Positions 1-64,000 of a stretch of 64,000 nt of DNA are shown here, piece by piece (the stretch's first letter is position 1; every line of letters starts with the position of its first letter). The position numbers were made by a program, and so were the translations under genes. Below the pieces are notes generated by a model. It had not been told where the DNA came from. It made no database searches and saw only the letters and a program-made list of their open reading frames with translations. The stretch is from Chondrosia reniformis (taxonomy: Eukaryota > Porifera > Demospongiae > Chondrillida > Chondrillidae), in assembly GCA_947172415.1 (NCBI GenBank), contig OX359191.1, forward strand, positions 2,356,001 to 2,420,000. The letters are read 5' to 3'.

Positions 1-436
1 GCGGGCGGGGACGGTAAACTGGGAATCGAATTGGCCTGACCTAACTAACCCAGGGCCCATGGCATACTAAAAGCTAAGTGAAAGATACCAACCAGTTGTG
101 GTTATATACAGTAAGTCTCTAACTCTATCAATGCATCAGGCACGTAGAAGCCAATCCCACTTGCTGTGTATAGCCATATATACGTAGCTGACAAGGAGTG
201 GCCTCAGTGTGTCTCAGGAATATATATTCTGTATCAACAATACATTACTACTTTTTATTTAATGGAGCTTGGAAAGGTTTATATATATATTAACCAGCAA
301 ATAATATATTATTAGTCAAGTAATATTCCTGATTATAACTTCATTTAAAAGTCAGGCCAGTCAATTTACTCAAATTGAACAGAAACAATAATATTTACGA
401 ACATAAAGACAATCACATATTCATGTGGAAACTTAC

Positions 437-1448
437 AGTATATTTCAATAGTGGCGGACGTTGAAGTTACTATGGATCCGCCGGTATATCTAAGAGAACA
501 CTGAATAGTGCTTCCATTCCAGATCCTCTGAATGTTAGAGAGAGTAAGATTAAATAGAGTGTTGCCCCCAGTAATTGATAAGACAACATCTGCTACTGTT
601 CCGCCAGGGAGAGTGGTATCATTACTTATTATGACTTCATTAGAATTTGTATCAGTCAGAGTCCAATTTCCTTTGTCGTCAAGAGTTGAGTCATAGATAC
701 ACACAAATGTGTAAGCTCCCTCCTCTACAATGCCCACAACACCGCTAGGTTGCTCAATGAAGCTACCGCCGCGTCCACCTGCACGTAAAACAGTTGCACA
801 AAAAGGAGAAACCTAATAGACTATATTATAAAGGTTAATTGCCTCCTAGTATCTAAACTACGTAGCTAGTGCAGATAATTATAAGGTAAGGAAGGGAGTT
901 TCCAGACAAACATTAACGTGCGCAACGAATTTCCCTTATCGCTTCACTTCTTCTGCTCCTTCAGCAGCAAGGAAGGGTGGACTGATAGCCAAAGGAAGAA
1001 CCTACCGGATTACCACGTTTCAAGCTCCTGCGTCGTTGTCCGTGACGGCAGAGCGTGCCACTTTTCCACACTAGAAGTTAAGGGAGGGGATTTACGGACA
1101 CGGCGCCGTATTTTGCCAATACGAGAAGGAGCAGCCTCTCACCTGCTTCGCTCCTCGTTTAATCAATTACCTATCCAATTGCCTCGCCTAGTCACTGTGA
1201 ACAGATTCACCTTTCGCCTGCACGCGATGGAACAGCTTCTTACTTTGCTCCCAGCTGGCACAGGAGCCAAGCTAACGAGGGACAAAGCGAAGCTGTGCAC
1301 CGAAAACTTATCCTGTCTGGAAACCCCCTATGGTATTATAACGCCTGTACAGTTAACCTTCTTATACATTCGGCTACATATGAGAGAACAAACCTTCGGT
1401 TTGGGGAATCAGCCACATTATACACAAACAAAACAACGGATAAAACAT
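437..1448 (-). CDS. Ig-domain membrane protein, 5' part (copy 1; runs off left edge)
   Basis: Two exons are visible. Exon 1 (1448 down to 1394) starts MFYPLFCLCIMWLIPQTE, a short signal peptide, and ends in phase 1 at GAAG|GTTTGT. Exon 2 (778 down to 437) follows the acceptor acgtgcag and ends at TACT|GTAAGT. It is 342 nt, phase 1-1, and encodes an Ig-like domain with the Cys pair in FVCIYD and IQCSLRY, a Trp in GNWTL and several N-glycosylation sites. The remaining exons should lie left of position 1. The same two exons recur at 15020-16027 with a 3-nt difference. The exact adhesion or receptor role is unknown; an extracellular domain is inferred from the signal peptide and Ig fold. The exon 1 donor is weak (GTTTGT), so exon 1 is less certain than exon 2. 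Confidence 0.65.
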
Positions 1449-2823
1449 GTTCAGTCGCTTCTTGCTATTGAAATCCTTCACCAAGTCGGTCACGAGTGGG
1501 AATTTAGGATACGGGTGGCTACACTTATAAGCATGGTGTAGGTACACCCACAAATCCACACCCTTGTCTCCGTCGCAGAAGCCATTTTGGTACGAACAAA
1601 AATTTTGCAAACCTAGCTAGTGTTGGCAAATGGCCGCTGCTGTCATTGTGCACGCTGTCTCCCACGTGTGGCATTAGACTAGCCACCTGGACCCCTATTT
1701 TGATGACACTAATGCAAGGAAGACTGACTTATACATGTTGGAAGGCTCAAGTACTTCAGCCGTGGTATGTAGTCTACGTGGTTTTGCTAATTCTAGCTTT
1801 TTAATTATGCATTATGTATTTTCTGTCATTTCCGGCCGGTAGTTTATATATGAAACTTGCGGATATTGTCATTTGATATTTGTTACTGAATTGCAACCCA
1901 TAACAGTAAGTGTTGTCAGTCAAAGCAACATGGTAGCTGATACTTTAATAATTTTGTTGTGTGTTCAATAAGGCTTAGCTGATGGTGTCACTGATTGCTT
2001 GAGAGTCCAAGCATTGATTTTAGCCTTTCAAAACTAAGGATTTTCACGTCGAGTTTCCTTGTTTATCGAGAACAGAAAAAGTGGTTTATATTTTGGCTCG
2101 TATTTTGGTCACTAAATACTCTTTACATATAAATTATAAGTTGCTTGATAATTTTTATTCAATAGTTTCAATAGCAGTTAAGTTTGGTGTTGACTTAGTA
2201 GTGTCATGACATTATAAGCCAGGATAAGACAGTCAATAGATGCATGCATCAAAGTGATCACAGATTAAAGTCAAGATTAGGGAAAAACATGAAAGTAACT
2301 GTTTCTGGAAATGGATATCCGGACAGCTGGTTATTACCACCAGTGCTGCACCACTGAGTTACATACTGTCACAGAAATACTCCCCTCTTGTACTAAGCTG
2401 TAAAGTGCTAATCTCTATTCACACCAAATGGTTGTGGTTCTCTTTATCATAACAAGCTGATAATCATGCAAAGACCTTGCCATTTCCTGTTTGAGGGGCC
2501 ATCTTTACCAATTAATCACTTGTCACCATCAACCTCAATGAGCTGTATGTGCAACTTTAACAAAATGCAAATTATCTACCTGGAGAATGTACCATCAGCC
2601 CTAATTTCTAAAATAAGAAAGTATTATTTATACTGGGTAACTCCTTAGCCATGAGATAATTCTCAGTGGGCCACCCAGGTTACAATGGATAAGTTATAAT
2701 AGGGAGTAGGCTGGATACAAATACAAATGATAAACTAAGAGGAAAAATACTTTTATAATATAGATATTTAAATACAATTGAGCAGATGATTTTTCTATAT
2801 AGCTACAAATTCTATGTATCACC

Positions 2824-2827
2824 TTAA
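2824..2827. other. Empty TTAA target site of the 17673-18450 MITE
   Basis: At this point the left duplicate reads straight through a single TTAA. The right duplicate has TTAA, then a 778-bp element with inverted ends, then TTAA. The left copy is therefore the pre-insertion state. Confidence 0.85.
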
Positions 2828-4057
2828 CTGTTAAGGTGTGAATAAACTTAAAAACATGCGTAATCATTTTTGTTATTACCGATATGTATTTTCGTATTAT
2901 GTAGTGGTAGTGTTCAAATTCCCTCCTTGTGACCCAAATCTACCAAGCCAAGTTGTATGAGTGAGTTTTATTTATCCGAATTATGCGAGGCAATGCCTGA
3001 GCTGATAAATTTCTAATTGCGTACTATATTAAAACTCGACCACACCCATGGCCACTTCAAGCACAATAAAATGAATTTCTACTTCAAGCGTTGATACAAA
3101 GTGTACTGTAACACCGAATGCTAGCCGTAGAAAGTGCCCATTTTGAGTAAGTTGAAATTGTCATTGTAGGCTTATCTTTTGAATGAAATATTAAAATAGA
3201 CACCATTTAAAAGATACGTTTGAAGCAGTTAAAAGAAATCTACATTCTATTAAAGTACATGCATTCATGCAGGTACTTCACTTGTGCTTGCTTAATTTGT
3301 TATTCATATCCATCCATCATGCACTTTTAAAATTCTCAGTAATAAAATATGTTGTTTAATCTTGATGGACATAAACGCATAAATAAAAAGCACATAAATT
3401 TGTTTAGAGGCCAAATTTTACAAAATCACATAAAATTCTCTCACGCACACAGTTGTAGCTTTACAGTATGTAACAGGCTTCATGTAGTTATATAGTTACA
3501 CTCTTCATAACATGCTACAGAGTTGTTAGGTAAAGATTATTTTGTTACTTGTATGAGGTGTCCTAATGAAAATGTGATGAAATGTGCAGTTCTTGCTTTG
3601 ATAAAGAGAAGAACCACTAATTACTGAATTGCAAATAATTACATAGTTGTGGCAATTATAAGAGGGGAGCAGGAGGGAAGCATTGCTGTGGCAATTGTAG
3701 CTCAGTGACAGAGGATGTGGTTTGTACTAAACCAAAGTTTGAATTTTGTTTAAATTTGGTTTCCAACCTTACATATACATAAGTTTAATCCATTGACTAA
3801 TTTTTAATGGCCTTATTAGTGTATCTCTAAAGCCTCCTCTATTAGTATATATAAAGGTTATCCACCGGTAAGAATCTGTCATTACTCTCTTGTAAGGCTT
3901 TGAAGTCAAATTTATACCTCTGAGATCCTCTTTCTTCTGTGTTTTAATCATCACATCACTTTAACCACAGCATCAACAATAATAGGTTGAACCAGAAGTC
4001 AAGATCAATCAAGAAGACAATCAATATGTATAACTCTGAATATTGCATACTGGTACA

Positions 4058-4155
4058 CAAGTTAAATAAACACATTCAAAAATGAAGTTAAAAGTAGGGA
4101 TGACACTATAACAGTGATTGGCACATCTAATAAAAGTAACGAAACAATAATATAT
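4058..4155. mobile_element. Half of a fold-back element (CAAGTTAAATAAA family)
   Basis: This stretch matches one arm of the 376-bp fold-back element at 8912-9287, beginning CAAGTTAAATAAA and continuing through the shared arm, then stops near 4155. The second arm is missing. It lies at the point where the two segmental duplicates stop matching. Confidence 0.7.
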
Positions 4156-4159
4156 ATAG

Positions 4160-5500
4160 AATGCATATGGCAGTAACACTCAGTAATATAGTCACAGACC
4201 TTTCCCTTATATGAATTACTTTCTTACAATGTTTAACAATGATATTGATAATGCCTAGGCCTTAATGATAATATATACCATAAATGCCCTTATGTGCATA
4301 GTTATATGCAAAATGGTGTATAACTACAGTAGACATGCATGCTTGTGTACGCAAATGCAATGAAATCTTAAGGTCTTGGTTTCCTCTCAAGGTACATATT
4401 AAAATCTGCTAGTGTTGAGCATGTGCAGCAGTGTGTTGGGGTGGCATAGTTTTAAATTTGCTGGCATCTATGCCACCTATAGATCTAAATAAGTTTATAA
4501 CCTCCTTCACCACTTAACCAAAGAAATTAAAGTTATCAGGATTAGGCATTTTGTATATATAAGTTTGCCATGCACTGTAAAGGCATAGGACTATACATGC
4601 ACAATGTTCGCAGAGAATATTTTTGCAAATCGCAATCCATCCACAAAGATAGCGAAAATTTTCTCACACGAGAATTTCCCACTATACAGTATACATGTAC
4701 GCATTCCATTTTACGTGTATTCTAACTACATACGTATAAACGTAGTTGAAAATACATATTTAATATATTATATTAATAATATTAAAATTAAAATTAATAT
4801 TATATTATATTAAATATATATATATGTATTTTGATCTCTAATGGAAAAAATGTATTATGAAAATAGTTTATATAGTAATTAATGTGGCAGTCACACTCAG
4901 TAATTACAATATTAATGTTTATTTATGATATCGATAATTTATACCTATATAGGCCTATTATACGTATAATTTTAATATTCCTAAAATATACAACTTGTAA
5001 ACCACAACATGCCCCTGTGTGCATGTAATATAAGTAACAAAACTGTCCATAACCACTGTAGCCATGCAAGCTTGTGTATATATGAATGCAACAAGGTCTT
5101 GGTTTCCTCTAGAAGGTAAAATATCTGCTGTGGTTGCTAACTGAGACCCCTTGTCTTCCCACTATTATGAAAACCTTGTCTTTAGGTTCCATTGTTACTT
5201 TAAAATATAGCATGTCAGCTAGTTTGTATTCCTTGTGTGAAAACCAATGTTTCATGATTTGCCTCATTAGGTAAGACTGTTGTTATACACGACAATTACC
5301 AAGAACAATAGCAAGGTCAATTCAAACAACTCCTTAAGAATTGTTTGACATGTACAGTTTGATAACAGCCAATCACTTGCCATGGAAAAAATCAACAGGA
5401 ATTATTGAATTAGCCATTAGTGTATATCATAAGAGTTTCAATAAAATTGATGACTCGTGCATATCTCTCATCATGTATATATATATATATATATATTAAC
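4160..5500. other. AT-rich spacer, no gene seen
   Basis: Very AT-rich with TA-alternating runs near 4790-4830 and 5475-5500. Two stretches (near 4310-4400 and 5030-5120) resemble each other, sharing the phrase aaggtcttggtttcctct, so a small local duplication is likely. I see no coding exon. Confidence 0.5.
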
Positions 5501-5509
5501 AAATCAGCA

Positions 5510-5905
5510 GTGTCATCAACAATGCAGTATCTCTCATCACTGACTGGCACGTTTCTAGCGCGAACGTCAGAAAACCACAAAAACAACGCACGCTTAAACC
5601 GAGAACCTATCGCAGCGGCTGTTTCCTCATGAGTATCCTTCTGATTCTGTTCCTTAAACAAACACAGCGCTCTCTTAATAGTGGATGTCGGTTCCGTCCT
5701 TGGTTGCTTAGATGAAGAGCGGATTAACAAGACAAAAACGCATAACAACGTATACGAAAGTGTGAAAACTGGCGCTGCCGGATCTGGAAACCGAAATCCG
5801 GATTAGCGTGTTCAAAAATGTACGGAGTACATCGGTTTTACTTAATAATTGTCCGGATATCAAGGGTGCCGGTTTAACAGAGGCCGGATTAAAGAGTCAT
5901 GACTG
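5510..5905 (-). mobile_element. Tigger/pogo-like DNA transposon fragment
   Basis: The minus-strand reading frame between about 5748 and 5540 contains ALFLWFSDVRARNVPVSDE. This resembles the Tc5/CENP-B type helix-turn-helix of pogo/Tigger transposases, where an aliphatic-Trp-Phe turn is followed by R-x-x-x-x-PVS. The right edge reads CAGTCATGACTC on the minus strand next to TA at 5906-5907, with repeated 'ccgg' half-sites inside (5760-5900), as expected for a Tigger terminal repeat. The frame then runs into a TA microsatellite, so the rest of the transposase is lost. It sits in the presumed intron upstream of the 6000-6511 exon. Confidence 0.65.
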
Positions 5906-5999
5906 TATTTTACTAATATTTACTTTGAATGCATACTAATGATCAGTACATGTATGTGAATTATAATGCATTATAATGCATGTATATGTATGTATGTAG

Positions 6000-6511
6000 A
6001 TCCTCCAAAATGCATGGATGGTCAGGCTGGAGGAATGTACATTTCTGAAAAATATATTGGTGATCACGTTTGTCTGATAGGGCAGGACTCACCATGGACA
6101 AGACCACAACTTGAAGAACCAAGTACTTCTGCTGAACATCTTAATATGTATCAAGATTTCTGTATCAACTTTAGAAAGACGGGACCAGTACCAAGAAATC
6201 ATATTCTCCTCTTGACAAAAGATGAGCTGCAAACATTTAATACAATGGCAGAGAGACGGTACAAGTTTTTGACTGCACACCCAGAGTATCAGGGATATGG
6301 TAGTGTTCACTTTTATTCAGACAGGACATATAATTGGTTGGAGTGTCAATTTGATAAGAATTGGAATCTGGAGTCAGTTAGTGTACTAAGACACTACTAT
6401 GCCAGATTCCCCCTTTCCACATATCAAATTTATCACTTATGTTCACCAAGTCCAAGTGAACCTTGGTATTACATAAGTCAAGAAGATAAAGCAGTGGATG
6501 GGAGCTGTTAA
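6000..6511 (+). CDS. Terminal exon of an unrecognised secreted-type protein
   Basis: A 512-nt open exon follows the acceptor tgtatgtatgtag, enters in phase 1 and ends at TAA 6509-6511. It encodes about 170 residues starting PPKCMDGQAGGMY and ending KAVDGSC. It has seven cysteines, many aromatic residues (one stretch reads YNWLECQFDKNWNLES), no transmembrane helix and no low complexity, so it looks like a folded extracellular domain at a C-terminus. Phase-1 entry matches the other extracellular exons nearby. I do not recognise the family, and earlier exons of the gene could not be placed with confidence. The ATG just upstream at 5966 lies in an ATG/TA repeat and I think it is intronic. Confidence 0.55.
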
Positions 6512-7379
6512 GATAACTTAAAGTTTACATGAACCCTTAACTGATCATGATACAGTATAACTCATACTCATGCTTTTGGTTGTAATTGGCTACTGCTTAT
6601 ACATATAAACACACTGCTGCATACAGCATTTGAATTGTAGGTTTCTTTATTTTCTTAATTCTATCTCAATAAGCATGTATGCATGTAATTGAAGAGCTCA
6701 ATGAATGTGTGGTGATTAAATTATACAAATTAATGTTGCAAAAGATAGACAAATGCATGCATGGTTGATAATACACAGTAAAATGAATAATAGCTTACAT
6801 CATATGTAATATATAATCAATGGAGTTTCTGATATTTCAAAAGATCTTGCTAGCCATAATGCATGTATGGTAGTTTAAATATACAGTATATGTACTGCTT
6901 GAAAATATATAGTGAATAACTATTCACTTCATGATTTTAAAAGGAAGTATGTTATCCTCTACTTTATAGGTATTACAGCTTAGATGCATATATATGGTCT
7001 TTTCTTGCTATATCTACATATGTAAAATATATATTTATTATGCACTTGCTGGAGAAACTGTAACTTTAAAACATAAACCAGTCCTTTAAGGCATACTAGA
7101 AGCATGCATTATCAATGTACCCATATCTATACAATCCATGCTATTATGAAAGTATAAATATATACATGCCATCTATAAACATGCAGCTAGCTTGTGGCAA
7201 TATAAAGTTGCAAGCTGTTAATTTGCTAACCTCAAACAGTTACGTAATATTCCTAACTGAGGAGGTGCGTATACGTACTTTCCCCTGGAAAGTACCTATA
7301 GTTATATATATATGTAGCTTTACATATATACCATGCACGCGCACTCGCGCTTCATTCGAAAATACAAACTAGCAAGCCC
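6512..7379. other. Intergenic, no gene seen
   Basis: AT-rich sequence with many short tgcatgcatg and tatata runs. It separates the 6000-6511 terminal exon from the start codon at 7380, so the promoter of the next gene probably lies here. No recognisable element. Confidence 0.5.
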
Positions 7380-8714
7380 ATGGAGAAAATGATTAGAGCA
7401 AGAACTATATTAATTCTATGTCTATCGATCATCCAACTTAAACCCTTAGGTAGGAATCGTACTTTCTGTTGTTATAGTGATATACTGAGCTACTGTAGAC
7501 GTACGTAGAGATTTAAACTTTCTTCCTTTCATTACAGGGATTGAGGCTTCCATCACGATAACGAGTACACATCTGGCAGGTAGGGAGGTAGAACTTCAGT
7601 GCTGCCATTATGGTCGGACTTGGGATGCCACCTGGACTATTAACGACGTCACTAAGCCCCATTATAAAGGAGTAACTTTCGATTTTGATGGTGGACTAGT
7701 TACAATGTACGATTTACCCAATCCTTTACCAGCTGAAGGACCAAAATGTCTCACCCTCAAGGTCTCGGGAAATGTTGACCAAAATATCACTGCATCATGC
7801 AGGAGCTTCTCTTTCAACTCATCTAGTGAAGTGGGATTTCGCAGAGCTATATATATTTTCAGATTCAATCAGAGTAGAACTTACAGGTTAATTCATGATC
7901 ATGATCAATGCAGTAAAATATCGATCTGTACAATGTGCATGTACATAAGCCAAGTAATAATGTACAGGTAAATGTGCTTTTTAATATCTCATTCAATAAA
8001 TTATATAAAATTATGGCCAGATATTTAAATAGTAGTGTTTAATATTTATACATAGATGTACATCTGAATCTAAGAAAGATAAATGAGTCTACTGTTAGTG
8101 AAGCAGGAGGCAAAAATGCATACAGCCTTGACCTTGAATGTCAACTGCTAGGAACACATACCATGGATATTAATTGGCTCTTTGAAAAGGAATACCTCAA
8201 TTCTGATTACAAAACTGAGATCATTAAAATAGCTCATCACATTAATGGACTCAGATCAAACCTCTCTGACAGTGTCATAATATTTGCCGAACCAACTGCA
8301 ACTACTGATGAGAATCCATTTGGTTGTGAGCAGCAGAGAGGATTCTGCTTCAAACTCGAGCTCGTCATAAAACTGTTAACTAAACATAACAGTAACCCTT
8401 TCCATCTTAATGTTGCTTGTGAGCACAACTATCCAAGTGGAAATGCCTCTTCCAACACTATTCAAGTGTCACTGCCTCTTGAAGAAACAGAAGGGACAGA
8501 AGAAATTGAAATAAATCAAACAGAAGTGCAACTTACATCTGGTAAGTGCCTCCACCTCTACAATGAGCATTCTCTCAAGATGTATCTGTTTTTCATTTGT
8601 ATCATTGGGGATGATTATTTCTCTGCAGCTTCTTCACAATCAATACATGTACATTTACTGCATTGGCATTGGATCATAATTCTGTTATTTAGTAAGCTTA
8701 TAAAAAAAGTTTAA
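7380..8714 (+). CDS. Four-exon Ig-domain membrane protein (signal, Ig, Ig, TM)
   Basis: Proposed exons are 7380-7449, 7538-7873, 8056-8541 and 8629-8714. They total 978 nt, which is in frame and gives 325 residues. Exon 1 encodes a hydrophobic signal peptide (MEKMIRARTILILCLSII) and ends TTAG|GTAGG in phase 1. Exons 2 and 3 are phase 1-1 and each encode an Ig-like domain: Cys in VELQCCHY and ITASCRSF with a Trp in DATWTIND; then Cys in LDLECQLL and LNVACEHN with a Trp in DINWLFEK. Exon 4 follows the acceptor ttctctgcag, encodes a short hydrophobic stretch (HWIIILLF) plus a basic tail, and stops at 8714. The end of exon 2 is uncertain: 7873 keeps the frame, while the stronger-looking site after 7886 does not. 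Role unknown; probably a cell-surface protein. Confidence 0.65.
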
Positions 8715-8911
8715 CTTACACTATGTTATATGTATGCACGTATATCCAAGAAATTTCTTTTATATGTCCAAATCAGTATAGTCACATAATATGTATTAAT
8801 TTAATGTTTTTTTCTCATTTTAGATATTTGGATATTTGTTTAATTTAATATGAGTTCAGAATGCAGTCTGTTCCCCCAATTGTAAACTTCAGATGTCATT
8901 TTAATATAATA

Positions 8912-9287
8912 CAAGTTAAATAAAAACATTCAAAAATGAAGTTAAAAGTAGGGATGGCACTATAACAGTGATTGGCACATCTAGAAAAAGTAACGAAACA
9001 AGAGAGTGATCATATGGTAAGACTAACATTGCAGAAGTGGCATACTGAAACTTAACTATACACATCACTTCTATGTTTGGGCGCATCATGGATATACTAG
9101 AAGTAGGGATCGATGTGCCCAAACATAGAAGTGATGTGTATAGTTAAGTTTCAGTATGCCACTTCTGCAATGTTAGTCTTACCATATGATCACTTTCTTG
9201 TTTCGTTACTTTTTCTAGATGTGCCAATCACTGTTATAGTGCCATCCCTACTTTTAACTTCATTTTTGAATGTTTTTATTTAACTTG
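8912..9287. mobile_element. 376-bp fold-back MITE flanked by TA
   Basis: Nearly the whole element is one inverted repeat: about 170 bp per arm around a loop near 9088-9115. It starts CAAGTTAAATAAA, ends with the reverse complement, and has TA on both sides (8910-8911, 9288-9289). This is the target preference of Tc1/mariner-type transposases. It encodes nothing of its own. A diverged relative sits at 13156-13534 and a half copy at 4058-4155. Confidence 0.85.
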
Positions 9288-9291
9288 TATT

Positions 9292-10478
9292 GCTCCTTTT
9301 TTCTTGTTAATATTTGTTTTGAAAGTTTTCTTGGCGAAAACTCGAAATAAAGTAGCAGAATAGACGATATAATAGAGAGCTCTAAATTAAAAAATGGCGT
9401 CCGAAAAGATCCCAAATTTGATAAGATGTTTTCTACCGTTCTTTAACATTTAGTTTAGGATATTAAAGGGTCCATAATCGTTAAGAATACGACTGTATAT
9501 AGGCCCTGCAAAGCGACTAAGAAATTCGATCGCGGGTAACGGCAGTACCACAAATATTACTCATTCGGGTTACTTATTTTATATACAGAGAATTTGAAAC
9601 TTAATTAAAAAATGGCGTTCAAAGAGGCCCTAAATTTGGCACTTTCAAAAGTAACACGCTTCGGTTGGAGCACGTTGAAATCTAGGGTAGCCTATTCCCT
9701 AGTTCGGAAACATTCATGACGATTTAGTATTTGTATGTACCTGCGTAAGTTCGCATGTTAGCGCTAGTTCATTTGAAAAAAGAAGAAGAAGAAGAAGAAG
9801 AAGAAGAAAAAATGAGGAATTGCAGAATTTGGCCTATTTCGGTTTAACCACTTTGCGAAGGTTGTAGAGCATCGTAACATGTTTTGGCGTTTAGAAAAGC
9901 ATGCAAAAACGACTGCAAACACACGAATGCAACCGAAAATCTGAACGTTGTTGATTTATGAGGTGTTAATTGATAATTGTTGATATATGGCATGCAGATG
10001 CATCATCTTCAGTCTATACTAAGGTGTGAAAAGGTAATTGGTAGGCCATGTGTTCTACCTTGCAATTGGATGATCTGTATCAACTACTACTCTCTATGCA
10101 GTAGTTGAGGATTTCAAAGCCTGCAACAGTACTAGTGTGACTAAAGTCTTGTACTGTTTAAAATACTGATTATCCTAGGGGTCACTTGGATCTCTTTAAA
10201 TTTGTAACTTGCACTGTGTAGCTAGTACTTGATTGTAATTTTAATATTACATAGTCACTTGGATCTCTTAAATTTGTAACTTGTACTGTGTAGTACTTGA
10301 TTGTAATTTAATATTTTATATATTTGCTAGTAACTTGCACTGTGTAGTGTACTTGAGTGTAATTAGCTAACAAAGTATTTCACTATACTTATAGACATTC
10401 GCTATAAGCAATTTCGTTACTGTATGTAGTACACATGGAAAACGTACTAACATGGATAAGAATAAAGCCTAATTGAAA
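9292..10478. other. Spacer with local direct repeats, GAA tract
   Basis: Two similar stretches start at about 9384 and 9600 (taaaaaatggcgt followed by a similar 20-bp block ending aaatttg). A (GAA)n run lies at 9779-9807. A duplicated block near 10185-10350 repeats the phrase gtaacttg.actgtgtag three times. I find no exon with credible splice sites. Confidence 0.45.
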
Positions 10479-10602
10479 GTCAGCAATATGAATTTACTAA
10501 TTCTGGACGTTTCGACCCAGAGGTCTTCATGCATCAGCAATATATGAGGAGTGGGAATACAATTCAGTATAAATAGGAAATTAGTAAATTCATGTTGCTG
10601 AC
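10479..10602 (-). ncRNA. Hammerhead-like motif, disrupted core, long closing inverted repeat
   Basis: On the minus strand the order is: a 24-nt arm, CTGATG, a 4-nt insertion (CATG), the rest of the core with a helix II of GACC/GGTC, GAAAC (10513-10509), GTC, then the complementary arm. The two arms (10479-10502 and 10579-10602) match at 23 of 24 positions and would form an extended helix I. The insertion breaks the invariant CUGANGA box, so cleavage is unlikely now. Downstream sequence near 10626-10655 (atgatcgcaacaaa) recurs after the motif at 52.6 kb, so the two are relatives. Confidence 0.5.
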
Positions 10603-11717
10603 ACTCAACAAAGCTTTATTCTCGTAATGATCGCAACAAACACTCCTAATTCCTACACATGGACAAGTAAAAATATTAACAGATAACGTAAGAAGAGAAG
10701 ACAGAACTTAAATAACCAAAGTAATACGGTCGACCAAACGAATCCAGTCTTTCGCATCAATATAGGAACAACTCTGCCTCAAACTTGACGGGAACGTATA
10801 CAAAAACGCTTTATCTAACCTTCGCTACAACTCGCCTGTTCGGTAGCTCCTTCTCGTAGGGGAGCGTCGACTTGTCATAGCCGTTCTCGAATGATTATCT
10901 TCTTTAGCAACGAGTCGGTGACGTCTACGCAACGTCACATGATTCTCAAAATGTGTGTACCGAGCGACATACGAAGGTGTTGGTGACGCATTAGAAGAAC
11001 ATCATAATACATCACCAGCTTGCGCAATCGTAACTTTGAATTCTTCGTTATATCTTGCAATTGATTATTTTGCTCATTTAATTAAGCAAAACTTCGTCAG
11101 ACGTTTCTTATACACATGTACCATGATATATGTTGATTTCACAGTTATCTGACAAATTGAAATTTTTTATCAATATAACACATTGTTTGCATATAAATTT
11201 CCCATAGGTTTTCTATAGTCCTATGGCCTTTTATATGCAGACTTTGTCCTCTGTTTTCTAACAAACGGAGGCCTAAATCAAAAATCCCTTAATTTAAAAT
11301 GAGTTTTATACCCTAAACTTTATGATGATATGCCCATTTTGTTTCTAGGTCCTTTCTTGGAGCCATATGAATTATTTAATTAATTAATTATATTATATTA
11401 TATTATATTATATTATATTATTTATTTATATTAGATTACCTTAGTATATTGTAACTTGTACTGTATATATATATATATAGCATATTGTAACTTGTACTGT
11501 ATATATATATATATGCTGTATAGAATTATATAAGCATGTGATCCTGCACATCTGTTTATATATAATTGCAGACATGTTTCATAAGTTTACATTTTTTAAT
11601 GCCATAACTAAAGAATTGAGAAGAAATCTAGATCCAATTGCCAAGTTTCTACGTTAAACACTACGTATTGAACAAATCTATTGCATGCATGCTCATAGGT
11701 AAAACATAGGTCTTCCT
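10603..11717. other. Spacer, pentanucleotide repeat, no gene seen
   Basis: Mostly unique sequence. A (TATTA)n run lies around 11385-11425, and two copies of the phrase ttgtaacttgtactgtatata lie near 11448-11515. The interval ends at the last exon of the minus-strand Ig gene. Confidence 0.45.
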
Positions 11718-14700
11718 TCAGGTTAGCATTACCATGGCAAACACTAGAAGCATAACCACCACAGTCAAAGTCACTACAAAAAAAAAATCAGAGATTGTGT
11801 ATTATGTATAAATCAAAATGGATAGTATAAAGGCAATTAGGAGCATGGTCATTTGAATTGTACCTTGAACTGGGAAGCCTGCATCCTTGAGAGTAACAGT
11901 GAAGGTAGTGTCTCCAGCTGCATTACTGAAAGTTGCTACATATGTTCCAATATCTCCATTCTCAATAGTAGAAAACTGCAGTCCATTGTCCATAATTGTG
12001 ACACGACTGTTATCCACCAGAACTGTACCGTTGAATGTCCAAGTTGGAGTCACGTTAGGATTACCAGAATCAGTTATATCATAAGTCACATTAAAAGAGT
12101 CTCCAGCCATTACAGTCTTTTCATACGTCTGACTTTGAAGCTCAACTAACCCTATAATATACAAATCCTATTAATGTAAATTGCAAAGATACACACAAGT
12201 GCACACTATAGTTATTTATTTCTGAGGACAATTTGAAACGCTTCCCATAATATGCTATCCAAGTAGTCTATCATTTCCAGTCAGTAACAGGAATGTTAAT
12301 CATGCAACAATATGTGTAACAGGTATATATATGCAGGTATGAAGTTATATACCAGCATCACGTATTAAGACGCAGATATCAGGAATATCAGGAATATGTA
12401 GGCATCAGATATATTGTGCAATGTACGTACTTATGTAACTCACTATCATGGCAACCTAGCACTTATGTAGATTTCTCATATCATAAAAGAGCGCAAGGCT
12501 AGTGAGTTAATATGACTTTTGACATAATATTGAAATATCAACCAGGTCAAAATTTCAGGTTCAACTTCTTGAACAGTGAGGTTTCAAAGGGTGCTCAAAT
12601 ATGTGCTAATAGATTAATTTCATGGGTTTCAAATTTTAACAGCCCTTTATCTAGTTTTATACATACTTTCATACCTTTTGAAACCTGGCTGTTCAAAGAG
12701 TTTCAAATCAATTTCACACCTTTTTAAACCTGACATTTGATCCTGTGTTATATGATTTACAAGTTTATGGGATGGAAGGACAAAAATGTCTACAGACAGA
12801 AACAAAACTCCACATCAACTCTTTATGATGGGAATGATGTCATCTTAATTATGTTGACACTGGAAGCATTCATGGCATGCCTTTCACACCACCTATTAGA
12901 CAAGTTGGGCCAAACAGCATGTCTACAAACCATGCTACAGTGTGCCTGGTGCCACAATTTATATTGCTATTCCACGTAGTCATTTCCAGCCATGTGCCCT
13001 CTTGCAACAGAAGTTGTAGATGCAGATTTCTCCAGTTGAGCGTTTTTCATGTCTCTATTAAGTGTTGATCTATTAACCATGAAGTAACTATGTCTTCAAA
13101 TTTGTAATCAAAGGCCTATATTCTTAGCAGGATGGGCTGCCATTTTATATATATACAAGTAAATAAAAAAACATTTACAAAAATGATGTTAGAGGTAGGA
13201 ATGGCAGTGTTCACTAATACATCTGCAAAAAGTATCGAAACAAGACACTGATTATATGATAAGGCTAATCATACAGAATTTGCATATATACTGAAATTTA
13301 AGTAACTTAACCATACACTTCTGTGTTTGGGCGCACTAAACTTAAGTAGGAATGGTGCGCCCAAACACAGAAGTGTATGGTTAAGTTACTTAAATTTCAG
13401 TATATATGCAACTTCTGTATGATTAGCCTTATCATATAATCAGTGTTTTGTTTCAATACTTTTTGCAGATGTATTAGTGAACACTGCCATTCCTACTTTT
13501 AACATCATTTTTGTAAATGTTTTTTATTTACTTTTAGCAGGATGGAGGTGTCACTGAACATACTCAAAAGAGACACTGCATTTAATATTTCAATTTGATT
13601 GTCATTCCTAGAAGTACAATACTAGGCTATGAAATCCCATATCCTCAACAGAGAAAAACCTTATCATTTTGATACATTTGGTGTCCCATACTATACTACC
13701 TCTAATGAATCAAGTAATTCGAGTAACAACGGCAGAAAAAAGGAAAAACTTAAGCTAACTTAACACTGCCATTTGCAAAAAGCAATGGAACCCATGACGA
13801 AGTAGACAATTGTCCTACAAAAACAGTGCTTATAGAGCCATGCAGGTGACAGCAGTAGATATAAAGTCATGCATAGAGAGCTCTTAGTGTTCTGTATATG
13901 TCATATCACGCACTAAGAGGTCTATGACTTTACATAGGTGTACTTTACAGGAATTACAGCTCACACACTGATAACACAGGGTCTACTTACTTGTGAGGTA
14001 ACCACAACACATGGGTAAACTCAGTTATAACAACTCGTTCATGTGACTGGAATTCAAACTGAACTGAAAGGCTTCAGGTCAACTTAAAATATAACACTCC
14101 TTTGCATACTATATATATGACATAATACTACTAATCAAGTTGTTTTTTTGTATAGGTATCTTGGCATCTTTGGCCATTGCACCACCATCATCATGATCGG
14201 GCTATTACAGCACAGGAGTTCTATAATGTGTGCATGGCCATGAAAGGGTTATATCAGTTGTTATATAAGGCCAGGCTAACTCGATTCACAGTTTATCGTC
14301 CAGCAGTTTTGAAAATAACATGAGGGAGGAGGTCATATTTCATTATTCATTATTACAAATGCAATCAGTCATCAGACATACAAAACTCACTGAATTGCCA
14401 ATAATAAAGAAATAATTGTAAGTTGTACAAATTAAAGTAGAACACACAGTATTAAAGTTGAAAATGTAATAAAGGAGCACAGAAGCAAGTTATAACCAAA
14501 AGTCATTGGCGCCTATTTATGCGCTCTAATGAAAAATGAAGTTCGACGGCGTGCCCAAACAAGCATGCGGGCGGGGACGGTAAACTGGGAATCGAATTGG
14601 CCTGACCTAACTAACCCAGGGCCCATGGCATACTAAAAGCTAAGTAAAAGATACCAACCAGTTGTGGTTATATACAGTAAGTCTCTAACTCTATCAATGC

Positions 14701-16027
14701 ATCAGGCACGTAGAAGCCAATCCCACTTGCAAGGCAGGCCACCAGGCTGTGTATAGCCATATATACGTAGCTGACAAGGAGTGGCCTCAGTGTGTCTCAG
14801 GAATATATATTCTGTATCAACAATACATTACTACTTTTTATTTAATGGAGCTTGGAAAGGTTTATATATATATTAACCAGCAAAAAATATATTATTAGTC
14901 AAGTAATATTCCTGATTATAACTTCATTTAAAAGTCAGGCCAGTCAATTTACTCAAATTGAACAGAAACAATAATATTTACGAACATAAAGACAATCACA
15001 TATTCATGTGGAAACTTACAGTATATTTCAATAGTGGCGGACGTTGAAGTTACTATGGATCCGCCGGTATATCTAAGAGAACACTGAATAGTGCTTCCAT
15101 TCCAGATCCTTTGAATGTTAGAGAGAGTAAGATTAAATAGAGTGTTGCCCCCAGTAATTGATAAGACAACATCTGCTACTGTTCCGCCAGGGAGAGTGGT
15201 ATCATTACTTATTATGACTTCATTAGAATTTGTATCAGTCAGAGTCCAATTTCCTTTGTCGTCAAGAGTTGAGTCATAGATACACACAAATGTGTAAGCT
15301 CCCTCCTCTACAATGCCCACAACACCGCTAGGTTGCTCAGTGAAGCTACCGCCTCCACCTGCACGTAAAACAGTTGCACAAAAAGGAGAAACCTATAGAC
15401 TATATTATAAAGGTTAATTGCCTCCTAGTATCTAAACTACGTAGCTAGTGCAGATAATTATAAGGTAAGGAAGGGAGTTTCCAGACAAACATTAACGTGC
15501 ACAACGAATTTCCCTTATCGCTTCACTTCTTCTGCTCCTTTGGCAGCAAGGGAGGGTGGACTGATAGCCAAAGGAAGACCCTACCGGATTACCACGTTTC
15601 AAGCTCGTGCGTCGTTGTCCGTGACGGCAGAGCGTGCCACTTTTCCACACTAGAAGTTAAGGGAGGGGATTTACGGACACGGCGCCGTATTTTGCCAATA
15701 CGAGAAGGAGCAGCCTCTCACCTGCTTCGCTCTTTGTTTAATCAATTATCTATCCAATTGCCTCGCCTAGTCACTGTGAACAGATTCACCTTTCGCCTGC
15801 ACGCGATAGAACAGCTTCTTACTTTGCTCCCAGCTGGCACAGGAGCCAAGCTAACGAGGGACAAAGCGAAGCTGTGCACCGAAAACTTATCCTGTCTGGA
15901 AACCCCCTATGGTATTATAACGCCTGTACAGTTAACCTTCTTATACATTCGGCTACATATAAGAGAACAAACCTTCGGTTTGGGGAATCAGCCACATTAT
16001 ACACAAACAAAACAACGGATAAAACAT
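11718..16027 (-). CDS. Four-exon Ig-domain membrane protein (copy 2, complete)
   Basis: Minus-strand exons are 16027-15973 (signal peptide MFYPLFCLCIMWLIPQTE), 15358-15020 (Ig1), 12151-11864 (Ig2) and 11773-11718 (hydrophobic tail VTLTVVVMLLVFAMVMLT, stop). They total 738 nt, giving 245 residues. All junctions are phase 1, and the acceptors acgtgcag, tatattatag and tttttgtag fit. Ig1 has the Cys pair (FVCIYD, IQCSLRY). Ig2 keeps the core Trp (PTWTFNG) and the D-x-G-T-Y turn but lacks both canonical Cys, as in some divergent Ig domains. The tail could be a TM helix without a cytoplasmic domain or a lipid-anchor signal. Ig1 is about 2.9 kb from Ig2, with a fold-back element in that intron. Ligand and role are unknown. 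The weakest junctions are the exon 1 donor (GTTTGT) and the Ig2 donor (GTACAA). Confidence 0.68.
12160..13150. other. Intron sequence of the Ig gene, no separate gene seen
   Basis: This lies between the Ig2 and Ig1 exons of the minus-strand gene. A run at 12515-12730 repeats versions of 'tttcaaa' and 'tttgaaac' but I see no known element or exon in it. Confidence 0.45.
13156..13534. mobile_element. 379-bp fold-back MITE, diverged relative of 8912-9287
   Basis: Two arms of about 170 bp (CAAGTAAATAAA start) surround a short loop near 13335-13352. TA flanks both ends (13154-13155, 13535-13536). The order of sub-blocks, including the central tttgggcgca box, matches the 8912-9287 element, but many positions differ. 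It lies inside the long intron of the minus-strand Ig gene. Confidence 0.85.
13540..14567. other. Intron sequence up to the duplication edge
   Basis: Apart from the small hairpin at 13860-13930, nothing recognisable. The second duplicate begins abruptly at 14568 with gcgggcggggacgg. Confidence 0.45.
13860..13930. repeat. Short imperfect inverted repeat
   Basis: The arms aaagtcatgcatagagagct and its approximate complement ending tatgacttta flank a loop of about 25 bp. This may be a small MITE or a chance hairpin. Confidence 0.4.
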
Positions 16028-16650
16028 GTTCAGTCGCTTCTTGCTATTGAAATCCTTCACCAAGTCGGTCACGATTGGAAATTTAGGATACGGGTGGCTA
16101 CACTTATAAGGCAACTTATTGGGTAATCACTTCCTGGTACATTCCTCTTTTTAATGGCTAGTTATAGACAATATAGACACAGTCTAACCCTTGTCTCCGT
16201 CGCAGAAGCCATTTTGGTACGCACAAAAATTTTGCAAACCGAGTGCTAGCAAATGGCCAGGCAAATGGCCGCTGCTGTCATTATGCACGCTGTTTCCCAC
16301 GTGTGGCATTAGACTAGCCACCTGGACCCCTATTTTGATAACACTAATGCAAGAAAGGCTGACTTACACATGTTGGAAGGCTCAAGTACTTCAGCCGTGG
16401 TATGTAGTCTACGTGGTTTTGCTAATTCTAGCTTTTTAATTATGCATTATGTATTTTCTGTCATTTCAGGTAGTTTATATATGAAACTTGCGGATATTGT
16501 CATTTGATATTTGTTACTGAATTGCAACCCATCACAGTAAGTGAGATCAGTCAAAGCAACATGGTAGCTGATACTTAATTTTGTGGTGTGTTCAATAAGG
16601 CTTAGCTGACGCTGTCACTGATTACTTAAAAGAGTCCAAGCATTGATTTT

Positions 16651-16884
16651 AGCCTTTTTATTATTATTATTATTATTATTAAAGATTACCCCTTCAGCCT
16701 GATGCTGGTATTAGTGGGGGACCTTATATACGAAAGAGAAAAACTCATAAATAGGAAAATAATAAATTAATTGTTAGCCAAGTGTTGTTTTCAGTATTGC
16801 ATAAAAGTTGCATCCTCTGCTTCTCTAATTGAAACTGGTATCTGATTCCAATCATGGCCTGCCTTGAATAGAAAAGACTTAACT
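16651..16884 (-). mobile_element. 5'-truncated non-LTR retrotransposon (3' end only)
   Basis: Present only in the right duplicate; the left copy reads straight through near 2025-2030. On the minus strand, residues such as FLFKAGHDWNQIPVSIREAE match the conserved C-terminal end of many LINE reverse transcriptases (aromatic-N-x-[IL]-P). This is followed by a short 3' UTR and an (AAT)n tail at the left end. It therefore inserted after the segment duplicated, or was lost from the left copy. The target duplication is too short to define. Confidence 0.75.
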
Positions 16885-17462
16885 TTGAAAACTAAGGATT
16901 TCCACGTCGAGTTTCCTTGCTTATCGCAAACAGAAGAAGTGGTTTATATTTTGGTCACTAAATACTCTTTACATATAAAAAATAAACTGCTTGATAATTT
17001 TTATTCAATAGTTTCAATAACAGTTAAGTTTGTGTAGACTTAGTAGTGTTATGACATTATAAGCCAGGATAAGACAGTCAATAGATGTATGCATCAAAGT
17101 GATCACAGATTAAAGCCAAGATTAGGGAAAAACATGAAAGTAACTGTTTCTGGAAATGGATATCCGGACAGCTGGTTATTACCACCAGTGCTGCGCCACT
17201 GAGTTACATACTCTCACAGAAATACTCCCCTCTTGTACTAAGCTGTAAAGTGCTAATCTCTATTCACACCAAATGGTTGTGGTTCTCTTTATCATAACAA
17301 GCTGATAATCATGCAAAGACCTTGCCATTTCCTGTTTGAGGGGCCATCTTTACCAATTAATCACTTGTCACCATCAACCTCAATGAGCTGTATGTGCAGC
17401 TTTCACAAAATGCGAATTATCCACCTGGAGAATGTACCATCAGCCCTAATTTCTAAGATAAG

Positions 17463-17660
17463 AAAGTATTATTTATACTGGTGAACTCCTTAGCCATGAG
17501 ATAATTCTCAGTGGGCCACCTAGGTTACAATGGATAAGTTATAATAGGGAGTGGGCTGGATACAAATACAAATGATAAACTAAGAGGAAAAATACTTTTA
17601 TAATATAGATATTTAAATACAATTGAGCAGATGATTTTTCTATATAGCTACAAATTCTAT
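17463..17660 (-). mobile_element. LINE/SINE 3'-end-like repeat
   Basis: The phrase tatactggtgaactccttagcc followed by a block ending cagtgggcc and ggttacaatgg recurs at 2620-2830, 21630-21715, 26655-26800 and, more diverged, 31505-31680, where it lies at the 3' end of recognisable LINE sequence on the minus strand. It is therefore probably the 3' UTR of a non-LTR family. Both segmental duplicates carry it, so it predates the duplication. Confidence 0.55.
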
Positions 17661-17672
17661 GTATCACCTTAA

Positions 17673-18450
17673 GGTAGTAGGGGGGGCTATCGTGTCTAAA
17701 TCAAAACGACACGAATTTTGGTACAGAGGTTAGGTTAGTGGTCTATTTTTCATATCTAGATTTTTAAACCCATCTGTACTTCTAAACTTGAATTATTAAA
17801 GGAATAAGAAAGCATTATCTTGTGTTAAATTTTAAGCGTTAATTGCCTACTTGATATTGAGTGACTCTCTTCTTTACTTTCGGCATGACAGATTCATTCA
17901 GAAACACTTACGGAGGTGATGATAAATTATGTGTGAAATCAACAATTAATGGGGCCCAAATTCGACCGAGTTAACTTTCTCCTCTGGTGAATAAACCTTA
18001 TAGTCGCTGGCCTTTAACTAACTGATTATTGTATACAGTATGGATAATTCTACGATTTGATGTTTGTTTGAGGCGAAAATATGGTAAGACTGTTTTTTCC
18101 GTAGTTAATTTGTATAGAATCAGTGTTAACGAAGGTGTTGCAAATCTAACTAGTCTGTTGCGTTGCAACCGATTTGAACGCAGACAACTAGCGTGCACAA
18201 ACTGACGGGAGCGAATTGGAATACTCGAAGTTTTGACGAAGATATTGCAATTTTTTGGAAAACTGGAATTATTCCAGAATACAAGCGAGAATGGCGCGAG
18301 TAGCCAATCAAATTATGGTTGACACCAAATAATGCGCAATTTACCTAGTTATTTTGCTTGTAAAATTCAAGTTAGTTGGACTTATGGTCAGAAAGATACA
18401 TCACTAAGACCAATGTACCCCAAAGAAAGCCTTTAGCCCCCCCTACTACC
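17673..18450. mobile_element. 778-bp TTAA-flanked MITE with perfect 17-bp inverted ends
   Basis: The left end reads GGTAGTAGGGGGGGCTA and the right end is its exact reverse complement. TTAA stands at 17669-17672 and 18451-18454, and the paralogous segment has a single TTAA (2824-2827). This gives a full insertion/empty-site pair. TTAA targeting is the hallmark of piggyBac-type transposases. No transposase is encoded, so the element is non-autonomous. The longest frame inside (17998-18198, minus) resembles nothing known. Confidence 0.9.
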
Positions 18451-19608
18451 TTAACTGTTAAGGTGTGAATAAACTTAAAAACATAATCATTTTTGTTGTT
18501 ATGTATTTTCATATTACTTATTGTTCAAACTCCCTCCTTGTGACCCAACCCTACCCAGTCAAAGTTTATTCACACATTATAAATGTAGGACAGACACTGA
18601 ATATATCTTAAATCATGACATGACACAATGTTCTTACTTAGGGGAGTACATAAATTCATTGTTAAAACTCCAGAGTAACTGGTCACCATTATATTGATGT
18701 CAGTAGAATGTCCAAAATGTATATGCTTGTATATGTATACCTAAATGCAGTCACTTTAATGTAATGGAAATTAGATCATTGAGAAATTACATATTTATGT
18801 TAATGCAGTAGAAGCAAGTTAATGAGGAGGCTATAGGAGAATACGGAAATCCCCATTAAGTGGCTGTCGGATTTATCCAGATAATGAATTTTACTGCTAA
18901 TTAACATGTTTTTTGACAAGTGTGACACCAGCAACTTTGAAATGCCAAATATCTTGGCTAATGATAAACAGGTAACTCCAACTCCCACCCTACTTTGCCA
19001 TATTACCCTGTTAGCTACATACTCAATGGGGTAGTTATTACAGTAAAGGCTTTAAACTTATGCTAGTCAGTCAACATGTTTGGTACAGACCAGTGAAAAC
19101 CACTTTGTAACATATTATGTCGTTTTAATTAACCAAGTAGACATTCCATTTCAGAGGTAAGTTTTGGATGTAACAAATCCATTTCATTCGGTATATCCAT
19201 TTTAACCAGAATCCCTATCAACCAGGTCTCAATTAACCAGCTTCTCTTGTCTTATAATGTTCTATTGCATTCACATACATGTTATGTTTGTTTTACATCT
19301 TCAGTTCCATGCATGCATAGTTTATTTGCCAGTACTAACATGAGCAATAGGCATTGGAGTGAAATATTTTTAATCCTTGCATTGAAATATGTATGTAGCA
19401 GGCTTTGTGTAGTTAGTTCCACTCTTCATAACATGCCACATAGCTGATGGGTAAAAATATTTTGTTACTTGTGTCTGAGGTGTCCTAATGAAAATGTAAT
19501 GAAATATGCAGTCCTTGCTTTGATAGAGAGAAGAACCACTAATTAGTGAATAGCAACTACTTAGTATAGTTGTAGCTAGTATAAGAGGGGAACATGAGGG
19601 AAGCATTG

Positions 19609-19690
19609 CTGTGGCAATTATAGTTCTGTGGCAGAGCACTGGTGGTTATAACCAGCTGCCCTGGGTTTGATTCCCAGCAATTGTTTCTCT
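19609..19690 (+). repeat. tRNA-derived SINE head
   Basis: The stretch has an A-box-like tagttctgtggcagagcact and a B-box-like gggtttgattcccagc at normal tRNA spacing, but no credible cloverleaf or mature 3' end. It is followed by a block (19710-19970) that also occurs at 3714-3950 and 48820-49040. Degenerate heads occur at 22005-22075 and, on the minus strand, near 53278-53345. I call it a SINE rather than a tRNA gene. Confidence 0.5.
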
Positions 19691-19713
19691 TTTGTTTTCT
19701 CTTGTTATCATAT

Positions 19714-20990
19714 TTGAGGATGTTGTTTGTCCTAAACCCAAGTTTGAATTTGGTTTAACCTTGGTTTCCAACCTTTCATATATGCAAGTTTAATATTTAG
19801 TATTCATCCTGGGGAACCCCTTAACCATTGACTAATTCAAATGGGCTTATTAGTGTGTCTAAAGCCTCAATCCTCTATTAGTATATATAAAGGTTGTCCA
19901 CCGGTAAGAATCTCTCATTACTCTCTTGTAAGACATTAAAGTCAAATTTATACCTCTTGAGATCCTATTTCTTCTGTTCACTACAGTTTTACAAAATGTT
20001 TTAATCATCACATCACTTTAACCACCACATAAACAAGAATAGGTTGAACCAAAAGTCAATTAAGAAGAAAATCAATACGTATAACTCTGAATAGTATATA
20101 CGTACGTATGTACTCTGTAAATATCTCATCTTACACTATTTAACACTACTGAAATACAAAAATTAATTTTCAATGTCTAAATTTAAAGGTTGGATGTTCT
20201 GGACAAAATGGATATTGCCTTGTCTTTCTTTCTTTGCAAGTCCTGCAGAGTGCTATGTAGCAGCAACAGCCATAGCAGTAGTTCTTGACATCTTCAGTGC
20301 GCATACAACTACTGCATACCATTATCTACATACGTACATGTAGTGAGAAGATAATATAAATAAAATACTGATTTACAGGTTTGCAAGATACAGTATAGCA
20401 TTAGTGTGCCATTAAGTAATGTAGTACATACATACGTACGCATAGATTGACTACATATATAATTGATTATTTTCACACATATTGCATTGGAGATGATGAT
20501 AGACAAGAGGTGTGTGATATCAAGGCCAACCTTTTTTGCACTTTGCAAGTTATTTGGCCTATAATTGGTTTTCCATTCAGTCCATCCATACATGTAAGTT
20601 CCACTTGAAGTCAAGTCATCTCTTTCCTGTGATGAGATTAATAATGTGGTCTGCTTAAAGAATGCACACTTTACAATTAACATTAGGAACATTCTTTTGC
20701 ACAATTAACTGAAAATGATACTATGATTACTAGTGATAATCAGAGTATGTTAGCTATAGTTTGGTACTTATAGTGTCTATACACTTCTATTACCGTGTTA
20801 TTTGTCTCATCCAATGCTTGTTCCTGGATATTTGGAAAAGGAAGTAATTTTATTCTGTGTGGTAAATTTGTTCTTCACACAAACCTAAAACTAAACATGT
20901 ACTTACATTGGCCATATTGTTGTAGCTGTTTGTCTGTAGCAAAGTTGTCATTGTGAGGGTGTCTTGTCCTATATATTTATAGGACAAGAC
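19714..20990. repeat. Triplicated segment, copy A
   Basis: One of three related segments, with 22085-23270 and 48820-49935. Each has, in order: a SINE-like tail, a block with a 50-residue hydrophobic plus-strand frame (here from about 20190 to 20342, starting MFWTKWILPCLSFF), a minus-strand block encoding NLQSAKKVGL (near 20540), and a minus-strand block encoding MTTLLQTNSYNNMAN with donor GTAAGT (near 20910-20953). In this copy the middle minus frame stays open much longer (20704-20309) and contains several insertions relative to the others. Confidence 0.6.
20961..20990. repeat. Perfect short hairpin
   Basis: The 13-bp arms gtcttgtcctata and tataggacaagac surround a 4-bp loop. The first arm belongs to the shared MTTLLQ block; the second appears only in this copy. 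Confidence 0.7.
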
Positions 20991-21312
20991 TTATACTTTA
21001 TAGAGTTTAACCTAATTAATTAAGGTTAATTAAACTAATTAAACTAGGTATATCAATCTGTTACCAATATCAACTACCTCCTAAGTCAACCTATGTACAT
21101 ACATACATATGTGTAATATGTGTAATATATTTCAGTGATTATTCATTTCATTAAGTGTATATACCCTCCTTAGCCAATAATTACTTAAATACGGTTACAC
21201 TTGAGAATGACACTTACGTATAAACACAGGGAGTTGGTAGGAATTGTGACATGCAATGATGTTTAGATATATACAATTAATTTAATGTTGTAGGCTGTAA
21301 AGGATGGGTAAA

Positions 21313-21640
21313 TCAGATGAATTGCTTCCAAAGGTCGCTCAGGATTAGGCCATTGTCCAGGTTTGTAGTTCTTGAGGGGGATCTCTGTATGTAAATCACC
21401 TCTAGAACGTTCCTCCTCCATTGGTGGGTCTCCCTAGACAAGACTTCCCAGTCTATCTGGTTTTGTGTGTCACATGCATGGACTGTGATACCACTGTTGC
21501 GGTTGACTTTCTTCACCACTTGTTTGTGCTCATATATCCTTTTCTGTAGGCTTCGTCCTGTTTCCCCTATGTACACATTATCGCAGTCCAAGCATCTGGG
21601 GGTTGCTGTTGATGTTGCCTTTTTAGTATTACAATAGTAT
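21313..21640 (-). pseudogene. Penelope-like element fragment, GIY-YIG domain
   Basis: The minus-strand frame contains DNVYIGETGRSLQKRIYEHK, the start of a GIY-YIG nuclease as found at the C-terminus of Penelope-like retroelements. It continues with W-R-R-N-V-L-E and ends DLWKQFI-stop at 21313. The upstream reverse transcriptase is absent: the frame is lost at about 21620, where LINE 3'-end-like sequence begins. A second, more decayed copy lies at 26175-26650. Confidence 0.75.
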
Positions 21641-21869
21641 TATTTATACTGGAAACCCCCTTAGCCATGGGCTAATTTACAGTGGACCCAGGTAATATTA
21701 TAAAATAAATAAGGCTCCAGACATCTATGTCCACTCTGCATACAGTGCATATTCCTCCCTCTGTTTCGGAGGCAAGACATTGCAGTCAGCTGAGGGTATC
21801 CAAAGTGAGACCCCTTATGACCTTTTGATTGTGTTGACATGCATACTCTACTAAATTCTTATTGAATTT

Positions 21870-21952
21870 CATTACTCTCAGTAATTGGAACTCTCAATAA
21901 CTGGAACTTTCTATGATGACCCCTGGAGGTTCCAGTTAATGAGATTCCACTG
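21870..21952 (-). mobile_element. Solo pogo/Tigger-like terminal repeat
   Basis: Read on the minus strand this begins CAGTGGAATCTCATTAACTG next to TA (21953-21954) and continues with repeated 'ggaactt/ggaact' blocks. This is typical of Tigger-type ends. No matching opposite end was found nearby. Confidence 0.55.
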
Positions 21953-22084
21953 TACTTCTTTGTAGCTAGTATAAGAGGGAAAAGAGGAGGGAAGCTTTGG
22001 CAATTATAGTGACAAAGCAGTGGTGGTCATAACCAACTGTTTTGGGTTCCTTTCCCAGTGCTTCTCTAGTGTTTTCCCTTGTCA

Positions 22085-23270
22085 TGATATTTGAGGATGT
22101 GGTTTGATTATCAATTAGTTATACAGAGTATTAGCTGGTCAATGTGCAGTAGTAGTTTTACCACACTCAAGTGTGATGCATAAATGATATCTGCTGGAGA
22201 CCTTAGGGCGAATATCACTTAGCTTCACACTTGAGTGTGGTATAATTAATATATATCAGGTATGACTTGAATCAATTGTAAGGTGATGATCAGTAAACAT
22301 GTGTAGGCCTACTGGTGATATAACATTTATCACTAGTTCAAGTGTGAAATATAAGGTTTATAACACCCCAGATATGCCCTGGTAACATGATATATATGTA
22401 TATACATACTGTTTTCATATTTTTCAATAATGTTTACTAATATCAGCACACTTAGACCGATTATATCACTTTTAGCTGTTAATGTATAAATCTAAAAGTA
22501 TAATGTACTGGACAAAATGGATATTCCCTTGTCTCTCTTTCTTTGCAAGTCCTGCAGAGTGCTCTGTAGCAGCAACAGCCATAGCAGTAGTTCTTGACAT
22601 CTTCTGTGTGTATGTGCTTACAACTACTACATATCATTACCACCGTTATCTACATAAGAACATGTAGTGAGAGACTTTAAGAATAAGTTTACATAAAATA
22701 TAGCATTAGTGTGTCATTAAGTAATGTAGTACATACATACATACGCATAGATTGACTACATATATAATTAATTACTTTCACACATATTGTGTTAGAGATG
22801 ATGATATACAAGAGGTGTGTGATATCAAAGGCCAACCTTTTTTGCACTTTGCAAGTTATTTTGCCTATAATTGGCTTCCTGAGCTACTCCTGAAGTCAAG
22901 TAATCTCTTTCCTGTGATGGGATTAATAATGTGGTATACTTACAGAATGCACACTTTACAATTAGCATTGGCAACTGCTATCTTCATGCACTGTTCATCA
23001 TTGCACTGTTTGTCACCTATGATTTCTGGTAGTATGTTAGCTACAGTTTAGTACTTCTAGTGTCTATACACTTCTATTACCGTGTTATTTGTCTCATCCA
23101 ATGCTTGTTCCTGGATATTTGGAAAGGAAGTAATATTATTCTGTGTGGTAAAGTTGTTCTTCACACAATCCTAAAACTGAACATGTACGTACTTACATTG
23201 GCCATATTGTTGTAGCTGTTTGTCTGTAGAAAAGTTGTCATTGTGAGGGTGTCTTGTCCTATAAAGATAG
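22085..23270. repeat. Triplicated segment, copy B
   Basis: Relative of 19714-20990 and 48820-49935. The plus frame at 22482-22667 encodes MYKSKSIMYWTKWIFPCLSF and a further hydrophobic stretch, ending in HKNM. On the minus strand the block near 22910-22830 reads ERDYLTSGVAQEANYRQNNL and then stops early (AKKVGL-stop), unlike copies A and C. The MTTFLQTNSYNNMAN block is near 23195-23240. Which strand is coding is not settled. Confidence 0.6.
22161..22240. mobile_element. 80-bp MITE with 16-bp inverted ends
   Basis: CCACACTCAAGTGTGA at the left and its reverse complement at the right, with TA on both sides (22159-22160, 22241-22242). It has no coding capacity. Confidence 0.7.
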
Positions 23271-23595
23271 TTAGAATAGTTAGAGTTTATTGATAGTAAT
23301 AGTGGTATAATCTATTGATAGTTGTTTATAATCTAAGTCACTATACTTGCATGGGATAACCTCTAAGAAGTTGTTTTCTGTAGTAGTGGTATTTTCCTGT
23401 TATTTCCTTGCTGCAAAAATGGAGGGAAACAGTTATCATGTGATAGTGTGTGTGTTTTGATAGTCACTGTGCTCATACATATTCATAAGAAGTAAGTAAA
23501 CTTGGTTAACATATTGTATTGATAATTCATTCAATTTCAACCAAATGATTGTAGACTGACAGCCAACCTAGAATACCACTTCGTGATTGTATATA

Positions 23596-24509
23596 CGGTA
23601 CAAGTCAAAAGTAACTTACAGTTTTCCGTACCTATTTTTACAGAATCTCCGCATACGCCCCCGCACTGCTATCCCCAATTACTATATAGCACTGCCTTCT
23701 GTGGTTAAGGGCAACAATCAAGAAGCCTTATTATAAACAATTGCTTATATAAACAATGGGTTTGTTTTGTATAAACAATAATTATGATATATATTATATA
23801 TAACGTAGAACGTCACCTTTTTTGAAAATAGTCTGTAGGGTTGTGTGGATTCCCTCAAGCCAGAGCTCTACGTAAAGTACTTATATAGTAGCTCGCTCAT
23901 CCTGCACTGCCATAGCGATGATTCTTTTGCGTTGATATTTGGATAAAGGCATTATGATTTCTTTACCTAAATTTTAGAGCCGCATGTTTCCTCAGTTATA
24001 CCTCACTTTTCTGCGGAAATCTACGAATTCCACAGGATTATGGTGTTAACTGCAGAGATCTGCAGAAATACACGGACCTCAACGTAATTGACAAAAACAT
24101 TCGATTGGTTGATTAGAAATTGCTATTATCCTTGAAAACAGAATAAAAGTGTGTCGCGAAATGGTATACGCGCTAAGCCGGTAACAGTGCAACAAAGATG
24201 TTAGATAAAATTATGGTTAAAGTATCAAACGAACAGTTAAACTTTATATTTTTTATACTTTATTCTATAATTCTTGTTTATTGTACGTAAACGATTCTAT
24301 AATAAAGAAAACTATAATGTATACACACGCAATATACATTATATACATATGCACGTACGTAGATTAATAATATGTACGTACTAGTTGCTTTCGGACAAGT
24401 GCAGATTTCCGCAGACCCCCGTAGAAGTCCGTACAGGCAACTGCAGTTAACAGCATCCACGGTTTGAAGGAAACTGTGGAAAACTGTAAGTTGCTTTTGA
24501 CTTGTACCG
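23596..24509. mobile_element. 914-bp DNA transposon with about 36-bp inverted ends
   Basis: The ends read CGGTACAAGTCAAAAGTAAC and continue into ttacagttttcc, against a reverse complement differing by about one base. TATATA stands on both sides (23590-23595, 24510-24515), consistent with a TA or TATA-rich target. Inside, several copies of a 'ctgcag/tctgcggaaatc' theme occur near both ends (23990-24080, 24395-24450), as in sub-terminal transposase-binding repeats. The only frame (24460-24278, minus) is not recognisable, so the element is non-autonomous. Confidence 0.82.
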
Positions 24510-24989
24510 TATATAGCAGATCAGTAATTGCATAAGAAAGTATGTACAGTGATCAGAGTATAGTAAAATATATATTCATCAGACCAAGTCACCCACATCA
24601 TTACATGTGTTATGACTTTGTTATTTGAGCTCCATCGGTTGCATTCAGTTTTTGTTTTCAAAACGTAAATACCATGAAACCTGGTTATTTAACACTCAGA
24701 TTAAATGGACTTTATTTCGAGATCCAATGTGTTTTTCCATTGAATGGTGTACGAATAAACAAAATCAAACTATCTTTGTATTCCATAAACTAGATGGATA
24801 TTGCATTATCGAATTGGGCTTCATTTCCCTATTATCAGTATAATACGGACACTGTAGTGAAAAAGTTTACATCTGTAGTGCACAAAATGTCAGAACCTAA
24901 ATTGCCTTATATCAGTCTCTATTTGCCACTTGTAGTACTGCTTTATCTTCTCATTTTTTGCAAGTGTCAAAACTTTAATTGATGCAGTC

Positions 24990-25044
24990 CTATTCTAAAA
25001 ACAAGACACCTCTATAATTGGGACACGTCTTCAAGGTCCCACTG
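24990..25044 (-). mobile_element. pogo/Tigger-like terminal repeat at head of a minisatellite
   Basis: Read on the minus strand it begins CAGTGGGACCTTGAAGACGT next to TA (25045-25046) and continues ttatagaggtgtc. This is the style of a pogo/Tigger terminal repeat. The opposite end was not found. Its outermost 12 bases recur in every unit of the adjacent tandem array. Confidence 0.6.
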
Positions 25045-25282
25045 TATGTCTGCATTAGGCAGGGTCCCACTGTATGTCTGCATTAGACAAGGTCCCACTG
25101 TATGTCTGCATTAGGCAGGGTCCTACTGTATGTCTGCATTAGACAGGGTCCCACTGTATGTCTTCATTAGGCAGGGTCCCACTGTATGTCTTCATTAGGC
25201 AGGGTCCCACTGTACGTATGTCTGCATTAGACAGGGTCCCACTGTATGTCTGCATTAGACAGGGTCCCACTGTATGTCTGCA
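25035..25282 (+). repeat. 28-bp minisatellite, about 9 units
   Basis: The unit is ggtcccactgtatgtctgca followed by ttag(a/g)cag. One unit is 32 bp through a 'tacg' insertion, and the last is partial. Each unit carries the transposon-end sequence ggtcccactgta seen at 25035-25046. Confidence 0.92.
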
Positions 25283-25641
25283 AGGGTACCACAAGTGACT
25301 CTGTAACAGCATTGCAGTGGGTTTGTGTTTGGGTAGAGGTAGACTTTATCAATGTAGTTTCCTTTGTTGTTAGTAGTTATACTGTAATTAAAAGCCATAC
25401 AGAATGTGGTGTAATAAGTTATAGTACAGAATTTGTATTTTGTTTGATACATTTAAAGTATGCTTTATATAGTTTTTTTCAAACTAACCTAATTAAACTG
25501 TTTCCAATATCAACCACCTCCTAAATCGTATGTATGTGCAGTATGTGTAATGTGTGTAATATATTTCAGTGATTATTCATTTTATCATGTTTATATATAC
25601 CCACTGAACATCTTGAATTTATAATATTTTAGATAGTGGTA

Positions 25642-26090
25642 CAGTGCCACCCGCTTAATATTCCGCCGCTTAATATGCCAAACCGTTTATTATGCCACTT
25701 TTTTCATGGACGAATATGTAAGTTTGCATTAGTATAAACATAATCTGCCAACCGCTTAATCTGCCTATGCCATAGATTCTCATGAACGAAATTGGTATAT
25801 CTATAATATTTAATGTTCACACTTAATCTGCCAACTTAGGTTTGGACCGAGACCGAATTCATTCATTTCAGGCCACGTTTACATTAAAATGTTTTCATCG
25901 ATATCCGCATCCCGTAGAGCCACTTTACTGTTTTTTCTTGACAGATAAGTAGCTGTAGAAGCAATCAGAACCCCTTATTGACCATATTTCGTTAATATGT
26001 GAAAGAAGGAAGTTTTCGTTAATATGCCAAATCGGATAATATGCCAAAATAACAGAAAACCAATTGCGGCATATTAAGCGGGTGACACTG
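25642..26090. mobile_element. 449-bp pogo/Tigger-like MITE
   Basis: The left end reads CAGTGCCACCCGCTTAATAT and the right end is its near-perfect complement (cagtgTcacc...). TA is on both sides (25640-25641, 26091-26092). The theme 'cttaat(a/c)tgcc' is repeated several times inside each end. No transposase is present. Confidence 0.85.
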
Positions 26091-26174
26091 TATATTTGTG
26101 TATGATAGAGTAGAGGATCGTTGCTACATTTCAAAATGAATATAGATTGATGTGTAAATATGTACAATTAAGAA

Positions 26175-26650
26175 ATGTGCTTTAGAGGTTGGGAAAATCA
26201 ATTGAATCGCTTCCAAAAGATTAGGCCATTGTCCAGGTTTGTAGTTCTTGAGGGGGATCTCTGTATGTAAATCACCTCTAGAACATTCCTTCTCCATTGG
26301 TGGGTCTCGCTAGACAAGACTGAGGCGCCTTCCCAGTCCATGATGCCATTGTTGCAGTTGGTTTTATTCACTGCTTGTTTGTGCTCATATATCCTTTTCT
26401 GTAGGCTTTGTCCTGTGTCCCTATGTACACCTTATCGCAGTCCATGTATGGAGTTTTGTATACACAACACAACTCCTTGCTTCTTCACTGATGGTGTTGG
26501 TGGCTTGACTTTTACAAATGAGTCATGGAGGTTGTTGCCAGATTTAAAGGCAATCCTGATGTCCAGGTGTCTGCATCTCCCATGGATGTTCTCTAACAGT
26601 CTTGGCCATCAGGCCATCTGGGGGTTGCTGTTGGTGTTGCCTTTTTAGAT
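26175..26650 (-). pseudogene. Decayed Penelope-like element fragment
   Basis: Nucleotide-level relative of 21313-21640 that extends further upstream, with matches to QSLQKRIYEHKQAV and to the VVLCIQNS-type linker before the GIY-YIG domain. The frames are broken by several indels and stops. Its left boundary, a gttgcctttttag phrase, is the same as that of the other copy. Confidence 0.65.
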
Positions 26651-26654
26651 AAGA

Positions 26655-28480
26655 TATGCCGGGGAACAATTTACAGTGGGCCCAGGTTACAAAGCTAATT
26701 ATTATAGGGAGTAGGGTGGATACGATATATGTAGATGATAAAAAATAATACAGCTTGGAATAAATGTTTAAATACAATTAAGCAAGTGAGTTTTCTATAT
26801 ACATATTTAGGATGGAAGGTGGGTGGTTGTGAGTTTGGTTAATTTGGCCACCTGGATGGCGAAGAAGTAGATGATGTGTTGCCAGTTGTTTTTTGGGTCT
26901 GAGGAAGTATTTCTGGTGCCATAGCTGTGTGAGATTGGTTGAAGGAACTTGGAGAGGTAGTTGGAGCTGAGCCTACTCGGCACTATGGAATATTCCCATT
27001 ATGTGTATAGTCCTCCTGGTTTAATAGGCTTCTCAAACCTAAGCTTAATCTGTTATTGGTGGCAGAAGATAACTAGCTTCGTTTGAGTATAATTCTCACA
27101 CAGTTGTTTTGCAATCTCTCCAGTTATATGGCATTGGTGGAAGTGCTGCCAATCCATACTGTATCACAGTAGTCTAAGATGGGGAGAATGTAGGCCTGGT
27201 AGAAGGTTGATAGTGCGGATTTAGGGAGGAACCAAGATTAGTGCCTGAGAAGGTGGATTTTAGTGGAACTTTGGTATGAACATAATGGATGTGATCATCC
27301 CAGGATAAGATGTCGTTAAACCATACTCACAAGTATTTGAATTTACAGTACTGACCTGCTCAATAGGTGAGTTATTGAAGGATAGTTTCTGTTGACAGGT
27401 TTGTGTCTGGGTCTTATTAGCATATACTTGGTTTTTGAGGAGCTGTAGGCCATTGTATTATAGCCAGGGGAAGGAAGATGGTCAAGGGTATGCTGCAAGG
27501 TAGTGGTTAGTGACTTGGGGTCTTTGCAAGACATATAGATGGCCATGTCATCAGCATACATGATGGTAGATGTGTTCTTATAGCTCAATGGTAGATCATT
27601 GATGAAGAGCAAGAACAGGTGTGGACCTAATATTGAGTCTTGGGGTACTCTTTGGAGATTGAGGTAGATGTAGAACAGTACCCATTTAATTGATACAACT
27701 TGTGATCGATGAGAAAGATAAGATGTAAACCAGGAGATTGCTGACTTAGGGAGTCTGAAAGAGTAGAGCTTTTGAAATATCTACGGATTTAAATGCCTTA
27801 CATGGGTCCATAAAGATCACTCCAATAAAGTGTCCTTTATCCGTTTGGCTGAACAACTCCTTTGACACTTGCAGAAGGATTGAGTTAGTTGGCTGTTTCC
27901 TTTGGGTTGCAATTCGCAGAAGTTGGTAATTTTGCATTGTTTTCAATGTAAGCCGATTTCAATGCTTTGCAGATGGTAGTTGGTCATGCTTTATTGGAGA
28001 TCAGATTTGTGAAGTATTGCTTCTTGGAGAATCAAAGTCTATCACTGTTCCTTATGTAGTCTCCATGAATCTTCATATCTCGTCTTAAGGAACTTATTAT
28101 GGAGGTGATTCCGCCTTGTGATGGTTTGGAGAATGTCACGAGTCACCCAAGGGGATTTTCACTTTGATGGTTTCCTTGGTTGTATTAGTGCATGCTTGTT
28201 GAGCACATCAACCATTAATTGATTCCAAGTGTGGGCTTTGTCTTGGAGTGGTGGTGGATGCTCCAAGGATCTTGACAACTAGACCTTTGGGGTAGTTGTT
28301 AGACCTGAAGGTTCTCATCAGGTGTGATTTCCTTTTTTTTGGATCACATATCCTCTTCGCTCTTTCCTTCCGGGGCACTTAACGACTCCTCAAAGTATCT
28401 TTGGGTTGTGGTGGGACCTGTAATCAATGTATCTTGAGTCATCCAAGCAATCTCCATATCAAGCACCTCATTTAGTTTAT
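26655..28480 (-). pseudogene. Degenerate CR1/jockey-like LINE, reverse transcriptase region
   Basis: Minus-strand fragments appear in LINE order from right to left: a linker resembling HTWNQLMVDVLNKHAL (near 28245-28190), RT fingers with FMDPCKAFKSVDISKAL (27835-27760), a palm with YADDMAIYMSCKDP (27565-27525), and a thumb with ILPILDYCDTVWIGSTST (27190-27130). The 3'-end-like repeat (26655-26800) follows. The frames are broken throughout; the best pieces are 27612-27343 and 27946-27746. YADD is the polymerase motif. Not functional. Confidence 0.75.
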
Positions 28481-28714
28481 CAGTATTGGATGTGAGTAGT
28501 ATACAGTGGTGTCATTAGCATAATAACATTACTTTACAATCAGAGAAACAATTTGGCAGATCATTTATGAAGATACTGAAAAGAAGAGGTCCCAAAACAG
28601 AACCTTGTGGTACACCAATGGTACTGTTAGACAACTCAGACACCTACTCACCATATACCACTCTCTGCTTCCTCCTGGTTAGGTAGTCCTGAAACCACTC
28701 TTGGGGATGGAAAC

Positions 28715-28746
<32 letters not shown>

Positions 28747-31400
28747 CAACAGCGTTTCTCCTATGCAGGAGGTAGCCAGAATACATATTGTTATAATACC
28801 TACTGGACCTGTTGCTTTAAAATAAAGATATACGAACTTAGATATATGCATGCACAGTTCTGTATAAGTTTTATCATTAATTCAAGTCATCTTCCCATCT
28901 TTTCCGCGGTCTCCCTCTTGGTCTCTTTCCTGGCAGCTCCTCTATATACACCGTCTTCACTAGTCTCTCTTCTGGCATCTCTTCAATCTTCTTCATCCAT
29001 TGCTTCTTCTTTCTTATTACAGTATCTATAACATCTTCTTGCCTCAGTCTCTCTCTAATGTCATCGCTTCTCATCCTGTCCATTCTTGTGACACCCTCAA
29101 CTTTCCTCAGGTATCTCATCTCTGTTGCCTGCAGCTTCTTCTTGTGCCTGTTCTGCAGTGTCCACGTTTCACTGCCATAGAGTAGTGTAGGCTTCACCAC
29201 GGCATTGTATACTCTCAATTTTGTGGCCTTGCTTAGCTCTTTACAATCTACAACCTCCTTTCTCAGTGCCCCTATGGTTCTGCATGTCAGCCCTATTCTG
29301 CTATCAACCTCATCTTCGCATGACCCCTCCTCATTGAACATTGCCCCTAAATACTTCATCACTTTCACTTCTTCTATCTTCTCCCCCTTTACCGATACAT
29401 TGCATGGACCTCCTCCTCTTTTCACAACCATTGCCTTAGTCTTCCCCCAGTTTATCTTCATCTGCCACTTTGCCATCACACCGTCTAAGATCCTTAGATT
29501 GCTCTCCACATCCTCCTCTTTCTCAGCCACTAGCATTAGGTCATCCGCAAATAAGAGAAACTGCACATTTCTATCTTCCAGTTGACTCCTCCACTAAACC
29601 TCTCCTTCGCCTCCCTCAATATATGGTCCATGTACACATTAAAGAGCCACGGGGACATTACACAACCCTGTCTCACCCCCTGCTCCACCTTGAACCAGTC
29701 CGATGTGCCTCCTTGTACTTTCACACATGCCTCACAATTCACATACATTGATCTGACTGCCTTCACCAAGCTTCCTCTAATTCCATAATCTTCCAGCACC
29801 TTCCACATCATCTCCCTGTTTACATTGTCATAGGCTTTCTCCAGATCCACACATACCATGATCATACTTTTGTTCTTTGAAATAACCTTCTCACTTAACA
29901 TTCTGACAGTAAATAGTTGATCCGTACAGCTTCTCCTCTTCCGAAAGGCCCCTTGTTCTTCCAAAATCTTCTCTTCCGTAATATCTCTCATCCTCTTGTC
30001 CAGTATCTTAGCATACACCTTCCCCGGTATACTTAGCAGACTGATCCCTCAGTAGTTCTTACATTGCACTTTGCTGCCTTTCTTATGTACTGGCACCACT
30101 AGCGCTTTCCTCCAATCATCAGGCACCATGCTGTTCATCCATGCTCTGTTCATAATTCTGAAGTTTCGGGCCAGGTTGAGAGCTAAGTGGAACATGGTTG
30201 AGCACACAGAAGGGGAAGAAGTAGACAGAATGTGGGAAGAATTCAAGGGGGTTATCTTAGGGACAGCTGAAGAAGTGTGTGGGAGAAGAAAATGCCAAAG
30301 CAGTAAGAAGAGAACTGGATGGTGGAGCAAGGAGGTCGAAGCAGCTATCAGGAAAAAGAAGATTGCATACAAGAGGTGGATCCAAGTGAAAACTACAGAG
30401 GCAAGGGAAATGTATATCGTGGCAAAGAAAGAAGCTAGACAAGTGGCGAGGAAGGCTAAAAATGACGAATGGATCCAGCTCGGTGAGTCCCTCCAGCATG
30501 ATTTTGCCAAGAACCAACGGAAATTCTGGGGAAAGATAAGAGCAACGGTGAAAGGGAGCCATGAAGTGGGGAGAGTATGCGACGAGAATGGGCAGGTGAT
30601 CTGTGAGGAGGAGAAGGTGAAAGTGAGATGGAAAGAGTACTTTGCCTCATTGTTTCAGGCCAATGATGTACCACAGCAAAGGGTGAGTAAGGAAGTAACA
30701 GGGGAGGAGGTTCAGGTGGAGGAGACCGTAGAGGAGACTGTAGAAGAGATTACTTTAGAAGAAATACGAAGAAGCATTGCTAGGCTAAAGAATAGGAAAA
30801 CGCCAGGGGTGTGTGATATAAGTGGTGAGATGCTGAAGGCTGGGGGTGAAGTAGTAGTGGAATGGTTGCATAGAATTATGAACATGGGGATGGAAACATT
30901 CTAGCTGCTTTCTATTCAGCTGGCACTCTGGGAAGGGCAAGCTATTGTAGATCGCAGGAGCAGATAACTTAACACCCTTGCACTAATTTCATATATACCT
31001 GTCGCCTTGGACACCTTCAGTCTTGACAACTCCATTAACAGCTCTTCTCCCTTGATAGAGTCAAATATAAAGTTTCTGTGTGGAGGGATACATCAACAGG
31101 ACCGTTACCTAGGCAATCAACTCCTGCATGCTTATTGGAAAAATGTTTGCATACGTAGTTTGTCAGCCATGCCAAACTGGTTGCAGATACTTGAGGTATA
31201 CCCTCTTCCCAGGAGCTTGTTCAGATGTTTCCAAATGTTCCTAGATGGTGTGCCCTTATTTGGTCAAGATACGTACTAAAGCTCGAAATATGCATGTTTA
31301 CTTTCCTCAGTGATGACATCACCTTATTTCTAGTTGCCCTATAGTTGAACCAAACTTCATTGGTTTTCATGGCTAATGCTCGCATGCAGTTGGATTCTCT
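28481..31400 (-). pseudogene. Older LINE split by a younger RTE-like insertion
   Basis: To the right of the insertion (31280-30905), the minus strand carries pieces such as GEELLMELSRLKVSKATG from the region before RT motif 1. To the left (28701-28481) it carries WFQDYLTRRKQRVVYG and a diverged VPQGS[14 protein letters not shown] block. Removing 28717-30884 and one copy of the 15-bp duplication rejoins these in the expected order. Several stops mean it was already dead. Confidence 0.65.
28717..30884 (-). mobile_element. RTE-like LINE insertion with 5' inversion (twin priming)
   Basis: The 15-bp target duplication tggggatggaaacat flanks it (28702-28716, 30885-30899). The 3' part is on the minus strand from about 30157 to 28717 and ends in an (ATCA)n tract (minus (TGAT)n tail). 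It encodes RT motifs including PDDWRKALVVPVHKKGS, GVRQGCVMSPWLFNVYMD and FADDLMLVAEKEED, and a C-terminal GKRPRGRPRKRWEDD. A frameshift lies near 29550. The 5' part is on the plus strand from about 30163 to 30884 and encodes the preceding endonuclease-RT linker (WWSKEVEAAIRKKKIAYKRW to EWLHRIMNM). The break points share AGAATTATGAACA. Dead copy. Confidence 0.88.
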
Positions 31401-31499
31401 TCCTCATTAGCCTTCCAATCAATCCAGGAGAGTGTATCCTTGTGGACACTACACATGATGATGATGGGAGCATGCTTGATGAAGATCTTCACAATAGTC

Positions 31500-33450
31500 A
31501 CTATCATTATTATTATCATTATCAAATCATTATTATACTGGTGACTTCACTTAGCCAAATGGCTACTTTCCAGGAAGCCCAGTGAAGTAAGAAACGAATA
31601 GTACATTGTAATATGAAGAAGAGTAAGATAAGTTAATGAAAACAAGAAAGAGAAAGGGAATGATAATCATTGATGACATTGGAGTACATTCATAGTAATA
31701 GTGGATTAATAAGAGTTCCTTTATTGGGTTAATCTATAGCTGATGGCCTTCTTCCCATATTCCTTGTGAACTTGATTCACACGCAGGTGACCTCTTGCAG
31801 CCCCTCTTGTATGATAATGGTGAACGGCTGATACTTTTGTTAGGAGATAAAGGTACAATGGAGGGGACTTTCCTAACCTAGGTTGCAATAGTTCTTGACT
31901 TAAAGAAAATAGTTTCTGCCGTTGACTATCTGAGAGGGATGTCCATTTAGGGTAGTTAGAGCCTCTGTTGCAGAAGAAGATTTAGGGACCTTCAGAATGA
32001 TGCGACCTGCATAGTTTTGAAGCCGTTGAAGCCGGGCGGAGTCAGTCAAGCAACAGGGGTCCCACACAAGGCTGCAATACGTAGTCAAAACAAGTTGCAA
32101 TGTAGGCAAAGTAGAAAGATTTCAGAGCGTTGACAGGTAGGATATAGTCTCTATAGTCTCCTTCCACCTACTCCAAAGATGATCTATATCAGATGTGGCA
32201 TTCCATGGGAAGGTACCAAGATTATTTAGAAGGTCTGCCTGCAGGCTTTGTTCATCACACGTCCCAAATACTCTTACTCTCTTGTTCCTATGTTTACAGC
32301 TAGATATAGACTGGCCATCTCTACCCTCTCTAATTGCATATACCATCATGTGATTGCTAACACCTAAATCCAGACATCCAACTTCTGATATGTATTTCAG
32401 TGAGTTGGTGTACGTGTGATCAATTAATATCCTTGTATTGTTAGTCTTGTGAGGTTTTGGATCATTTGTTCAAATCCTTTGCAAATATACACCATGCAAT
32501 TCCTAAATATAAATATATTAAAATGAAGTCAGTTTCATTAATTTTTCTAGATGGACCAATCACTGTTGTATATAGGCCCAGCCTACTTCTGATAGTCTAG
32601 CTAGCTAGCCTACGACAAGACAGTGATCCTCATTTGTTTAGAGATTGGGGAATCTGACTGATAGTCAATGTTGAAGTCACCTAAGAACAGAACAACCTCT
32701 TTGGCTCAACAGCAGCCTTTTCTTACATGTCCATGAAGCTCTCAAAGAACACCTTTACAGAATTGGGAGGCCTGGAGATGGCACATACCAGTATATGTTT
32801 CTTCTGCTTAAACAGCAACTCCTCCACTATACCCATCTCTGTCTTTTCTGTATAGCTTGTATCCTGGCAATGACACTGCACCATCAGGAATTTCACTAGA
32901 AAACCATGTCTAATTAAAGGATAAGAACAACCTATTGTTTTCCTCACAAGAACCAACTAAAAGCTGAATTTCATCTGGAGAGCTGAAAATAGTTCTAACA
33001 TTTAAATGACAAAACACTTAGCCTGTCCTACTCCTGTTTAACACTAACTTTAGGTCAATCATGTCACTAGTCACTTCTTCTATATTGGTACTCGGTTCTT
33101 CCTGGCACGAAACATCAAAGAAGCTATCAGAATGATGAGGAAGACAACAGAAAGTATAATACCATAGATAGTCACAACTAGAAAGAGATGAATAAGCATC
33201 CTCTGAGATCCTTTCACATTTTGCACGGCACTAACGATTACAGCAATCACACTGTACGCCCATCTGGTTTCTCCTAACAGGTTTTTCACACCTCGAACAG
33301 GGAACCTTGTAGTTCAACCCAGGACTTGTCTCAATATCACCAGCAAGCATCAATAGCAACAGACTAGTTGTAACCACTCTAAAACTTTTCTTGTTTTGTG
33401 AGTTGATTGTGAATGTGATCATGGGCGTACCGAATGAAGGTATCAAAAAT
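31500..33450 (-). pseudogene. LINE with decayed 2A-like motif, PHD finger and endonuclease; RT mostly deleted
   Basis: Reading right to left on the minus strand: MLAGDIETSPG (33350-33315), a decayed 2A-like motif (normal end NPGP); a Cys-rich stretch CSRCEKPVRRNQMGVQCDCC, a PHD-finger start; then endonuclease pieces NETWFSSE-like, VCAISRPPNSVKVFFESF (32790-32730), VVLFLGDFNIDYQSD (32705-32660) and ILIDHTYTNSLKYISEVG (32430-32375). The post-endonuclease linker (32349-32122) then joins directly to an RT C-terminal stretch (YCSLVWDPCCLTDSARLQRL, 32080-32020), so the RT core is deleted. The 3' end is near 31500. Frameshifts and a scrap of fold-back element (32520-32600) interrupt it. PHD plus 2A at a LINE N-terminus is known from several aquatic invertebrate CR1-like elements. 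Confidence 0.75.
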
Positions 33451-34220
33451 TATCAGCTTAGGACCCTGGGGTTTGTAGTTTCACAAGAAGAGAATAGTAC
33501 ACCCACTCCATGAGGTTTCCTAACCACGGAAGGGTTTTGATGAATCCAAGGCTCTTCTTAAAGTCAAAATAGTTACAGCTACTAGTACAAATCTAGCATG
33601 TGCCGCCATCTTTATAATCATTGATGACTGTGATCAGTTTGTAGTGGTTTGATTGTCACTTCAAAGGGTCAAATATATGCTTGGCAAGTACATTGAACCT
33701 TTAAGATTGCTGTACCAGTTTTTTTAAGAACTGTAGAGCATATATGCAATCGTTGATTTTAATCTAGTTTGGTAAACTAAGTATTACTGTATATATAAAT
33801 ATAACTGACATTTATCTTATATAGAATTTTTCTTTGTGTCTAAGTTAACTTTTGGATGGTTGTATTTTGACTATTTAAGCATCTAGAAACATAGTTTAGT
33901 AGTTTTTTTAGTTACAGTAGATGTTTCGACCCTCTGAGTCTACTTCATTCTGAACTTCAGACATTTCTAGATACTCACAAAACTGAAAAAAGACCCATCT
34001 AAAGATTATACTTACTGTAGCTATCGTCTTGAAATAGTTGAATCAAGCCATGGGAGGGCAATATTGTCCAGACTATGATTTGGACCATTAGAGAACTCCT
34101 TTTTAAGTTTAAAGTTTGTTTTGTGTAGGGATGATCTAGCTTTGTAATAATTCACTTGCTTTGGTTCAAAGGATTGAAAATTACTGAATAAAGTCATCTT
34201 AATATTGCTTTTTTTCTTAG
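33450..34220. other. Spacer with a decayed hammerhead-like motif
   Basis: Probably includes the 5' leader of the LINE to the left (33450-33640). At 33917-33955 the minus strand has GGGTCGAAACATC preceded by a helix II-like arm, but the CUGANGA box reads CAGAATGA. The rest is unremarkable; the 34308-34021 minus frame is Lys/Ser-rich and unlike anything I know. Confidence 0.4.
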
Positions 34221-34366
34221 TTTTAGAACAGCAGCTAGTAACAATTATGGTGAAGGACAATGTAGTCGCATCCCTTTGCTTCTTTATGACAAGGCTTGTG
34301 GTTATCACTATCTGGATGGAAAGAGTGTAGATTTTCCAAGTGTCTCTTTGCTTAAGGCTATTCCAA
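34221..34366 (+). CDS. Isolated internal coding exon, family unknown
   Basis: A 146-nt stretch follows the strong acceptor tttttttcttag and ends CCAA|GTAAGT. One frame is open throughout and gives 48 residues including NNYGEGQCSRIPLLLYDKAC and DGKSVDFPSVSLLKAIP. It enters in phase 2 and leaves in phase 1. Strong splice sites on both sides and an ordinary composition favour a real exon. No partner exons were found within several kb, so the gene may have long introns or be dead. Confidence 0.45.
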
Positions 34367-36666
34367 GTAAGTAAGATTATTAAATGGCTGTGGTAATCAT
34401 AGTGGTGTAATGTATTTTATAATTATAACAGTTAATAGGACCTTGAACCTAAATTAACGAGACAGAAATATTTCAAACAGTTAGTGAATATGTATCTACT
34501 GATAGATTCTAATTGAAAGTCCTTTTAAAATTGTTGAATTACAGAAAATTTAAGGCCTGTACCAGCCTGTGGTATTTGTGTTTATAGACCTTTAATGTGT
34601 TTAATTTGTAATAGTGATATTTCCCTGGATTTTTGTCATTTATATTTCCTGTACCTGACCAGTTCTTGAGTGTAAGGGTTAATTCAGTGTTCTTTATATT
34701 TAGACATTACCCTATCAGCAGTGATGCTGCTAAACGCCTTAATACTCAAGTTTATTAGCTGTTGAAATTATTAGCTTAATCTATAGACTGTGTAATTCCC
34801 ATGAATTCTACTGACGTTAATTGTAGCATGGACGTTAGATTAATTAAATACGTTTTGTGAGAAAAAGGATTTAAATTTTTTAGGTTAATTAAAAAGCCAA
34901 TCAATAACCAATTGTCATGTTACCTTTGTAAGGTAAAAAGGTGGTTTTGCAATTGGGAAAGTAAATACAATCAACTAAATCAGATTAGCCAGTAGCAGAA
35001 CCTAGGTAAACTGATGGGACAGTATTTCAGGTGTGAAAATGTAGAGGCTAGGTAACAGGATTATCACACTTATACATACGTAGAGCAATAGCTTACAGTG
35101 TAAAGTATATAGACTTCACGGCATATCAATTAGTAGGGACCTACATTGCTGAATTTCTCAATGATGCTAATATTTATTTGTCCTTTAATTTTTTGTTTTA
35201 CTTACTTTATAGCATTTGTTACCTTAGGATTTATGAAATGTAAAGCAACATCTGTAATACCATAGATTCTGTACATTGTTCTAGTAGGCAATCTGATATT
35301 TCTGCCCTGTAGCCATCATAATCAACTGAATATACGTACACTGTAAAGAGTATCCAAGCTTCCTAGTGTAACTAACCGAACATGTGTTTGCATTAGCTGC
35401 AGATGGCATGTGCTATAGGACAGCTATCCATGATACGTACGTATATTTAATAAACAAAAATATATAGATATATATTGCTAAATGTTATGGGAAATTTGTT
35501 TGTGCTTTAATTTTTACTTTTTCATGGTTTAATTGTTGTGTTCTGTAATATTCTAATCAGTTATTTTTCATCATCGCTGGTTTATACTCCAGTGATTATC
35601 ATAAAATTATACACTAACTGAAACATTTTTGTGGATTTGTATGCAGCCTGTAGCCTTTGTATTAGTTGACTGTTCTCATACGTAAATCATGAATATGTAG
35701 CTTTTAATATGGCTATGCTCTAAGAATTGTCTGCTGGTTTGACTTGATGTGTGTATGCATACATCGTCCTACCAGGTCTCTCATACTAGTACATATACAG
35801 ATTCTGGTGTCATTGGATCTACATAGTCTAAGTCCACGGTACCTTTTATTAAATGTGTCCGACAGTTACAGACCTAATGCTGTATGTGTAAAATAAAAAG
35901 CATAAGATATATTTTGATAAATCAAGTACAAACGTAAGAGGTTTATCATAAATGTGATGAATGGAGATAGTAGAGATAGTGGAGATTGTTTAGTAAAGCC
36001 ATCTCAATAATCGTGGACATTCCTGTCACTATGTTCACTTGTAGTAATCTAAAAGGCAAAAGCTAATATTAGTGGTATTAAGAGCATAGAAGAAGCACAA
36101 ATAAGAATAACAGTGAGTCTATCACACTGTTGTATTTACATTTGTCATCAAACAAACATTCTAGTTGTATTAGTTATGTTATTTTCTATTGTTAAAGTTA
36201 GACCACATCAGCATTCAGTGTGCCCCTCTAGATGATTGTACAAGTCTCTACTACCCGGGTCCAAAATGATTTGTTTTCATTCTCCCCGTGACGTTGTTCA
36301 TGTTCTTTATACTAGAAGATAAATAAGAGTGATGGAACTTTACAATCTGTGCAATTTATTTCTGTTTGATATCTTATCAGTTCTCTCATACTGACATGTA
36401 TGTACATATTGGTGTACGTATATATATATATATATCATAAATGTAATTATATGACAGATATGCATTAAAACTTTAAATGTAAATAGACAGAAGGTATATA
36501 GAAATATTCATGCATGCGGGTACAAAGATTGTGTTCAAATTATTAACCTCGTAGTCACACTTAGGTTGATAGAATAGACGTGGTTAATTATGTCCATTCA
36601 TGCTAAATGTAGCATTGCGAACTTTATTAATTAGGTCATCCTCCAATGTGGTTTTAGGTAGAATTT
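34367..36666. other. AT-rich stretch, no confident gene
   Basis: No element or exon with strong support. A possible small minus-strand terminal exon (acceptor gccttttag near 36050, ending VHDY-stop) is too weak to list. Simple TA runs lie near 36420-36435. Confidence 0.4.
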
Positions 36667-36837
36667 TTAAAGCTTAAGCTTTAAGAGTAAATTTAAAAAG
36701 GTGTAAGAATAGAAAGTACACAATAATGCAGCAGTAACAGCAACATTCACATATGCAATGACCTGGTAAGGTTGTCCCTGGTAAGGTTGTCCCTGGTAAG
36801 GTTGTCCCGATTGATCGTTTTTCACTGGTCTGTTTCC
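36667..36837 (-). CDS. Terminal exon with GQPYQ repeats (array member)
   Basis: Follows the acceptor attaacttttag, starts GNRPVKNDQS, has three perfect GQPYQ repeats (15-bp tandem repeat), then a hydrophobic tail (VIAYVNVAVTAALLCTF) and a stop at 36667: 56 residues in frame 0. The GN start and acceptor phase match the other array exons. A second frame through the same DNA stays open and gives a Cys cluster (CICECCCYCCIIVY) like that of the paralogous exons. This suggests an ancestral Cys tail was shifted, or that both are used. Gln/Tyr/Pro-rich segments next to a hydrophobic tail are common in small membrane-associated proteins. Function unknown. Confidence 0.5.
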   Translation of the reverse strand, partial: GNRPVKNDQSGQPYQGQPYQGQPYQVIAYVNVAVTAALLCTFYSYTFLNLLLKLKL

Positions 36838-37281
36838 CTAAAAGTTAATTATAAATATAAATGTATCAGTACCTGTCATTAAAGTAATTTCCATACTTTA
36901 AGAGTGAAATGTGTTTGATACTGTTTGCCCATTATTCACAGAGACACTTGTACAATTCATTTAGTTGTAGAATTCTAAAATTTCTGCCATACCACAAATT
37001 ACTATGATTAACTATATAAGTTAACAGTATACATACATGTAGGTAAGCTTTCCTTTAGCATTTGACCTTTAGAGTACATAACATGTTAACCCTCTCACTT
37101 GAAGCAGGCACAACAGATGTTGAGGTCTATGTACATATAGCTGTGTTTATTTTTTAAATGTAGATATTTCTTGCTTTAATATGTACGCATGTGAATTTAG
37201 TGTTTAAGAGCTAGTTCTGTGGACTTTGATGTAACATACGTATAAGATCTAACAGTGAGAGTTTCCTACATTAATTATCCA

Positions 37282-37329
37282 TCAAACCTCGTTAGATTGC
37301 CCCGATGGATTTGTTGCTGGTTTGTTTCC
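37282..37329 (-). CDS. Short terminal exon GNKPATNPSGQSNEV (array member)
   Basis: Follows the acceptor cttttag and ends at TGA (37284-37282). The first residues and flanks match the 36667-36837 exon (GN-[RK]-P-x-x-N-x-S-G-Q), but the repeats and tail are absent and it stops after 15 residues. Probably a truncated or degenerate paralogue. Confidence 0.4.
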   Translation of the reverse strand, partial: GNKPATNPSGQSNEV

Positions 37330-37968
37330 CTAAAAGTGAATAGTAAATATACGTATATGTAGCAGTACCTGTCATTAAAGGTGTCCTGTGTATGGGCATA
37401 GAACAGTATATGTGAATACACATGAATATAAGAGTGCTTTCGTTGATAATTTAGTGTGAAAGATATGGTGTATAAATATGGTGTGTAAATCTAAAATCTC
37501 CTCACATACATATATGTTGAATAAAGAAGATTTGTCATTTCACAAATATTGTTATAATAAGGCCTTCCCAAAATTGTTATATATTTCTTGGTACTACCCT
37601 CATACGTAACAATTGTAGCAATCCATAAAAGTAATTTAGTTAATAATTTTCATATAAATGGCTATGTAGACAAGTCCCTTCTGATGACATTGTCGTTGTA
37701 AGTGTGTATATTGATCACTAATGTTTCTTCAGCTAACTTCCTTCAATGGTTGAACAAACTTAATTCACAAGTAGATTCCCAAGTGTAGATATTCACCTTA
37801 TCTAGCATTATGAACAGTGATCTACTAATAAGGCATGTTGCCTGGCCCAGGTATTCAAAAACTATAAATCATTTAATAGAAGATTCGCAATTTTCATTGC
37901 ACTGGTACCCGTAAAATATATGATATTCCATTCTTTAAGAGTGAAATGTGATTGGCACTGTTTGCCCA

Positions 37969-38058
37969 TTATTCACAGAGACACTTGTACAATATAATGC
38001 AACAGCAACAGCAACATGTGCACATGTCTTTCAAACATTCTTCACAATCATAATTACC
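37969..38058 (-). CDS. Cys-rich terminal exon, type B, unit I
   Basis: After acceptor ccgactag the exon reads GNYDCEECLKDMCTCCCCCC and continues IILYKCLCE-stop: 29 residues with 11 Cys. The same exon, frame, acceptor and stop are found at 42987-43076 and 45296-45394. It has an acidic/Cys lead, an 8-residue stretch with seven Cys, and a short hydrophobic/basic end. This recalls the Cys-rich membrane-anchoring tails of CYSTM-type proteins, but the similarity is of kind only. A likely preceding 37-nt exon lies at 38478-38514 (acceptor acacacatag, donor CTCAG|GTGATA), which leaves the frame at phase 0 as required. A conserved 3' UTR block follows the stop. Confidence 0.6.
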   Translation of the reverse strand, partial: GNYDCEECLKDMCTCCCCCCIILYKCLCE

Positions 38059-38937
38059 CTAGTCGGAAAGAACTCAGATATTATTTTCAGTTAAATAGCT
38101 ATAGTATTTCTGTAAAGAAGTTAGATTTCTCTCTTATATGCTTATATCAATACGGGGATAAATAGAATACCATGATTTCTATTAACTGCCCTTACCATTT
38201 CAACTAATCGATGATCCACTATAACGTATTACAATGCCTCAAAATTCACCCTACATAATAGAATTCAAGATATGCAGTGTTAGTTATTGTAAATATTGTA
38301 ATTTTTACTGTGTGAACACAGTTCTCCTTTAATATTCTCACCTTAGTATCTCTTCTCCTCCGTCTCTCTCAAACCAACCACAAGGGTTTAACCATTCCAG
38401 TAAGTTACACAGTAAAAGTTGGATTGACGTCATTATTAAAGTTGACCTTTAGAGTTCATGAGAATTAACCCTATCACCTGAGGTGGAAAATGTAGGTCCT
38501 GAAGTCTGCCTGTCCTATGTGTGTTTAAGATTAAATCCACTTCTTAGAAATCTAACCACTCCTTAACACTATTACGTACACCCTACTCATGTAGGCACTA
38601 TACCTGCACCCTCTGGCCTCTACAATGTTTGATAACTTACATTTGATACTTTTCCTGCTATAAATCAATTGGCAAGGTTGTTAATTACATACTAACAAAA
38701 ATGTACACAAAATGTGACAAAGAGATGGTGTCTACTGAGTTACAAATGTCCTCCCCCATGTAGACTGTTAGATATTTAATTCACCTAATTTGTATGTCTT
38801 ATTACATACATATGGGTGGACACTGTGAATGTTTAGTTTTCTGTAAATATCAGTTGGATAAGGTTTATTGCTTTACATATAGTAATTTACGAAGTTATGC
38901 AATCAAACTAGAAGTTACTGTAAATTAGGTCTTTATG

Positions 38938-39051
38938 TTAATATCCCCTGATGCATTTACGCAGCAAAAGGCAGGGGGAACAAAAGCAGTTACACATCCG
39001 ATCACAAAGGCTTTCTCCATCACCTTCCTCATGTCCATCCTCATCTCCACC
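38938..39051 (-). CDS. Cys-rich terminal exon, type F, unit I
   Basis: After acceptor ccttttag the exon reads GGDEDGHEEGDGESLCDRMC, then a Cys-cluster tail ending RKCIRGY-stop, 37 residues. The tail (L-C-x-R-M-C-x-C-x-C-x-x-C) lines up with type B (CLKDMCTCC). B and F are therefore related exon types with different leaders; this leader is Asp/Glu/Gly-rich. Another frame of the same DNA gives a TM-like peptide, but only this frame is continuous with the acceptor in all three F copies. Confidence 0.6.
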   Translation of the reverse strand, partial: GGDEDGHEEGDGESLCDRMCNCFCSPCLLLRKCIRGY

Positions 39052-42000
39052 CTAAAAGGAAAAAATGTAACTCTACGTGCTGTGAGATAATTATTCTGTT
39101 TGAATCTGTTCTATTACATACACATATACATGTTAGTGCTTATGAAATCAGTAAAATATTATTAAGCTCATCGTCACTTACCGGCATTTCAATTAGTATG
39201 ATCTACTAGATATATTTATGTATGTAGCTGAACGTTGTCTCTACATTAAAAATAAGGTAATATAAATGTTGTAATGCCAACTACGTTGGGTAAGGATGTA
39301 CGTATATACTTGCAAAAGTACTCACGTAAACCTTTCTTTTAGTCAAGTCAAATTTAACCACAGGGGTACTACCCATCAGCGTGTTTGCTGGATTGACGTC
39401 ATTCTTTTAATAGAATGCTATATCCTGCCGGAAGAAGCTGATTACTTAATTCTGGCCTATAAACACTAAACCTTTGCAATAACAAGGTATTAACTCATAT
39501 ATCTCATGCAGGCAATCTTTTCACAGCAGCTGACCTTTAGGATGCATAAGGTTAACCCTCTCACTTGTTGGAATATGGCAGGTACTACAAGTGTTTTGTT
39601 TTTCAGCGATTAGGATATAATTGCATTTTGAGTGTATAAAATAGCTGGATCAGTGGCCTTTTCTACTTATCAAGTGTTATAAATACTTTTGGCACGGATT
39701 CTAGTTCTTACTGCATTTCAAGAAAGTATTTTAGTTAGCGTATATGTTGTATGTAAGCTAGGCCTAAAGAAATGAGTGTGTATATGTGTATTAAAGTAGC
39801 CAAGTCTTAGCCTTAAATCTCTCTTTTGTATCAAGGAATTTGATGAATTGACCTCAATCTAAAACAGATTCTGAGTGCTACTTGTTTGTGCTTATTTTGA
39901 TTTTCAAAGAATATAAATGTAGACTTTCATTGTGGTTATATATGAATGTTTAGCAGTGGCTTGTATAACTTACTTTTTAGTTCCACCAACCTCAGCTAAA
40001 TTTATCAGCCATTGTATAGATACTGTTCCTATCGTCAGAAAGCCTGTCCCCCCTGTCCCCCCTGTCCCTTCTACTGTAACACTATGTTGGTGATTGATCT
40101 TGCTGCTATGCTCAATAGCAAATCTCCTCATTCATTTGTAAGAGTAGATTTATATTCATTATTTTATGTTGTTAATGTACTATAGCACGTTAAGCAGGTG
40201 AATTCAGTTGACCAAATTCTTACAAGTTGAAATTCTAGAAGTCACATGTCACTATAAATTGTTTTTATAACCTCCTTAAGACTTAGTAGTATTAGCTGTA
40301 GTATACTGTACGTGAGATAGGGTAGTGCTATATCTACCAGCCTGACGGGTTTCTGTAAATTGTCATATTATAGATATAGATGATAACCAAACATTAATGG
40401 AATGTATTTGAATGGTTACCAATGATGTCAACAGAAATTCTACAGTTTGAGTATGCATTGCTGTCTGGTAAGCTGCAGAGAATGAACATGTAGCATTATA
40501 TTACTTGCTACATTTAATAGCAGTATAATTGTCATATTTTCTTTGGTAACATTTGTCAACCTTTTGGGCCATTTTTGATTTAAAGATACGTATGTATGTG
40601 TTTACTTTTTATAGTAATTCTCCATCCACCCCACTATTCATCAGCCTTAAGGGTTAGCATGCTTTGATTCCAACATATCTGGAGGCACTAACTGAGATGA
40701 TGTAATACCTTGTATCCTTACCACCCACATTCTAGGTCACACTTGGTTAATGGTAACCCTTATAAAATGTACATGGTAACTATAGTGACATAATACATTC
40801 ATAAAAGGGTCATACGTTTGTATACCTTTAGTATACTAATGTATAACACCTGTTGCTTTCTAGATGGGCTCAGTGAATGCCTACTGATTCTGACCTATTT
40901 GTGAATGTAGTGTATATAATCAGGTAGACAAGTACAGGGAAACTGGAGTATGACATGGTACATTTATATGTACATAGAAGAGTAACTGATATTAACTGAT
41001 GACACATTTAGTATCAATCAAACATGCAATTTTAACGTTTTAGTTCTTTTCTGTCACTAAAGGATATCTTGGATCAGATCCTGTCAGCATCCAAAAAATC
41101 TTTTTATCCTTTTCCAAAGTGAATCATTTTCTGATTTCGGATGATCATTATCAGGGTTATCCTATTGGGCAAATAGTAATATGCATATATAGACTTTTGT
41201 GATACCACACTCTATTTAGGTGAACTCCTATCAGTTCTCTCGCGCATTTAAAATATACATTTAAAACATATTGTATGTATATACAGTGGCTGTCATTAAT
41301 TGTTTCCAATCTTTATAGACCTGTAACAGTAAATATATATAAGCCTTCATTAGTATAAAAGTGATTTGATGAAACATTAGATGTGGATATAGGCACTTAA
41401 ACCTAAAAGTATTATACACAGATATACGTCATAAGATAATTTTTACTGATTGGTTAAGTAAGGCCACTCCATTAAAATTGTATTTCTACGCATAAATTTT
41501 CCAATCCAAATGATTTTTTACAGCTAAAATCCACAATAAATTGTCTGGTAGATTAGAGAGATTTATTCATTTGGCCTCTAAAGACTCAAACAAGTTTGGA
41601 GAGGAGCATTCTGGGTCTAAAATGTTTGCCGTAAATACCTAATTATGTATTTTATTTACTGATTATCATAAATAGCTATATAGATTAATTACATATGTTA
41701 CAGTATAGGTAAGCATTTCTTTAGTATTTGGCCTTTAGAGTACATAACATGTTAACCCTGTCACCTGCGTCAGGCACAACAAGTGCTGAGGTCTATGTGC
41801 ATATAGCTGCGTTCAGTTGTCTGCTGAGTGACAAGTGTACTACAGGTGCGCTCCCCATGTAGACTGCTAGATTTGTAATGCACCTAATTTGTACGTACAT
41901 ATGTCCTATTACATACATATTACATACACTCTTCATCCAAAGCTCTCTTCAGGTTTAGTTCCCCTATAGGCTCTTTTACAGAATAGGCATAGCATGTAGG

Positions 42001-42986
42001 AAAATGGTATCTTAGATTTTTCATATTGGTGGACACTGTAATTGTTTAGTTATCCGTAATTACCAGTTGGATAAGGTCTATTGTTTTACATGTAGTAATT
42101 AAGTTGTGCAATCAAACTAGTATTGGGTTAGGTAGTAAAAGGATTAAACTATCATAACTTTGATGAGTAGTGAAATCTAGAAAATATCTGTAAATGTAGA
42201 TATAACACTAATGAACTGTAAATGGAGGCACTAGCTGACTGACATTTAAAGACTGATACTGTAATAAAAGGATTACATTTTTCTCATGTCACTTACTCCC
42301 ATTTTGTAAAAAAGTCAAAATGATTTTTCACAGCACCTCTAAACTGGCTCTAAATGTACGTATAGAAATACTCAAGAAAGTACATATTAGGTAGTGTATA
42401 TGTTGTACGTAAGGCCTACTAATTGTTTTTCCCGAATTTTCAAAGGCCAAACTTTTAATCACTCTTTGGTACTAATACCGGTTTCCACAAGTTTCTTTCG
42501 TAGGAAAATAGTTACATATTCTGTTACCAGGCAACAATGCGTATGCAAACTGTATAGTTTCTACTGACGTCAATGGTAACCATGGTTAGTATGACTTGCT
42601 GTAATAACAACAGACTGAATGCCTATATCTTTAACCTTTCCTATATTTGTATTTATTCTGATTAGGAATTTATTAAAAATTATTAAAAAGTTAAATAAAC
42701 TTGCTAACCTAAATCTATGTTTTACTCTTAAGTTGTGTGCTTGAGGATTTATTATCTGAATATTTTCCAAGATAGTTACGGCAAGTTAGATTACTATACG
42801 CTGTACCATGTTTAACTTAATAGACTTTGATTGTCTGTAGATATAAATCTTACTATTGTGATCTTATATGTTAAAAGTTTTTATAAGCAACAGATTACAT
42901 ATGGATTGTTAAAGTGTCTCTATTACAGAAAGTAGTAGTTAAATTCCACACTTTAAGAGTGAAATGTGTTTGGCACTGTTTGCCCA
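39052..42986. other. Array spacer with partial repeats
   Basis: Holds incomplete repeats of the array: a donor-side block (gacctttag...ttaaccctctcac) near 39527 and 41729, and a block near 41824-41880 shared with units I-III. A 91-bp stretch (41934-42024) matches part of the last exon of the 58-kb phosphotransferase gene. A plus-strand frame after cttactttttag near 39980-40085 encodes a P-V-P-P-V-P-P-V-P run and stops at TGG-TGA; weak. No complete gene. Confidence 0.4.
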
Positions 42987-43076
42987 TTATTCACAGAGAC
43001 ACTTGTACACCATAATGCAACAGCAACAGCAACATGTGCACATGCCTTTCAAACATTCTTCACAATCATAATTACC
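42987..43076 (-). CDS. Cys-rich terminal exon, type B, unit II
   Basis: GNYDCEECLKGMCTCCCCCC then IMVYKCLCE-stop, 29 residues. It differs from the unit I exon at three residues (D to G, I to M, L to V); Cys positions, acceptor and stop are unchanged. Candidate preceding mini-exon at 43500-43536, 37 nt as in unit I. Confidence 0.6.
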   Translation of the reverse strand, partial: GNYDCEECLKGMCTCCCCCCIMVYKCLCE

Positions 43077-44584
43077 CTAGTCGGAAAGAACGCAGATATT
43101 ATTTTCAGTTAAATAGCTATAAAGATGTTAGATTTCTCTCGTATATATGATATACGTATGTGTGCTTATATCAATACGGGGATAAATAGAATACCATGAT
43201 TTCTATTAACTGTCCTTACCATTTCAACTAATAGATGATCTACTATAACGTATTATGATGCCTCAAAATTCACCCTAAATAATAGATTTTAAGATATGAC
43301 CCATTTAGGTATTGTAAATATTGTAGTTTTTATTTTGTGAACACAGTTCTTATTAAATATTCTCACCTTAGTATCTGTTCTCCTCCGTCTCTCTCAAACC
43401 ACAAGGGTTTTAACCATTGCGGTGAGTAACACAGTAGAAGTTGAATTGACGTCATTATTAAGATTGACCTTTAGAGTACTTGAGAATTAACCCTATCACC
43501 TGAGGTGGAAAATGTAGGTTCTGAAGTCTGCCTGTCCTATGTGCCGTTAAGATTAAAATTTACTTTAAGTTGGCATTTGTTACTCATGATAATGCAACAG
43601 TAATTAATGGGCCTTTTAGTGCTCTTCATTTGAATATGAAAGTTTGAGGAGGATACAGTTAATCCTCTTTGGACCTCAATAGTGGAATGGTTTACATTCT
43701 TCAGGTACTGATACAAAGTTTCTGCTTCATGACATTTGTCATGTTATTTATCCTACTAGTAAGTAAATACGTAAGATGAATGGAACCTTATTATCTGTGA
43801 AATACTATTCTATTTCCATACAATCTGTATCTTTTTTCAATTTGTATCATCAATGTATATATAATTGTGTACATAGATTCCTGCCTGCTATTTATAGGCA
43901 TTAATTGATGCATCTGTAATGGTCATCAGCAATATTTATACATGTGGGTACAACGACTATTTTATTATCATTCAGTATAAATCACATTTAGCTAGATTGA
44001 AGAAATCTAAAGTGTTCTGTGAAATACTGCAAATGTCTATTTAAATCTAAAGTGTAATCTAGAATCTAAAATTCAAAGTAGATTTCGGTTTTACATACGT
44101 ATATACTTTTGATATTTAAAGATGTGATAGTAAGTAATTGATAGCAATTCAACGTAACTGATACATAGAGAGTTTCTGTAATGATCAACTTCCAGGAAAT
44201 CTAACCACTCCTTTAACACCATTACGTACACCCTACTCGTGTAGGCACTATACCTGCACCCTCTGGCCTCTACAATGTTTGATTACTTACATTTGATGCT
44301 TTTCCTGCTATAAATCAATTGGCAAGGTTGTTAATTACATACTAACAAAAATGTACACAAAATGTGACAAAGAGATGGTGTCTATTGAGTGACAAATGTG
44401 CTCCCCATGTAGACTGCTAGATTAGTTTTGCACCTAATTGTTAACTGTTACCACTTATCGGTTAACAGTTAAAAGTTAAATTGTAGTTAATGTTAACTTT
44501 ATTATGGCGCGTACTGTAAGGTTTATTGTTATATGTAGTAATTACATTACACAATCAAGCTAGACGTTAAATTAGGTTTTTATG

Positions 44585-44701
44585 TTAATTTCTAGTGATG
44601 CATTTATACAGAGTAATACAACAAGAAAAACAATTACACATCCGAGTACAAAGGCTTTCTTCATCGCTTTCTGCATGTTCATTCGCATAGTTATCTACAC
44701 C
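44585..44701 (-). CDS. Cys-rich terminal exon, type F, unit II
   Basis: After acceptor ccttttag it reads GVDNYANEHAESDEESLCTR, then MCNCFSCCITLYKCITRN-stop, 38 residues. The leader differs strongly from units I and III but stays acidic, while the tail is conserved, as expected if the tail is the constrained part. The overlapping TM-like frame is interrupted by TAG between acceptor and ATG here, which argues against it. Confidence 0.58.
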   Translation of the reverse strand, partial: GVDNYANEHAESDEESLCTRMCNCFSCCITLYKCITRN

Positions 44702-44804
44702 CTAAAAGGAAAAATGTAACTCTACGTGCTGTGAGATAATTATGTTTCTGTTTGAATCTGTTCTATTATGTTTTTATAAGCTGCAGATGACATATATATT
44801 AGTT

Positions 44805-44915
44805 ATACCACGGCACTGAGGTGTATATGGGTTTTATACGTACGAGTCATGAGGGCTCATTAGCGCCCTAGGGCGAGTACGTATAAAATCCATATACAAC
44901 AAAGCACCATGGTAT
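44805..44915. mobile_element. 111-bp fold-back MITE
   Basis: The ends ATACCACGGCACTGAGGTGT and a near-complement (atggtat right end) fold into one long hairpin whose arms share tatatgg.ttttatacgtac. The loop is near 44852-44868. No coding capacity. Confidence 0.65.
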
Positions 44916-45295
44916 GAGTGATCTATACTCCATCGCTTTTTATTGTTATTTTGGTGGAACTTTCAGGATGGCTCGTCTAGCATCTGGTTAGTTTTGCTTA
45001 AACGCTGACGACTTCATAGACTACTCCAACTGTCCTAAATGTAAGGAGAATTGTCCAACCCCCAAGAAGAAACGTCTTAGTTTGCCATATTTGGGCAGGG
45101 ATATAAGAAGCCGATGCAGTATATAGCTTCTTAAATCCTGTTATATCACGGTTATGAAATTTAAACTCAGGCGGTTGCCCCAGCAATTGAGTATATGAAT
45201 TGTTAGAGTATCTCTAATACAGAATGTATGTACGTATGCTAAAGTAGTTAAATTCCACACTTTAAGAGTGAAATGTGTTTGGCACTGTTTGCCCA

Positions 45296-45394
45296 TTATT
45301 CACAGAGACACTTGTACAGCTTAATGCAACAGCAACAGCAACATGTGCACATGTCTTTCAGACACCTCTCACATTCATCACAATCACAATTACC
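45296..45394 (-). CDS. Cys-rich terminal exon, type B, unit III
   Basis: GNCDCDECERCLKDMCTCCC continues CCCIKLYKCLCE-stop, 32 residues. It has a three-residue insertion (E-R-C) relative to units I and II, which adds a Cys and keeps the frame: a coding-like change. Acceptor tgactag. The block upstream at about 45790 keeps only the 3' half of the mini-exon seen in units I and II. Confidence 0.6.
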   Translation of the reverse strand, partial: GNCDCDECERCLKDMCTCCCCCCIKLYKCLCE

Positions 45395-46638
45395 CTAGTC
45401 AGAAAGATTCAGATATTATTTTCAGTTAAATTAGTATAGTATTTCTGTAAAGAAGTTAGATTTCTCTCTTATATATGATATATGTATATATATATATATA
45501 TATACTTATATCAATACGGGATAAATAGAATACCATTATTTCTATTAACTGTCCTTACCATTTCAACTTATAAATGATCTACTATAACGTAATACGATGA
45601 CTCAAAATTCACCCTACATAATAGATATGAAGTGTTAGTTATTGTAAATATTGTAATTTTTACTGTGTAAACACAGTTCACCTCACCTTAGTATCTCTTC
45701 TCCGTCTCTCTCAAACCATAAGAGTTTTAACCAATCCAGTTGGATTGACGTCATAATTAAGATTGACCTTTAGAGTACTTGAGAATTAACCCTATCACCT
45801 GAGGTGGAAACCTTGTTAAGTAGCCATTTAGTGCTCTCCATTTGAATCCGAAAGTTTGAAGCAGAAATTTTGTATCAGTACCTGAGAAATGTAAACCACT
45901 CTACTATTGAGATCCAAAGAGGATTACCTTTAGTCTCCTCATGTTTGTCATGTTTTTCAATGTTTTCTTTATTAATTTTATCCTCTAAGTCACATTTAGC
46001 CTAGATAAAAGTAGCCTAATGTGTTCTGTGAAGTATTTATTTAAATCTAAAGTGTAATCTAAAATCTAACTTTGACATAGACTTTGGTTTTACTTACGTG
46101 AGATCTAAAAGTAGAATAGGTACATGACGTAACTGATACGTAGAAAATTTCTGCTTCCAGGAAATCTAACCACTCCTTAACACCATTACACACACCCTAC
46201 TCATGTAGGCACTATACCTGCACCCTCTGGCCTCTACAATGTTTGATTACTTACATTTGATACTTTTCCTGCTATAATCAATTGACAAAGTTGTTAATAG
46301 TAATTATAAAACTTTTGAATTAGGGCTTTTATGGTTTGTATTGTGTGTGCTCCTCCAAAGGTACTATTTGCTCATGCTACAAAGAGACTGTGTCTACAGA
46401 AGGTCAGGTTTGCAAATGTGTGTTCCTTGTACTGCAAAGAGACTATGTTTACTGAGTGACAAGTGTACTATAGGTGCGCTCCCCATGTAGACTGCTAGAT
46501 AGGTAATTCATCTAATTTGTATGTCTTATTACATTTGGGTGGACATTGTAATCTTTAGTTATCTGTAATTACCAGTTGGATAGGGTTTGTAGTAATTACG
46601 TTATGCAAGCAAACTAGAAGTTAAATTAGGTCTTTATG

Positions 46639-46749
46639 TTAATTTCCAGTGATGCATTTATACAGAACAACACAACAACAACAGCAATTACACATCCGAG
46701 TACAAAGGCTTTCTCCATTGCCTTCCTCGTGTCCATCCTCAAAGTTACC
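46639..46749 (-). CDS. Cys-rich terminal exon, type F, unit III
   Basis: GNFEDGHEEGNGESLCTRMC continues NCCCCCVVLYKCITGN-stop, 36 residues. This is the copy closest to type B in its tail. The acceptor is cctccag. Upstream the same frame stays open for about 15 more codons (HSKDSFKEELPEDLQ), so the exon may be longer here or the acceptor may have moved. The longer frame on this DNA (46853-46626) reads a different phase and I do not regard it as the gene. Confidence 0.58.
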   Translation of the reverse strand, partial: GNFEDGHEEGNGESLCTRMCNCCCCCVVLYKCITGN

Positions 46750-48016
46750 CTGGAGGTCCTCTGGAAGTTCTTCTTTGAAGCTGTCTTTTGAATGAAGGAT
46801 TTTTTATTCGAAACAAATGTGTCCCGGAATGTAATGTTTACAAGCTTTAACAAGTAAAGAAATTAAACCCTTGATTACATAGGCTATGCTAGACTCCATT
46901 AGGTTATTTGTCTTCGGCCCATGGACACTCTATCTACAAAATTATGCATCTTCTCTTCTTTTTTGGTGGGGTCTGGGTGTCTCCATAACCCTGCTGTACC
47001 ACCTTGTAATTCACTTGTCCTGTCAGTAGATCTATAGAATAGTACTATATACGTACCTACCAAGCCCAATTTCCTAATTAGGAACCTTTACTAAGATTCA
47101 GCTTGTTAACCTACCTGCCGGTACTACTTGATCATTCATTGAATATCACGTGCGTGCGTAGTCCTTTCCAGAAAAACAGTAACTATATATAGTATTTTAC
47201 TTTATTTGGTGTATATATATATATATATATTACATTAATATGCACGTCACTTGTAAAATGGATTCCTGGTTTGTTCTGCACTAAGTGCATTATGCCCTAG
47301 TGTCAAAGGTTTAGGGTTGGATAGATTTTGTAAAAGTTTTGTTTTATTCAAAGCACAAAATGAAGTATACTTGATGAATACTTGTAAACTGTTTTGAAGT
47401 TGTGTTTATAATGTATGTGGAACATGTTTGTGTAATTTCAGTGATTTCCAAAGTCATTCTATCAAATGTTCCACTGCCTGTGGTGTTCAATGAAAACGAC
47501 TTCCTAAGTTATCCACTAAGAGTCCCGTGGTTTCTCATATTTGCCATCTTACAAGATAACAGTAGTTTGTAACTTTTCAATTGCTGACATACAGTAGCAG
47601 GTAAATGTATTGAATGCAGTGATCCTTGCACAAAGTAGGCATCTGGTAAAGAGTGTATGCTAACCCTCATCTAAAGTTCACTATCAAAATTGTTGAGATT
47701 TTCTGCTACACTTTATAGGTATTAGCAATTTATTGTTAACACGTAAGAAGTATTAACATGAATAGATTGTTTTATTGGTGGCTACATTATATACGTAGCT
47801 TACAAAAAAGAACAAGATGCTACTTCACCAACAATCAAGTACAACACAGTGCATATCCATGTGTATTAGAAATCTTAGAAAGTGATCTACTTTTCAGATA
47901 CTGGACCCATGCAAGTTGCTTTGTAAAGAAATCTACTGATTTGTGTTAAGCTGTGTGAAGACTACTCTAAATTGCATGCTTTGTGGAGACTGCCTATCTA
48001 ATGTGTATTTTTCCAG
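46750..48016. other. Spacer, no confident gene
   Basis: AT-rich, with a TA run near 47212-47230. The 47758-47949 plus frame is not recognisable and has no good splice context. Confidence 0.4.
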
Positions 48017-48109
48017 AAATGTGAGTTGTTTCGATTGTTTCATGTGTTACAAGATAACACAACAGGAGCTGCAGCAGCCTCCACCATTAGAAGGTGTCTG
48101 GGTATTTCG
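48017..48109 (+). CDS. Candidate isolated 93-nt exon
   Basis: Lies between the acceptor gtgtatttttccag and donor TTTCG|GTAAGT. One frame is open (VSCFDCFMCYKITQQELQQP then PPLEGVWVFR), with a C-F-x-C-x-x-C spacing that recalls half a zinc-binding module. Neighbouring exons were not found. The opposite strand also has a short Cys-rich frame here, so strand is not certain. Confidence 0.35.
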
Positions 48110-48819
48110 GTAAGTAGCACAACCCACAAGTACCCTCTCTGCTCCAGGTACTTGTGCTGTAATTTGTTCAAGAAGTACTTCTTTCTAATATAGGTGTACA
48201 AACAAGTTTTCTTTTACTATTTAGTTGAAGTGTATACTTTACATACCCACACTGTAGTTACTCTAGTATGTAGTAAGAACCTAATGCATAATATATTTAC
48301 AAGAGCTATACAGTATGTGTAGGCTCCTCATGAAAGTGTGTACATGCCTCATAAGCACATAATGCTAGTAGCTCAGCATATGCATCCTGATCTATTTGAG
48401 AATAGGGCATTATTGCACCTATTTATCTTGAACACTAACTTATTAATAAACTAGTGTTGAATAGAAAGATGGGATTATGGTATAGCAACCACACCACTTT
48501 TCAGATCTCTATTGAACCTAACATAGCCTACTGATACACACCTAGTATACTGTAAGGCCTAGCCTTAGGAGTTCATCCAGAAAACCTACCATGGTAAACC
48601 TTTAGCAAGTAGAGTAGTATACTACAATTGATACTAAATTTGTATATATATACTTACAGGCATTATCCTTAATCAGAATTGGGATTATTATCTATACAAA
48701 ATAGAAATATTAATGGTGAGGTATCTGTCTTTAACTTTATACGCTTAGAAGCTTACCTCGGTGCGAGTTGTTGAAGTGTTTGATACGTATGTAATATGAC
48801 ATCACGCTTCCTGGTGTTA

Positions 48820-49935
48820 TTGCACTAAACCCAAGTTTGAATTTGCTTAATTTGGTTTCCAACCTTGTCATATACGTAATTATAGATAGTATTCATACTG
48901 GGGAATCCCTCAACCCCTAACCATTGACTATATCAAGTGGGCTTATTAGTGTATATATACGTATATAAAGGTTCCCCACTGGTTTTCTCTCTTAAGGCTT
49001 GAAGTCAAATTCATACCTCTGAGCTCTTATTTCTTCTGTTCTCTAGTTATTACGTCATATTAATTATGTTTTTGTATAGTCATATACTACTCTGTAAATA
49101 TTTCATCACGTAAATTTCTACTGAAATACAAAAATTATTATCTAAATTTAAAGGTTGGATGTTCTGGACAAAATGGATATTCCCTTGTCTTTCTTTCTTT
49201 GCAAGTCCTGCAGAGTGCTCTGTAGCAGCAACAGCCATAGCAGTAGTTCTTGACATCTTCTGTGCGCTTACAACTACTGCATACCATTACCAACGTTACC
49301 TACATATGTACATGTAGTGAGACTTTAAGAATATACTTTGATCTACAGGTTGTGCATAAAAGTGATAAATAAATAAATAGTAAAATGAAAGATTACTGTC
49401 ATTTAGACATGTAGTACATACACATGATAGAGTGCTAATTGATTATTTTCACACATATTGCATTGGAGATGATGATAGACAAGAGGTAAGTGTCATCAAG
49501 GCCAACCTTTTTTGCACTTTGCAAGTTATTTTGCCTATAGTTGGCTTCCTGAACTACTCCTGAAGTCAAGTCATCTCTTTCCTGTGATGAGATTAATAAT
49601 GTGGTATGCTTACAGAATGCACACTAATTCGTCCAATTAATCAAATATGTTAATAGTTATGGCATGCAATCAATACAATATTTAAGTAACAAATGATCAC
49701 TAGTACTTATAGTGTCTATACACTTCTATTACCGTGTTCTTTTTCTCATCCAATTCTTGTTCCTGGATATTTGGAAAAGAAGTAATTTTATACTGTGTAG
49801 CATTGTAGTAGTAGTAGTTGTAGTAGCATTGTTCTTCACACAAACCTAAAACTAAACATGTACTTACATTGGCCATATTGTTGCAGCTGTTTGTCTGTAG
49901 CAAAGTTGTCATTGTGAAATTTTTTGGCCCTATAT
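48820..49935. repeat. Triplicated segment, copy C
   Basis: Relative of 19714-20990 and 22085-23270, about 27 kb away. It carries the plus-strand hydrophobic block (MFWTKWIFPCLSFF, 49158-49318) and the minus-strand blocks described in the next entry. The middle minus frame remains open to a plausible stop only here. Confidence 0.62.
49435..49912 (-). CDS. Possible two-exon small protein
   Basis: Exon 1 (49912-49868) reads MTTLLQTNSCNNMAN and ends at the strong donor AAT|GTAAGT in phase 0. Exon 2 (49581-49435), after the acceptor cacag, reads ERDDLTSGVVQEANYRQNNL, QSAKKVGL, then a hydrophobic end (TYLLSIIISNAICV) and stop. Together they give 63 residues. Related sequence in copies A and B supports the exon edges, but the C-terminus differs in each. 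Exon 1 may be internal, since an acceptor-like tatatag lies just upstream. A small single-pass membrane protein is possible; no family recognised. Confidence 0.38.
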
Positions 49936-52565
49936 AAGCAAAAACTGCCACTAATTAACATATAATTACTTCAATATCCAGTATTCTCAGTGTATGATCC
50001 AAAAGCATTGCCTCGGTCCATTAACTGCAAGGTATAACTAATGAATAGTCTAACACACCATTTCCAACATGCTACGTCTGCTTTACAGTGAAGGTCTATA
50101 GGGAACTAAACCTAGTGAGAGCTTTGGCCGAGGATACAAGAGTTTCTCCTTCTCTACTAGACCAGACAGCTGTTTCTGAGAATTTCACCTTCATCAGTGA
50201 CCCTGAGAATCTCATGTTTCTCAGTTAGAGGGAATATTATAATACTTATATTAGTATGAACAGAAGAGGAGATCACGAATTGCATGATGCTACAACACCC
50301 CCAGTACGTTTTATTCGAATCCACTGCCAAAAAGTTTGAAGTCGCTACAATCACACAAAAGTCGCCAATGTCTCACGTTTCCTCTAGCGATAACTGTTGA
50401 ATTTCTAACATTCCAGTCGATTGGCCATGCGATTAGAGGCACACCTTTGAAAAAGAAGTTTAGTTACATGTGTCTGTACGCAGGTATTGAAAGACAGCGA
50501 TATTTTCTCGCGATGTGTAAAGAGCCCCTAGGCTAGAGCCTATGTATTAACGACTTTGCCTTTAAACCTAGCAAGAATATTTGGAACGCGGGGTAACTTG
50601 GAACAGATTTTTTAACTAGATCTCGCTGAACACGGGGTCTAGGTAGCATATTCTAGAAAAACGCTTGTCTTTAAATAGTCCGCACCAACAGCGCTCGTCC
50701 TGCTGTTAGAAGGTAAAGGTCAGTTTTGTTTCCAGTTACCCTGTCGTTCCAAATTACTAGAGATGACGGCAAGGGTATAAGGGCAAGGTACAATGTATGT
50801 TCCAGGCGTTGATTTACCTACGCTTGAAGTATCTAAATAGGCGATCGTAATCTGCCCGAAATTAGAGACCTGACCTACGGAATTTTAATCGCACCGCGTG
50901 ATGTTGCGGACTTATACTTAACTGGGAGTCCTGGAGTTAAGTCTCCTGTTGATACCCAAAGCTCTTTCTTGAAGAAATATACGTTATATCATCCTATATT
51001 AGCGTCATTTATATTCCATCGTATCGGCCCACTCAGTAACTTGGTTAGTTTTACCTCTACTGTTGTTCATCAAAACCACTGAATATCTTGTCACTTGGCT
51101 AGCCAAGCTCTAGACTGCCCGCATTAGCAAAAATGGTGCTAAAAGTCTCCCTTTGTGTGGTCTTAAGTTTGAATAGTTTATCAAAGGCAGCTAAGTGATT
51201 GCTGAACCCACCCAGGTGAAACACTTACATCTTGCGACATTTTCTTCACTATACAGTTGTGACTTACTAGTCTTTCAAGTGTCAATTTGTTATTTTCTTT
51301 TTGAAATCAGTATATTTCTTTCCCCTGGAACGGAAGTAAGTGACGTGTCCTAACGTCAGCTCTATTTATAACCCTTTAATACCCCATTGCAATTTAGCTG
51401 TATGCTAAGGGTTTAGAATGGATAGACTCCGAGTCGCCATCTGTTTATTTTAGGGAGGAGCCTATATCAGTATTAAATTTAAGTATGGATTACAGTTAGC
51501 TTCAGTGATATAGTGTACCATATAAAATGGTGCATTATTATATTGTAATGCACTATAGGGTCACTGGGAAGTACCAGATTAGAATTTATACATATACCTA
51601 TATAATACCATCATATACTTTACTTTCTGTACAGAATTATTGCCTTTTAAGGTTATAGCTTACTCGTAGAAGTGATATTCATGACTATCGGAACGCAGAA
51701 TTGTTTGTATTAGCATTGGACTATGAATTCACTTACTTTGAACTGGATAAACAGGGTCCTTTATGAGCTTCTTACACTACGCCAAGTTGTCTAGGATAGA
51801 GACCCAATGTGACGGTAACACCTTACTATTAGGCTGAGGTTAAAAAGAGGCCATTTCTTGAATTGATTTGTAATTTTACAATTAAGTGACTTCATTGTAA
51901 TGGATCAGTCACCTAATAGTGGGCTGGGCTATCTCCATGGTGGATGGAGGTCTTTGGATTTGTATGTATGTATGTAGTTTAAATCTAGTGTACATCATTG
52001 TATTCTAATCGTGGGATGGCTCATGTGTACATCATTGTATTGTTGTGCTAGCTAGCATTCTTGTATTTTCAAAGTAGATGGAAGTCACTTTTCTTTCTAG
52101 TACAATCTTTGCCATGTATATGAGTATGTATATGAGTATTATGCTTTCTGCTTTTACCTTTGCAGAGTTGCCTTCATATCAGACATCTCACCCAATAACA
52201 CATGGCTGTTCTGATGTGTATGACTGCTCTCGTGATAACAATGTGAATAGCCAGCTTTTTTTACACAATGCAAGATGCACAAATCACATTTATTTTGCAA
52301 GTTTTATTGTGTATTATACATACAAACACTTGCTCCGAAAATATACGAATATACATATGTACACCACTTCTTATCTTTGCATGGTTATAGCTTCTTCATA
52401 GAAACATTAAAACTATTAATCCACTTACTTTTAATGGCATAAATAGGGTCCTAATTGAGCTACATATGAGGTCACAAACATAAACGCACACACAATATAC
52501 AAAGGGTATAGTCAATAGTCATTCATTTTTCGGCGCACTTTTTCCATGAATCATCTTTTCACTCC
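49936..52565. other. Mostly unique spacer, no confident gene
   Basis: 50.3-51.4 kb is less AT-rich than its surroundings and free of recognised repeats, so it could be regulatory. The 52078-52401 plus frame begins in ATG/TAT repeats; its later part follows ttacctttgcag and might be a terminal exon (ELPSYQTSHPITHGCSDVYD), but nothing supports it further. Confidence 0.4.
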
Positions 52566-52800
52566 TGTAAATAGACCCAGAGGTCTTCATCAGCAATATG
52601 ATACAAGAGGAGAAGGGTGGTGTTTATATAGGAGTTGGTTGATAATATGCAATCATTAGTGCTTCAAAGCATTCCGCATCAAGTTGATGGTTATAGATTC
52701 GTGTGTAGAGCAGGTTCTGGTTAAAACATGTTGCAGTTGCTCAATGATCTCAGTATATATATATCCTATTATGATCGCAACAAATACCCCCTATCACTTC
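52566..52800 (-). ncRNA. Decayed hammerhead-like motif and associated repeat
   Basis: The minus strand keeps the CTGATGA box (52593-52587) and the helix II arms GACC/GGTC with the TCTG loop. GAAAC is replaced by TATTTAC, so the core is dead. Sequence 180 bp downstream on the plus strand (atgatcgcaacaaa, about 52771) is shared with the 10.5-kb relative, so both derive from one mobile family. Confidence 0.45.
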
Positions 52801-55300
52801 AGTCAATAATACATAGGTTTGCATGACATTGTACATGTTTCTCTTTATTTCTCAATCCTCCATCCCAAAGGACAAGGAGCTTCTCTTCCGCCTTTTCTCT
52901 ACTGGCAGCCAATTTATGACCACTGCAACCTATGTATATATGCTTTATTGAACATACGTATAATATGAATAAAATAAAAGCATTGAAAAAGAAGAGGTAA
53001 GGATGGCACTATTTGCTGAAGGCAATCATGAAAAGTAAGTGGTGGCAATGCTTCCCTACTCATGTTCCCCTCTCATAACTACAAGGATTGCCATTTACTA
53101 ATTTGTAGTGATTTTCTTTAGCAGACAAACTGATAATCCCAGACCCAGCCCTTTTCCGTTGAGAGAAGCCATCTGAACCATCAACCAGGAGAGCTGGGTA
53201 AATCTATGACTAATCAAAGATATAATCAAACCACAAGTAATTATAATCATTCAAATAAAGAGGTAAAAACAGAAAAGAAGTAGTTGCTGGGAATCTAAGT
53301 AGTATATAAATGACCACCAGTGCTATGCCATTGAGCTAAAATTGTTGTAGCATGTATGTATGTATACATCCCAATCCAGTTAACGTATATCAATCTTATA
53401 CAAAGCTTCTCATTGGATGGTTATACAAGGGAAGAAACAGCAGCTATGTGCAAAGTAACAGCATCTACGTATGTGCAAAGTATCAATCAGTGATAAGGTA
53501 TAACAGCCCCACCTCAAGCAGCACATCATATCTCCCTATTGTGCATCAGCACATTCAGTTTCAAGATTCTTACCAGTTTTGGATATACGTATGTACGTTA
53601 TCTTAAGTCGGTGGCAGGACCAGCTAATAGCTAGTATACTGCCTATCTAAATGTACGAGTCATCTGAAACATCGTAATCCTGGCATTATGATACTGTATA
53701 TGTGAAGAGCTTATTAATTTCCTGCCTCTAGTACTATAATATATCATTCAAATATTCATGATATGGCCCAGCGGAGAAAGAGTACATATGTACAAACTGA
53801 CTGTACAGTTATATATGTACCGTCACCCAAAGTTCTATAGTTGGTGTGTATATTTTAGTCCTGCATAGGTGTGGTTAAAAGTTTTGTTTTAAACTTTGTA
53901 TATAGTAACTCAATAAATACATATATACTATGATCATGAATACCACCCAAATTATGGATATGCATGCACACATATATGTTCAGTATCATTAGTTGTGAAA
54001 ATAGATAAGGCTTTTAATTCTTTAATCTCATTTTGATGTTACTTAACATGGCCGACACTAAAAGTGTTAACTCTAACTTGTAATCATTTATTTTACCGAA
54101 CCTGTATGTACGTAGTTCTCCAAAGTGTGATGACAGCAAGATAAAATATTCACCAGAACAGCCACCATGCATGCACCCCCGAAACCCCCCTGGCTGGATA
54201 ACTATATAGTCAGGTATATATACTATATATTACATAGTGAATAATCACCGGAAGTTATTACATATGGACCAACGTTCCAATTAGGATCTCACCTCCCAGG
54301 TTGCCATTTTAATATACATACGTACATGTACAGATCTTCATTTGCAGCTAGCCAAGATAAACTTTAAATGGCTGGTCTGGCATAAGTTTAATTGGTTTAT
54401 CGTCAACCTTTACAGGTTAAATTAAGTGTAATTAACTCCTCTTTTATAGTCTATATGCACACGTACATGTACGTACATTATATACATAATACAACATCAT
54501 GATCATTAAATTATGGGATGCAGATCATCTCAGAAACATTGTATATATAAGAAATATTACAAATTTTATCTAATTGCTCAGCATACAGCAAGTCAAACAA
54601 ACTGTTAACTGAAACTAAGGGTTCTTGCTTTTCCTTCTACTTGGAGTCTTTCTCAGTGGAGTATGGTATAGTAAAGCATGATATGTTGAAAAAGGTAGAC
54701 ACTTGTCTACAGACTTTACAAGCATACACCAACAGGTCGATCACAATGAAGACCTTCAATAAGAAAGTAAAGAATCAGTCATAATAAGAGACATTTATAC
54801 AAAATATCTACCGCACAGGGAATTATGAACATGTGAAAGATGTACATCTACGTACATATGTGCAATTGACAGAGCTAAAATGTAAAAATACTATATTACA
54901 ATACATGGTATGTAAATCAGTCACAATGTAGAGTGCATACCATTGCAGCTATAGGATGCATTTAACCCTAAAACTTTAAAAAGTGATCTAATCTAAATGT
55001 TAGTAGTTTCTACTGAAAACTGATTAGAATCATTATAGCAAATGTAATCAAGAATGCAAAAACGCATATGTACGTATATACACATGTAGTTGGTACATAC
55101 AACCATCATGATAATAGGAAGTATAGTTTATGAAAGTGTTTGGATTTGAAGTTTCATGTACCTATGTATATACATTCAGTATTCAGTAGCATATTTCCAG
55201 CACCTATGTACACGTGGTAATGCTATAAGGACATTACATACGTAGCTGTACAACAATTGCATGCATGCAGATGCTTGATTGTGAAGCCAAATGATACCTT
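52801..55300. other. AT-rich spacer with SINE scrap
   Basis: A tRNA-like SINE head lies on the minus strand near 53278-53345. No exon with credible splice sites was found. Confidence 0.4.
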
Positions 55301-55407
55301 ATCTTTGAAATGGTTCATCTTTGGTTTTTGAAGCATCAAAGATGCATTTTTTTAGAAGTGGAATATTTTGATATGGGCTCTTCAGTGGATGAACCATTTC
55401 AAAGCTA
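55301..55407. repeat. Imperfect inverted repeat, 19-bp arms
   Basis: atctttgaaatggttcatc at the left and its near-complement at 55388-55407 enclose about 68 bp that also contain smaller self-complementary stretches. Possibly a small MITE. Confidence 0.5.
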
Positions 55408-55519
55408 AGATTGCTACAGTTAAAAGAAATCCCTACCATCTAACCAAATGCCGTATTTCTTAGCTTCAACTAACACTATGTTATGGAACCTACGTATGAC
55501 ACAACCACCTTAATATCAT

Positions 55520-56716
55520 CATCATCATCATTCAATAATGGCAAAATCTCCTATGCAGGAGGTAGCCTGATATACATAGGGTTGTAGCATTGCGTGTCTA
55601 AAGCATTCATGTTCCTTAGTCAATATGTTAACTATAAATGAGTCATTTATTTAAAATTATCTGTCCACCGCTTCTTTGGTCTTCCTCTAGGTCTCTTCCC
55701 TGTCATTTCTTCTTCCTACACTTGCTTCACCAATCGGTCTGTATTCATTTCCTCCATCTTCACCTTCCAACTTCTTTGGTTCTCCTTCACCATATCTACT
55801 ACTGCTTCCTGTCCAAGTGATCTCCTCACATCTTCATTTCTAACGCTGTCCAGCCTTGACACACCTTCCACTCTCCTTAAAAACATCATTTCAGATGCCT
55901 GTAACTTGCTTTCATGTCTTCTCTGCATGGTCCAGGTCTCGCAGCCATAGATGAGGGTAGGCACCACCATTGCATTGAATACCCTCAACTTAGTTTTCTT
56001 CAGTAACTCTCTTCTTTCAAGCACCTCCTTCCTCATAGCACCTACCACCTTTGCTGCTGCCCCCACGCGCTGTTCAATTTCTTCATCACATAACCCATCT
56101 GAACTGACCATTACTCCTAGGTACTTCAGCTTCTTGACAGTTTCAATGTCTTCACCTTCTATGTTCAGGTTACAATCCTCTTCTGTCCTACTCACCATCA
56201 TCACCTTTGTCTTCCCCAGGTGCATCTTCATTCCCCACTTATCCATCACTTTCTTCATCTCACCCAAGTTTGTCTGCATATCTTCCTCCTTCTCCGTCAC
56301 CATCACTATATCATCCGCAAAAAGTATCAGCTGCACGTTGGTAGTTGTTAGCTGAACCCCACCCTGTAACTTCTCCATTGTTTCTCTCCTTATTCCATCC
56401 ATAAACACATTAAACAGCCATGGCGACATCACACACCCCTGCCTCACTCCTTGGGTAATGGGGAACCACCCAGACACTTTCCCACTAGTACGCACACATG
56501 CTTGGCTCCCTAGGTACATGGACTGAATGGCTCTCAATAGGCCTCCCTGAATTCCATAACTTTCCAGCACCTGCCATAGCCTATCTCTACTGACCTTATC
56601 ATATGCCTTCTCCAGATCTATGCACGCTATTACCATCTGCTTGTTCTTCTCCAACACTTTCTCACTTAGCTGCCTAATTGTAAAGATCTGATCTCCACAA
56701 CCTCTTCCTCGCCTAA
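55520..56716 (-). mobile_element. 5'-truncated RTE-like LINE with 17-bp target duplication
   Basis: Flanked by aaccaccttaatatcat at 55503-55519 and 56717-56733. An (ATC)n tract at the left is the 3' tail on the minus strand. The minus frame (56657-55716, extendable upstream to about 56716) encodes RT with IDLEKAYDKVSRDRLW, GVRQGCVMSPWLFNVFMD, LILFADDIVMVTEKEED and a C-terminal region (LIYGCETWTM). It is the same family as 28717-30884, with which it also shares the 3' block ctcctatgcaggaggtagcc. The element is truncated just before RT motif 2, so it is not autonomous, but the remaining frame is intact for over 310 codons, so it is fairly young. Confidence 0.9.
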
Positions 56717-57031
56717 AACCACCTTAATATCATTATTTAATTATTTCATAACACAAAACCAGGTCACTTTAACACAATCCATTATGTACATACATTCTTT
56801 CAACATTTTTGAGTTTACAAATACGTATTTCTTCATACTTTCAAAAGTCTACATCAAATATATGACCTTCTGATATAATATACACAGCAAGATAGCTACC
56901 AATGGTATGAATGTCTGTATAGTACTACAGTTTGAGAAGGTCCTTTGGTGGGTGATTCAAATGTGGTTGTAGTAACATGCTCAGAACAGATGTTGCCATA
57001 AAGCTATTGTAAGTGAACATGGGGGGGTGGT

Positions 57032-57112
57032 GGGACACCAAAGATGGTGTTGTTTTGCATCAGACATGTCACACGTGTCTGATGCAAAACAACACCATTC
57101 CAATAGTGTCCA
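57032..57112. repeat. Long hairpin
   Basis: An arm starting atggtgttgttttgcatcag (57044) pairs with its complement ending at about 57098. An outer ggacac/gtgtcc pair extends it. About 28 bp of the inner arm match with one mismatch. Confidence 0.75.
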
Positions 57113-57172
57113 GGAATGCAAAGTTTCATGGTATCTATAGAACTGAAACAGTATAACTAGATCAATATTACC

Positions 57173-57564
57173 TGTTATACAGTACAACATACCCCAATCC
57201 TGTTGTACAGTACAACATACCCCAAGCCTGTTGTACAGTACAACATACCCCAATCCTGTTGTACAGTACAACATACCCCAATCCTGTTGTACAGTACAAC
57301 ATACCCCAATCCTGTTATACAGTACAACATACCCCAATCCTGTTGTACAGTACAACATACCCCAATCCTGTTGTACAGTACAACATACCCCAATCCTGTT
57401 GTACAGTACAACATACCCCAATCCTGTTGTACAGTACAACATACCCCAATCCTGTTGTACAGTACAACATACCCCAATCCTGTTGTACAGTACAACATAC
57501 CCCAATCCTGTTATACAGTACAACATACCCCAATCCTGTTATACAGTACAACATACCCCAATCC
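57173..57564. repeat. 28-bp minisatellite, 14 units
   Basis: Exactly 392 bp, with unit tgttgtacagtacaacatac followed by cccaatcc. Units differ almost only at one position (tgttgt or tgttat). The unit contains the palindrome tgttgtacagtacaaca (near). Because 28 is not a multiple of 3 and the unit lacks stops, several frames on both strands stay open; these are artefacts of the repeat. Confidence 0.97.
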
Positions 57565-57938
57565 GAAAATGTATTGATTTTAGAGGATAAAAGATTCAAT
57601 TAATAAATTGTACAATAACCATCTGAATCTAAGGAGATGTCTGGCCATGATAGATGTAGTAGCTAATATATAAAATTTGCAATGAACAGCATAAAATACG
57701 TATGTGTAGGTATTCAACTAATTACGACTTACTGGACCTACATACCTCAACATGGCAAATGCATATGTACATATGTACATACATACCTACATAGCATGTA
57801 TACGTACATGCATCTAAAGTCACACTAATTCGGTAAATGTAATATACGTACTTTCATATGTACACTTGCCTGACTAACTACGTAATTAACATACAGGATT
57901 CACAGAAGATCAAGATAAAGAAAAGACAAAGACTCCCA

Positions 57939-57984
57939 GGATCACTGATGAAGGGTGGAATTCCCAGAAACGGCTGTCTGACCC
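57939..57984 (+). ncRNA. Hammerhead-ribozyme-like motif, near-complete
   Basis: Order: helix I 5' strand GGATCA (57939-57944); CTGATGA (57945-57951); A; helix II GGG (57953-57955), 7-nt loop, CCC (57963-57965); A; GAAA (57967-57970); helix III AC, loop GGCT, GT (57971-57977, partly sharing the core); C at 57978, the expected cleavage position; helix I 3' strand TGACCC (57979-57984), pairing at five of six positions. This is the type I layout. The deviation is an A-A pair where the first helix II pair is usually G-C. It overlaps, antisense, the final codons of the phosphotransferase gene (stop at 57942). Confidence 0.6.
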
Positions 57985-60674
57985 AGTGGAGAAGAAGATG
58001 AAAGAAGGGAAAAGAAGGAAGAAAGGACTCCTGTATCCTCATCCAAAGCTCTCTTCAGGTTTAGTTTCCCTATAGGCTCTTTTACAGAATAGGCATATAG
58101 CATGTAGGAAAATGGTATCTTAGATTTTTCATGGAGTGTGTGTGGATTATTTACATAAGCCAATACTAAAGAGGAACAAAGTTTTAGCAGAATGAAACTC
58201 ACCGACACTATGAAAAAAGCTACTCCATCGTTTAAAATCTTTCCAAAATGATTATTAACAAGAAGAGCAAGAGGCCCAATCATAATCCAGTCTACCATTG
58301 ACAGAGGACTCCTAGTCATGTGAGCAACCTACAGTATATAGGAAAATTATAGCAAACCTGTTATCCAAGTATGAAACTCCCATATTACAACTTAAGGTAT
58401 ATTTTTATTTTAAAATTTGTAACATTTGATCTTTAAAATATACATACAGTACGTAGTAAGTACTTTGAAATTTGACTATAGGAAACATAGAATAGACGTT
58501 GCTAATATACGTATACGTATACATGACCTGGAACAAGGTTTGAAATTCTGACCAAAATTACATGCTTACACAGCTTCTTACCACAATCATCCAACTCAGT
58601 TTGACCAATGGCAGGGCTAATACAAACATGACTATTGCTGTCCAATTCAAGTAAAATTCTTCAGAATGCTTCATATAGGTCCAGCTTAGAAAAAGTATAA
58701 TAGCAAGAGGTACAGAAGGAGCAAGAATGCTTGAATCAGCAATAGTTGAACCAGCCTTGCCTTTCCCTCCTGTAAAAATAGCTACCAAATCTAGAATAAT
58801 TGTAGTTCCACAAATTAAAAACATTACAATAATGACATATAGCCGTAATTCAATGCCAAAAAGATGCCATGACCAAAATTGCACTCCCAAGGAAAAGCTG
58901 ATCAGATGAATTACAACAATAAATACTTGTGCTTCCGTCACATCCAACCTAAAAAGGAATATGAATTTGCTGCAAAGATATTCTGTTGCTCTATCCTTAA
59001 AACAACTTGATAGACTTGGTATGTATATGTACAGTACATGTGTATGTACATATCTGTTATAAAGTTATAGCTTACTTACATTCTGAAAGTCATATTACCA
59101 CAGACATAGGACTGCCAGTGACCACAATAATAAAGAACCGAACCAATGAGAACCCAAGAAAAAAATATCAAACGGTAGTTTCCTAACCTGGAGCAAGGAA
59201 CAAAAATAGAAAATATTATGAAAACTTTCCAAAGTCCAAATACTGTCTCGTGTATGTAGGCACTGTAAATGTGGAAGGATATTGATTATACAGTTGCAGC
59301 ATCCACATGTGTATATACGTATGACATGTGTACATTAATAAGGGCCCAGTTTCCTTCACTGAATACAAACATTTTGTCACCTCAACTATTGAGCTGATTG
59401 CTGCCAATGCACATTCTCAACTAGACCTACCCTGCTGCCATAAGGGTGCCTTCAGCACAGCATACTATACTAACGGCATCACATCCATGATCAAACATTT
59501 CACCAAGTGGAGTAGCTGTGTTTGTACGCCTTGCCTGTTTTCCATCTATTGCATCCAGCTGCTGGTATATAAACAGTGCTACACCAAACAATAGGTAGCA
59601 CCACTGTGGAGCCTAAGTAGATGAAATAACAGTCTGGAATAAAAAGCAAGTAAAATGTAAGGTAAGTTGCCAAGAACTGAAAGCGAGTGCTAAACAAATA
59701 ATACCATTATCATGATAAGCAAAAATAATCACTGGAAAGTATTACGCCAAACCAGCCAAGTGACCAAAGTGTAATCTTGGCTGGGGGACCAAAGTCCTAT
59801 TAAATTGGTGACCAGTGATCACCTCCCAGTCATCCAAGATAGAAAAAATTCATCAAAGATCCACAGAGAGCTGTTTCGCCCTCATTTGGGTTCATCAGTG
59901 TGGTACACTTCAATGATGGTGAGTTTGGATGACTGCCTTCACTTATAAATCAGTGATCCCAGTTTCCAGTGATTACTCTGCTAATTATAGCCTTTGCATG
60001 GCTCGGTGCAATTAACTCCTTTTCTATTCAAAATACCATCATCACTTGGTGAAATTCACTACATAAGTGTAGTCATAAGAAATATGTATGAGCCAAATAA
60101 CTACATTAAACATCTAATTGTGTGTACTTCACTATATTTACCACTACCATGACTATCATGGTTATTAACTATCAAAGCTTCTAGTCTAAAAATAATAACA
60201 TTCAAACATTCAAATTAGAATAGCCTCCATAATCACGTAAAAAGGGAGAAGATTACAACAATAAACAGCAGCAGATTAAGGGAGTGCTTTAGTGAGCTGA
60301 GATATCCCCCTCTGGTTTTAGTATGTATTAGCTATATATTAAATATTGGGCAAAATAGCCAGACCGCCTTTTACCATTTCTATGTCACACTCCTACGTAT
60401 ATAACAAATATAACATGGTGCCCCCTTACAGATAAACCATACTCACGTATCCCTTTCCAGTAGGATCAAAATAAATCAAGAGAAGGGTCGCAAAAACATT
60501 AATCACAAGTCCAACAAATGTTATTAAATTAGGAGCCATCCACAGTGGTATTTTAGTAACCAGCCATTTCCAGAAAGGCTGAAAAAAAACTTCTAAAAGT
60601 GAGCTTCCGCAACTGGAATACTTGTGTTCCTTTAGACGTAGTAGCTGCTGATGTGTTAGCACTTCTCCCAACAT
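57942..60674 (-). CDS. Choline/ethanolamine phosphotransferase (CEPT1/CHPT1-like), five exons
   Basis: Makes phosphatidylcholine and/or phosphatidylethanolamine by moving the phospho-base from its CDP carrier to diacylglycerol in ER/Golgi membranes (Kennedy pathway, last step). Exons: 60674-60447, 59612-59431, 59187-59080, 58948-58582 and 58328-57942, 1272 nt, 423 residues, all junctions in frame. Exon 1 has [12 protein letters not shown] and [13 protein letters not shown], typical of the family N-terminus. Exon 2 has the complete CDP-alcohol phosphotransferase motif D-G-x2-A-R-x8-G-x3-D-x3-D (D99, G100, A103, R104, G113, D117, D121). Exon 3 has [12 protein letters not shown], exon 4 DVTEAQVFI and [12 protein letters not shown], exon 5 VAHMTRSP. 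Several hydrophobic helices are present. A 5' UTR intron is likely (acceptor ttcttcctag at about 60685). The last 30 or so residues read through a hammerhead-like motif and may not be ancestral. Substrate preference cannot be told. Confidence 0.93.
59861..59903 (-). ncRNA. Hammerhead-like motif inside an intron
   Basis: On the minus strand: CCACA (helix I 5'), CTGATGA (59898-59892), A, CCC, loop AAATGA, GGG, C, GAAA (59877-59874), CAGCTCTC, TGTGG (helix I 3', 59865-59861, five perfect pairs). Helix III would normally be AC-loop-GT; here the second strand reads CT, so helix III is weakened by one change. It lies in intron 1 of the phosphotransferase gene, on the same strand as the transcript. 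Confidence 0.5.
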
Positions 60675-61109
60675 TGCATAAACCTAGGAAGAAGCGATAA
60701 ATACATAATACGATGACATTCTTGAAAATGAATACGATTTGGACATAGGAAAAGCTGATGCATGGTTAAATGTACCTTTAAACGCTAGCACTGCAATCAT
60801 AACGCAGTAAGTAGAAATCCTTGACAAAACAACTTCAAAGGAACGAAAACCCTAAAACCTTAAAACCCCAACTTTAATTTTACAGAAAATGCAGGTCAAA
60901 GAAATGACAGCGTTATAACTGGGTAGGGTTGTACACAGGTAAATACTGATGACCGTTTACAGTGGTTCAAAGAGGTATAAATGTAGTAGACATCACATCA
61001 AATGTAAATCTCACCTAATTGTAGCTATTCCTGGTAAAATGTCTTCGCTGCCCACTAGGCCACTACTCAGCCATTTTTATTGCCGGAAATGTCACCTGTG
61101 GTATGTAAA
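60675..61109. promoter_or_regulatory. Probable shared promoter between divergent genes
   Basis: About 435 bp separate the start codons of the minus-strand phosphotransferase gene and a plus-strand gene start at 61110. Part of this must be 5' UTR and a UTR intron of the left gene. No TATA box stands out at a convincing position. The assignment as a bidirectional promoter comes from gene layout alone. Confidence 0.4.
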
Positions 61110-61337
61110 ATGGCGTCTAGGGTATTGGCGGCAAATACAGACTGCCAAGGTATATTTACACTATAAGTTAAACTGGAGCGAATGACAGTTTATTTGACAG
61201 TTATGCATATCATTGATGAACTGTAATCCTTCTATAACAGATCAGGTAATTCGTTTTTTTCTGGAAACTCACAAAAGTGATGTTTTACAAATCTTGGAGA
61301 AAGATGACGCCTGGAAGCATTATTCAATTAAGATAAG
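61110..61337 (+). CDS. 5' exons of an unrecognised intracellular protein
   Basis: Exon 1 (61110-61149) reads MASRVLAANTDCQ and ends CAAG|GTATAT in phase 1. Exon 2 (61241-61337), after the acceptor ttctataacag, reads DQVIRFFLETHKSDVLQILE then KDDAWKHYSIKI and ends ATAAG|GTACGA in phase 2. There is no signal peptide; the sequence looks like two amphipathic helices of a soluble protein. A possible next exon follows atttcag at 61680 but stops after 17 codons (ending VGHES). The rest of the gene is not identified. Head-to-head with the phosphotransferase gene. Confidence 0.55.
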
Positions 61338-62221
61338 GTACGATTGGTAGGGGAAACCATACTGTGTATGACTGCATATACTGGCTGCTTTAAGCCTCCG
61401 CTTAGCAGTTTTCGGAGCTGGGGGGGGGCAACCCTAAAGGAGTCAGGGGATACTCCCCGGGAAAATATTTTGAAATTTGTGGTGTTTTAGTATCCAATTC
61501 ATACCCTATTTGAATCACTCCTATCAGTAAACAGTAAGGTAAGAGTGCGCTATCAATGTGAATGCAATTCACTTTCAGGCATTTGATATATAGTCAAAGG
61601 GATAGCCTAAGCATGTATGATGAACCATGACCAAGGCTGTCTCACCACTTCGAGCTCCTTTTTTGAAATTATTTCAGCTTTCAGAAGTCTAATTTGAAGT
61701 GTCCTGTACTAGTCGGCCATGAATCGTAAAGGTAAAAATCCTTGAAATCATGTGCATTCACAAAAAAAGTTTTGACCGCAGCACTTCTAAAATGCATCCG
61801 ACGAGCCTGATGACTGTCCAGGGATGCCGAATGCGTTATATATAATTATGATAATACAATGTGTATAATTATAATAGCACATATAATTGTTTGCAGTACT
61901 AAAGATAGTCAAGTCAGTGTTAGTCAGGTAATATGTTTAGTAGCTGCATTCTCATTGGGTGCACTTCCTTATTAATTCCTTCATTCTTGACTGAATGGAG
62001 CTTTTCACAGATACCCTGATTTATCCTCATGAGCGGTCTAGTCCAGAAAGACGCGCCTTGAAGTCATGGATGAGGTGTCTTGATGAGTTTCAGTTGACTG
62101 AAACTCCTTTCCCTCTCACAAGAAGTGATGGGGAGGGTTAGAGCTAGTTGGAGGAGAATGTGTACATTAGGAAAGTTTAGTTGATGATTATTGAGCTACA
62201 ACAACAGTAATATTCTTTAGA
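61338..62221. other. Spacer, possibly intron of the 61110 gene
   Basis: G- and C-runs near 61420-61460 and a stretch ctccccgggaaaatattttg look like a degenerate repeat. No certain exon except the weak candidate near 61681. Confidence 0.4.
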
Positions 62222-62257
62222 ATTGAACATTTCAACCCTAAGGTCTTCATCAGCAAT
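62222..62257 (-). ncRNA. Hammerhead-like motif, core intact
   Basis: Minus strand: ATTG (helix I), CTGATGA (62253-62247), A, GACC, loop TTAG, GGTT (two G-T/U pairs), GAAA (62233-62230), TGTT, CAAT (helix I, four perfect pairs; 62225-62222). All catalytic-core bases are present. Helix III is at most two weak pairs. It lies at the downstream edge of the decayed hAT-like element. Confidence 0.45.
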
Positions 62258-62269
62258 AATAAAAGAGGA

Positions 62270-63542
62270 ACACAAGTGTGTTCAAATAGATTTTTAAATA
62301 GTCTTGGCATTACGGCAATCTTGAATCTTGCAAGCAGAGACCACTGCTAGATTAAGCTGGTGTGCAGCACAGTGGGTGTAGATAGCCATTGGAGTCTGCT
62401 GCAGCACGATTGCTGCATGAGCATCCTGGCCTAGGTCATGACATGTTGGAGGTGTCATCCTTACACTGACCTTGTAAATTTGACAGTGGTAGACCCCATG
62501 CTGTCAGACAGTGAAGAATTGTGCTTGCCAATTCCCTTCCAGTGATCCTCTCTACTTATACGAAATCTATGAACACCTCTTTTACATTGCAGTCTCGACA
62601 GCTACTCTTTGTTTGAAATGTCACATACATCATCTGCAATAATGTAGCCTCTTTAACCTCACTTAGTATATCCAACTGGGTACGCTTGCCAATGATTTCA
62701 TTTGAATGTTCTTCGATGTATATCTGGCATTTATGAGGGCATTCTGAAGATATCTTTTCGGGGTATCATTAGTCTTTGCTCTGAAATGGACAAGTTGTCT
62801 TCATTTGCTGATTTGTAGTCTTCGTCCTCCCAGTCAATGTGATCATCCCAATGTCCATGCAGAGCAAGGTCTTGCTTCCCACATAGTAGAATCACCTTCA
62901 AAAGTGACTGTGTCACTCGTCTCCCATCCTCTTCTAGCCCGCCACTTGCTTTTGCATGTTGAGGGCAGCAGAGGGCTCGTGGTAGTGAACTCAGTCATTT
63001 TGTATGTGTATGAAAGATATTGTATGTGTATGTTTAATTGGTTAATGTGTACTTCAGGTGGATGTGTCTTCTACTTCTGAATAAGTATAAATAAATAAAT
63101 AAATAAATACAAAAATTTTGAAGGAATCACATAGGGGGACAATTGCAGCCAGTGCCCCCCCCCCCCAGATATGCATTGCATTTATGCCTTTTTTGCTTCC
63201 TCAATTGCACAGGGTCTTAGCCTAGGCCCAATGTACACTAATAAAAATAAGTTCCAGTCTTCCGATGATGCCTATTCTTTTTTGCCGCTTCTGTTCTGAC
63301 TCTTTATCAGATTCCTCTATTGACATTCTACCTTCGTCTTCAGTACATTCATCGTCGCTTGCACCTTGGCTTTGTTCGTCGTCTCTAATCTCCAGATCCT
63401 CGTTGCTAGTCGCGTTATTCATCTCATCATCCTGTTGCTTTCCATTGCTATCACTGTTAGAATGAGTGCTTGTATTTGGAGCTGAAGTAGAAGGCCCTTC
63501 ACTTGAAGTCAAGAAACAATCGAGCATTCGAATTCTCTGCAT
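62270..63542 (-). pseudogene. Decayed hAT-type transposase (DUF4371-like)
   Basis: A first frame (63542-63222) starts MQRIRMLDCFL and is acidic/Ser-rich, as in the N-terminal tails of these transposase-like proteins. Further along the minus strand come VILLCGKQDLALHGHWDD (62890-62835), IGKRTQLDILSEVKEAT (62690-62640), IADDVCDISNKE (62640-62600), and LTAWGLPLSNLQGQCKDDTS followed by a Pro-x-Pro/His-Pro-x-Cys stretch (62515-62370). This order fits the DUF4371/hAT-like core, in which 'R-G-Q-x-Y-D-G-A-x-N-M' and 'H-C-x-x-H' precede the dimerisation domain. Multiple stops and frameshifts; the zinc finger and C-terminus were not found. Confidence 0.65.
63060..63115. repeat. (AAAT)n microsatellite
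   Basis: A run of taaa units at 63088-63108, possibly the tail of a short retroelement inserted in the hAT remnant. Confidence 0.6.
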
Positions 63543-63794
63543 TCCCCATAGATCTATAGTTCACTATACGTAACGGTACGCGTACGGATACATAGTATCA
63601 CAAGGCCAGACCCTACACGTGTCATGCACTCTATACTACGCATGCGTGGCAACGCGCGCAGAATCACACGTCGTATCATAGCCGTATAAATGTATAAAAC
63701 AAAAGGGGGTGGAATAATAGGAAAGGAAGATGAAGGGGGCGGCCCCGCCCTCTTTTATGTCTTTAGCTAAAACCCTGACAACGTAATATGGACT

Positions 63795-64000
63795 TTAAAA
63801 TATTTCAAAATAACAATAAATCAAAGTCAAGTTAACTGATGATTTAAAGAAGTACTTCCTCAGTTTCTTCTTATATGTGTCAAGGGATGTTATTCTCTTC
63901 ACGGAAGTAGGCAGACTATTCCAATCCCAGGCCCCTCGAACTGAAAAAAATTTGGAAACATCAAATGAATATTTTCTGGTCCTCTAGTTTTTATATGTCC
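63795..64000 (-). pseudogene. 3' end of a non-LTR retrotransposon (continues past the window)
   Basis: The minus strand reads SVRGAWDWNSLPTSVKRITS, TYKKKLRKYFF and stops at 63795. This is the conserved end of LINE reverse transcriptase ORFs, the same region as the insertion at 16651-16884 but from a different family. Upstream the frame shifts at a T-run near 63950. The element continues beyond 64000. Confidence 0.7.

Follow-up and report, generated by a model that had tools for sequence, protein, structure and literature searches.

Metazoan non-LTR retrozymes, as described in excerpts of PMC7229834, are short non-coding elements carrying a type I hammerhead ribozyme with a short helix III and a palindromic arm, a description that also fits the sponge repeat reported here; the retrozymes differ in forming tandem units with circular RNA cut to unit length, whereas the sponge repeat has fixed ends and an internal ribozyme. 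The same excerpts (PMC7229834) describe the axolotl hammerhead HHR_Amex2, in which, as in the sponge repeat, helix II has a mismatch at its base, here U-U; it nevertheless retains activity, a monomer cleaving 22% in an hour and a dimer more. Excerpts of PMC7761336 present the minimal type I hammerheads of Penelope-like elements as dispersed, reduced motifs with a proposed dimer action, which is again similar, although the sponge repeat possesses a helix III and neither a Penelope enzyme nor a pseudo-LTR was found for it in the window. The HDV-like ribozymes at the 5' ends of R2 and other LINEs, treated in the same excerpts (PMC7761336), offer a further parallel in that the 5' end of a retroelement transcript is there fixed by self-cleavage. 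Within the sponge genome, the canonical hammerheads (loci L029-L048 and L079-L087) share CTGATGA, GAAACAGCTGTC and a 6-bp helix I with the repeat and differ in that their helix II has 4 bp with a G-C pair at the bottom, and in having different loops and flanking sequence. An HDV-like ribozyme remains with the 3' product, whereas the predicted cut in the sponge repeat leaves the ribozyme behind, so that an inserted product cannot cut again. In 1998 Ferbeyre reportedly described a SINE-like satellite of schistosomes with hammerheads, likewise a SINE-like carrier of a type I hammerhead. No paper on hammerheads in sponges was found in the literature searched, most subscription journals lying outside that search.

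The window, meaning the whole stretch of DNA analysed, comprises 64,000 nucleotides of Chondrosia reniformis (contig OX359191.1, positions 2,356,001 to 2,420,000). An original prediction made from its letters had proposed a near-complete hammerhead at the 3' end of a phospholipid-synthesis gene, and the letters agree with the anatomy it gave for helix I (5 of 6 pairs), helix II, helix III and C57978. It had missed that the motif is part of a high-copy dispersed repeat of about 235-245 bp, and also that stem I continues outwards past an internal loop. The features of this repeat copy are as follows.

57895-58129 (+): repeat copy of a young, SINE-like subfamily, with ends placed from 20 fetched copies and the window letters
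57939-57984 (+): divergent type I hammerhead, from sequence, a descriptor and model R1 (see below; 20.5 bits, E 0.0015)
57945-57951 and 57967-57970 (+): hammerhead core, CTGATGA and GAAA, from the sequence
57939-57944/57979-57984 (+): helix I, 5 of 6 pairs in the window copy
57953-57955/57963-57965 (+): helix II, GGG/CCC above A57952-A57966, from the sequence
57970-57971/57976-57977 (+): helix III, AC/GT around GGCT, from the sequence
57933-57936/57988-57991 (+): outer part of stem I, CTCC with GGAG beyond an internal loop CA/AGT, from the letters and the predicted fold of the old consensus
between C57978 and T57979 (+): predicted scissile phosphate, old consensus positions 83/84, from the hammerhead anatomy and a pile-up of 5' ends of truncated copies at other places in the genome

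Over its 46 nt the window copy reads GGATCA-CTGATGA-A-GGG-TGGAATT-CCC-A-GAAA-C-GGCT-GT-C-TGACCC, and the core CUGANGA...GAAA...UH is present in full (57945-57951, 57967-57970, T57977 and C57978), C57978 being hammerhead position C17. Helix I opens outwards and forms all 6 pairs in the old consensus, one of them T-G. Where type I hammerheads have a base pair at the bottom of helix II, the pair numbered 10.1-11.1, the window copy and both subfamily consensuses have A-A; this apposition, which the original prediction had called a flaw, is thus not damage to this one copy. A descriptor of the motif anatomy found a single match in the window, both strands searched, and one in 150 dinucleotide shuffles (0.007 per shuffle), which scales, roughly and from that one shuffle match, to about a dozen chance matches over 117 Mb, so that the anatomy alone is not decisive genome-wide. 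For the window copy the most stable predicted structure is one other than the hammerhead (−14.4 vs −3.7 kcal/mol for the hammerhead pairs), while the old consensus is predicted to fold with the topology of canonical hammerhead family B. The 8-nt arm of helix III is self-complementary (ACAGCUGU; in the young form ACGGCUGU, with two G-U pairs), which would allow dimers, and the ribozyme may therefore also act in that form.

The repeat is abundant in the searched genome (117,379,552 bases, 15 contigs): with 57880-58060 as query, the best 40 of 1330 first-look candidates score 97-100% identity, and an older copy used as query gave 3522 first-look candidates, of which the best 40 were scored. Two subfamilies were distinguished, with consensus sizes of 242 nt (young) and 223 nt (old); the hammerhead starts 45-50 nt from the 5' end, and some copies carry a 5' extension beyond the usual end. 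Short, dispersed and 5'-truncated copies, as expected of a SINE, are found, and at the window copy Rfam returned no tRNA-, 7SL- or 5S-derived head at gathering. The window copy is flanked by CAT at 57890-57892 and CAT at 58130-58132, and among 18 copies only, target-site duplications average 2.9 nt vs 2.4 nt in shuffles, 91 of 2000 shuffles being equally high. Three copies lie in the window, the two others being a young, 5'-truncated one at 41930-42023 (+) and an older, divergent one at 50042-50218 (−), in which the hammerhead is still recognisable at 22.3 bits. Elsewhere in the window, 19614-19685 (+) gives an Rfam tRNA match of 35.3 bits at which ARAGORN makes no call, and similar words in the flanks of loci L024 and L148 suggest a tRNA-derived SINE.

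Both subfamilies carry the hammerhead anatomy. The old consensus reads GGGTCA-CTGATGA-A-GGG-TGGAATT-CCC-A-GAAA-C-AGCT-GT-C-TGGCCC; its helix III, ACAGCTGT, is that of canonical hammerheads, and it contains GAAACAGCTGTC together with the A-A. The young form is identical to the window copy over the 46 nt and differs from the old one by three changes, namely T-G to T-A, a broken G-C pair, which leaves an A-C mismatch in helix I, and an altered helix III loop. Purifying constraint on the motif was considered and rejected as support: these three changes in 46 nt give a Fisher p of 0.42 on substitutions, and 0.02 only when gap columns are counted, other 46-column stretches of the repeat are equally conserved between the consensuses, and the 94.9% of positions intact within the motif in old copies (n = 51) compare with 90.9% outside it, or 92.3% once variable stretches are removed.

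The covariance-model check proposed with the original prediction gave a divided answer, negative with Rfam and positive with a model drawn from the sponge's own hammerheads. Rfam reports no hammerhead at gathering in the window, and even with E values up to 10 it finds none in the window copy or in an old copy. In the genome, RF00163 yields 73 scored matches, 51 of them over the cut-off and the best at 43.1 bits, and all 20 fetched Rfam-positive loci contain GAAACAGCTGTC. These loci and ten further places can be sorted into two or more families whose helices I and II show paired changes, and they sit in retrozyme-like units, often 352-363 bp apart in tandem. Model R1, built from 13 canonical type I hammerheads of this genome and run unfiltered on the window, placed the motif at 57939-57984 third (20.5 bits, E 0.0015), behind a decayed retrozyme-like copy at 59860-59904 (−) with 49.7 bits and the older repeat copy at 50042-50218 (−) with 22.3 bits; the fourth match scored 10.8 bits. 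In 7 of the 17 loci searched, R1 scored older repeat copies at 27.5 bits, the highest value reached by such copies. The motif is thus kin to the canonical hammerheads, a kinship that rests on the core, helix III and part of helix I because the R1 alignment to the repeat hammerheads skips helix II. The first-ranked copy, 59860-59904 (−), lies inside the same gene as the repeat, on the gene's own strand, and has a mismatch in helix III and an A at the helix II base.

A pattern CTGATGA-N8..30-GAAACRGCTGTC matched the genome exactly 2053 times and its reversed version 0 times; the canonical version, narrowed to G and C at the helix II base, matched 220 times. In an ordinary repeat that never carried a ribozyme the likeness could have arisen by chance, a dozen or so matches being expected of so loose a descriptor, yet we find this barely credible in view of the identity of GAAACAGCTGTC with that of the genome's canonical hammerheads, the complete helix I of the old consensus and the surplus of 5' ends, reported below, at the predicted cut.

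The prediction's proposed carrier, a Penelope-like element or a retrozyme, was not borne out. The genome's canonical retrozyme-like families align to the repeat over 14 nt only (E 0.70), and a retrozyme was rejected as carrier; among the 100 places listed of the 2053 pattern matches, no same-strand tandem hammerhead pair within 300 bp was found. No reverse transcriptase joined to the repeat was seen in the window, and the nearby RVT_1 reading frame is unjoined to all three copies. This frame, at 55719-56723 (−), encodes a reverse transcriptase (Pfam RVT_1, E 9.7e-34) and lies downstream of the repeat. A tandem minisatellite, seen in six-frame translation, lies beside the repeat copy at 57161-57574.

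That a hammerhead-bearing mobile repeat had landed at the 3' end of a CEPT-like gene was upheld by the repeat copies and by the protein matches of the gene, which contributes two further features.

58133-58316 (−): CEPT/CHPT-like exon with the repeat inserted at its downstream end, from phmmer, frames and letters
57945-58129 (−): 62 predicted residues antisense to the repeat, from translation

The exon matches PDB cholinephosphotransferase 1 in phmmer (E 1.1e-9), and an upstream exon has a match to Pfam CDP-OH_P_transf. Homology to solved relatives extends as far as LCSSLVLA, 9 residues short of the insertion, and the minus-strand frame runs to a stop codon at 57942-57944, which falls within helix I. 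The motif is accordingly antisense to the last codons, as had been proposed, but over a predicted tail of 62 residues and not about 30. If the repeat is taken out and a single CAT left, the frame would end after 21 other residues, and after 5 with another junction. GTGAGT at 58197-58202 could be a splice donor that would splice the antisense tail away. The CEPT-like mRNA would be antisense to the ribozyme and so is not acted on by it, which makes the link with the gene incidental.

If an RNA of the element were cut after C17 and its 3' product inserted, truncated copies should begin at the next base, old position 84. Such starts were first glimpsed in bystander copies contained in 289.5 kb of fetched loci, where 33 truncated rows, less 2 cut by locus ends and with the near-identical L092, L097, L099 and L102 counted once, left 28 truncated copies. 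The aligner placed 12 of their starts at 14-39, 0 at 40-74, 8 at 75-89 and 8 at 98-169. A hand count assigned 6 of the 28 to 84/85 (binomial 9.5e-7), a figure that we do not rely upon; for these six the aligner gave 75, 83, 84, 85, 88 and 89. The position examined in the following genome-wide count was named by the hammerhead anatomy, yet the count itself was prompted by this earlier glimpse.

Genome-wide, 5' ends were counted by sequence patterns at five places, a hit being a copy whose three letters upstream all differ from the repeat; random flanks survive this filter in about 42% of cases at positions 84, 68 and 90 and in about 28% of cases at positions 78 and 129, the downstream words are of unequal length (14-17 nt), and exact-word searches undercount old copies. 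The predicted cut, position 84, gave 105 matches, compared with 8 at position 78 (six nt upstream), 17 at 68, 17 at 129 and 22 at 90 (six nt downstream; 2 for the reversed pattern of position 90). Flanks were read for 80 of the 105. Upstream sequence unrelated to the repeat was found in 57, of which 53 are distinct (33 old-type, 20 young-type with TGACCC), L111 being kept among the 57 though 13 nt from the 5' end of the repeat survive in it. The other 23 are repeat-like upstream, defined as a local score over 32 and excluded from the 57, and include rearrangements joining at 84 (L120, L122, L177). The remaining 25 matches (8 in an array at C2:756964-757401, 11 in a cluster at C2:2531365-3557102, 1 on C8 and 5 others) were left out, and because they are largely not independent we do not extrapolate from 80 to 105. 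In the C2:756964-757401 array the eight cut-site pattern matches stand at multiples of about 25 bp, and a truncated repeat copy may there have turned into a minisatellite.

The controls were judged by a more lenient rule, under which every match with unrelated upstream sequence counts, whether or not it is the repeat. Under this rule unrelated flanks number 6 of 8 at position 78, 6 of 12 (of 17 matches) at 68, 19 of 20 (of 22) at 90 and 11 of 17 at 129; about half of the position-90 set is truly repeat when judged by eye, and some control matches resemble starts at 84/85 (L159 and L161 at position 90; L193, L194, L198 and L201 at 129). Copies starting at the predicted cut are in excess over these lenient controls by about 2.5- to 6-fold after correction for the filter, the lower value being that against position 90. 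This excess suggests, from the genomic copies themselves, that the RNA is really cut in the living animal.

A transcription start from which shorter RNAs were made and inserted, the hammerhead likeness at that point being coincidental or unused, would likewise yield copies beginning at one fixed base. However, the base was named from the anatomy before the 5' ends were mapped, a coincidence of about 1 in 160, and we regard such a start as very unlikely. The junctions themselves raise another explanation without cleavage, in which the hammerhead fold halts reverse transcriptase or CATG microhomology places the 5' junctions. In its favour, CAT is the common flank of the repeat, and in 27 of the 53 distinct flanks CA stands immediately in front of TG; the start of these 27 copies is uncertain by 1-2 nt because a CA flank plus TG makes CATG. 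Six of the 53 have CAT immediately in front of T84. Nevertheless, a reverse transcriptase stop would be expected on entering stem I from the 3' side, where position 90 has only 22 matches, many of them non-repeat. Position 78, where four of the six unrelated flanks are CAT before G, has only 8 matches, and TG sites at 51, 54, 61, 80, 92 and 125 are without starts in the bystander set. On this evidence we consider both forms of the explanation highly improbable.

Perhaps the ribozyme worked only in the past: a good ancestral hammerhead would have been killed by the A-A apposition and the helix I change, with the truncations at the cut site descending from older, active versions. The A-A at the helix II base, the A-C mismatch of the young helix I, the silence of Rfam on the window copy and the old copy and the unfavourable hammerhead fold of the window copy are all in keeping with such a relict. 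However, the A-A is already present in the old consensus, and the 20 young-type copies among the 53 imply that cutting would have gone on with the A-A in place; we therefore think a relict unlikely.

The best explanation is probably a short, non-autonomous, SINE-like retroelement whose hammerhead is attenuated but still works. In the proposed sequence of events, the element RNA would fold as a hammerhead, with a stem I containing an internal loop, helix II above the A-A and a 2-bp helix III, and a minority of the RNAs would be cut after C57978. Uncut RNA would give rise to full-length insertions, while the cut 3' product, devoid of the ribozyme, would sometimes be reverse transcribed and inserted, producing copies that start at the scissile phosphate. 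A hammerhead cutting a minority of RNAs accounts for the anatomy, for the fact that both subfamilies share it and for the 5'-end excess, and the original suggestion that a plus-strand transcript could self-cleave is supported as a possibility for this predicted ribozyme. We infer self-cleavage as the cause of the excess, as we do dimer action and the retrotransposition of the repeat. As a very rough estimate, one insertion in fifteen would come from cut RNA (53 copies over the 42% pass rate, against 1883 copies in the genome whose helix II word is intact).

It is difficult to measure how frequently genomic hammerheads cut in vivo in animals. If the proposed explanation is true, insertions that begin at the scissile phosphate would document in vivo cleavage through sequence alone, the same readout would be usable for any ribozyme inside a retroelement, and a hammerhead unreported by Rfam would prove able to be active. 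For the sponge, we tentatively propose, as an idea that could well prove wrong, that a SINE keeps an attenuated hammerhead, whose cutting of only a minority of the transcripts yields a second, ribozyme-free mobile RNA; the genome would then record the ribozyme's in vivo activity, and the mismatch at the helix II base would be tolerated or even favoured.
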